From: Manihot esculenta
Taxonomy: Eukaryota > Streptophyta > Magnoliopsida > Malpighiales > Euphorbiaceae
Reading direction: 5' to 3'
Assembly (NCBI RefSeq): GCF_001659605.2
Contig: NC_035161.2
Coordinates: 3,924,265 to 3,988,264, forward strand
DNA length: 64,000 bases
Within the stretch, counting starts at the first letter, position 1; each line of letters opens with the position of its first letter. The notes beneath the pieces were generated by a model. That model was not told where the DNA came from, did not search any database, and worked only from the letters and a program-made list of their open reading frames with translations. The translations under genes and the position numbers were made by a program. Positions 1 through 64,000 of this stretch are shown in pieces.

Positions 1-2020
1 GCAGTGGGAAGACATATACGATGAGAGGAATAACTGAGAAAGCTGTTAATGACATCTACAAGCACATAATGAATGTGAGCTTCTTCCGAGCTTCATATTG
101 TTTGTTTCCTGTTATTCATTAGTAGCTTACAATATAAGCTTTAATTTTAATTCTTTCACACACACTCATTGACATCCAAAGGCATTTATTTTATCTGATC
201 TTCCATCTTTGTCCTGGCTGCAGACACCAGAGAGAGATTTTACTATAAAGATTTCTGGACTAGAAATTTATAATGAAAACGTCAGGGACCTGCTGAACTC
301 AGATTCTGGTCGAAATCTCAAGCTTCTTGATGACCCAGAGGTATATTCTATTAAGTGTAGGTTTCTAGTTATGCTTTTCTGAACTCTGAAGGCTTCTCTC
401 ATTGAATGAATTTCTTGTCATTCCCACATGCAGAAAGGTACTGTAGTTGAGAAGCTAGTAGAAGAAACCGCAACTAATGACCAGCATTTAAGGCATCTGA
501 TCAGTATTTGTGAAGGTATTCTAGTGAAGCCCTTTACTTTAGTCATCTTCCTTTGCCAATGGATTTTGATTAACTTATTACTGCTGTGTTTGAAGCCCAA
601 AGGCAAGTCGGTGAAACTGCCCTTAATGATACTAGCTCGCGGTCACACCAAATTATAAGGCTGGTAAGATCACAGATTATATACATTCACTGATACACGT
701 TGACATCAGCTTTTCTGTGCAAACCAATATTTGGATTTCTATTTGTTGTGGCTGCAGACAATAGAAAGTACTCTCCGTGAAAATTTAGATTGTGTGAGAT
801 CATTCGTTGCAGGCCTGGTAAAAATTGAAAACTGTTGCCCTATATTGAAAAATTACTGCTCTCATTGATTATAACTCTTGGGTTCATGACTTGCAGAATT
901 TTGTAGATCTAGCTGGAAGTGAAAGAGCCTCACAGACGCACACAGATGGTGCCAGGCTCAGGGAAGGATGCCACATTAATCTTAGTTTGATGACTCTGAC
1001 AACTGTCATAAGAAAGCTCAGGTCAGAATCTACTATCAGCACACTTCTGCTTATCAGGACTTGCTTGCTTTTGTCTCCAACCTGCATTAATGTAGACAAT
1101 TATACTTATCCCTTGATTCTTATGTTGTTAGAATCTTGAAAATAAATTCAACAGACGGAATAGTTAACCAAAATTGTCTAAATCATCTCATTAACGCTGT
1201 TACTATCATCTATGAAAAAAAAGAAAAGGAAATTTGGAACTGAGAAATGCTGTTAGAATCTTAAAAGTAAGTTTCAATGCACAAAATTCTTTACCGAAAT
1301 TGTCTAAATCATCCAATTAATGTTGCCTGCCTCCTGTTTATTTTCTTCGTTAAACATTATAAAATAGCTGATATTCTTTGAACGCATATGAAATTTTTTA
1401 CTTTTTTTTCTCCTCTGCAGCGTTGGGAAAAGAAGCGGTCATATACCCTACAGGGACTCAAAGCTTACTCGCATTTTGCAGCATTCACTTGGCGGTAATG
1501 CCCGTACTGCCATCATATGTACTTTAAGTCCAGCACTCAGCCATGTTGAACAATCTCGAAACACTCTCTTCTTTGCCACACGGGCAAAAGAGGTCACTAA
1601 CAATGCCCGAGTCAACATGGTATTGATCTTTTATTTCTTAACTCTTTTATTTGAGTTTCTTTCTCAACTTCGATAATACAAGTTCTAATATCTTTTCCTT
1701 CCTTTTCTCTAAAACAATTTACCAGGTTGTTTCAGATAAGCAGCTAGTGAAGCATCTACAGAAGGAGGTGGCCAGGCTGGAAGCAGAGCTGCGCACTCCT
1801 GACCCTTCAAAGGAGAAAGACATGATAATTCAGCAGGTGCATTGCCATATAAGTTTCAGTTTTGATGAATTTATAACAATGCTGATGAGTGTACCATATT
1901 TACATCTTATATCTTATTGTGTCTAGATGGAGATGGAAATGGAAGAATTAAGACGCCAGAGAGATCTTGCACAATCTCAAGTAGATGAGTTGCGGAAAAA
2001 AATTCAAGAGGAGCCTCAGG

Positions 2021-2063
<43 letters not shown>

Positions 2064-3951
2064 TCTCTATTTCTTTCTGGGCTATTCTCTGAATCATTGG
2101 AATGCAGGCTCCAAGCACATTGGAAGCTCCACGTCCATCAGTGAAGAAGTGTCTCTCTTATTCTGATGCATTGTTGCCAAAATGGGACAGCAAGGAGTTA
2201 AGCCGCTGCGATAGAACAAGAAAAACTATGTTAAGGCAGTCTATGAGGCAATCATCAACTGCACCTTTCACTCTAGTGCATGAAATTCGCAAACTAGAAC
2301 ATCTTCAGGAGCAACTTGGAGAAGAAGCTAACCGAGCTCTAGAAGTACTACAAAAGGAGGTTGCTTGTCATAGACTAGGTAACCAAGATGCAGCTGAGAC
2401 GATTGCTAAACTACAAGCAGAAATAAGAGAAATGCGATCCATTCAACCAGTTTGTAAGGAAGTGGAAATTGGTTGTGTTGTAGCTCCTAATAGAAGTGTC
2501 AGTGCCAACCTCAAGGAGGAGATAACGAGACTTCATTCACAGGGCAGCACTATTGCAAATCTTGAAGAGCAATTGGAAAATGTTCAGAAGTCTATAGACA
2601 AACTAGTAATGTCTCTTCCAAGCAATAATCCACAATCAAACTCGGAAGCAACTTCGAAAGCTAGGAATCAACCAAAGAAGAAAAAGATACTTCCTTTGAC
2701 ATCAAGCAATGGTGCCAACCGGCAAAACTTTATAAGGTCTCCTTGCTCACCACTATCAACTTCTAAGCAAATTTTGGAAAATGATATTGAAAACAAAGCT
2801 CCAGGGAATGAAGACATTATTATGTACTCTGAGACCCAGACAGAGTCTGAGAAAGAAACTCCTACTAAGAGTGAAGAAGCTGGAGATGTGTCATCGAGGG
2901 AAGGCACTCCAGTCTATCAACGTTCTAATTCAGTTAACATGAAGAAAATGCAGAAGATGTTTCAGAATGCAGCAGAGGAAAATGTAAGGAGCATAAGAGC
3001 ATATGTAACGGAACTGAAGGAACGTGTTGCCAAATTGCAATACCAAAAGCAGTTACTTGTTTGCCAGGTATAATATTTGAGTCCATTTAAATGTCTAGTT
3101 TGTTTCTTAGCATTTGTATTATAACTTTATCTCCTATCTTAATTTTCCTTCCATTGATTGAGAAATTAATTCCATCTGCATTTTAGGTCCTTGAGCTGGA
3201 AGCAAATGAAGCAGCTGGCTATAATCTTGAGGATGAAGATAACCTAAATGAACCAGAACCTCAAGTTTCCTGGCAAGTAACTTTTAGGGAGCAAAGGCAG
3301 CAGATCATTGAATTATGGGATTTATGCTATGTATCCATCATCCATAGGACACAGTTTTATTTGTTATTCAAGGGGGACCCTGCTGATCAAATTTACATGG
3401 AAGTTGAGCTTAGGCGCTTGACTTGGTTGCAGCAGCATTTGGCAGAAATGGGCAATGCAAGCCCAGCTCGTATTGGAGATGAGCCTACAATTTCTCTGTC
3501 ATCAAGGTTCTTTTTCTCTCTTTCTGTAGCTTAAGAACTCACAAGACATGGCAAATTGCTTCATGATGAATATAAACCTAAACAAACTTTGTTTATCTCT
3601 TAATTTTCTTGTTGATTTTGCAGTATTAGAGCATTGAAACGTGAAAGGGAGTTTCTGGCAAAGAGGTTGACCTCTCGTTTAACTGTTGAAGAAAGGGATA
3701 CATTGTACATGAAGTGGGATGTTCCACTTGAGGGGAAACAGAGGAAGTTGCAGTTTGTGAACAAACTGTGGACGAATCCTCATGATGCGAGGCATGTGGA
3801 GGAAAGTGCTGAAATAGTGGCAAAGCTTGTTGGTTTCTGTGAAGGAGGAAACATGTCAAAGGAGATGTTTGAGCTCAATCTTGCCTTGCCAACAGATAAG
3901 AGACCATGGATTATGGGCTGGAACCCAATTTCAAACCTATTGCATTTGTGA
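1..3951 (+). CDS. NACK1/HIK-like: Kinesin-7, NACK1/HINKEL type (3' part, start outside window)
   Basis: Plus-end microtubule motor that recruits the MAPKKK cascade to the phragmoplast midzone during cytokinesis (family knowledge). Exons read by frame and GT-AG: 1-74, 224-340, 434-515, 596-663, 758-817, 897-1021, 1421-1619, 1726-1836, 1927-2019, 2108-3067, 3187-3506, 3624-3951, giving 844 visible residues and stop TGA at 3949. The window begins inside the P-loop (SGKTYTM). Switch I (NDTSSRSH) spans exon 4, switch II (VDLAGSE) starts exon 6, and [16 protein letters not shown] is in exon 7. Coiled coil follows (exons 8-10), then the C-terminal DUF3490 region (exons 11-12, [19 protein letters not shown]). 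The combination [14 protein letters not shown] plus the stretch around [17 protein letters not shown] fits NACK1/HINKEL better than the meiotic paralogue TETRASPORE, which is inference. No frame breaks were seen. The catalytic N-terminus and promoter lie upstream of the window. Confidence 0.95.
2025..2058. repeat. (CT)17 microsatellite in kinesin intron
   Basis: Uninterrupted CT dinucleotide run inside the short intron 2020-2107 of the kinesin gene, between the donor GGTCTACT and the acceptor AATGCAG. It may serve as part of the polypyrimidine tract, and its length is probably polymorphic. Confidence 0.9.
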
Positions 3952-4751
3952 GAAATACATATTTCATTGTAAGTATTTCTTATTTCTGTACATGTAAATG
4001 AATTTTGGAGTTTTTCTCCAGCATTCTTGGATTATTTTTTTTGTTAAATTATGGTGTGTTGTGCCACTCTGCATGAAAATGGTTTGGCTATGACAATCTT
4101 CATATTTCAATAACAGAAGAATTTATTCACTTTGTTTCCACTTATAACTTTTTGTCTAATTGACCAAAAGTTTCTATTTAAGTTCAATTTAGTTCAAACA
4201 TAAAAAATTTTTGTCAAAATTTCTTGATTTATTGACTCATAAAGAAAAAAAAGAATCGAATTTCATGCTTTTTGACTAAATATCTTGATTTAGTCCAAAA
4301 ATTAAGAAGATCAACGCCTTGATTTTCGGTTAAATGGAGCTTAAATTGAAACTTCTAAACTAATTTGGACAAAAGTTGAAAATATTATAAATTAAACTTT
4401 AAGTATTGGGGTGAAATTGAACTTTAATTCATTGTTTATGAATAGGCTCTGTTTTTCTTTTCCCCTGTTCCCCACTTTTAAAATTATGCAGTAAAATTAA
4501 TTAACAAATTACAATAATATATCTAATTGAAAATCCCAATTAATTGCAGAAAATTAGATTACCATTAAAATAATTATAATGATCCAACTGATTAGATCCA
4601 TTACAGAGAGTGCCTTTTCAAACTAGTACATGATTAAACCACACCAAAGAACTGAGTTGGGTCAAATTCACAAGTGACCCAACAGATTATTTCCAATAAC
4701 AACTAGTGCTCCACTATATTCATGCCCACACCAAATTCAAAAATTTTGTCT
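3952..4751. other. Intergenic, convergent 3' flanks of kinesin and LTP genes
   Basis: AT-rich DNA between two genes that run toward each other. It should hold both 3' untranslated regions. Around 4140-4440 there is a low-complexity stretch with diffuse similarity to itself on both strands (ATTTAGTCCAAAA, TTTGACTAAAT), suggesting an old MITE-like remnant. I see no open reading frame of note. Confidence 0.5.
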
Positions 4752-5039
4752 CTAGCACTTGGGGAATGGAGTTCCACAAGTAGTAGCAACCTTCCTGGCA
4801 TTTGGTGTGTTGATGAATTTCTTGAGATTTGGGTTGTTGAGGTACTGGCAAAGGCAAGGCTTTTGTTCTTTGATCTTGTCACAGCACTGTTTTGATGGTG
4901 GAGAAGAAGATGTGATTGCAGCTACACAAGGGCTCAGCTCTGTTGGGCTACATGTCACTGCCATTGTTAGCTGTGCCTCAGCCAGGAGTAGCACCATCAG
5001 AGCGTAGATTGCTACATATGATTTCTTCATTTTCAACAC
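4752..5039 (-). CDS. Type-2 non-specific lipid-transfer protein precursor
   Basis: Secreted small lipid-binding protein acting in the cell wall or cuticle (family role). Intronless, 95 aa. Residues 1-27 form a hydrophobic signal peptide (IYALMVLLLAEAQLTMA). The mature part carries the eight-cysteine motif in the right order: C30, C38, CC52-53, C62-x-C64, C88, C95. The single hydrophobic residue between C62 and C64 (Leu63) and the length of about 68 mature residues are typical of the 7-kDa type-2 class, as is the C-terminal TPFPKC. A second in-frame Met at residue 4 (MKKSY) is an equally possible start. The gene is complete with no breaks. A TATA-like box lies about 130 bp upstream. It is convergent with the kinesin gene. 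Confidence 0.93.
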   Translation of the reverse strand: MLKMKKSYVAIYALMVLLLAEAQLTMAVTCSPTELSPCVAAITSSSPPSKQCCDKIKEQKPCLCQYLNNPNLKKFINTPNARKVATTCGTPFPKC

Positions 5040-5169
5040 TTTGAACCCAAGAAAGAAATGGAGATAACTCAGAGAAAACTTTACTCGATTGGGAGTGTTT
5101 GCCAGAAAGAGAGAGAGGGTGGAAGGGGATGATTGGGTGTTGCACTCCTTTAGGCTTCCATAGCCTCCC

Positions 5170-5178
5170 TATTTATAG
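5170..5178 (-). promoter_or_regulatory. Probable TATA box of the LTP gene
   Basis: The minus strand reads CTATAAAT, about 130 bp upstream of the LTP ATG, in a pyrimidine-rich leader context typical of a plant 5' UTR. The element is placed by eye only. Confidence 0.5.
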
Positions 5179-5389
5179 AAGGGAGGAGGGGTGAAAAAGG
5201 TAGTCAAGCATAATTATACAATGAAGTCTTTTTTTTATTTTTTTATTTTTTTTGCCATTTAGTCCTTTTGATTAAAAAAAAAAGTAAATTCCCATCAACC
5301 CCTTAATTCTTTATTAAATTAATAGTTTATTCATATATCAAAATCACTCTATTAAACTATAGAGAGATGATTATTTAATTGGTGTGTTT

Positions 5390-5815
5390 TAAAATTGAAT
5401 CCAACGAATAAATTAAAAATTAAAATTTTGATATTTATAAAAATTGAATCGAATTGATTTTAATCAAAAATTAAATTGAATCGAATGGTCTGATTCAATT
5501 CAATTCGATTCAGTTTATCAATTTGAATTTTTAATAAATATTTTATTTTTTATATTTTATTTTTAATATTTTAAAATTTAATTAAAATATTTTAATCTTA
5601 ATATGATATAATCTCACTATATTATTGAAAATAATATATTATTATCACTAATAAGTTTATTTCTATTTTTTTGATTTTTTAAATCAAACCGAATCGAAAT
5701 AATTTAAAATTTTAAAATTACAAATCAAATCGAAACGAAATAAATAAAAAAATAAACTAAAATTTTAAATTAATTCAATTCGATCGATTTTTTCGATTTT
5801 AACCTAATACGATTT
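5390..5815 (+). repeat. AT-rich dispersed repeat family, copy A (most complete)
   Basis: A block of about 420 bp rich in TTCGATT / AATCGAA motifs at both ends, with a central AATAATATATTATT. The same order of motifs recurs at 9560-9667 plus 12900-12981 plus 19721-19830 (one copy split by insertions), 33970-34275, 40165-40490 (reverse), 42040-42400 (reverse) and 53385-53512 (partial). The ends are partly complementary, so a non-autonomous DNA transposon is the likely origin. No clear target duplication was found. Confidence 0.7.
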
Positions 5816-8800
5816 TTTCGATGTGAACTTGTAATGAAAGCAAGCAAGAAAGAATTTGTAGTCATTCATTTGTCTCATCTCTACTAAAGTGTAGTGCAAA
5901 TAAATAGTTGAGCTTTAGCCTAATGCAAGTCTTCATCCTTCCACCAACATTTTCAACTAATACAACAAAAATAAAATCAATGATTCAAGGAAAAAAGATA
6001 GATTCAAAATTAGCTTTTCACACTTAGTGTGAATAGATGAAAATGGGTATCAAATATTCAATTTCTTTTCATTTTTAATTTTTTTTAAAAAATTTAAAAA
6101 TTATCTAGTTTATTCCTATTTTAAATTCACTCAATTTAAACATCTTTATATTTTATAAAATTCAACTATTTAATCCAACTATTAAATTAGTTAATTTATT
6201 TTACTTTTCATCCACGAACTAAATAGTAGATAAATATTTAAAATTACGGGTAAATAATATATATCAATAAAATTATAAAAATTAAATTAAAATATGAAAA
6301 AATTATTTTTTAGTTTTTATAATATGAGTAAATTTACTAATAGGTCTCTCGATTTTGAAGTTTTTGATATTTTAAAAAGTCTATTAATTAGTCCATCTAT
6401 TAATTTTAGTCGTTAAGTATTTTATTATTTAATTTATATAATTTTAAAAAATTAATTAGTTGATTCTCATATGTTTTTAAAAAATTTACTAATTAACGAA
6501 AATTAATTGTTAAAAATATTTTAATATATTTTTTAAAATTGAAATTACTGTAAAAGAATAATTAAAAATTTTAATTTTATAAAATATACAAATGTTTTGA
6601 ATTGACAATTTTAAAATATAAAAACTAAAAATTTAGATATTTAATAGTAATTTTTTCAATAATTTAATGTCCAATGATCTAAAAATGAATGTGGACCCAA
6701 CCCTCCACCCAAGCATGAGCATGAAGATGAAGAGATTAATGTGTGCAGAAAGAGAAAGTGGCCTCTCTAATCATTTATAAATAAATATATTATTAAATTT
6801 TCTTCATGTTCTTAATAATCATATAGCCCATTCTCATGCCTCAATATTTACATTAAATATTAATTTATTATTATTATTTTTTTAAAGTATGGCATATTTA
6901 TAAATTTTTGGATAAATTATTTTTATATTTTTAATATTTAATAATTTAATTTTTATATTTTTCACTCCATTATGTATTTAATTCTTTAAATGAATTGAAA
7001 ATTAATTGTTAATAAATAATTAAAGATAATATTTAGGGTGAAAATTTCATGTATATATACATGTATAATTGGAAATGATATAAGCGTTGAAAGTGGGACC
7101 AAGTGCGTGAAAGTGGGACCGAGTGCATGAAATAGAAGCATGGGAGAGAATGATGAAGCAAATCCCCATTCTCTATTGAAGTTGTGATTTTGGATTTGGG
7201 GCTTTCGGTGATTTTATATCGCTTCTTTCTGTAGCCACATGTTAATTCCTCATCATTACTTTGACTTCTTTTTTATATTTTCCAAAAAAATATTTTATTT
7301 TATTAATAATTATTATTTAATAAACTATTAAAAAATTTATTACTAATAAAATATAGAAATTTTTTAGTTTAATTTTAATTAAAATACATAATACTGTCCA
7401 ATTAAAATACATAAACGGTAAAGAGCATAAAATTATGATTATTTATGGTATAATTGCTAAGATGAGCAAAATCCACAATTTATTTTTTTTTATTTTTTTA
7501 ATAGTAAAAAAATTTTTTTTTGAATATTTATTTTAACAGAATAATCTTAGTTAATTGTTGATTGTGGAAGTTAACTTAAATTAAAAGAAATATATTATTA
7601 TAAATATTAAAACAATAATAACTAAATTGTTATAAATTATTAAAATTAAAATAATTAAATTATTATAAAAAATTGAAATTTAAAAAAATTAGATTATTGT
7701 AATTTAATTTTAATAAAATAACTATTTTATTAATAAAATAAAATTTTAAAAGTAAAATTATTTTATATTAAAATAACTCTAAAATATAATATTATAAAAA
7801 AATTAATAGAAAAAAATCTATACTTCTGACTTTATTATAATTATATTCTGTATTTTTTATTAATTAAAATTTTATTTTTTAAAATTTTTTTAATTTTACT
7901 CCACTATTATTTATACCGTTAAAAATTAATAAAATTATCACGTCATTAACTAACTTAATACAACGTCAACAAATTTTAAAATAAAATTATTAATAATTTA
8001 AAAGTTCAGAATAAAATTATAATAAAACTAAAAGTATAGATATTTTTGATAAATTATTTATTTTATTATTTTTTTAAATTCACTTTAAATATTAATATAA
8101 TTTAAAAAATTAATAAAATTAATATTACATTTGATAGTTAAAAAATAATTAAAAAATATCTTAAAAATTATTTTATTATTTTTAATATTTTTAAATTGAA
8201 TTATATTAAATATTATTTTAAATTATTTTTTAATATTTTATAACTAATATATTTAATAAAATTATTTTGTTAATGATAGTTTTAAAAGAAATGTCAAATA
8301 GTAAGATTATATGCTTTATTTCAAATCAAAAATTTTGTAAAGATTTAATTTTATTGATTTTTTTTAACTATTTATTTATTTGAAATAAAAATTTTATTAT
8401 TTTTTTAATTTAAAATTTTTTATATTAAAAAATGAAAATTACATAATTTTACAAACAAACCAACAAATAATGAACCAAAAAGGAAGATTTATAAAAATGT
8501 TTTTGGTACTAATACTACTATTAATAAATTGATCTTATATTTTACAAAAATTTATTAAAATATTTTTAAGTTTTGATTTTGTTAGACATTTTAGTTAGTC
8601 TATTTTTTTTAAATTATCACTTTTTACATTTTCGTTCACTTATTTTTCTAAAAAAATATATATTTAAAATGTAGATCTTTTATAAAATATATATTTAAAA
8701 AAATATATATTTAATTAAATCTTTTATATTATTTACAAGATAAAATATAATTGGCCAAATATGAGGATGATATGGAACAGTTAGACTGCTATTAAGATTA

Positions 8801-9559
8801 AGATTATTTTTGCATATTAGGATTTTATTTCTATTGTAAATAGTCTCCCTTGACTATTAGGATTAGAATTATTTTTGTATATTAATATTTTATTTCTATT
8901 ATAAATAGCCTCCCTTACTATTAGGAACTCACTTTTCAATTTTTAAGAAATTTCAATAAGGCTTTTCGTCTTTTAATCTATCTTTTCTCTTATTTCGTCT
9001 TAATCAAACGATATTAATTACAACTCCTGACGGAGTCTAAATAGTCCTGCATCAGAGGAATTCAAATAATTGAAGCAATAAAAGAGCAAGATCTTTTAGT
9101 TCTTAAGGTCTCAGTCTTGAATTTTTATTTATCATTATGTAAAATTATTGCTTACCCATTGCATAATGCCAAAGTTTATTTTGATGTATAATGTAAAATA
9201 ATTAAATAAATTAATAAATAAATAAATTATTATTGGTCAAATTAATTTAAAATTAAATAAAGAAACTTACTTACTTCTCTCTGGGTTGAACTGGATTAAA
9301 TGGAAACTTTTTCAGAATATTTTAAATAAGAGATTAAAAAAAGTTTTAAATTAAATATTTATAGTAATGAAATTATTGAACATTAAGCTAAACATAAAAT
9401 AATGTTAAAAGTGAGGCAAATGTGTGAACCAACAAAGACCATAATCATATATAATTATGGTAGTAATGATTTAGCTAAGCATGCTAATTAAAAGCCATTC
9501 CAATTCCACATTGAAGAATGAGTGAATCCTCTCGTTATGTCCTACGGTGACCATTATAT
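5816..9559. other. AT-rich intergenic DNA, no gene seen
   Basis: Low-complexity A/T DNA with many short poly-A and poly-T runs. Two parts differ. Positions 6330-6560 contain an 'ACTAATTAGT / TTAATTAGT' inverted-repeat-like stretch resembling MITEs also seen near 43080-43310 and 59040-59160. Positions 8760-9150 look like an LTR remnant (see separate entry). No coding sequence was recognised on either strand. Confidence 0.5.
8760..9150 (+). repeat. LTR-like remnant with TATA box
   Basis: More GC-balanced than its surroundings. It contains an imperfect internal duplication (ATTAGGATT...TTTTATTTCTATTGTAAATAGTC, then ATTAATATTTTATTTCTATTATAAATAGCC) with a TATAAATA box, followed by a CAATAAGGCTTTTCGTC polyadenylation-like stretch. 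This layout is usual for a short LTR or TRIM. Boundaries and family are not determined. Confidence 0.35.
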
Positions 9560-9667
9560 TGGTTTGATATAAAATTAAATTAAATTGAATAAATTAAAAA
9601 GTAAAATTTTAATATTTATAAAAATTAAACTAATTTGATTTTAAATAGAAATTAATTTGAATCGAAC
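9560..9667 (+). repeat. AT-rich dispersed repeat copy B, left fragment
   Basis: Same sequence as the left third of copy A (AAATTAAATTGAATAAATT... then AATTTGAATCGAACTGG). It breaks off where the retroelement at 9668 begins. The rest of the copy lies at 12900-12981 and 19721-19830, so this copy was the landing site of two successive retroelement insertions. Confidence 0.65.
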
Positions 9668-10282
9668 TGGTATGTTCACATGGCAAGGATCTAACAAGTA
9701 GGTAACACGGTCCAGTCTAAGGTAAAAAAGACACGGACATCACAATCACTCAGTTCATCATTAAAAATCGCCCTTCTCTCGATAGAGCAAGTCTCAGCAC
9801 GAAATTATCGTTTTCAGGCATAATCCTGCATATCTCTATTACGCTTGTAATCGCGGGATTACCGGCTTATTAGTCAGCGATATCCTTTATCAAATAGTCT
9901 GTCACATCATCGTCGAGAAATCAGGAAATACTTTATTTATTTACATTTTCTTACAATATAAAAGAAGAAGAATCACAGAGAGAAAAGTACGCTATTCTCT
10001 CACACAAATATTCTCAAGTTCTTCATTCACTATTTTTTTTCAGTTTATTGACTTGAGCGTCGGAATGGTTATTGTGGACACCCACAACTTCACATTCTCT
10101 TTCTTATAGGTTTAGCTAATTATAGCACAGTTTCTTTCTGGCCAAATCATTAGTTTATTTTCAGCAACATCATTTTGATTCCGTTGTTGAAAAAATCCAT
10201 TGAATTTTCTCTGTTTATTTGAATTAAAATTGGCCTTTTATCCCTTTTCACTTAAAAAAAAATACATCTTTTACCTTTAGAA

Positions 10283-11059
10283 ATGGTCGACAATTCACGA
10301 GATACTATTAGGATTGTTATCGATAAGGATGTTATCATTTCTTCCATTCCCGACAGTAGACAAAACACACACCCTATGGTCAACGAGGTAGATTTCAACA
10401 ATCTAAGTATTGAACAAATGCTCCAGTATGTTAGAAGGTTGCAAGTTATTTTCAAGTAATACAACACTCGGGAAGAGGCGTCACTCATGGCTCCTAGAGA
10501 GAGGGAGGAAGTTTCCGAAAAGACCTCAAAGACTCGAACAGAGGCAATCCAGACTTAGTCCAAAGAAAAGGACAAGTTTGAGGAAGAGGAGCTATCAGGT
10601 GATGTCCTCAAAAGTGCTGGCTGGAAGCTGGTACGGGCTACCCAAAGGTGCCAGGAAGGATGGGGAGAGGACAAAAGGACGAGTCAGAAACAAGGCCAAA
10701 AGTCTGAGAAGCAAGGATACAGGGAAGAACACAAAAGTTATCCAGTCTCTCGAAGGGGAGACGACCGAGGTAAGTATAAGAATTACACTCTATTGAATGA
10801 CTCAAGGACACATATTTTAATGTGGATCAAGAGAAACGACAACGAGGTTAAGTGGCCTCCCAAACTCAATCCCAAGAGAGCAAGAAAGTGAGACAGGACC
10901 AAGTACTACCATTTTCATGAACACCATAGACATACAATCGAGGGATGTCGGCACCTGAAAGATGAGATTTAGAGGTTGATAAGAAACGACACACTTCGAA
11001 AGTTCATCAGAAAAAGTAGAAGAGATAGGAGACCCGAGCACGAGGAAAATCATAATCAT
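10283..11059 (+). pseudogene. Broken gypsy gag remnant
   Basis: The ATG at 10283 opens a gag-like frame (MVDNSRDTIRIVIDKD...), which loses frame after about 55 codons. Near 10890-11060 the other frame reads a Tat/Ogre-type zinc-knuckle-like region: KYYHFHEHHRHTIEGCRHLK, then DEI, a stop TAG, then RLIRNDTLRKFI. This corresponds to the conserved 'C-x-x-H...GHxTxxC..LKxEIExLIRxGxL' gag segment of Ty3/gypsy elements. Multiple frame shifts and an in-frame stop mean it cannot be made. The stretch 10490-10800 between them is rich in Arg and Lys codons but lacks recognisable order. Confidence 0.6.
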
Positions 11060-11089
11060 TAGATAGACAAAAGCATGGAGACAAGAACG

Positions 11090-11510
11090 AAGGCTATAAG
11101 GTAATTGCTAGGCTATTCGAGCATGGGTCCTGCACATAATCCGGGCGTTGGTCCGTGAAAATAAATTTATAAATGGACATAAGGCAATTATCAGGCCATT
11201 TGGATATGGGTCCCGCATATAATTCGGACGTTGGTCAAGGGAAACATATTCATAAAACGGCCACAAGGCCATTCGAGCATGGGTCTCACATAATAAGGCA
11301 TCTCATGCCAGGCCACAAGGCAATCGCCAGGCCATAATTCGAGTGTTGATTCGCAAAAGCACATTCAAAAAATGGCCGCATGGCCATCCGGGCATGGGTC
11401 CCGCATATACTCCGGGCACAGGTCCTGCACATAATTCGAGCATTGGTCCACGGAAATAAATTCATAAAAGGTCGCAAGACCATTCGGGCATGGGTCCCTC
11501 ACAATAAGGC
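11090..11510 (+). repeat. Tandem-repeat array 1 of gypsy relic
   Basis: Diverged units built on 'CATTCGAGCATGGGTCC.GCACATAAT.CGGGCGTTGGTCC' followed by 'AAATAAATTCATAAA..GGCCACAAGGC'. About four units of roughly 60-100 bp are recognisable by eye. Short open frames across it are a by-product of the repeat. Confidence 0.65.
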
Positions 11511-11910
11511 ATTTGATGTCAGGTTACAAGGCAGGTATACACCAAGCCAGAAGACCGAGTGTTAGTTCCGAGAAGTTTCTAAGACATTTAATGCCAGGCC
11601 ACAATACAAGTACACACCAGGTGAGAAGACCGAGTGTTAGTCCCGAAAAGTTTCTAAGGCATCTTTATGCCAGGCCAAAAGACGGGTACATGCCAATTTA
11701 AAAGACCAGGTGTTAGTCTCGAGAAGTTTCTAAGGTATTTGATGTCAGACCACAAGGCGAGTACACACCAAGCCAGGAGACTGGGTATTAGTCCCGACTC
11801 ACAAGAAGTTTCTAAGGCATCTTCATGCCAGGCCGAAAGGTGAGTATAAGTCAGGCCAACTACTGGGTGTTAGGCTTACTTTACAAAAAGTTTCAAAGGC
11901 ATTTGATGTC
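11508..11910 (+). repeat. Tandem-repeat array 2 of gypsy relic
   Basis: Units of about 72 bp: 'AAGGCATTTGATGCCAGG', 'CCACAAGGCGAGTACACACC', 'AAGCCAGGAGACCGAGTGTT', 'AGTCCCGAGAAGTTTCT'. Five copies are visible, beginning near 11508, 11580, 11657, 11733 and 11816. A boundary shared with array 1 (GGCATNTGATGNCAGG) suggests one array grew out of the other. Confidence 0.7.
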
Positions 11911-11919
11911 CGAAAGCTT

Positions 11920-12475
11920 GTTAAGACTAGAGAAAGCTCGGAGGCACATTAGGGTTAGAAAATGCCCGTAAAGGCTAAAAAAGCCAAGGAGCTCGCAAGG
12001 GTTAGAAAAATGTCTGGAATCTCGTCAGGGCTAGAGAAAGCCAGGGGGCTCACAAGGGCTAGAAAAATGCCTAGAAGGTTATCAAGACTAGAGAAAGGCC
12101 AAAAGCAGGCAAGAGTTAGAAAATGCTCGGAAGCTTGACAAGGCTGGAAAAGGCCAAGGAGCTCGCAGGGTTAGAAAAATACTCGGAAACTCATCAAGAC
12201 TAGAAAAAGTCAAGGAGTTCGCAAAGGCTAAAAAAATACCCTCAAAAGCTGAAAAAAGCTAAAGAGCTCGTAAGGGCTAGAAAAATGTTTGGAAGCTTGT
12301 AAAGGTATTTGGTGGCAGAAAGCTCGTCAATACTAGAAAATGTCCAGAAGCTCATCAAGGTTAGAAAATGCCCAGAAACTCGTCAAGACTAAAAATCCGG
12401 AAGCACGACAAGGCTGCAAAAAGCTAAAAAGCTTGCAAAGGTTGGAAAATGCCCGTAAACTCGTCAAAGCATTAT
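11920..12475 (+). repeat. Tandem-repeat array 3 of gypsy relic
   Basis: Roughly ten diverged units of about 50-55 bp on the pattern 'GAGCTCGCAAGGGTTAGAAA', 'AATGCCCGGAAGCTCGTCAA', 'GACTAGAGAAAGCCAAG'. The half-units GGCTAGAAAA and GACTAGAGAAAG alternate, so the unit itself is an older dimer. Confidence 0.7.
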
Positions 12476-12899
12476 TATATCACTCAAATTAATTTTTGTT
12501 AAGACAAGATCTTGAACCTGACACAAGGAGAAAGCAAGGAGAAAGCAAGGACATCATGACAAATAAAGCCCCACGACCTAAATCATGAAAACAACTGTCA
12601 CCTTCGAATTTAAAGAATCTAAGACCAATGAGGAGACCTCTGATACTACATAACAATCGCCTAAAGTAAGCCATGAGCTGGCACCACAATACAGGTCTAC
12701 ATACAGAGGGAAATGTATACTATTTTTCCACACAAATACTCTCAAATTTTTTATTCATCATTTTCTCCGGTTTACTTACTTGAGTGTCGGAGTGACTGTT
12801 ATGGACACCTATCACTTCACATTTTCTTTCTTACAGGTTTAACCAATTATAGTACAGCTCCATTTTGATCATGTTATTAGTTTATTTTCAGTAACATCA

Positions 12900-12981
12900 G
12901 TTATCATCTAATCTCCTTATATTATTAAAAATAATATATTATTGCTCATTAATTAATTCAGTTCAGTTTATCGATTTTTTG
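12900..12981 (+). repeat. AT-rich dispersed repeat copy B, middle fragment
   Basis: Contains the family's central AAAATAATATATTATT and a TTCAGTTTATCGATTTTTT right part. It continues without loss at 19726 (TAAAATCAAAC...), so the LTR element between them interrupted it. Compared with copy A, about 120 bp is missing between 9667 and 12900. Confidence 0.65.
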
Positions 12982-12986
12982 CTGAC
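12982..12986 (+). repeat. Target-site duplication CTGAC, left
   Basis: CTGAC directly precedes the LTR start TGATCAAG. The same five bases follow the 3' LTR end at 19721-19725. Removing the element and one TSD gives GATTTTTTGCTGACTAAAAT, which aligns with the uninterrupted copy A. Confidence 0.93.
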
Positions 12987-14511
12987 TGATCAAGCATAAT
13001 TTAGCCACATTTTTATCATAATTATTATTGCTTATTTACACATTTTTTAGTTTAATTTATGGTTTTTATCTTGTTTTTACAGAAAAGGAAGAAATTGCAA
13101 AATTGGAGAAAAAGTGCAGAAAATTTACAAAAGGGTGATTTGCCCAGTGATTTGCCCAGTGATTTGCCCAAAAATCTGCTCCAGTCACTACCCAGATCAA
13201 AGCTAAAGCAGAAACCCGGAGACAACAGACAGCAGTGATATGGGCAGTGATTTGCCCAAGAAACTCGAAGATCACTGGCCAAATCACTCGTAGAAGACAT
13301 AGAGTACTGACTCACAGAAAAGCGATCTGCCCAGTGATTTGCCCAATCACTTGAGGAAACTGGTCAAAGCACCGGGCAAATCACTCTGACAGCAGAAAAT
13401 TACAGCAGAGCGGGAAAATGGGCAGCAAACAGAAATCCGAATTTTCAGAAGTCCAAATCCAATCCAATCACTTCCAACACAAATCCAAGAGCCACGAAAG
13501 AGCTTCTCATCCAAGGAAATCCAATTGCAATTAAATTCAACATCAAAAGAGGAGTCCAACACCAAATCAAAAAGGGATTTCAAAACCCTAGAGAATTCTT
13601 CAGCTATAAAAGGGGAGTCTCAAAACCAGCAAAGGCATCTTCTGATCAGGAACTCAGCACCTTCTCCCTCGCCAGAAACTCTTCAGCTGTTCTTTCTTTT
13701 TCTTTCTTTTCATCTTTTGTGTATTTTAGTCACCATGAGTGGCTAAACTCATTATTTTCTAGTTGAAGTTGAGAATATTCAGATTTGTGATGAATTGGGA
13801 GGTTTAATACTCCATTGTTGAACTCTTGTTTGTTTCAATATTTATGCAATCTGATCTTTTCTATAAATATTACTTTGCTTTTAGAATCAATAAGGGCCCA
13901 TTGCTTTTAATTTGCTTAAGTAATATTGTTTGAATGATTTAGGTCCGTAATTGCTTAGGTTGTTCAAATACACATTTAATCAGGTTGCATAATCTAAACT
14001 TGACCACGCGGTTGGCAAGGATAGAATTGGGTTTCTCTAAGTCTTAATGCAATCAACAGTTGTTCGATGCTATAATGCCCCAAGGACGTTCCTTGGCAAC
14101 TTGTTGATTAGTGTTTGATTAGCGAACGTTTCCTAATCAAACTAGAACTAAGGAGGAATTTGGATTGTGAGAAGCGTCTTCCACAACCAAAACTAATTTA
14201 TTGAAATCAAATAGGAGTCTTTAATAATCAATGATCAATTCTGAACAAACTGAATTAGACTCACACTTCAGCTAGAATCTCTTTCTCATTGGAATTCCTT
14301 TTCAATTAAATTATTGTTCTCTTTTGCTTTTAGATTTTAACTCATCAAAACAAACCCCCATCTTTTACTTATTTGTTATTACTTGCCTTAGTCATTATTA
14401 GGAAGATACTTGGTGTCAATTCCCTGTGGTTCGACCCTATTGCCACTATCTACAAATTTATTTGTTGATTGATAATAGGTTATTTTTGACGGCTTCGACA
14501 ACCGCCTATCA
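12987..14511 (+). repeat. 5' LTR
   Basis: 1525 bp, TGATCAAGC...CCTATCA. It contains the GATTTGCCC motif in several copies, including three in tandem at 13137-13172 (the 3' LTR has two). A TATA-like box CTATAAAAGG lies at about 13602-13611, followed by a pyrimidine-rich leader, so transcription probably starts near 13635. The rest (13750-14511) would be the R/U5 part. Confidence 0.93.
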
Positions 14512-14516
14512 AAAAT

Positions 14517-14534
14517 TGGCGCCGTTGCCGGGGA
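14517..14534 (+). promoter_or_regulatory. Primer binding site, tRNA-Asp(GTC)
   Basis: TGGCGCCGTTGCCGGGGA lies 5 bp after the LTR end. It is an 18-nt perfect complement to the 3' end (with CCA) of plant tRNA-Asp(GUC) as I remember that tRNA. Use of this primer is common in Athila/Tat-group elements. Confidence 0.88.
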
Positions 14535-14563
14535 ATTGATTTAAACTAACATATTTTCCTTTT

Positions 14564-14650
14564 ATGACCAGGGCTGATCGTAAAGAAGCTATTCTTTACG
14601 ATCCAGAAATTGAACGCACTGCTAAGACCTTACAAGCATGGCTACGGTAA
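14564..14650 (+). CDS. Short first gag ORF ending at a splice-donor-like site
   Basis: ATG at 14564 encodes 28 residues starting MTRADRKEAILYDPEIERT and ends at TAA 14648. The N-terminal motif 'DPEIERT' is how gag begins in Athila/Tat-like elements. The stop falls inside CTACG|GTAAGTATG, an excellent plant 5' splice site. The downstream ORF (14638-17049) is in another frame. Either splicing joins this start to later sequence, or a small indel broke gag. An acceptor cannot be chosen by eye. Confidence 0.5.
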   Translation: MTRADRKEAILYDPEIERTAKTLQAWLR

Positions 14651-17049
14651 GTATGTCTTTTCTCTCTTCTCAAATTTCTGAACTAACCTCTATTGTGAGA
14701 AATTATAGTCAAGCTCGACAAGTTCAACAACTTCAACAAGCACATGCATTTGAAGGATTCTATGGACAACCAAGACATAATCCCTACCTTGACACATACA
14801 ATACAGGTTGGGGAGACAATCTGAGCTATGGCTATGCTAGGACAGACCACTACCATGACTACCAAAGAGATCTGCAATATAATCCATGTTGGGGGGACAA
14901 TCCGAATTATGGCTATGCAAGGGCTGACTACTACCAAAACTATCAAGCCCAAGCAACACCTCAAAACTCCAATATGGAACTTGAAGAGATGGTGAGGAAA
15001 TTGGAAATTTCTGGGAAAATTCTCCAACAGCAAGTGGATCAAGCGGTCAACTCAGTGGACGCATACATATTAAGAAGAGAGGAAGAGCTTCAAGATCTAT
15101 GGGACGATGACGAGGAAACAGACCAAGCTGCTGAGTCTGCGGCACAAATCACCACTGCAGAACCTGCTGCTGTCCAAAAATCAGCACCAACCGAAGCTCC
15201 TGCTGCAAAAACAGCACCTGCTGTCCAAAAATCAGCAACCTCAGAAATTGCCCCCACTGAACCAGAAGTTGCTGCACTTGCTGAAATTGCCAAAATTACA
15301 CCAGAAATTACAGAATTTGCTGCTGTCCAAGTTGCTGAAAATAGAGACAGCAACTGCTGTCAAACTGCCACAACCACTGCTGCCCGCAAATCAGCACCAG
15401 CCGAAGTACCTGGTACATCCCCTGCTGCTGTCCATAAACCAGCAACTGCTGGAAGTGCCCCAACTGAACCAAAATCTGCTGAAATTTCTGAAACAAACCA
15501 GCCCCCTGGACAATCCAGCACAACCAGATTGCTAGCACAGGTAAGTTGTTGTTTGCCCTCCCAAACTGAGATAAATCCAAGACAAAATGCTAGTGCCATC
15601 ACATTGAGGATTGGAAAGGAATTGCAAGACAATAGGGCTGAAAAATTGCAAAAACAGGCCATGGAAGAAATTCTGCCAGAAAGTGATCAGGGCAGTGATT
15701 TGCCCAATTCACTAGTAGAAACTGACCCGATCGTTGGGCAAACTGAGCTGTCCAGTAGTGATTTGCCCAAATCACTAGAAAAGGCAGAGAGTGATCTGCC
15801 CAAATCAACAGACCAGGCAGAATCCATTCAAAGGCAGAAACAGCAACTTATGGAGAAATTCAAGGTACCTCCTCCCTTCCCAAAGAGATTTGCAAGATCC
15901 CAAAAGGAGAAAGAGGAAAAAGAGATATTGGAGACACTTCGCAAAGTGGAAATCAACATACCCCTACTTGATGCTATCAAACAAATACCAAGGTATGCTA
16001 AATTTCTCAAAGAGCTATGCACCAATAGGAGGAAACTTGCTGAACATAAAAAGGTAAGTGTGGGGGAGTGTGTCTCAGCTGTCATTCAAAGGAAACTTCC
16101 CACCAAATGCAAGGATAGAGGAATGTTTGCCATTTCATGCAAAATAGGCAACATAGGAATAAAGAAGGCCATGTGTGACCTTGGAGCTTCAATAAATGTC
16201 ATGCCTCTTTCTATTTTTAACTTGTTGAATGCAGGTACACTCAAGGGCACCAGCATTATGATCCAATTGGCTGATCGATCTGTTGTCTATCCCAAGGGAG
16301 TGCTAGAAGATGTGTTGGTGCAAGTGGACCAATTAGTCTTTCCAGCAGATTTTTATGTTATTGACATGGAGGAAGACAAGGGCAAAATCACCTCTGATAT
16401 CCTACTTGGAAGACCATTCTTAAGTACAGCAAGAACTAAAATTGATGTGCATGATGGCACATTGACCATGGAGTTTGAAGGGGAAATTATAAAATTTAAT
16501 GTTTATGATGCCATGAAATTCCCCAATGATGTTTCTCCTGTTTATGGCCTTGATATAATTGATGATTTAAGTCAAGAAACTTTTGATTTTGATCAAGAAA
16601 ATTTACTTTATGATGGTCTTTGCAGGAAAGGAGAAGTGGACAGCAACATCACTGAAGCAGAAAAAACAGCAGACTGCTGTAACTTGCTGGATGTGGGTGA
16701 TTTGCCCGGTGATTTGCCCAGAATACCAGAAAATCTGCTCAAATCACAGCTCAAATCAGACAGTAAGCAGACAGAAAATGCACCAGAACTGAAACCCTTG
16801 CCTAATCACCTCAAATATGCCTACTTGGGAGCTGGAAATACACTTCCAGTAATTATTTCTAACCAGCTCAGCCAAGAAGAAGAGGAAAAGCTCTTTGATG
16901 TGTTGAGGAAGCACAAGAAAGCAATTGGGTGGACCTTGGAGGACATAAAAGGCACCTCAAGACCATTCGATGGAGGCTCAAGACAGGATGCAGCACATGG
17001 AAGACATGTTGCAGCTGCTGGTTCAACATTTTCTGCCCCAGCACCGTGA
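14638..17049 (+). CDS. Truncated gag-protease polyprotein of non-autonomous LTR element
   Basis: One open frame of 803 aa. Residues 30-105 contain a duplicated Tyr/Asn-rich stretch (WGDNLSYGYAR / WGDNPNYGYAR). Residues 150-300 are an Ala/Pro/Glu-rich low-complexity linker. Residues about 350-400 repeat SDLP(N/K)S. A retropepsin-like domain spans about 470-640: CDLGASINVMP with the catalytic Asp at 514, then LADRSVVYPKGVLEDVLVQV and DILLGRPFLSTA. Residues about 728-772 match the lead-in to reverse transcriptase (KHKKAIGWTLEDIKG), after which the reading becomes unrelated and stops. The usual gag capsid core is not recognisable, and all of RT, RNase H and integrase are missing. The first true start may be the short ORF at 14564. 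Whether any protein is made is unknown. Confidence 0.8.
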   Translation: MATVSMSFLSSQISELTSIVRNYSQARQVQQLQQAHAFEGFYGQPRHNPYLDTYNTGWGDNLSYGYARTDHYHDYQRDLQYNPCWGDNPNYGYARADYYQNYQAQATPQNSNMELEEMVRKLEISGKILQQQVDQAVNSVDAYILRREEELQDLWDDDEETDQAAESAAQITTAEPAAVQKSAPTEAPAAKTAPAVQKSATSEIAPTEPEVAALAEIAKITPEITEFAAVQVAENRDSNCCQTATTTAARKSAPAEVPGTSPAAVHKPATAGSAPTEPKSAEISETNQPPGQSSTTRLLAQVSCCLPSQTEINPRQNASAITLRIGKELQDNRAEKLQKQAMEEILPESDQGSDLPNSLVETDPIVGQTELSSSDLPKSLEKAESDLPKSTDQAESIQRQKQQLMEKFKVPPPFPKRFARSQKEKEEKEILETLRKVEINIPLLDAIKQIPRYAKFLKELCTNRRKLAEHKKVSVGECVSAVIQRKLPTKCKDRGMFAISCKIGNIGIKKAMCDLGASINVMPLSIFNLLNAGTLKGTSIMIQLADRSVVYPKGVLEDVLVQVDQLVFPADFYVIDMEEDKGKITSDILLGRPFLSTARTKIDVHDGTLTMEFEGEIIKFNVYDAMKFPNDVSPVYGLDIIDDLSQETFDFDQENLLYDGLCRKGEVDSNITEAEKTADCCNLLDVGDLPGDLPRIPENLLKSQLKSDSKQTENAPELKPLPNHLKYAYLGAGNTLPVIISNQLSQEEEEKLFDVLRKHKKAIGWTLEDIKGTSRPFDGGSRQDAAHGRHVAAAGSTFSAPAP

Positions 17050-17630
17050 CAGATAGCGATTTGCCCAGTGATTTGCCCAGTGCTTGCCCAAGTCACTGGT
17101 CAAATCACTCACAGGCTAGGAAGTCCCTTTCCCTTTTCTCCTTCATTTATCTATATATATATTCAAACATTGAGGACAATATTTGGGATAGGTGTGGGGG
17201 TACTGGAGAGTATTTATTCACTGATCACACCATCTTTTGATTTCTATTTGTTTCTTTTTGTTTCTTTGTGTTTCTTTTTGCATTATTCTTACCCTTTTTG
17301 CACACACCAGAATTTTTTTTCACTTTTTGCACACACACACAGAATTTTGTCTTAGCTTTTGCTCTACTCAACATAGATAACAAGGTTAAAAGAGTCTCCT
17401 TATCTCATGACCCCATTGATTTGCCACCCCTTTAAGCCTAAATTGAATCACTCACAGTATGTTACCTTCACTTAGGGAGTTTTTCTCTTGAATTGAATCC
17501 TTAAATGTGCTAAGGTCAAGAGAAATAAAAATACAAATGCATGCAAACATAAAGCTAGTGTAACTCCCTATGAGTTGATTTGCCCAAACTATCATAAAAA
17601 ATCAGCACAAAGCACAAATCATAAACCTGT

Positions 17631-17880
17631 TCCAATGGTCTAAAACTATGAACTGTGCCTAAAAGCCACTTGGAGAAGTTACTGACTGAGTAACCGGGGG
17701 TGTATCACCCATGTACACAATCGCGTAAAAAGGTCAGTAATTTTTTCAAGCAAATAAGTTTCGATGGTCTAGACTATGAACAAAGCTAGTAGCCACTTGA
17801 ACAAGTGACTAACTGAGTAACCGGGGGTGTATCACCCATGTACACAATCGCGTAAAAAGGTTAGTGACTTTTTCAGGCAA
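17631..17880 (+). repeat. 125-bp tandem duplication with invariant hairpin core
   Basis: Two units (about 17631-17757 and 17758-17880) start with (A/T)GGTCTA.(A)ACTATGAAC and end in TTTTTCA(A/G)GCAA. Flanks differ at many positions, but a core of over 45 bp beginning ACTGAGTAACCGGGGGTGTA and ending TCGCGTAAAAAGGT is identical in both. The core holds the inverted repeat GGGTG-TAT-CACCC and a second overlapping one, GTGTA...TACAC. Confidence 0.85.
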
Positions 17881-18192
17881 GGATAAGAATAAGTGCTGCT
17901 AAAAATAAAAATAAAAATAAAAAGAAAGAGAGAAGAAAATGGGCAAATCACTCCTAGGGGTTGCATTAAAACTAACATAAAGGAATAAGCATGATTGAAC
18001 CAAAAACCTTTCTCTTGACCATGGTAGGTGAAAGGAAACAAGGAAAGGAGAGGATGACCTTAGTGCATGTACTCTATACTGTGATACTTCAATTTAGGAG
18101 TCTAGGGGGGCTGATTAAGTGGAACTTAGGCTCTAAGGAAAAAGGGGGCTTGATTGGCTAAGTTATTTGTTGCTTGAGGACAAGCAAGAAGC

Positions 18193-18207
18193 TAGGTGTG
18201 GGGTATT
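18193..18207 (+). promoter_or_regulatory. Polypurine tract region of the LTR element
   Basis: The sequence TAGGTGTGGGGTATT immediately precedes the 3' LTR. A G-rich 'GGTGTGGGG' tract is the usual plus-strand primer in this group. A similar GGTGTGGGGG occurs at 17191-17200 and could be a relic of an internal tract. Confidence 0.7.
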
Positions 18208-19720
18208 TGATCAAGCATAATTTAGCCACATTTTTATCATAATTATTATTGCTTATTTACACATTTTTTAGTTTAATTTATGGTTTTTATCTTATTTTTA
18301 CAGAAAAGGAAGAAATTGCAAAATTGGAGAAAAAGTGCAGAAAATTTACAAAAGGGTGATTTGCCCAGTGATTTGCCCAAAAATCTGCTCCAGTCACTGC
18401 CCAGATCAAAGCTAAAGCAGAAACCCGGAGACAACAGACAGCAGTGATATGGGCAGTGATTTGCCCAAGAAACTCGAAGATCACTGGCCAAATCACTCGT
18501 AGAAGACATAGAGTACTGACTCACAGAAAAGCGATCTGCCCAGTGATTTGCCCAATCACTTGAGGAAACTGGTCAAAGCACCGGGCAAATCACTCTGACA
18601 GCAGAAAATTACAACAGAGCGGGAAAATGGGCAGCAAACAGAAATCCGAATTTTCAGAAGTCCAAATCCAATCCAATCACTTCCAACACAAATCCAAGAG
18701 CCACGAAAGAGCTTCTCATCCAAGGAAATCCAATTGCAATTAAATTCAACATCAAAAGAGGAGTCCAACACCAAATCAAAAAGGGATTTCAAAACCCTAG
18801 AGAATTCTTCAGCTATAAAAGGGGAGTCTCAAAACCAGCAAAGGCATCTTCTGATCAGGAACTCAGCACCTTCTCCCTCGCCAGAAACTCTTCAGCTGTT
18901 CTTTCTTTTTCTTTCTTTTCATCTTTTGTGTATTTTAGTCACCATGAGTGGCTAAACTCATTATTTTCTAGTTGAAGTTGAGAATATTCAGATTTGTGAT
19001 GAATTGGGAGGTTTAATACTCCATTGTTGAACTCTTGTTTGTTTCAATATTTATGCAATCTGATCTTTTCTATAAATATTACTTTGCTTTTAGAATCAAT
19101 AAGGGCCCATTGCTTTTAATTTGCTTAAGTAATATTGTTTGAATGATTTAGGTCCGTAATTGCTTAGGTTGTTCAAATACACATTTAATCAGGTTGCATA
19201 ATCTAAACTTGACCACGCGGTTGGCAAGGATAGAATTGGGTTTCTCTAAGTCTTAATGCAATCAACAGTTGTTCGATGCTATAATGCCCCAAGGACGTTC
19301 CTTGGCAACTTGTTGATTAGTGTTTGATTAGCGAACGTTTCCTAATCAAACTAGAACTAAGGAGGAATTTGGATTGTGAGAAGCGTCTTCCACAACCAAA
19401 ACTAATTTATTGAAATCAAATAGGAGTCTTTAATAATCAATGATCAATTCTGAACAAACTGAATTAGACTCACACTTCAGCTAGAATCTCTTTCTCATTG
19501 GAATTCCTTTTCAATTAAATTATTGTTCTCTTTTGCTTTTAGATTTTAACTCATCAAAACAAACCCCCATCTTTTACTTATTTGTTATTACTGGCCTTAG
19601 TCATTATTAGGAAGATACTTGGTGTCAATTCCCTGTGGTTCGACCCTATTGCCACTATCTACAAATTTATTTGTTGATTGATAATAGGTTATTTTTTACG
19701 GCTTCGACAACCGCCTATCA
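18208..19720 (+). repeat. 3' LTR
   Basis: 1513 bp, the same as the 5' LTR except five substitutions seen by eye and one fewer 12-bp TGATTTGCCCAG unit. It ends CCTATCA, directly followed by the CTGAC duplication. Confidence 0.93.
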
Positions 19721-19830
19721 CTGACTAAAATCAAACTAAATCAAAATAATTAAAAAATTTAAAATAAAAATAAAACTAAACGAAAAAAAATTTCAAATTA
19801 ATTTAATTCAATTAAACTGCATTCTGATTA
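19721..19830 (+). repeat. TSD CTGAC and right fragment of repeat copy B
   Basis: CTGAC (19721-19725), then AT-rich sequence matching the right third of copy A (AAATCAAACTAAATCAAAATAATT... ATTTAATTCAATTAAAC). It completes the repeat broken at 9667 and 12981. Confidence 0.7.
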
Positions 19831-21137
19831 CCTACCTACTAAAACTCTTACTAATTAAAGCTTGTTTAATATATTAATTTAATATTAAATACAATAATTT
19901 GGACAATTTAGCCACAGAGTTAAATCTAATCCATTTTTTTAATATAGTATTGAAGTGATCCTGATATTAATATAAACCATCCCATGAATGTTTACAGGTA
20001 AATTATTAAATTTATCCTTAAATTATATAATAAAAATAAAAAAAGGTTAAATTCCATTTTCAGTTTATATTTATTTTTAAACTATCATTAAAAAAAACTC
20101 AAATACAATTATTACTTTTTAGAATTTTGAAGTATAAGTTACCATCTATTTAATTTATTTGTATTATTTAAATTTATTTGAGAAAAATAAAATTTAATGT
20201 TTTTAATTTATTTATAATTTAAAGATAAATTCAACCTTTTTAACTAATATTTACACTTGCAAACTTTAAACTTCACATTCAGCTTACATTTTTTTATCAG
20301 AAAAAATAAAAAAAATGAGAAAATATTAGAGTGCTTGAAATCATTATGTGGGTCTTTACAAATCATGAGATATTCACCTTTAATCCTCATGCTCTGAATG
20401 TTCACCGTCATTTTTTTTAATCTATTTTATAGGGCATTTTATTATAAGTTTAATATTATTATTTAAAATTATTTCTTGTTTTTAAAATTATTTCTCAAAT
20501 AATTTAAAAAGTGATATGAAAAATTATAATTGTAATTTTCTTTAAAATATATAGTTTTTTCTGTTTTATTTTTTAATATATATTACTATTAGCATAAAAA
20601 CACATAAGAATGTAATTCCATTCCACATCAAATTATAAAATTATAAATTAATATGTTAAAAAGCTTATTATCATTTTAAGAATTTAATATTGAATTTGAA
20701 AATTATTAGACGAATATTTATTAAAAATAATTATGATTAATTTTAATTAGTCAACAATTCCATGAAATGAGAATAACATATCAAAATGTATTAATATTTA
20801 ATTTAATTATTTTTAAAAATCAATTTTCTCAAAAGAATTATTTATTTATTTATTTTTATTTTTGAGGACCTAGTAATTATTAGATTCAACAATTTCTGCA
20901 CATTATACTATAGTTGGTCATGCACACAATAACTTTTCCCACTTTCCTTAATGATTAGACGTTTATCTTTTGGTAATCAAAATCTAAAAACATTCAAATT
21001 ATTAAATTAAGTAATAGAATTACTATTTGATTTCTAGATTTTAAATAAATTTAATAATTGATTTTTATTTCAAAATTATTTTATTAAAATATTTTTATAT
21101 TTTATACAATTAAATTATAATTATTCTAAAAAAAATT
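19831..21137. other. AT-rich intergenic DNA, no gene seen
   Basis: Low-complexity DNA with no conserved frame on either strand. It ends at the LTR start TGATAATGCTTTG at 21138. Confidence 0.5.
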
Positions 21138-33287: not shown

Positions 33288-33614
33288 TCAGCTTGGAGAA
33301 GATCTTCTACATTGCAATTCATGAGCTTTAAGCTTTGGCAAACTATGAGAATCAATATCAGAAAATGAAGAATATGAAGCATACACTTTCTTCTTTGATC
33401 CACAGCAAATCCTGTAGTTTCTACAGGCAAATTTTGCAGCTTTCCAGCAGATCTTGCATGGCAGCTTGATGCAGCAGCAAGCAATGCAAAGAGGACAACA
33501 AACACAGAATAAACAAGCACTGCAAGTAAATTCCACAACTTTATAGTAGGAATCTGAATCTTGATCCTTTGACAAAGAGGAAGAAGAGGAACTTGAACAA
33601 CGCCTTGTCTCCAT
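33288..33614 (-). CDS. Small cysteine-rich protein, unknown function
   Basis: Intronless, 108 aa, MET plus a Ser run (residues 7-13). The middle (about 30-73) is remarkable for many Cys in short clusters: TCSACLFCVCCPLCIACCCI, then LPCKICWKAAKFACRNYRICCG, followed by a Ser-rich polar tail ending RRSSPS. The central part is hydrophobic enough to be membrane-associated, possibly through Cys acylation (inference). The pattern is not the eight-Cys LTP, defensin or snakin arrangement, and there is no signal peptide, so it is not a secreted antimicrobial peptide of those classes. I recognise it only as a type of plant hypothetical protein. An overlapping frame (33242-33622) is discarded because its composition looks random. 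Confidence 0.65.
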   Translation of the reverse strand: METRRCSSSSSSSLSKDQDSDSYYKVVEFTCSACLFCVCCPLCIACCCIKLPCKICWKAAKFACRNYRICCGSKKKVYASYSSFSDIDSHSLPKLKAHELQCRRSSPS

Positions 33615-33969
33615 TCTGTCATGTCCTTTTGCTGAAGAAATTTATATTTGCTTCGTCTCCAAGGATTAATGGTGGGATAACTTCAAAAGGGGATTTGTTG
33701 GGTGGTGTCTTTTTCAAGCAAGATGAAGGATGCAGGATGTTGTAGTTATAGCCATGATCATTGCATAGCCATCTTCCCAAGAAAGTTTTAGTGCCCGTCT
33801 GAAATTGAGTTTGAAAGTCATAAAAGTACTTTTTTCTTTTAAATATTATTTTAAATACGGTTAAAAAAATAGTTTGAAAATAATTATTTTGTTATTTTAA
33901 TATTTTTATAATTAAATTATGTTAAAGATAAATTTAAATTATTTTTTAAATATTTTTAAATAATATTTT
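33615..33969 (-). other. Upstream region of Cys-rich gene
   Basis: Leader and promoter area for the minus-strand gene at 33288-33614. The most GC-balanced part is 33640-33800. No clear TATA box was chosen. Confidence 0.4.
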
Positions 33970-34275
33970 ATTCTTTGAGTATTCGATCAATTCAAATCAA
34001 AATTAAATCAAATTAAATAAATTAAAAATTTAATCAAATTAAATCACCCGATTTAATGGATTTATTTAAATTTTTAATAAATTTTTTATTTTTTATACTT
34101 TATTTTTAATATTTTAAAATTTAATTAAAATATTTTAATTTTAATAATATTTAATCTATATATTATTAAAAATAATATATTATTATAACTATTAATTTAA
34201 TTTAATTTTTTTATTAAAATCAAATTGAATTAAAATAACTAAAATTTTTTAAATTAAAAATTAAATTAAAATTTA
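33970..34275 (+). repeat. AT-rich dispersed repeat, copy C
   Basis: Same order of motifs as copy A: TTCAAATCAAAATTAAATC..., ATTTTTAATAAATTTTTTATT, TTTAATATTTTAAAATTTAATT, central AATAATATATTATT, then TCAAATTGAATTAAAATAACT. C's have mostly turned to T, so this copy is older than copy A. Confidence 0.65.
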
Positions 34276-35799
34276 TCGCCGCTACTTTATCATATGCTTT
34301 CTTCTCTACTTTCTTTTCTTATCAACTTGGAACCTAAAGTAGGAATATGCCTTGGTCCACATGCTCAGAATCTTTATACGCAGTGGTGAGGTCAAGTATT
34401 TTATTGAAGGTGGACAAAACAAAAAAATAAATTCTATTAAAATTATTTTTTATCTTCTTTTTATTTTTTTAGCTATATTTTATTTATTTTTTTATTTTTT
34501 TAAAAAAGTATTATTATTTTCTTTACCGAGTGTTAACTTTTAATTATAAAAAATGTAATTTAAGGTGAGCATCCTTAATTACTAAAAGAGATAAAATTGT
34601 AATTATATAAATGAGTATTTATATTAATTTCAAAATTTAAGGCAGTCAATTATCTACCACATGTTTGTCTTACTTTCGCCTCTATTTACAAGAGCAGAAG
34701 GTGAGGGTGGAAAAAACCTTAATGAAATTTCACAAAGGAATGAAATTTTCCTTTCTTGATGGTGGTTATCGGCATAGATCTTAATTAAGGTTTGTAGGAA
34801 ATTTCAGATCTAATTGTCAAACAGGACACAAAATTCATAGAAGTTTTATGAAGATTTGCAGGAGAAGATTCCTGATCCAATTACGTCCATAAACTGAAGA
34901 GGAAATGAAGTGGACACCAGAAGAGATGTAGTTTCAATTTCCAAATAGCAAATTAAAATTGGCATTCAATGAGATGAAAAGAAAAGGTTTATGAAAAAAC
35001 AAATAAATAAATAAAAATAGTAAAATTACTGTTATAGCCTTGACTGTATATATATATATACATATATATATTACGCGTATTTGAATATATATCTAGTGAA
35101 GAAATAAATAAAATCTTAGCTAAGTCATCGGAATAGAATATGCATTTTTTAATATCATAAAAAATATGATAAATTAAGGGCGAATATTAATCCGATTGAA
35201 TCAAAAAATCGAATCCTGATTTAATTTAATTTTTTAATTTATTTTTTAATAAATCAATTCAATTACAATTATATTTTTAAAAAAATTCAGTTATTAAATT
35301 CAGTTTGATTAACTCAATGATAAAACCGAAGAAACTGAACAGACCGATTTAGGGGTATTAAAGTGCTGTCGTTTAGATATGTATATATATAGAAAACCCT
35401 GAACTATTTTCCTGCTAAGTTCCCTAAATTCTATATGATTTCTCTCCTACGGCCAGAGTCTCCTCATCTTCACGTTCTCAACTGGAATCCAGCTAAACTA
35501 GGGAATAGAAAAAGAGTCCCTCTTCGAAAAATTTTTTTTCTACAAATACATACAATAAATATATTAAAATTATAATTAAATCTACATAAATTCTATCCTT
35601 TAAATTCAACGGAATCCACTAGAAATTTAATAATTACTCCCACTGGATCCAATAGAAATTCAGGAAGGAAAAACCCTTACCCACCAGCAACACTTGAATT
35701 ATGATCAGATTTTACTCTCTCATCTTGCAATACCTGTTCATCAGTTTGATCTGATAATCTCCACAATCATGAGTCTCTTATACCTCTTTCGTAAATCCA
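34276..35799. other. Intergenic, AT-rich, no gene seen
   Basis: A (TA)n run is at 35049-35070. Positions 35175-35350 are rich in TTCAATT/GATT and may be a very old member of the AT-rich repeat family. Positions 35380-35799 are balanced and may be an old leader or upstream part of the broken NLR, but no CC or NB-ARC coding sequence is recognisable there. Confidence 0.4.
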
Positions 35800-37386
35800 A
35801 TGGTAGGGATTCAAGAGTTTTATGGTGAGATGCCCAGAGGAATAACTCCTCAAGCTCAAAGGATTCCAAGCTGCAGAATTCAACGAGACAGACACAAAGG
35901 TGAGACTTGTTCTTTAGCAGCTTTCAAATCTACTTATGAAAAGCTTCCTTATCATCTCAAATCCTGCTTAGATTACTGTTATATTGTTTCCAATAATTAT
36001 TGCAATGGATAAAGTAGTTCGGCTTTTGTTGGCTCAAGATTTACCAGAAAAACCAGGGGAAATTATGCAGGATACAGCAGAAAACATTATTCAGGAATTA
36101 ATTAGCTTAAGCATGCTTCAAGAACATTATATTAAAGGATACAGTGAAATACAAGGATCCAGATTCTATGAAAAATCATACCTTGTCAAAGTTGACGAGC
36201 AAGATTTCATATCTAAAGCTGCCAATTCGCCAGTCCATTCATTTATCAAAAACAATGGACACAGCACGCCATCTAACATCAAAAGCCTTCTACTTCGATC
36301 CTTGTTTGCCTCATCAAGGAATTCTGATGATCATTTTGGTGCGTTTTCACAGGTGTGTTTGCAAACTATATGTGGGTTGCAGTTCATCTTGGTATGTGAT
36401 TTGCATGGTGCAGTGGAAAACTTACCTGATGAAGTGGGAGACTTGGTTCACCTCAAGTATTTACGCTTGAGCAGCTTATTCATCAGGAAGCTTCCACGTA
36501 TAGTAGCTAATCTTCAAAAACTACAAACTTTGGACGTAAATTGTTCAATCCTGTTCCAGCTGCCTGTAGAAATTATGAATATTAAACAGCTTCGGCACCT
36601 TTTGTTGAGAGATATCCGCGGATATAGTTTTGGGATTAGAGTTCCAAGAGGGACTGGAAAATGCAAATCTTCACACTTGCACAGGCATCTGTTCTGGTGC
36701 TGGCATTGCTAGTGAACTGAGTAGCTTAACCCAGCTGCGACAACTTGATGTTCATGATGTTTCCGAGGATCATGCCGATGAGCTATTTGCATCCATCATA
36801 AAACTGGAAAACCTTGTTTCCCTATCATTAAATGCAGAACAAGCCAGCAGTGGCACACTTCTCCCCGAATTGGACTCATTTTCCCCTCCACCGCCGCATC
36901 TTCAAGAGCTTTTTATCCGTGGTGGCCTAGTTGAAATCCCCAGTTGGCTTCTCTCCATTGCAAACCTAAACACTCTAGAACTATGCCATTCTAATCTCCA
37001 GGAGAACCCATCTTCAGTTCTTCAATTTCTTCCCAAACTAAAACATCTTGTTCTATGGTATGCCTACAGCGCAAAGCTCATTGGTGCAGACTTTTGCGAG
37101 GCAGGTGGATTTCCAGAATTGGGAACTTTGACAATTGCTTCAAGTGAACTAGTGGAGTGGACTGAGATTGGTATTGGTGAATGGGGCTTTTCCATGTTTG
37201 AGGCGTCTTCAATTTTGGAATTGCCGTAAGTTGAGGTTTCTACCTGAAGGTTTACAGTACATATCTACGATTCAAGGCTTGTTTTTTACTCATTTGCATG
37301 GTGACCTTGAAAGGCGATTAAATGGTCAAGAAAATTACAAGAACAAGCATATTTCAAAATTTTCTCGGCGCAAGCCAATTTCCTGA
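35800..37386 (+). pseudogene. Truncated CC-NBS-LRR (RPM1-like) resistance pseudogene
   Basis: Only the end of NB-ARC and the LRR region of an intracellular immune receptor remain. Frame 1 (to 36012) has YEKLPYHLKSCLDYCYI (the ARC2 'LPxHLKxCFLYC' region). The frame shifts near 35990 to MDKVVRLLLAQ...EKPGEIMQDTAENIIQELIS (winged-helix end) and runs to about 36665. It shifts again to frame 3 near 36670 (GIASELSSLTQLRQLDV and LRRs, to 37229), then returns to frame 1 near 37190 (CLRRLQFWNCRKLRFLPEGL) to stop at 37384-37386. LRR consensus LxxLxxLxL is clear throughout. The coiled coil, P-loop, kinase-2 and GLPL motifs are missing. Three frame shifts plus 5' loss mean no functional receptor. Confidence 0.85.
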
Positions 37387-37463
37387 CAAATTGCGCTGGA
37401 AGAAGCAAGACTTATGATTTACTTGTTTGTTACTTTGATTCTCTAATGCTCCATCAATACAAA

Positions 37464-37486
37464 ATATATATATATATATATATATT
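37464..37486. repeat. (AT)11 microsatellite
   Basis: AT dinucleotide run in the short spacer between the NLR pseudogene and the 3' end of the gene at 37504. Confidence 0.85.
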
Positions 37487-37503
37487 CAAATGCAAATTTC
37501 GCA

Positions 37504-38013
37504 TCATCGCAATTCATCGGATTCAGAATCGAAATCCTCACTTGGAGATTTCCGCCTAACTTCTTCCATTAATTTGTCATCCTCATCATCTCCAATCCCT
37601 GACAATTTCCTCTTCAATATGGCTTCAAATATTGCTGGAATTGCCTCTTCATCCCCCTTGTAATACTTCTCTATCTGCCTCTTTAGCTCTGCAACACATC
37701 ACATCTAACAAGTCAATAATTTACACAAATTTTAATAAGCCAAACAGAAACCAACTACAATTCTATTTGCTTAACCTTGGTTGCTCACGCCATCAACATC
37801 CTCAACGCCGCCATGACGCTTCTGCGTCGGATCAAAATTCTCTTCACGGGGTGAGTCGGACTCAGACGAGTAGAATCTGAGTGAACAACGAGTCCAGGAA
37901 ACAAATAGAGATGACGATGGCATCAATGGGATAGGTCTTACATCGGAATTTAAATGTAGAATAAGATGATTGCGAATACGGCGTGAGAGATTTCTGAGAA
38001 CAGCTATGTTCAT
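37504..38013 (-). CDS. Small, probably mitochondrial protein, function unknown
   Basis: Two exons, 37776-38013 and 37504-37688, joined in frame (NQ|ELKRQIEKYYKGDEE), 140 aa, stop TGA. The N-terminus MNIAVLRNLSRRIRNHLILH is Arg-rich, amphipathic and free of acidic residues, a likely mitochondrial presequence, with RFYSSESD as a plausible cleavage region. The rest is acidic and helical: KYYKGDEEAIPAIFEAILKR, then KLSGIGDDEDDKLMEEVRR, ending SEDFDSESDELR. The 'GDEEAIPAIFEAILKRKL' segment looks like a short conserved domain of a plant protein family with no assigned role (memory, unverified). Splice sites: donor CAAG|GTTAAG, acceptor TTGCAG. The gene is convergent with and 117 bp from the NLR pseudogene. 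Confidence 0.78.
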
Positions 38014-40164
38014 CGCTTGCTGGCCTTTTCCTTTACCTCAGAGCTGAGGATTGAAGTTCGAGGGTTAGGGTTTATTACAATGTTAAGTTTTAGAGAAGAC
38101 TCTGATCTGGTGGTGCCGCGGCGGTGGATAAGGAACAAACCCTAAGCCCAACTCTTTGTTAAAAATATTTGGCCTTTTTCTCTAGACCTGTCTCAGGCAT
38201 TAGAAAACAAGCAACCTGGAGGTGAAGGGATAGAGAGCCCAAAACTGGATTTGGTTGGATGGATAAAGTATCCCACGAAAATTATCTCACCTAATTTGAA
38301 TCCGACTCATATTATGAATACAAACCAATTATTACTATTTGAATATAAAAGTATTCTTTTATTAATAATTTTCATGTTACAATTAATATTTCTTAAAAAA
38401 TTAAATTCTAATTTTTAAATGAAAATACAAAAAATTAAAAATACTATTATAAAATAAATATGTTATATTAAATTAATTATTTAGATAAATAAATAAACCA
38501 CACCACTGAAGAAAGAATTAAAACATACTTTTTTTCCTCTATTCGAAGGCAAGGAAGAGATCATTCAGTAGAAGAAATTAAAACAAACCACACAACTGAA
38601 AAAAGAATTAGATCGACAAAAAACCCCTACTTCCTCCCATTTCTTCTCTCTTTTGCAATTGCTTGGCACCCTTTCTCTTCTTTTTCTCTTTTCTCCTTCC
38701 TATTCTTTTCACATCACAAAAAATATATTATATACTCTGTGAATGATTCTATCAAAGTTCTTTTGACAGATGCTTTGACTTGATTATAATTGAACATTTA
38801 AAATTTATTGTGAAGGTTTATGTAAAAATATATATTCTAAAAATAACAGTCTCATAAAAATTAATAATTTGTAATGAAATTTTTTAATTCAACAATATTA
38901 TTGTTATTTCTATACTAAGGCAAGGAATAAAACGTACTTTTTTTTCTCTCTCTCTATTGGCTGGTAGAGAAAGTTTCTTTTTCTTTGAAATTTAGTTCCT
39001 CCTCTTTTAGATTCGCCGGTGCTTGTGCCTTTCAGAGGCTTCTCTTGTCCCTTTGGATAGGGAACCTCCCCTCCCCTTTTCGATTGTGGATTGTCCTTGT
39101 AGTCATTTCGAACCAGATGAGGAATCCTCTTTGCTCTTCCATAGCACTTTCCCTATTTAATTTGATCTAGTCTTGTTTTAGTTCTTCTAATTTTGAAGCT
39201 CTAGCATTCTAAAGGTTCCTTTGTGGGTTTTGGATGGAGCTCCAATTGGTAGTTGCAGGCTTTACTTCATTGTGTTATTCTGGAGTACCCATCTCTTTAT
39301 ATTGCTCTCTCTCCTTTGGCCATCAGCATTTTCAGATCAAAAACCGCACTCTGTAAAATTAGTATAACTTAAGGAAGCTCTTGCCGTATAATGAGTCGCC
39401 TTGTTAGATTGCCTTGTAACTCAAGAAATATTAAAACCCATTCTTTCTAGCAGCATCTCGGTATAATCCTTAATGATGGTTCCAAATTCAGAATAATAAA
39501 CGCAAAATGTGATGTCGTTTTCATGTTCCTACATTTTGGTAGGAGAGTTAGGATTTGAGTTTAACTAAGCTTAAAGAAAACTTTGATGTTCTTTTAGCAT
39601 CTAAATTTAGCATGTGCTTTACCTCCTCCTCCTAAAATTGATGATACCCATCACTTTTCTTTTACATATCACCAACTCCAAGTTTTACCAATATTATTTA
39701 AAAAAATTTTAATTAAAAATATATAAGAATAATTTTTTTTAAAAAAAATAAAGTTATTATTAACCATTAATATATATAAAAGATAAATTTATTACTACAC
39801 TAATAGTTCAATGATTAATTTAATCTTATAATGAAAGAGTTTTGATTTTAAAATAAAATATTTTAATTTTTTAAAATCTAATATGGTCCAGAAAAATATA
39901 AATAATGGATGAAAATGAATGTAGACAAGATTTTGTTTGTTGTTGAAGAAAGAAGTAGGGACTAGCAAACCCATATTATTAAGAGAGAAGATTTTATTTT
40001 AGCTTATGAGCTCACCAAACTCTTTTCATTTAACTTTTCTACATCAATCACCTTCATGCTTATCCTAATTTTTTTTAAAAAAATAAAAACTAAAGCCTTC
40101 AATTGTGGAACTTATCTAATAAAATATTTTTTTTCAAATGATAATGACAAGCATCTATAAAATA
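38014..40164. other. Intergenic, no gene supported
   Basis: 38014-38200 is the promoter side of the small mitochondrial gene. 38940-39500 is a balanced, pyrimidine-rich island (TCGCCGGTGCTTGTGCC... TTTGGATGGAGCTCC) without a long frame; it may be a decayed transposon or transcript. The remainder is AT-rich. Confidence 0.4.
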
Positions 40165-40490
40165 ATTTTTTTAGTTCGATTTGATTTTAATTAAAAAAAT
40201 TAAAAAAATTTAAAATAAACCGATTAGTGATAATAATATATTATTTTTAATAATACAGAGAGATTAAATTATATTAAAATTAAAATATTTCAATTAAATT
40301 TTAAAATATTAAAAATAAAGTATAAAAAATAAAAAATTTATTAAAAATTTAAATTGATCAAATCGAATCAAATCAAATCGAATCAATTCAATTTGAATTT
40401 TAATCAAAATTGATTCGGTTTAATTTTTATAAATACTAAAATTTTAATTTTTAATTTATTTAATTCGGTTCGATTTTAAATTAAATCGAG
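40165..40490 (-). repeat. AT-rich dispersed repeat, copy E (reverse)
   Basis: Reverse complement of the family: CGATTTGATTTTAATTAAA..., AATAATATATTATT, AAATTTTAAAATATTAAAAA, then AATCGAATCAAATCAAATCG and TTCGGTTCGATTTTAAATT. It retains more CG-containing motifs (AATCGAAT) than copy C, so it is younger. Confidence 0.68.
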
Positions 40491-42039
40491 TGAATACTGC
40501 AGTCATCTATTTGTTAGTTTGTATGTTTAATTGCTCTATTATATTGGTGGTTTGGTTTGTTTAATTTTCCTTTAATTTTTTTAAAATATTAAAATGCTTT
40601 TAAATATATATAAAATTTTAATCATCGATTATATTATAATTAATATTTATATCTTTTTATTTTTTTAAAAAATTAATTAAGAAATTTTTTTATAGGATAA
40701 ACATTTAATAATAATTTTCCATTGAAAGAATCTCATACTATATAATAGATTTTAATAACTTTAAGCTTTTGATAATGCAAATCATATTGATTAAATATTC
40801 AATTAATTAGATTCTTTAAAGCTTTAGCAATTAATATATTAATTAAATTATAATAAAACAAAAAGAAAAGGGAATCGATGAAAGGTGGGAAAGGAATGGG
40901 GAAGACTTGAGATTAAAGAAAGAGAAGCCAAAAGCAACCAATCAGCTTTGTTTAGCATTTTAAAAAAAAAAAAAAAGTGGAAATCAGCATCTCTTCTTTA
41001 TTTAATATATTTTATTAAAAAATATGAATAGTTTTCATGTCATTATTAATCATATTTTATAAAGTTTATATCATAACAAATTTTATATTTATGATAGCAA
41101 ATATTTTCATTGTTATAAAAATAAATTTAATATATTTATGAAATAAATGAAAATAATTTAAAAATTATTACATCTATTATTATTTTTACTTTTTTTATAA
41201 AATATAAAAATTTTAGTTAAAATGTTACCGCGATTGACGCACTCCATGGCTTTTGTTCATGTTAAATGGAAAGGCTAATAGCTCTGAGGACAATATTCCT
41301 AATTGACGGCCACAGTGTTGATAAATTTGCTTTCAAAAAAAAAAATCATTAAAAAGTGGTATTTTTAGATCTAAGTTTTCTTAAATTTAATAATTTTAAT
41401 ATGGTATTTGATAATTTGATATTCAGAACGATAAGATTTTATAAGGGTTTTATAAACTTAGGAGAACTTAGTCCTAGAGGAGGGTATTTTCCCTCTTTTA
41501 AGACTAAACTGGGTTGGACTGGTCCAATCAAATGACTTAAATAGAGATACAGTCTGAAGAATGAACGGGTTGGACTCGACTTATTCGAGAGTTTAGGAGC
41601 CTCCGAATTGTGGGTTGCTACTGTCGGTTTGACCTCATGATGGGATGGAGAAGTCCGGCGATTATCGGCATTAGTTCAATAATATTATTATTTTAATAAT
41701 AAATATATTTTTTTGTGAGAATAGAGTAAGAGTATCTTGAAGTTTGAACAGCCATATGATAACAGCTAAACATGGAGGCCGACTGCGAAAAGGATGCTTT
41801 AAGGCGAAGACAAAGTGTGGAGTTAAATAGAGACCAGCAGTAGCTCACATGATTACGAGTAATGGAGTTAAAGAGACTCGATTTCTAACCCTAATTTCGT
41901 CATCTGAATTATACCGGCAATAGTATAATTAACATATGATATAGAGTTTAAATTTATCGAACATTAACATGAACTGTATTTAATTTAAATTAAAAAAAAT
42001 TAAAAAAAATTTAATAATTTATTTATTTTGCTTTGATTT
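40491..42039. other. Intergenic; LTR-like fragment at about 41400-41950
   Basis: Mostly AT-rich. 41440-41690 is GC-richer (GTTGGACTGGTCCAATCAAA, TTTGACCTCATGATGGGATG, GAAGTCCGGCGATTATCGGC) and recalls 53810-53945 (TTGGCCTCATATGAGGGAGA, AAGCCCAACGGTCATCAG), so both may be pieces of one retroelement family. 41740-41950 is unassigned balanced DNA. No gene was seen. Confidence 0.4.
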
Positions 42040-42400
42040 TTAATTTTAAAAATTTTAATTATTTCAGTTAAATTTGATTTTAATAGAAAAATAAAAAAAT
42101 TAAATACCGATTAATAATAATAATAATATATTATTTTTAATAATATAAAAAGAATATATTTTAATATATTTTAATTAAATTTTAAAATATTAAAAATAAA
42201 ATATAAAAAATAATAAATTTATTAAAAATTCAAATTCATCAAACTGAATCAAATTGGATCGAATTAAATTGATTCAGTTTGATTTAATTTCTAATCAAAA
42301 TCAATTCGATTCGATTTTTATAAATATTAAAATTTTAATTTTTTTATTTTATTCGATTTAATTCAATTTTGAATCAAACCGATTAAATATTCAGTACTAA
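42040..42400 (-). repeat. AT-rich dispersed repeat, copy F (reverse)
   Basis: Same layout as copy E 1.9 kb upstream and the same orientation. Contains AATAATATATTATT, AAATTTTAAAATATTAAAAA and paired TTCGATT-rich ends (AATCAATTCGATTCGATTTT). Confidence 0.68.
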
Positions 42401-43787
42401 TTATATATAATATTTTCAAAAAATTAAAATTTTGATTATGATTATTTTTAATATTTATTTTTAAATTTTGTACAGTTAAATAGATTTTTTTATCAATATT
42501 ATTATATATATAATAGTTAAATTTTATTTAAAAAATTTATTATTATTAAATTTACAGCAATATCAATTAAAATATTCTTAAAGTATATTTATTTTTATCT
42601 TTATTTTGAAAAATAAATAGTTTAATTTTTATATTTTTTATTTATTTTATTAAACTGAAAAAATTAGGTTTTTCTTTAAATATGGATGGAATACATTTTA
42701 TTTTGGTCAAAATATATAAGATAAATCGTTAATTTCTAATTTCTACATGACATAATTTAAAGTCTAAAAATTAATTTATTATATAAAATATAATCAATTT
42801 CATAAAATATATTTTAAAATGCAACCCAAATACAATTCTCTTTCTTTGTTCTGACCTTGTGACTTCCTGGTGGGACCCTTTCCATTCTCGTCCATCCACA
42901 TTTCGACTCTCTCTCTTTTTTTTTTTAATTAAATTTTATTTTTTTTTATAATGTAAATTTTTGACGTCATTTCATTTTTTATGGCTGATATTATTTCATT
43001 ACTATTAAAAAAAATATTTTAAAAAATAATTTTCTCCTCTTTGTTTAACATATTAAAAATTATAGTATGAAAATAAGTAAATTAACTAAAAGAGATTTAT
43101 ATTTATAAAAATATTAAAATTTAAAAAATTATTAATTAATTCCTATCATTTATAAAAATTTATTAATTAGTAAATATTTTAAAATTTTAAAAATATTTTA
43201 ATGTATTTTTCTAAAATTAATAGATTAATTAATATTTTTTTTTCATATTTTAGGATCAAATTTTAGTTTTTTTTCATAATTAAAACTTCAAAATTCACTT
43301 GATAATTTTCTTAAATAATAAATGAAATTCAGCAGAACAGAGAGAAGCCTGCTTTTTTCATGGATAAGTTAGCATCATCAATTATAGCAAATAAAGAAAG
43401 CAAAAGCTCTTTAATGGATTCCAGAGTCTTGAGTCTTGTGCTCTTTCTTTGTTAAGCAATTGACCATCTTTCTTTTCTTTTATTTTCTTTTCTCTCCTTT
43501 CCTTTCTTTTCCTTTCCAACAAACAACAAAGACAAACACTAGCCCACCTAACTACACCCTCTTTCAAATTAATCTCAAAGGTCCCTTCTTTACTATTTCC
43601 ATTTTCATTTTAATTTAAAAAATCTCAATAAAGAGACAAACTCATCAATGCTAATCAAAATCTCTTCTTTTTCATCGCATAATAACTAAAAAACAAATCT
43701 CTTCCTCATTCCCTATCTCTTTTACTCTCTCTGAAGCTTAATTACTTGTGATTTTCCTTTTCTTTCTGTTTGTTTCTCTGTAAAATC
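42401..43787. other. AT-rich intergenic DNA and RING-gene promoter
   Basis: 42401-43320 is low-complexity AT DNA, with a MITE-like 'ATTAATTAGT' stretch at 43080-43310. 43320-43787 is pyrimidine-rich (TTTCTTTTCTTTTATTTTCT) and is the likely 5' UTR/promoter of the RING gene. Confidence 0.45.
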
Positions 43788-46700
43788 ATGCCTGTTTTTG
43801 CAGAGAGTTCATCCACTATAGCAGACCAAATCAAGCTAAGAAAACCCAGAAACCAATTCCATCACCATCATCAGCAAGAAGAAAATCCCATTTCTATACA
43901 AGAAACAGATCCAAACCCACATATCTCTCGCTCCTCCAAATCCACAATCTCCTCTATTTTCCTTTCCCCTTTCTCCACAAACACCGCTGAGCCCACCACC
44001 AAGAAAAAGAGCACCACATTCAGAGGTTTAGGATGCACCGCTGGGGCCGCGCAGCAAGTGTCGGTGCCGGCGATGATACGGTCATCGGCGGAGTGGGAGG
44101 GGAAGAGGCTGAAGAAGAAAAATAATCTGCAGCGGCAGAAAAGGAAGAAAGACAATATAAGGATTTGCGGTGAGAGTAACAAACCAAGCTTGCAGGGTCT
44201 GGGTGAAGGGAGCAACAGCAATGGAAACAGCGACAACAATGGGAATAGTGGGAGTTTGAATCCTGGGAGTTGTTTGGTTATTCAGGATGTGTGGTGTGGC
44301 CCTGGAATTGGGTTTTCTTCGGATGCTGTTGTTGGGTCTGTGGATTGTGTTGTGGGGAGGAGAAATGCGTCTGGGAGAGGGAAGATTGATGGGGACAACA
44401 ACAAAATCAATCAAAGGGAGAGGGAGGTATACTTTTAATGCTTCTTTCTTTGACACTTCACATCACTTCACTTCATTTTCTTGCTTTCTTGTACGTATAA
44501 TGCAGCTATGGCCAGGTATAGTATGGATGCTGACAGATTCTCAATTGGAAAACATCTATCTATATAATAAAAGGTTCAATTTGTGTTTGATCTCAGGAGG
44601 GTTATTGACTTTCTGCTCGGCAATTGATCTAAGATTTAATGCATTTATTGCTGTTATTCAACAAAATTTATTTTGGGTTTGAACTAAGTTATTTTGAGGG
44701 GCAGTTGATCGAGTTAATTGCTTGATTTATTTACTACCAAAATCTATCCTATAATTATGATATTGGGTTGCTTTTTATTTTTGATTTTTCTGCTATTTAT
44801 TAATGTCTTGTTTGGGATTGCAGGGGCTGGTAAATCCCAATACCAATCTCTTTAGAAAAGTATTAGGGTTTTCTAAACTTTCATCTATTAGATATCAATC
44901 CATAGTTTATGAGTGTAATTAGCATCAGTATTAGTGTTATATTTTTGGGTATCATCACCATTGGAGTCCAAGATCCCTTTTGCTTCTATTCTGTTCTTTC
45001 CACCTTCCCTGTTTTCTCATTGTTCTATGTAAATTACTTTTTCTTTTGATGGTGGTGGTGGTAGTGTGTGTGTTTTCTTTTTTGAGAGGATGGGGGCTCT
45101 GCTATGTGCTATTGTTTTATTAATCTCTGTATGCGTGCACGTATGATCTTACATGGTTAATGACAAAAAAAAAAATTCTATGGGGCTAAAATTGCGGACC
45201 CTACCATATCAGCTTAACTGTTAACTTATACGGAGATTGTTGATAAGTACCGCAGGTTTTAGAATTAGAGGACACACTTCTCTCGGGTGTTGATTTTCTT
45301 GGCTTCATATTTAGATTGTTTTTTCTTGGATTCACTTCTTGTTTAGGTTTGTTTTTCATGTGCAGAGCTAAGAATTTGATTTTCTTCTGCTTAACTGTTC
45401 ACTTTGTGCATGTAGTTTTTGTGTTTATGACTTATTTTTGTATGTAGCTTATTGTGTCCTGTGAATCTTGTCAGCGCTCTGCATATTTAGGGAGGCGGGC
45501 CACAGTGAATCCTGAAACTCTTCCTTTTCTGGATACGGACCCTGCTTTTGTAGCATCTTACCCTGAATCTGAAGTCTTTGGAAGTAGATATTACCGGCAT
45601 GTTCGGCATCCTTCTCCTGATGGTTTAGCTGAGGTGTGCCCATTGCTTAAAGTTTTTCTACTCTAATGTCTCTGTGTGTCATGTTATCTTGGCGTGCTTG
45701 TGCTTCCACTGGGTGATCAGAGAGCACTGCATTATGAATAGGTGTTGATTATTATGGTGGATAGGCTGATTTTCTCATGGAAATGATTTTTCTTTATTGA
45801 AACATCTCTCTCTCTCTCTCTCAAGATATATTAGATAACTAAATTTGATTTTTAATATACAACAACAGCCCTCAACTTAAATTTAATGATTTCTTCTGTA
45901 CTTCTTGTCATAGGGGAGTGAAGAGGATGGAGAATTGTTACTTTTATCTTTTTTAATCTCCACTGTTATCCTAGTGTCAATTTTTCTCAATTTTCAATTT
46001 CTTGTTGGAGAGGGGGAGAGATAGAGATTGTTTCTGGGTTAACAGTTTGAGGGCCAGCTAGCAACCAAGTTGTGAAAACGGAAGTGAATCCTCTATAACC
46101 CTGATGTTTGATATTGATCTGCTTAGAAGAAGAAACTATTACGATTTAAAGTGTTCAAAGCTTGTAAGCTGTTTCCTTCTTTCATCTTGCTTTGTCAAAT
46201 ATTGCAACATATAATTCTACCCGGGGGGGGGGGGGGGTGGTTAAAGGGTGATGTTTCAATGGGACATAACGATATCCTAAAGATTGAAACAAGAACTCAA
46301 AGATGGGCTAAGAAATGACACTTTGCAGGTATTCCGTAATGACATTGCTGGTTGAATTCTTAGTTTGCATTAGTTTATTTGCCTACATTGTTTAGGATTT
46401 TGATCATTCGTAAGCTACAAACCGAGTTGTATCATGACTTGCGGATTAGGACAGGGCAAGTTGAAGTTTTGTTTCAGTTCACTTATTCCTAACTTTGGCC
46501 AAAGAAATTAAGATGTCTATGATCTTTTCTAAAAAAATTATTTCTTAAAGGTTTGGTGAATGAGTTATAACTTATAATTAAGAGTCTGTTGGGTGGAAGC
46601 TTTCAATCATATGTTTCTTAAATTGCTCTTTGGAATATTTCTTCTTGGAATTTAAGACAATTTAAATCCCCTTTGCTAAATTGCAGATAATGATGCTCCA

Positions 46701-47412
46701 GAATAGTTTTATGATGGGAGGAAGGTTGGATAGATATAGCGACTGGAGGCTCGATATCGATCACATGTCATATGAGGTAGTTTATATCCCTTTAGTTGCC
46801 TTTTATTTCGATTATACTTCCTGGCAATGGTGTGTCGGGCTACTGAGTGCAAATCGGAGGGGTTCGGTTCTTCCGGTGGGCAATTTTGTAAGTAAAATGC
46901 TGAAGAGTGGGAGTGGAATTGTATTGTGGGAACCCCTTTTTCAGTCTCTGCTTAAGCTTGTCCACCAGGCTCACTATAGCTATGTTATATCACGCAATGC
47001 TGGTAAAATAATTTAGAATTTCTTTGTCTTGGTGCTAACAGCAACTGCTGGAGTTAGGTGAGAGAATTGGTCATGTGAGTACTGGACTGAAAGAAGATGA
47101 AATGAGCCAATGTGTCAGGAAAATGAAGCTCTCAATTATCAACGACCTTTCATCACATTTACCCATAATACCGGATAAGAACTGCAGCATTTGTCAGGTA
47201 ATACTTCCAGCATCATATTTCATCTCTCATTTCTTTAATTATCTCATCATTGCTCTCATTTACACGTCTATATACAGGAGGATTATGAAGCAGATGATGA
47301 GCTGGGGAAGCTGGATTGTGGACATGGCTTTCACATGCAATGTATAAAGCAATGGCTTGCACAGAAAAATATTTGCCCGGTTTGCAAGACTGAACCGGTG
47401 GCTCGAGGATAA
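43788..47412 (+). CDS. RING-H2 E3 ubiquitin-protein ligase (MBR/BIG BROTHER-like RING)
   Basis: Transfers ubiquitin from an E2 to substrates; the substrate is unknown. Exons by frame: 43788-44426, 45448-45633, 46687-46776, 47042-47197, 47278-47412; 401 aa, stop TAA. The start is the Met in MPVFAESSS; an upstream in-frame Met (43770) sits in a weaker context. Residues 78-104 contain FRGLGCTAGAAQQVSVPAM-type sequence followed by basic residues, a conserved N-terminal block of a plant RING subfamily (memory). The centre has Ser/Asn/Gly repeats. Exons 3-4 carry 'MSYEQLLELGERIGHVSTGL', the helical segment that precedes the RING in MBR-type ligases. The RING is C-x2-C (NCSICQ, residues 352-357), CGHGFH, then C, and CPVC, a C3H2C3 RING-H2. 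All eight ligands are present. Exon 2 has two extra Cys (CESC). Confidence 0.92.
46223..46237 (+). repeat. Poly-G run (G15) in RING-gene intron
   Basis: Fifteen consecutive G after ACCC, in the intron 45634-46686. It is rare in AT-rich plant introns and may be an unstable or mis-assembled homopolymer. Confidence 0.85.
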
Positions 47413-48708
47413 AGCCGGTGTTCTTTCATTATCGTCTTGGATGTAGTTCTTTCAGATTGCTGCTGCTCTTTAGTCCTCTCCTCGTCTCCCAACATGGTGT
47501 ATAGATTTTACCAGTATACATAATCTGAATTCATTCATTGGTGTGAAGCTTCAAATTTTTGAGTTGAAATGATAGGGGTCCGGACGATTTAGCAGTTCAT
47601 GCTTATTGAAATTATAGTACTGGAATTTTTATGGAAATGATTTATTTTGATATTCAGTTGAATGGAATATATTCTCAATTCTGTGATCTTTTGTGGGTCA
47701 ATTTACAGATATTGAAATGATCCAATGCTACACTTACAGAAAAGAAAAGAACTTGAATTTCATGGAGATCTTTACCTTCATCACAGGAACTGAGTCCGAT
47801 CATGACTGAACAAACAAATTCATCATTCTCAACATCCACAGTGACCACCACTGTCTCACAACTGCCTGAAATTATGAGAAGTCCAATTCAAGAGGAAACC
47901 CAGCTTCAAAATCTCAGTGTAATTCTTACTAAACAAACTATAAACATGTTCACCACTAGTGTCAAAGGAGCATTGACGAAGTAGTCGCATGAGTTCAAAG
48001 AACAGCTGCAGAGAAACATCAGTTCTTAAAAGTGAAACGCAGAAAAAGACAAGCTGTAGAATTGGAAGCAGAGCGCCTAGGCTTTGATGTGCAATTGTAT
48101 AAGATCAAGGGTCACATTATGCAAAGGAGCTGGACATGTTTCTTCCTCATAGACCACAGCATTAGATACGAGGAACCACTGATTGTTATAGAATTAATGA
48201 AGATATCTTTAATGATATAATCATCGTTGGAGATTCTGAGAACTGGGTATTCATTGTTAAAGGTGACCTTGAAATTTGAGAAGCAGCCACAGAAGAGTGT
48301 TGAATGCTAGACAAGTGAAATGGGTAAGCTTATGTTGGGGCCTTTGCCGCAGGTTTTTGGTGCACATGCATGAACATTCACTTCCTTGCACAAAGAAAAA
48401 CAGGACATATATCCCTACAACTATCATGAACCCTCTCTTCCTTTCAAGCAAATGTTAAAGTTTTGAATGTGAGATCACTTCCTTCAAAACCATCCACCCT
48501 AAATCTATAGAAATTACATTCTACCATGATTCTAACCTTAAAAATTTCTAAGAGGATCTTCCATTCTTAGCTTCTGCTGTAAATCTGATTCCTATGAAAA
48601 ACGCCACAGCTAAGGGTAGAAGATTCTTGTACCATAAGAAAGATTTACAGCAAGTGTGATCTAACCAGCAGAAACAAATTTAATTTCATACACCAAGTAA
48701 ACTTATTG
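47413..48708. other. 3' UTR of RING gene and unassigned sequence
   Basis: 47413-47700 is probably the RING-gene 3' UTR. 47790-48230 holds two short plus-strand frames of balanced composition (MTEQTNSSFSTSTVTTTVSQ at 47802; MKRRKRQAVELEAERLGFDV at 48032) in different frames. They could be pieces of a decayed gene or transposon, but I do not recognise a family. 48480-48700 is probably the 3' UTR of the MurG gene. Confidence 0.4.
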
Positions 48709-51700
48709 CTACTTCTTAGTAGATGCCTCAACCAGGGAGAGAATATGCAATGCGATTTCTGCAGAGGCATCTGGCTTTGCAGCTTTTAGAGCCCTTTCTG
48801 ACATATCTGCCATTACATCCTTGTCTCCTGCTACAGCAACCATATAATTATTTTTCAGTTACAAAATGAAATTATTCAAAGTGTAAATTTACTATAATAC
48901 ATCTAGCATTATAATTGTATGCAAAATATTATTTAAAAAATAAAAATAAAAACTACAAAAAGAAATTGACAATGTGAAGATCCTATTACATAAATTTCCC
49001 GAAACATCTGCACTGACCCAAGGAATTTAACTGATTCCAGTACCTTTTCAGTTGGTAACAGTTGGTAAGGAAGTTGTTAGATAAGGATAGGCCACTACCT
49101 TATCCTTCATAACATCTAGATATACCTTTAGGATTCATCAAATTCTCATAATTTTGCAGAAAAAGCTTAGCACATTACATGTCTTGCATACAAATTACTA
49201 ATTTTGTTGGGCTCATGGTCTAAAATGAACTTGGCAAGCTTTTCCAGTTGTAGCCTATTCAAGTTACTTCACAATTTACTGATTTTGTTTCATTTGTATT
49301 CGATGGATATGGGCATTCCCAAATATTGATGTTTTGTTGAGATGAAAGGCAAAAATGTACATAACTTCTGGTTGAGGGAAATAAAAGGAGAAAGATTTAG
49401 AAAAAAAAAGGTTGATTCAAATAAAATTACTGCTATACTTTCCACTTGCCTATACGCAAAGTAAAAGCAAATTTCATCACCTAACATTGGCTAAAATATC
49501 CCAGTTACCATCTTGTTAATACATATGTTCCCTTTTCTTGCTCCTTAAAAAATTATATTTTTCATGCAGCTGAAAAAATTTCCAAAGAGCCATGCATGTA
49601 TGAGGTTGAGTTCTCATATTTCATGGGCAAAGAAACCATTTGAAGCAAAAATTATTTAAATAGCCACTTTTTCTTTCATTTCTTCCCCTATCGGGCAGAA
49701 TAAATAAGCAACATGTTTAACTTACCTATAATCTCTTCAATTGTGGCTCCCAAGGTAGTTGAATCTAGCTCATCTTCAGTTATAACCCTCGTACCTGCTA
49801 CATCTGCCATTAGCGAAGCATTTCTTAGTTGATGTCCTTCCTCTAGATTTGGTGATGGTATCTGCAAAGTAGAGTGATATTATGTCTTCAAGCAATATAA
49901 CCAACCTAACAGTTGACAATTTGGGCAAAGTAAAAGCTGAATGGATAGCTTGATCATAAAGAAGTGATATGGATTTGAATTTATATGAAGTCAAGCATCA
50001 GAGTGCACACAAAAAGAAATACGAAGCCTTAATGCATTTAAGAACATCTCAACATCCATCATGAAAACCAATGTCAATTGGGCTCCTAGTTTCATATTCT
50101 GATACAAAAGAGCTCAATTGTTCAAACTTATGCTGGTGGTGGCACTGGCTTGATACTCTTAACAACAAAATCCCACAGTCTACAATTTTAGGATGAAACT
50201 TGTTAGAGTCTTACGCATAAAAAATACATGGTTATAATATCTTCAGAGACAAATTAGTACAGATTAACATACGCAATCGCATAACTAACCATATTGTTCT
50301 TTCATCCACTCTTTTATGATTGCTGTGAAATATTTATTTGCCTTTGTGATTATGCAACATGGAACTCCTTAACTTACGCGATGCAAATTTTGCTTTAGGG
50401 GGGTTTCCAATATCATCAAACCCTTTATTAGCAGTAAACTTATAATTTACATATATATACACATGGATTAATGATTTCTCTGCTTTTGGGATGCTTAAAA
50501 AATAAAATATAGAAATTTATCTATCAATAAACTTTGAGTACCAGGGCTGTAATAAAAGATGTATGTTACAAACGTCAACAGAAGATGATTAACCCCTAAT
50601 TCACATCTTTCTTCAGTTTCTACTTTTTTGAAATGGTCAAATTAATGTCCATGAAGAAAATCCTTGAATTGCTTCCACTAGCAGTGTGGAATTAGTCGTC
50701 AAGTTAATAAAAATTAATGAGCAACAAAATTTGCAGGTTACATCAATATACTCTGCAATATAGCCCCAAGTTTGACATGAAGTATTCTCATTCAACTATA
50801 TACTTTAATGAATGACATAACAATCAAGCTTTGATCACGTAGCACAGTCCTCTATCTCAAGCTTTGTATCAGTATCAAAGCATATGAACTATCAAGTATA
50901 CTGATTTTTTGAATACAACAACCAAGTATGTGATAAGGCATTTCCAAATGAGAGAAATACCATTCCACTTCATCTAGTTCAGTAGAATACAAATTATCAA
51001 AAAGCTGATTCTAATAATTATAAGAAAGAAAATTAAGGCTTATGTCAATGAAGACTCAATCAAGATAGAAAAAGGAAGAATCTTTTCCAATTTACCAGAA
51101 TAGCAGGTTTCCCAGTAGCTAAGATCTCAGAGCATGTCATTGCACCTGCTCTAGAGACAACAAGGTCAGCAGCAGCATATGCCAAATCCATTGAATGCAG
51201 GAACCTGGAATATAGTTTCACAACTACATCAAATTCAAGGAGAACAAAATTGTGTACTTACTAATCTTGGAAAAAGAAAAGGGAAGGGTAATAAAGCCAT
51301 CTCTTCAAAGCAACAAAGCTACAGTCATTAGTGGGAATTTGCAGTAGCACACAAAAAGAATAGGTGATATAGATCAACTAAGAAAAATCATATTCCAACC
51401 CAATGAGATATGTAGGAAACAACTATAGTTGAAAAATTCAATTACAATTACATAATTAGGGTCACAGACATTCTTATAATTTTCACCAAAACAGCTTAAG
51501 GGCCAAAATTTGACTATTTTTTTAATTCTCTAGGCTCCTGTCTTGTGAGTTAGATTCATAGAACACATATCAAAAGCCAAATATAATTTCATAATATCTG
51601 TTACCGTTGAATTAGCTTGGTAACTAAGTCACACTTTTCTTTCCCATTACAGGAATAAACAAGTTCAACTTTTAGCTCTCATCCAAAGAATAAAAATGAA

Positions 51701-52955
51701 GAGATAAACACGCCTTCTCCCATGATAAAAGTGGTCTCCCATTACTTAAGAACAATTTCAATCTATCTAACCTGTAACTAAAAAAGATTTCTTTGAATTT
51801 TCCCTTTCTTTTCCAGAGGTCATATATACTACATTAATAAGAATCAAAAGCATAAGATCTATCCACCTACAGCAGAACATAAGAGAACTAACAGAAGAGA
51901 GCTTACGGTGTCAAAAATAAATGGGGATGGATTCTAACAAGGCTTTCCATTTCATTATAAGACTCAACCCCCGTTTGCCATATAATAAACCAATTCTTAT
52001 GTTCAAGCAACATTTGACTGTAAAGGTTCAACAAAGCAATATTAACAGTGTTGGCCCCCAAAGACCCTCCAAGCACCAAAATAACCTTAGCCTCTTCCTT
52101 CCCACCAGACCTGGGGAAGAATTCCTTCCTAGCCACTGCCTTGGAGACAAATTGCCTCAATGATAATCTTACAGGATTCCCACTCACCAAACACTTATGC
52201 TTTCTGGGAAAACACTCAACAGTAGAATTATAAGCCACAAAAACAACCTCAGCCAAAAACGAAAGAACATAGTTGGCAATGCCCGGAACAGAATTCTGTT
52301 CTTGGATCACAACCTTGAGTCCTCTAAACAAAGCAGCAAGGCAAGTAGGGAAAGAGACATAGCCCCCAGTGCCAACAACAACATGAGGATTGAAATCTCG
52401 AAGAAGCTTGAAGCTATGTATGGTTGATTGAATCAAATGGAAGGGAAGCGAAAGATTTCGAAGGGAAAGTAGTGGGCGATACAATCTTACAGGTGGGATG
52501 GAAGAGAAGGGGTATCCAGCAGAAGGGATTGAAGCACTTTCCACGCTATTTGGGGTTCCAATAAAGAGGAATTGGGTGTTGGGATTTGCGATTCTGAGCT
52601 CATCAGCTATGGCTACAGCAGGGATTATATGCCCACCAGTCCCACCAGCCGCGAACACAACCCGGAGATTGCTGGTGTCTTGCTGGTGGTTGTTGGCGTT
52701 GCTGGTGGCGCTTTGGCTGTCATTTGAATGCTTTATAGATAAGCAGCAGAGGATCTTGCGAGACCTGAAAAAGCAAACAATAACATTAGAGAGAGGACAG
52801 AGATACTGAATCACTCTGCGTGTTTGTGCAGAAAGAAAGAGAGAGACTTGCCTTGGTTTGGTGGGGAAGGGGAGAAAAGAAGGGTAGTATGATAAATATG
52901 ATGAAACTGGGAAAGGAGAGGGGAGGAGGTGGCGGTGGCGGTGGGTGGTGGCCAT
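48709..52955 (-). CDS. MurG-like: MurG-like UDP-GlcNAc transferase, plastid-targeted
   Basis: In bacteria MurG adds GlcNAc to lipid I to give lipid II, the last cytoplasmic step of peptidoglycan synthesis (established); a plastid role is inferred. Exons: 51907-52955, 51096-51204, 49726-49861, 48709-48827; stop TAG. Read without further splicing it is 470 aa. An 87-nt in-frame GC-AG intron (52765-52851, AAG|GCAAGT...TTTTTCAG) is likely, giving 441 aa. The N-terminus is Ser/Pro-rich and basic, a transit peptide. Numbering on 470 aa: GGTGGH 104-109 (loop 1), GTGGYVSFP 195-203, EQN 219-221, GNPVR 259-263, GGSLGA 296-301. The C-terminal half has [10 protein letters not shown] and EEGHQLRNA, the UDP-GlcNAc-binding glutamate and helix. 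All signature motifs are intact. The ligand-loop His of many bacterial MurG (HEQN) is Gln here (QEQN). Confidence 0.92.
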
Positions 52956-53384
52956 CGGAGATGGAAGGTAGCATTAGCAAAGGTGGAAAACGTAGAAGAG
53001 CTGTTGCTCTCAGTGACTACTCACATTACTAAGAAAAGGGCAAATTTAATGAAATCCAAACGTGGCTTTTGAGTGCAATAAGAAAACAAAGGAAGTAGTG
53101 GGCGACTTTTTATTATACTTTGGGAAGGTCCTGATTTTGACTGCTATGATTAAAAAAAAAAAAAAAATCACACTCCACAAAATAGACTTAATTTTCATTT
53201 TGGTCCGTTTCGTTTTATAAATCACTTTCTAAAATTAGGGTGACCACAGCCACGATAAATACAGCTGAATAATGATAAATATATCTGAATAATAATAAAT
53301 ACATCTGAATAAATTTGAGAGATTTTAGATCCTATTCTCTCAATTTTCAATTTTTATTTAAAAAAAAATTAGAGATAATTATTT
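52956..53384. other. MurG promoter side
   Basis: 52956-53100 is the 5' UTR/promoter of the minus-strand MurG gene. A 17-base A run at 53151-53167 and a short direct repeat (AATACA(T)CTGAATAATGATAA, three copies at 53257-53312) follow. Nothing coding was seen. Confidence 0.45.
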
Positions 53385-53512
53385 GGTCGGTTCAATTTAA
53401 AATTAAATCGAATCGAATAAATTAAAAATCAAAATTATAATACTTATAAAAATCAAACCGAAATGATTTTAATTAAAAATCAAATTTAATTGGACCGATT
53501 CAATTCTGATAA
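53385..53512 (+). repeat. AT-rich dispersed repeat, copy G (partial)
   Basis: The left third of the family only: AATTTAAAATTAAATCGAAT, CGAATAAATTAAAAATC, AAAAATCAAACCGAAATGAT, then TTTAATTGGACCGATTCAAT. It stops at GATAATCTGAGATCC. Confidence 0.62.
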
Positions 53513-54130
53513 TCTGAGATCCAGAAAATAGGGGTTTACAAATGGATTTGTAAGCTTAGCCCGAGAAGAGAGTGTTCCTCCCTTTTATCCTTTTCTTTTG
53601 TCCGCTAGTGACGCATAACGGTCTTGTTCCTATTGGGCCACCTGCCTCTGTCACACAGATATGGACGTACGAAAGCGTCAGACGTCTGCTCCACGCTAAA
53701 CGGCCATTTAATCCCTCTTGGGCGCGCGTGTGAACAGATCACGCTGGACGGATGGACCGGTTATCCCTCTCCTACTTGGCCTCAGGACTAGACTAGATGT
53801 GGAAGGGTTGAGGCCCACAGGAGGCCCAATCTCGAGGCCGGATGGTCCAGGCCGGCTCACTGAATAGATTTCTCGACCTTTGGTCTGGGACTGTCATCGT
53901 GGGCTTGGCCTCATATGAGGGAGATGAAGCCCAACGGTCATCAGTTTATTTTTATTTAATTACACTAAATTTATTTTGATGATTAATTGGAAAAATAAAT
54001 TGGTAAATTATTATATTTTTATAATTAATTTAATAACTTAAAAGACAATACTCATTTTAATAGATAATTTTATATAAAAAAAATAATTAAGATATTAACT
54101 AAATTTTACTTTCTAAAAATTAGAAAGAGC
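53513..54130 (+). repeat. GC-rich LTR-like fragment related to 24.5 kb
   Basis: 53560-53945 has the highest GC in the neighbourhood and shares CTAGTGACG(C/T)ATAA, (C/A)GGCCATTTAAT and other blocks with 24545-24760. It ends with TTGGCCTCATATGAGGGAGA. Likely a solo LTR or LTR fragment; ends are not defined. 53946-54130 is AT-rich. Confidence 0.5.
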
Positions 54131-54959
54131 GAATAATTCCCAATCTTACTGCCAAATTTCTAATTTACTTCAATCCTGTTTTTCGGGTAATAGACCTGCA
54201 AAACAACAAAAAATACTGAGTAGTTTGATGGACAAAATCTCCAATGCCCAAGTCAATAAAGGATCCAAGATAAATTTAGAGAAAAAATTAGATAATAAGA
54301 TAGATCACACACCTAAAAATTGCCCGTATATATAGTTTATTAATAGTTTTATCCTAATATGATTCAGAATATGTTATTAAGTTTTCCTTCCCTAACCCTT
54401 ATTTAGGGTTATAGTCTAAAATGGGCTATAAAATAGCCCGTTCGGATACTTGGATTATGGGTCTCTTTCTATTAGATTTTTGACCTTTATTCTTCTATTG
54501 GCCTCTATATCAGTATCATTAGTCCCCTTTCTATTCAACGAATCTTTAGGTTCATTAGTGCCTCTATCATTGCGTTGGTACATTGGGAAAATGAATAGAC
54601 ATTCCCTTACTCTATTTGTCCACTTTCTATACAAAGTGGTGTATGAGTTCATTTGCCCCACACCCCCTCTCAACTTTCTTCTTTCTAGCATTTGTCTCTC
54701 CAGAAAGCTTATTTATCCGATCACTGAAATTTGGAGTTTTCGTTGATATTTGGTGGTCTTTTTCAGTTTTTGGCCTCCCCTGTGGGTTTTCGGAGTTTCA
54801 GCCTTCTTTGTGGGTTTTTGGGTTCTCGGCCTACTTTGTGGGTTTTACCTCTTGTGGATTTTTAGGTTTTTGACCTCTCTTGTGAGTTTTTGTCCTCCCC
54901 TATAAGTTTTTGAGTTTTCAACCTCCTTTGTGGTTTTTCGACTACCTTTGTGTGTTTTC

Positions 54960-55495
54960 GGCCTTTCTTATGGGTTAAAAAAGGTTTTCAGCTTTTTTGT
55001 TCATAGGAAAGGTTTTCGGTCCCTTGCTAAGTTAAAAAGGGTTTTTGACTTTTTATTTGGTAGAAAGGTTTTCGATCCCTTATTGGGTTGAAAAAGATTT
55101 TCAACTTTTAACTTGGTAGGAAAGGTTTCTGGTCCCTTGCTAAGTTGAAAAAGGTTTCAACTTTTCATTTGGTAGGAAATATTTCAGGTCTCTTGCTAGT
55201 TTGAAAAGGGTTTTCAGCTTTTCATTTAGTAGGAAATATTTTCGGTCCCTTATTGGGTTGAAAAGGGTTTTTGGCTTTTCACTTGGTAGGAAAGGTTTTC
55301 GGTCTATTATTGGGTTGAAAAGGGTTTCAGCTTTTCATTTGGTAGGAAAGGTTTTCGATCTGTTGTTGGGTTGAAAGGGTTTCAGCTTTTCATTTGGTAG
55401 GAAAGGTTTATGGTCCCTTGCTAGGTTGAAAGGGTTTTCAGCTTTCTCTTAGTAGGAAATGTTTCCGATCCCTTGTTGAGTTTAAAAGACTTTCT
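54960..55495 (-). repeat. Tandem array: about 60-bp units
   Basis: About nine units on the plus strand read 'GGTTTTCGGTCCCTTGCTAG', 'GTTGAAAAGGGTTTTCAGCT', 'TTTCATTTGGTAGGAAA'. A shorter precursor-like unit 'GGTTTTCGGCCTCCCTTGTG' occupies 54760-54960. Confidence 0.8.
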
Positions 55496-55499
55496 CTTG

Positions 55500-56215
55500 G
55501 TCATGGTACCATAGTACTATAGTACTATGCTACCATGATTCCATGCTGCCATGGTATCAGTTGCTGATGAGGGCGCTCATAATGCCTAAGAGGCAATTAG
55601 TTTGGCTGGCTTATTTTTTCTTGTATTGGTGACTTGAAGTTGACAAGATCTGGTATTATGCTATCATAGTACCATGATGCTATGGCATTAGTTGCTGATG
55701 AGGGTACTCATAACACCTAAAGGTCTATTGGTTGGCTTACTTATTTCCCCACTTCATTAGCCGCTTGACAGTGATGAGATCTGGTACCATGCTGCCATGG
55801 TATCAAACTACTATGATATCAATTACTGATGAGAGCGCTCATAATGCCTAAGAGGCAATTAGTTTAGCTGACTTATTTTCTCCTGCATTAGCAACTTGAC
55901 ATTGATAAGATATGGTACCATACTGCCATGGTATCAGTTGCTGATGAGAGCGCTCATAATGCTTAAGGGCGGATTGGTTGACTGACTTATTTCCCCCCTG
56001 CATTCACACTTGACGTTGATAAGATCTGGTGTTATCCTGCCATGGTATCAGTTGCTGATGAGGGCGCTCATAATGCCCAAGGAGCAATTGGTTTGGTTGA
56101 TTTATTCCTCCTACATTGGCGGCTTGATGTTGATAAGATCTGATACTATGTTGCCATGGTATTCGTTGTTTATGAGGGCGCTCATAATGCTTAAGGGGAA
56201 ATTGGTTGCCTGACA
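55500..56215 (-). repeat. Tandem array: about 130-150-bp units
   Basis: Five to six units with the anchor 'CCATGGTATCAGTTGCTGAT', 'GAGGGCGCTCATAATGCC.A', 'AGAGGCAATTAGTTTGGCTG' and 'TTGACGTTGATAAGATCTGG'. Anchors are seen near 55553, 55685, 55799, 55927, 56041 and 56156. A run of palindromic CATGGTACCATAGTACTATA words starts the array (55503). Confidence 0.8.
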
Positions 56216-56680
56216 TGATGCTCTTATGTTGCCTAAGAGGGCAAGTGGTTGCCTAAAAGCACGCTATTATGTCACCTAAGGGGGGCAATAGTTGCCTGAA
56301 AGGGCACTCTTACGTCACCTAGGGGCGCTTTTATGTCACTTAAGGGCACTCTTACATTGCCTAGTTGCCTGAAATGACGCTCTTATGTCGCCTAAGGGAA
56401 CTCTTATGTTGCCTGAGGGGGCAAGTGGTTGCCTGAGAGGGCGCTCTTGTGTCACCTAAGTAGGCAAATGCTTGTCTGAAAGAGTGCTTTTATATCGCCT
56501 AGGGGCGCTCTTATATCACCTAGGAGCACTTTTACATCGCTTAAAGGTGCTTTTACGTTGCGTAATAGGGTAAGTGGTTACCTGAGAGGATGCTCTTATG
56601 TCGCCTAAGAGTGGTCTTATGTCGCCTAAATGGGAAAGTGATTGCTTAAATGGGTGCTCTTATGTTGCCTAGTGCCAAAA
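56210..56680 (-). repeat. Tandem array: about 40-bp units
   Basis: Diverged units 'GCTCTTATGTCGCCTAAGGG' plus 'GGCAAGTGGTTGCCTGAGAG', over ten copies with frequent half-unit losses. The start phrase overlaps the 'GGGCGCTCATAATGCCTAAG' anchor of the preceding array, so the two arrays share ancestry. Confidence 0.75.
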
Positions 56681-56749
56681 TAGATGGTAGGAAAGTTTGG
56701 TGCTACTGATTGAATTTCTTGATATTGGCGATATTCTATGATCTTAGAA

Positions 56750-57501
56750 TAGCTTTTTCACTCAAGTCTACCAGTATCCATCACCTGGTACGCCCCTTCC
56801 TCTATCTCCTAGCACCTCCCTTCCATCCTGAAATCTCTTCTTATCTTTTTTCTCCGCCTTCTGGGCTTGCCTTTCGTTGTCTCGGTGAATATATTTTTAG
56901 ACCCTCTTCATCAACTGATGGTAGTCTCTACGGGTTTTTGATTAAGGATTCCACAAACCTTGTGTTGTAGCAACATTTTTTTATTGCTTCACATGTCGTG
57001 CTTCCATATTGAATCTGTCTACATAGCTTCTTAGTACTTATACTCCTTTTGCTTTACCTTCTGAAGGTAAGAAGATAACTTTTTGGGAGGGATACATTTG
57101 ATGAATCTCTATTTAAAGGCATAAACTAATTCCTTGAAGTTATGAATGGAGTTAGCTAGAAGGTGTTGGTATCACTTTTGCACCAATCCAGTGAGAGTGG
57201 AAGGAAAGACCTTGCACAAGACCATATCATTGATATTCTGGAGGAGTATGGCTGTACGAAAGTTAGTCAGGTGGTTACGTGGATTGGTCTTTCTATCGTA
57301 CTTGTCCAAAGACGGTAGCTTGAATTTGTCTAGTAAAGACTCGGCTAGTATCTCAGTAGAAAGGGGAGAAACATCTCCAATTCTAAAGTCATTGTCCAAC
57401 TGCTCCTTTTGGATTCTCTTTACAGCCTTCATCAATCTCGCCTCTAGATGCCCGCCTTCTTGGTTTCTAATTTTCATTCCAACAATTTCACGACTCTCCA
57501 C
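56750..57501 (-). pseudogene. gypsy gag (retrotransposon gag domain), broken
   Basis: Minus-strand frame 57501-57172 encodes 109 aa including LLDKFKLPSLDKYDRKTNPR, NHLTNFRTAILLQ, VFPSTLTGLVQK, the capsid-core pattern of Ty3/gypsy gag. It ends at a TGA where the family has the invariant Trp of 'KWF/KWY' (TGG to TGA). The frame goes on YQHLLANSIHNFKELVYAFK, another stop (TAG), then RFIKCIPPKKLSSYLQKVKQ. Further left (about 56790-56920) the frame has the basic, Gln-rich gag tail. Both stops fit C-to-T decay of methylated DNA. Confidence 0.75.
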
Positions 57502-58244
57502 CGTCCTTTTCCATATATCATCCTTATTCTTCCTAACACGGACATTATGGGTCCCTTGCAGGATGCCATCTCCTTCTTATTTTTTCAAGAGTTTCTTCAA
57601 GTTCTCAATTTATTCAAAAGTTGTTCTCGCGTCAAAGATTCATCTCCAGTATACTCTTCCATAGTTATGAAGTTCCCCCTGTTGCCTTGATGGTACCACT
57701 GTTATCCATTGTCGCGATTCGAGGTGAGGAGATCAGGAATCACCTAGGAAAAGAACCGATACAAACAATCACGAAATTTATATTCCTATGAGAAACTTTT
57801 TCGTTTTCCACAAATAGCACTAATGATGATGCTTTGGTCCTTCCTTCGGGTAATGGATATGCAAAACAATAAGAAATACCAAGTGGTTTGGTGGATAAAA
57901 CCTTGGCGAATTTAGGAAAAAGATCAGATAATAAGATAGATCAAATACCTGAAAGTTGCTCGTTTATATAGATTATCGATAGTCTTATCCTAGTAAGATA
58001 TAATCTATTATTGAGTCTTGGTAGGATAAGGATTCCTTCCTTAACCCTTATTTAGGGTTATGGTCTGAAACGGATTATAGAATAGCCCGTTTGGGTTCTT
58101 GGATCATGGGTCTCTTTTTATTGGGCATTTTGAGTTTTATTTTTCTAATACTCTCTATATCATTATCATATACTATTACATTTATTAATAATTTTAAATT
58201 TAATAAAATACTGACCACCTCCATCAAAAGTTGACCACAACTAT

Positions 58245-58943
58245 TAGAGGTGTAAATGAACCGAGTTTTGAAGAGTTCAATATTGATTCGTTAAAAATTT
58301 TTTCGAGCTCGAGTCGAATTCGAGTTTTACTCATTTCAAACTCGAGCCGAGTATTAATAAGCTCAAGTTTGGCTGGTTTAGCAAACGAGTTTAGACGAGT
58401 CAAGTTTCTATCAAACTTAGTCTCAAATAGTTCATGAACAATTCAATTTATTTATATGTATAATCAGTTTTAATTTAAAACTAATACGTTTAAAATTAAA
58501 TAATTTTAGTAAAATAAGTATATATACAAATTATCTCGTAAACTTGTAAATAATGAGTTCTTAAATCTTAATGATCTGAATACCTGCAAGTTTTATGAGT
58601 ATAATTAAATTATATAGAGTTGAATTTTAGAAAATTTAGATTTGACTTATGAAAATATATAGAATTTGAGTTTATTTCTTTTATGATATTAATATCAGCT
58701 TGTTTAAGGAGACTTGTGTCTCAAGTCTATTCGCGAGCCTACTCATGAATTCGAAAACGAGCCGAGCTTACGAGACTTTAACAAGATGAATACTATATAG
58801 CTCAAACTTGACTCGTTTATCAAACGAACCTAAAAATTAAGCTTAAGTTTAGCTCGTTTAGAAATTTACTCGAATTCAGTCGAGGTTTTATCGAACTGAA
58901 TTTCGAGTAGTTCACGAATAATTTAGTTCATTTACACTCCCTA
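58245..58943. mobile_element. hAT-type non-autonomous element
   Basis: 699 bp. Terminal inverted repeats TAGAGGTGTAAATGAAC and (reverse complement of the right end) TAGGGAGTGTAAATGAAC. Flanking 8-bp repeats ACAACTAT (58237-58244) and ACAACTAA (58944-58951) differ at one base. The interior is full of CTCGAG/GAGCTCG/ACGAGC words, a familiar look for this widespread plant hAT-MITE group. No transposase ORF. Confidence 0.85.
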
Positions 58944-60186
58944 ACAACTAAGAGTTTAAATTCCAACTCTCAAATATACACAAAAGTAGATCTTTAAAAA
59001 CCCCACATCTCATGCTCTGAATTTGCATAATAAATATAAAAAAATTAATTATTTGATTTTTATAATATCACAAAATTCACTAATTAATCTTTTTATTTTA
59101 AAAAATTATATTAAAAAAATCTACTAATTAGTTATCCATTTTAAAAAATCTATCAAGCATGGAGAGTAGAGGAATTAGTCACCTTTTTAACAAAACCAAA
59201 GTGGCTATCCCTGTCCTGAAGGGAAAGGAGAAAGGAGCCAGAAATTTTTAAAAGTATAATTGTATTATTGTTCTACACAGATTTATAAGTTTATATAATT
59301 AATGTATAATTTTTTTTAAAAAAATTATTATTTAATTTATGTATTTTAATAAAATTAACTATTTAGTCTTTTTTTTACAACAAAAATATTAAATAATCTC
59401 AATTTTTTTAAATTATTAACGGTTCCATTCATTTTATTAATTATTATAACTAAATAGTTGTTATTCTGAAATTACAGTTATATTTTTAAAAATATTTTAC
59501 ACATATTAAGACGAAATATTATATAGTTAAAAAATATGAACATTATTTCTTTAAAAAATAATTTTTTAACAGTATTAATTCAATTTAAAATAAATTAGTT
59601 GTATTATTGATTATTTATAAATAAAAAATAAAAAAACTCAGTCATTACTGATTATATAATAATTTTTTTGTTTATACTTTAAATTTTTATAAAATTATAA
59701 AATTATATTTTCATTTTATTAAGAATAATTTGTTATTTTTATAAAAGTTTAAAATATAATAAAAACTACATTTTGATAAATAAAATTATTACAAAACTTA
59801 TTTATATTTAATTATTATATAATTTTTATAAAATTTAAGTGTTTAATAAATTATAATTTAATTTAAGTATCCAATAAATTACATGGGGATGAACATGTAA
59901 GAAAAAATAATTTATTGTGTGTATAATAAACAAATAAAATTATTATTTTATCAGAATAAATAACAAAATATGTAATTTATTATAATGGATTTTAATGAAT
60001 TCTTTAATAATTGAACTATTCAAAATTGGAATTTGAAAATAAAAGGTTTGAGAAATTATTTTGATAATCTATTATTTTTTCAAAAAATAAAAGTCTTAAA
60101 ACAATTTTTTTTTTCAAAAATTACATGTAAATTTAAATGCATTTGATAATTTATTACTAATTTATAATTTATAATATATAAAAAAG
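58944..60186. other. AT-rich intergenic DNA, no gene seen
   Basis: Very AT-rich, low-complexity. 59040-59160 contains an ACTAATTAGT-type MITE-like fragment. Nothing coding was recognised. Confidence 0.5.
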
Positions 60187-60692
60187 AGATTTATAATTTA
60201 GTCTCTAAATATTTTTATTATTAATAAGTCAGTTCTTACATTTTCAGAAATTTATTAAAACGTTCTTTTTTTTTTCTATTAACGAAATAGTCATTCAGTC
60301 TATTTCTACCGTTAAAAATGTAGCAAAAAACCAAATTATTCTCCCTCTCCTCCTCCTTCTCCTTCTTCTTCGATTCTTCTGCTTCTTCGATTCTTCTTCT
60401 TCTGTCTTTTTTTTTTTCTTCTTTAAGGAGGAGAAAAAGGAGGCGACTATTCTTTTTCCTCTTCTTTATTATCATCATCTTTTTCTCCTTTTTTTTCTTT
60501 CTTTTCTTCTTCTTTGATAGAAGGAGGAGGAGAGACTATTTTATTGACGGAAAAAAAGATAAGAACGATTTAATAGATCTAAAAAAAGATAAAAACATTT
60601 TAATAGATCTGAAAAAAATAAAGAGTTTTTAATAAATTTCTAAAAATGTAAGAACTGACTTATTAATAATGGCAATATCTAGAAATTAAATA
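60187..60692. mobile_element. Foldback MITE with long hairpin arms
   Basis: The left arm (60187-60262) and right arm (60625-60692) are inverted repeats of each other around ATTAATAAGTCAGTTCTTACATTTT and AGAAATTTATTAAAA. Complementarity continues inward: TTCTATTAACGAAATAGTC versus GACTATTTTATTGACGGAA, then CTCCTCCTCCTTCTCC versus GGAAGGAGGAGGAGAG. Most of the element could fold into one hairpin with a polypyrimidine/polypurine stem. TSD not established. Confidence 0.8.
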
Positions 60693-60764
60693 AGGGTTTT
60701 ATTTGAGAGTAAAATTGGATTTTAAAATTTTTTTCTTTCATTTCTCATTTATTTTTAACGAAAA

Positions 60765-60887
60765 AGAGAATAGGAAGACTATTTTATTGACGGAAAGAAA
60801 AAATAAAAACGTTTTAATAAATTTTTAAAAATGTAGAAACTACTGATTTATTAATAATAATAATATCTAAAGATTAAATAGTAAATC
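60765..60887. repeat. Partial second copy of the foldback MITE (one arm)
   Basis: Repeats the right-hand arm only: GACTATTTTATTGACGGAAA, AACGTTTTAATAAATTTTTA, AAAATGTAGAAACTACTGAT, TTATTAATAATAATAATATC. It lies 70 bp beyond the full copy and in the same orientation, so an incomplete tandem duplication or nested insertion is likely. Confidence 0.75.
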
Positions 60888-61704
60888 TTCCTATATAAAA
60901 TTAGCATTACTAAATATTTTACAGAATTTCTATAATAAATCAAATATAAACAAAAATTTACCATTCTATTTTTATTTTAACACTGATTTTGATTCTAACG
61001 TATAATTCACAAAATCATTTATATTTTCATTTTAAAATCAAGAATTTCATAAAAAGATTAATTTATTTTTTTATTTAAAATTTTTTATTTCAAAATTAAA
61101 TAAAATTTATAAGCAATTTATTTAAATTTTTTTCTTAAAAAAGTATTTTAAATTTCAGAAAGCTATAAAAATGCAACGTGGTAATGGAAGAGCTATTTTG
61201 TTCCATAGGCATATAACATTTTTGTCACCCACATGCATCCACAATCTCTAATACTCTTCCCTATCAATTCGCCATTGCAGAGATTTTCTTCACCTCAAAA
61301 GGTCTGTTTTCTTCTTCTTCTCCATCTTATTTGATCTCTCATCTCACCAGAGATTTCTCTTGTAAAATTAATGTTTCTATTTTAGTTTACATCTTTCTAT
61401 CCAAATTAGTTTTTAACCCTCATCAATGTAGATCCTGCATGATAAGCTTTTTGATTTTCTTCATTGATAACTTTTTGTTCATGTCGTATGATGCCTCTGA
61501 TCCCAATAACTTTACGTTCCTTGTCGAATTTATGAATGAAATCTGAAAAATGTAAGGATTCTTGAAATTGGGTTTTGTAAGGATCCTCCTGTCTCAATAT
61601 TGTCAATAAGAACGTAAAAAATCTATTGTACCCATTTGAAATTGAAGCTTAATCTACAGGCTAATTGGGTGAATTTCTTTGTTTTTCCTTGTGCAGTTGG
61701 GGAA
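60888..61704 (+). other. Upstream region and 5' UTR intron of the LPP gene
   Basis: 61260-61330 (TTCTTCACCTCAAAAGGTCTG) is a likely first noncoding exon. A 5' UTR intron probably runs from a donor near 61300 to the acceptor TTGTGCAG at 61696, eight bases before the ATG. Open frames at 61331 and 61636 lie in this intron and are not taken as coding. Confidence 0.5.
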
Positions 61705-63574
61705 ATGGCAGACGTCTGGTTGGGATCTCATACTTTAAGATCTCATGGAGCAAAGGTGGCAAGAATACACCTGCATGATTGGCTAATTCTGATACTTCTT
61801 GTGATCATTGATGGCCTTTTGAACCTTATTGAACCTTTTCACCGATTTGTCGGGCAAGGGATGATGACAGATTTAAGTTACCCATTTAAACCCAACACTG
61901 TACCTGTGTGGGCCGTTCCAGTATGTATCCTGAATTATTAATTATATTTGTTTAAATTTACAATCCTTTGATTAGTATTTTTGTCAGTTTTGAAACTAAT
62001 TTTGTGTTAAAGAAAATTGGTTGTTGTGATCTTCTGTTTCTTGTTCACAGATTCTTGCTGGAGTTTTGCCAGTTGCTATCTTTTCTGTGTACTATTATTA
62101 TAGAAAGGATGTCTATGACTTGCATCATGCCATACTGGGTATTTCTCATATACTTTTTCTTTAGGGCATTGGAAATTTTGTATTTGTTCTTCTTGCACTA
62201 TGAGGCGGATACCTAATTAACAATTTATTACATACAACCGTTATATGTACAACAGAGATTCTGATCGCTAATTGTAAAGAGACTCATATGAAAAACCCAT
62301 TATAATCAATTGTTTTAATAAAACCGTTGTACATATACAATCGTATTTTGCAATTTCTTTGATTATTGGTCTATTATAATTCGATGACATTTTCCTCTTT
62401 ATACTCAGTTCTGGTGAAATAAAATTTAGATGCTAATAGCTCATTGTATCATTACATTGTTGTGCAAGATCAGGGCTACTGTTTTCTCTTCTTGCTACTG
62501 GAGTTATAACGGATGCTATCAAAGATGCTGTTGGCCGGCCACGGCCAAACTTCTTTTGGAGGTGTTTTCCTGATGGAAAAGCGGTACATCAATCTCCATT
62601 TTCATTTTCTTTTATCATCAGAAAAGTGAAATAATTTTTTCTAAATAAATCCTTCACCTTAAAGCTAGCTCCATAGCCTAACTGTTTTTTGTTTGCATTC
62701 TCTCCAGGCATTTGATCCGGTTACCTATGATGTTATTTGTCATGGAGATGCCCACATTATAAAGGAAGGATACAAAAGCTTTCCTAGTGGGCATTCTTCA
62801 TGTAAATGGAGCATATGTTTACACAGATATTTCTCCAATCATATATAATTTAATTAGTCCTTATCCAAATCTAATAATTTCCATTTGCAATGCAGGGTCC
62901 TTTGCAGGTCTCACTTTCCTTGCCTGGTACATGTCAGGGAAACTCAGGGTGTTCGATCGCAGGGGGCACGTAGCTAAACTCTGTATTGTACTTATTCCAG
63001 TGCTAATTGCTATTCTTGTCGGCATTTCTCGTGTGGATGATTACTGGCACCATTGGACTGATGTCTTTGCTGGAGCACTTATAGGTTTCCTAATTCTGAA
63101 ATTTTAATCATATGATCAGATTTCTAAATTCTTGTGGAACTATTGAAAGCCCACTTGTTTGAAAAATGCCATTTAATTTCTTTGGATACCCCTTTTCTTT
63201 TAATTCAGGAACAATTGTAGCTGCATTTTGTTATTTACAATTTTTCCCTTACCCATATGAGACTGAAGGTATGCTAATAATACCCAGATAATACTATCTT
63301 CTTCGACTGTTTTCATTTTCGAGTACATTATATAGGTCTGAACAACACAGCTATTTTGTTTAGATATTGTTTTATGTCATTTTGATGTATTTTCATTTCC
63401 TATTTTGACATTGTAGGTTGGGCACCTCATGCTTTTTTCGAAATGTTGGCAGAGAGGACTAGAGTTCAGTCCTCAGGTAGGACTAATTCAATTCGTATGG
63501 GAGAGATGACAGATATTGAAACTGCATTCATGGCTGGCGATCCTGAGAGAGTGTGTAATCCAGAACAACGTTGA
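61705..63574 (+). CDS. LPP2-like: Lipid phosphate phosphatase (PAP2 family, LPP2-like)
   Basis: Integral membrane enzyme that dephosphorylates phosphatidic acid, diacylglycerol pyrophosphate and related lipid phosphates (family function). Exons by frame: 61705-61920, 62051-62138, 62474-62583, 62708-62801, 62896-63084, 63209-63268, 63417-63574; 304 aa, stop TGA. The start [15 protein letters not shown] follows a 5' UTR acceptor. Six hydrophobic segments are visible, e.g. [88 protein letters not shown]. The three-part catalytic motif is complete: KDAVGRPRP (K-x6-RP), FPSGH, and [12 protein letters not shown] (S-R-x5-H-x3-D) with its nucleophilic His. The C-terminus is polar (TRTNSIRM-like region to NPEQR). 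Nothing is broken. Confidence 0.95.
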
Positions 63575-63816
63575 CAAGGTACAAGTCCATGCACAAGATA
63601 AAAACTAGTGAGGTTAATTAGAAATAAAGTAAAAAAAAAAAAATAAAGAAGTTTATATAAGTCTGTACAATTTCTTCTCATCTTTATTTTCGTCGATACA
63701 AAACCTCATACATAATATAAAGAACATGTTTTGAACCATTATATCAAATACTTATAACGAGATTTGTGCATAGTTAATTAAAGTATATATGAGGAGAGTA
63801 CAAAACTTTCGTATAT

Positions 63817-64000
63817 TGTAACGACCCGAAAATCGGACCGCTACCGGCGCTAGGATCCAGATCGGCTTAAGGCCGTCGGGACCTGTAGCAAGTCTGACAT
63901 GAAACCTGTAAACCTGTATAATCCCATCCATGATCAACAACATGCATAAAAATTAAAACTTTTCTTTCCATCTACATCAACCCAACTCAACCTGTGCATG
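63817..64000 (+). mobile_element. Start of an LTR retrotransposon LTR (runs off the window)
   Basis: TGTAACGACCCGAAAATCGG begins an abruptly GC-richer stretch (ACCGGCGCTAGGATCCAGAT, GGCCGTCGGGACCTGTAGCA). TGTAACGACCC is a common gypsy LTR start in plants and, from memory, abundant in Euphorbiaceae genomes. The right border is outside the window. Confidence 0.6.

Follow-up and report, generated by a model that had tools for sequence, protein, structure and literature searches.

A repeated, nearly palindromic word in an Athila retrotransposon family of cassava as a candidate cis-regulatory repeat

The short word GATYTGCCC recurs throughout a single LTR retrotransposon in the stretch of cassava DNA that we analyzed (64,000 bases, hereafter the window). 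We put at about 0.5 the probability that this word is a lineage-specific cis-regulatory repeat of one Athila family, resembling the RM boxes of Sireviruses and amplified by slippage where proteins allow. The window contained 22 exact matches (19 forward and 3 reverse), all in 13137-18591 and every one inside the element at 12987-19720, compared with a mean of 0.66 and a maximum of 4 in 100 dinucleotide shuffles. A single LTR taken together with the internal part (12986-18206) held 16 matches (mean 0.10 and maximum 2 in 500 shuffles), and the internal part alone held nine (mean 0.06, maximum 3). An earlier note, made from the sequence alone, had reported about 20 or more copies and proposed comparison with shuffled sequence; both the number and the excess are borne out. 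Its coordinates were accurate to about three bases (15697 where it gave "near 15694", and 17941 for 17940), and the peptide readings it gave, GDLPGDLP, SDLPNS, and SDLPKS, are real.

The repeat unit is the 12-mer AGTGATTTGCCC, a nearly palindromic word. Forward and reverse units combine into dyads, AGTGATTTG-CC-CAAATCACT with the core TTG-CC-CAA, and into longer inverted-repeat modules. Such arrangements appear repeatedly: in U3 and linker 1, in the 3' UTR, and in the spacer between integrase (IN) and ORF3 of relatives. The nine-base half-site AGTGATTTG occurred 12 times exactly in the one-LTR-plus-internal unit and was absent from the remaining 57,260 bases. With up to three mismatches allowed, the 12-mer was found 71 times across the window compared with 50.8 in shuffles (maximum 69), somewhat above chance, which indicates that the signal resides in good matches.

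The element is a young, non-autonomous Athila-type Ty3 LTR retrotransposon (Table 1). Its LTRs run from TG to CA, and a CTGAC target-site duplication flanks the element, features expected of an LTR retrotransposon such as Athila. This copy lacks the gag core and most of pol after the start of reverse transcriptase (RT), and its 803-aa ORF matched no Pfam family at E 0.1. The primer-binding-site-like word after the LTR was also found in a sister Athila family, in eight out of ten copies. Across this element and its relatives, motif copies occupy U3 on the upstream side of the TATA box, the linkers between domains, the IN-ORF3 spacer, ORF3 itself, and the 3' UTR. The conserved domain blocks of the window element and of the relative L062 contained no exact copy. 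Linker 1 includes a perfect dyad (15757-15776), and linker 2 has degenerate reverse half-sites besides its forward units.

Table 1. Positions in the window of the retrotransposon, its parts, and its motif clusters
Feature	Position	Strand	Remark
5' target-site copy CTGAC	12982..12986	.	matches 19721-19725
5' LTR, TG...CA, 1525 nt	12987..14511	+	98.9% identity to 18208-19720
U3: three tandem 12-nt units	13134..13169	+	3' LTR has one unit fewer
U3 inverted-repeat module	13234..13288	+	two forward half-sites, then two reverse
U3 inverted-repeat module, AGCGATCTGCCCAGTGATTTGCCC ... GGGCAAATCACT	13321..13385	+	
TATAAAA box	13605..13611	+	U3 motif cluster about 220 bases upstream
Primer-binding-site-like TGGCGCCGTTGCCGGGG	14517..14533	+	
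ORF, 803 aa: gag end, protease, RT start	14638..17049	+	
Linker 1 (gag-PR)	15682..15809	+	three exact forward units, read SDLP
Linker 2 (PR-RT)	16696..16760	+	two exact forward units, read GDLPGDLP
3' UTR inverted-repeat module	17055..17109	+	
Single forward 3' UTR unit GTTGATTTGCCC	17574..17585	+	only window copy that has a sister-family counterpart
Single reverse 3' UTR unit	17941..17952	-	
3' LTR	18208..19720	+	U3: 5 forward + 1 reverse exact copies
3' target-site copy CTGAC	19721..19725	.	matches 12982..12986

The motif recurs at thousands of places in the cassava genome. A dimer of the word matched about 5,100 places in 640 Mb, with no matches for the reversed control, and all 30 of the places inspected lay within the same Athila family as the window element. 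The earlier note had made presence in other family copies a test of its idea, and the motif was present in 29 out of 29 other copies that had been selected for their protease and not for the motif (L033-L061, the top scorers among 150 scored from 4,445 candidates). It had also raised the question of a helper element; two full-length relatives (L062 and L064), which have gag and pol as well as an ATHILA ORF3, both carry the motif. In L062, Pfam places Retrotrans_gag in the first ORF, followed by RVT_1, RNase H (RH), H2C2, and rve, so that integrase comes after RT-RH, the order of Ty3 and not of Ty1/copia. The ATHILA ORF (PF03078) follows integrase in both relatives (E 1.8e-9 in L062 and 2.2e-10 in L064) and is missing from the window copy; an ORF of this kind marks Athila elements, and the ORF3 of Athila is "envelope-like". 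Besides ATHILA, ORF3 gave a match to PF20167 ("putative plant transposon protein") below the curated cut-off, and Pfam found no named DNA-binding domain in it. The IN-ORF3 spacer of L062 holds four forward motif copies and one reverse within 393 nt.

Gene-internal copies suggest that proteins filter where and how the word can be inserted. Across three elements and eight homologous sites, all 19 exact copies within ORFs were forward and in the one frame that reads (S/G/T)DLP, and four other strand and frame choices of the unit, likewise stop-free, were not used by any of them. The reading frame of linker 2 was kept in 30 out of 31 other copies. The earlier note had argued for selection or spread at the DNA or RNA level and not at the protein level. 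Spread at the level of nucleic acid is supported by the occurrence of copies in coding and noncoding DNA, their density in U3, their presence on both strands outside ORFs, and changes by whole 12-nt units, but the exclusion of the protein level was too strong, given the single frame of the ORF copies and the frame kept in linker 2. A decayed (S/T)DxP tandem peptide array is present in ORF3, and a tetrapeptide repeat search found no tandem (S/G)DLP array among the entries shown for the 120 listed relatives' proteins. One relative protein, P0011, has three SDLP-like words. Linker 1 used as a probe gave no match, and the antisense ORF of the LTR used as a protein probe gave none at E 0.001.

Motif sites differed in conservation among copies. 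With sites treated as independent, few lineages compared, and sites picked for motif presence in the window, diversity in linkers was 0.028 at motif sites compared with 0.052 at linker sites at large (site permutation 0.012), and at third codon positions 0.021 compared with 0.051 (site permutation 0.046). The value for linker motif sites is similar to that of the whole protease (0.027), whose third positions are more variable (0.055). Within the UTR (mean diversity 0.12), unit 17067-17078 showed zero diversity in 27 copies, units 17055-17066 and 17098-17109 were near the mean (0.11 and 0.10), and unit 17086-17097 reached 0.29.

We also considered whether larger cassettes had been copied from the LTR to form the internal clusters; the alignments do not show this. 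Unmasked, the three internal clusters aligned to the LTR with scores of 60, 78.5, and 68, above all 200 shuffles (maxima 44, 42.5, and 34), and the two single UTR copies did not exceed all of their shuffles. With motif copies masked, the numbers of shuffles out of 300 that reached the observed score were 110, 9, 291, 80, and 75; the low value for linker 2 (9/300) was due to an A-rich stretch of 19 nt that lies outside the cluster. The similarity is thus not significant beyond the motif itself.

Comparison with the sister Athila family is in line with a lineage-specific repeat. The 5' parts (5.4-5.8 kb) of ten sister copies contained neither an exact motif nor an exact half-site. The 3' part, available for one copy, has a single dyad at the equivalent place in the 3' UTR, and because of this a single 3' UTR dyad may be the ancestral copy. 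A candidate word of the sister family's own (CACGTGGACC-like) gave a weak signal: the best U3 9-mer exceeded all 60 shuffles in five out of eight stretches and the best 10-mer in one out of eight, in loci that cover the last part of U3 only and with two of ten (L074 and L077) left out for want of a TATA match. Copies of this word at no more than one mismatch all fell within U3 in the sister loci tested. Among viral contigs, none of 94 pattern stretches was confirmed and the dimer was absent. The one match in prokaryote contigs (Pseudanabaena cinerea, L001:7863-7885) is a short, local series of similar units, which we take to be coincidental.

Under the cis-regulatory reading, the functional unit would probably be the dyad-symmetric AGTGATTTG-CC-CAAATCACT, a putative protein-binding site whose binder could be a host or an element-encoded protein. 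The U3 cluster, which precedes the TATA box by about 220 bases, could serve as an enhancer-like array, with further copies in the 3' UTR and in the spacer that leads to ORF3. Length differences suggest that 12-nt units are gained and lost by slippage: the two LTRs of the window element differ by exactly one 12-nt unit, as do those at C1:29758773 and C1:29764103 (L018 283, L021 271). Strand transfer or gene conversion during reverse transcription may have spread them to other parts of the element. Insertions in ORFs would survive only as an in-frame hydrophilic linker peptide, (S/G/T)DLP, between domains, as the pattern of copies suggests. In favor of this reading are the strong excess over shuffles, the repeated dyads and inverted-repeat modules, the U3 cluster upstream of TATA, the confinement of all inspected places to this family, the sister 5' parts free of the word, and the reduced diversity at some motif sites. 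Counting against it, the copies outside U3 lie in the transcribed, partly coding part, which is unusual for an enhancer; slippage without function could by itself give the copy number; and conservation is uneven among UTR units, with linker motif sites no more conserved than protease.

That the word is a neutral 12-nt minisatellite without function, spread by slippage and template switching and kept where it does little harm (U3, UTR, and linkers, in frame), is possible but in our judgment rather unlikely. Turnover of units fits it: copies vary in length by 12-nt and 75-nt units, and losses of about 10-11 nt occur between TTGCCC repeats inside the UTR module and in the L002 spacer. The domain blocks without exact copies and the decayed array in ORF3 are also as it would predict. 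It accounts less well for dyads on both strands, the same inverted module in several compartments, a cluster upstream of the TATA box, a sister-family dyad at the equivalent 3' UTR place, and reduced diversity at some motif sites, third codon positions included. The inverted modules could instead be hairpins of genomic RNA for packaging, dimerization, or strand transfer, or sources of small RNA, which we hold to be unlikely. Folding was strong in the U3 cluster (z = -6.07), the IN-ORF3 spacer (-4.89), and the UTR module (-2.85), and 110-nt segments with at least three motif matches had mean z of -2.0 in the window element (13/128) and -1.7 in L062 (17/248; motif-free segments, -0.3). However, the most stable 110-nt segment of each of these elements is motif-free, exact linker copies are forward only, and folding does not separate an RNA signal from a DNA site because any DNA dyad cluster folds well.

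Element-encoded recognition of the word seems more doubtful still. If the word were an address tag, a factor encoded by the element (ORF3 or Gag) would read a dense, fast-changing dyad in promoter, spacers, and linkers and let helpers and deletion derivatives recognize each other for anti-silencing or packaging, a suggestion we regard as improbable. We give very little credence to the related idea of a target array for an element-encoded DNA-binding protein (ORF3 or another) that marks its own family for anti-silencing, as VANC proteins might suggest. A dense, family-specific short motif with unit turnover, nearly absent from the sister family, fits such a binder; full-length copies encode an extra ATHILA-family ORF3 with a tandem peptide array, and VANC21 recognizes a dense nine-base motif (PMC5735166). 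Against the idea, the motifs of VANC lie mainly in noncoding DNA and share one orientation, whereas the cassava motif is also in ORFs and on both strands, and ORF3 has neither a named DNA-binding domain in Pfam nor a PF20167 match above the curated cut-off.

This family lends itself well to deciding among enhancers, RNA structures, address tags, and neutral repeats as the nature of such boxes, since one crop genome offers thousands of places in copies both full-length and deletion-derived, together with a sister family in which at most one dyad was seen. If the word is cis-regulatory, it would help explain co-expression of helper-dependent copies with their helpers. The element resembles the Athila lineage (Ty3/gypsy) in ORF order, ATHILA ORF3 (PF03078), and the primer-binding-site-like word. 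To our knowledge, no repeated dyad has been described in Athila, and none appeared by title or abstract start among the literature matches listed. As a short candidate cis element in a plant retrotransposon LTR, the cassava word is comparable to the 13-bp cis-regulatory element of Tto1, which is reportedly repeated, confined to the LTR, and tested for stress response.

The earlier note knew of no description of such a motif; this holds for the word itself in the literature searched but not for the architecture, since element-specific palindromic repeats are described in Sirevirus LTRs (PMC2829016) and motif arrays in VANDAL (PMC5735166). According to Bousios et al. 2010 (PMC2829016), the RM boxes of Sireviruses (Ty1/copia) are an element-specific palindromic word present 8-32 times; they cluster ahead of TATA in the LTR and again upstream of ENV, with a few at the ENV start, and 12 of 13 words share a CGG-CCG core, the exception being Tnd-1. 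The cassava element likewise has a palindromic, element-specific word with many LTR copies upstream of TATA and, in L062, extra copies upstream of the envelope-like ORF3. Relative to that account, it differs in being Ty3/Athila, in lacking the CGG-CCG core (as does Tnd-1), and in carrying exact copies in the gag-PR, PR-RT, and RH-IN linkers and the 3' UTR. With VANC target arrays of VANDAL it shares a dense one-family short motif with turnover in repeat units, whereas VANDAL is a DNA transposon with a known element-encoded binder and mainly noncoding arrays in one orientation (PMC5735166, PMC10398659). Repeated palindromic boxes are already known from Sireviruses, and this Ty3/Athila family has a similar architecture, built from an unrelated word and carried through coding linkers.

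In the window, the word GATYTGCCC was counted 22 times, every time within the element, compared with 0.66 in shuffled sequence (16 versus 0.10 with only one LTR counted), so the short motif that the earlier note had described as scattered over the element stands well above shuffled frequency. The motif unit is AGTGATTTGCCC, 12 nt long and frequently in tandem. Its first nine bases form one half of a dyad, AGTGATTTG-CC-CAAATCACT, which is perfect at 15757-15776, and forward and reverse half-sites are combined in three modules (see table). The motif is real and structured, and every copy of the family that was examined carries it. In Pseudanabaena cinerea (L001:7820-7895), tandem units almost equal to it form a short run, presumably a coincidence.

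Features of the window element and related loci (window coordinates unless a locus is named; linker limits for the L062/L063 counts were set after the motif had been seen)
Feature	Position	Detail
LTR retrotransposon	12987-19720	contains all 22 GATYTGCCC copies of the window
5' LTR	12987-14511	pairwise LTR comparison
3' LTR	18208-19720	pairwise LTR comparison
Target-site copies	both flanks of element	CTGAC
PBS-like word	14517	
Module	13234-13288	two forward, two reverse half-sites, some degenerate
Module	13321-13385	two forward, two reverse half-sites, some degenerate
Module	17055-17109	two forward, two reverse half-sites, some degenerate
Exact copies, L062/L063	U3	6 in 610 nt
Exact copies, L062/L063	linker 1 (gag-PR)	2 in 190 nt
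Exact copies, L062/L063	linker 2 (PR-RT)	2 in 185 nt
Exact copies, L062/L063	RH-IN linker	2 in 130 nt
Exact copies, L062/L063	IN-ORF3 spacer	5 in 393 nt
Exact copies, L062/L063	ORF3	1 in 1731 nt
Exact copies, L062/L063	3' UTR	2 in 1292 nt
Third-word element	L079 (G000:C2:22514500-22523499, minus strand)	2724-3640 and 6069-7000

The two LTRs of the window element differ by only five substitutions and one 12-base block, which is exactly one motif unit, and the insertion is therefore young. Its 803-aa ORF comprises the last part of gag, a protease, and the start of RT; because the gag core and the remainder of pol are absent, this copy is non-autonomous. A Pfam search of the ORF found no family. 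The lowest-E protein match was from Mucuna pruriens, and the most similar protein was P0004 from Manihot esculenta (identity 89% by multiple alignment and 68% when a local alignment takes in the linker). We also observed alanine/proline-rich imperfect repeats in the gag-PR linker (15154-15490), largely missing from aligned relatives, and a motif-free 95-nt direct repeat in the 3' UTR (17659-17753 and 17786-17880, 89% alike), a region predicted to fold very stably (z -4.8 for the 110-nt window at 17667). Outside the element, self-comparison revealed tandem-like diverged repeats at 11505-11908 and 54954-56214.

Across the genome, the motif dimer (up to 3 mismatches) matched 2461 forward and 2637 reverse places, and its reversed control none. 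All 30 places with loci, which are exact and on contig C1, sit in sequence homologous to the window element's family; 26 of these are informative, some overlapping, since L005 corresponds to the window and L011-L013 belong to the reference copy L062/L063. The motif was also found in 30 of 30 loci picked by protease (the best 30 of 150 scored, out of 4,445 first-look candidates), one being the window. The earlier note had asked whether a helper element shares the motif, and helper-type relatives do, since the full-length relatives L062/L063 and L064, which carry it, encode gag, RT, RH, IN, and then an ORF3 matching the ATHILA family PF03078.

Motif copies are unevenly placed along L062/L063, with no exact copy in the LTR 3' of U3, gag, PR, RT-RH, or IN, and the window element follows the same pattern. 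In both elements, TATAAAA (window 13605; L062 980) is located downstream of the U3 cluster. By Pfam coordinates, RNase H ends before the RH-IN copies and the integrase zinc-binding domain begins after them; the ORF3 copy terminates a decayed (S/T)DxP tetrapeptide array upstream of the ATHILA domain (L062:8402-8653, period largely 12 nt). The (S/G)DLP reading proposed earlier holds within ORFs: those of the window, L062, and L064 hold 19 exact copies (eight homologous sites), every one of them forward and read in the (S/G/T)DLP frame, with no reverse-orientation exact copy. One alternative forward frame would give a stop, and the remaining four strand and frame choices are stop-free. Linker 2 ranges in length from 170 to 335 with the frame kept in 30 of 31 other copies (the exception is L047); linker 1 length is uninformative, its limits being fixed by offset in that alignment.

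We put the probability at about 0.5 that the motif is a cis-regulatory repeat of Sirevirus-like character in an Athila family, spread to protein linkers under a coding filter. The main rival, that the units are a neutral minisatellite, is less likely. Besides the window LTRs, a second one-unit difference separates L018 and L021 (283 versus 271), read as two LTRs of one further copy; L011 and L013 are equal in length in that stretch (L028 was dropped as a duplicate of L026). In the UTR alignment, which excludes L053 and L057 because of their different layout, a 10-nt gap common to 15 of 27 copies and an 11-nt gap in L045 each leave AGTGATTTGCCCAAATCAC as a compact dyad; the L002 spacer shows the same result with an 11-nt gap. 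Slippage is the likely cause of these gaps, because TTGCCC words are repeated at the break points.

Motif sites in the linkers were less diverse than linker sites overall (0.028 versus 0.052, permutation 0.012; third codon positions 0.021 versus 0.051, permutation 0.046; 32 sequences), with a strong third-position effect in linker 1 (0.005 versus 0.048) and a weak one in linker 2 (0.045 versus 0.067); these tests are weak, as sites are non-independent, lineages few, and sites defined from the window. The UTR unit at 17067-17078 showed zero change in 27 UTRs (UTR mean 0.12), while adjoining units vary at 0.10 to 0.29. Motif conservation in the spacer is no evidence, because most rows of that alignment were picked by exact dimer. 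Predicted RNA folding exceeded shuffles in the U3 cluster (z -6.07), the IN-ORF3 spacer (z -4.89), and the UTR module (z -2.85), and motif-rich 110-nt windows averaged z -2.0 and -1.7 in two elements versus -0.3; the most stable window in each element is motif-free.

In a sister Athila family (P0002 type), neither an exact copy nor an exact half-site occurred in any of 10 loci spanning ~1.5 kb upstream of gag to past the protease, and eight of them share the PBS-like word. The 3' part is represented by one copy, L079, with a single exact GATTTGCCC (minus strand, 177-185) inside GTTGATTTGCCCAAATCA, upstream of the 3' LTR. Its dyad, GATTTGCCCAAATC, occupies the 3' UTR site equivalent to window 17574-17585, 52 bases upstream of a block common to the window's 3' UTR; the window's GTTGATTTGCCC (17574) lies 32 bases upstream of the same block. 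Given this equivalent placement, a single dyad may predate the split of both families and be a possible ancestor of the array; the array itself is what is new in the window element's family.

The sister family has its own weaker repeated word in U3, 5' of the TATA box (L069-L078); this word is CACGTGGACC-like and includes the G-box-like CACGTG. A different Ty3-type element, partly contained in L079, has a third palindromic word, TTCGGCCGCCGAA-like, repeated many times (GCCGCCGAA 13, GCGGCCGAA 11) in LTR-like sequence flanking integrase-like ORFs on both sides. It may thus be common for Ty3 elements of this genome to have repeated words specific to each family; among the few families examined, only the window family's word has copies in ORF linkers.

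A text search for the motif letters gave no match, and no description of the motif was found in the literature searched (titles and abstract openings, mostly of open-access papers). VANC targets consist of family-specific motifs at high density (PMC5735166, PMC10398659). Sirevirus RM boxes are palindromic and element-specific, and their 8-32 copies lie ahead of both the TATA box and ENV (PMC2829016). The window element's Athila family resembles Sireviruses in carrying a repeated palindromic word upstream of the TATA box.
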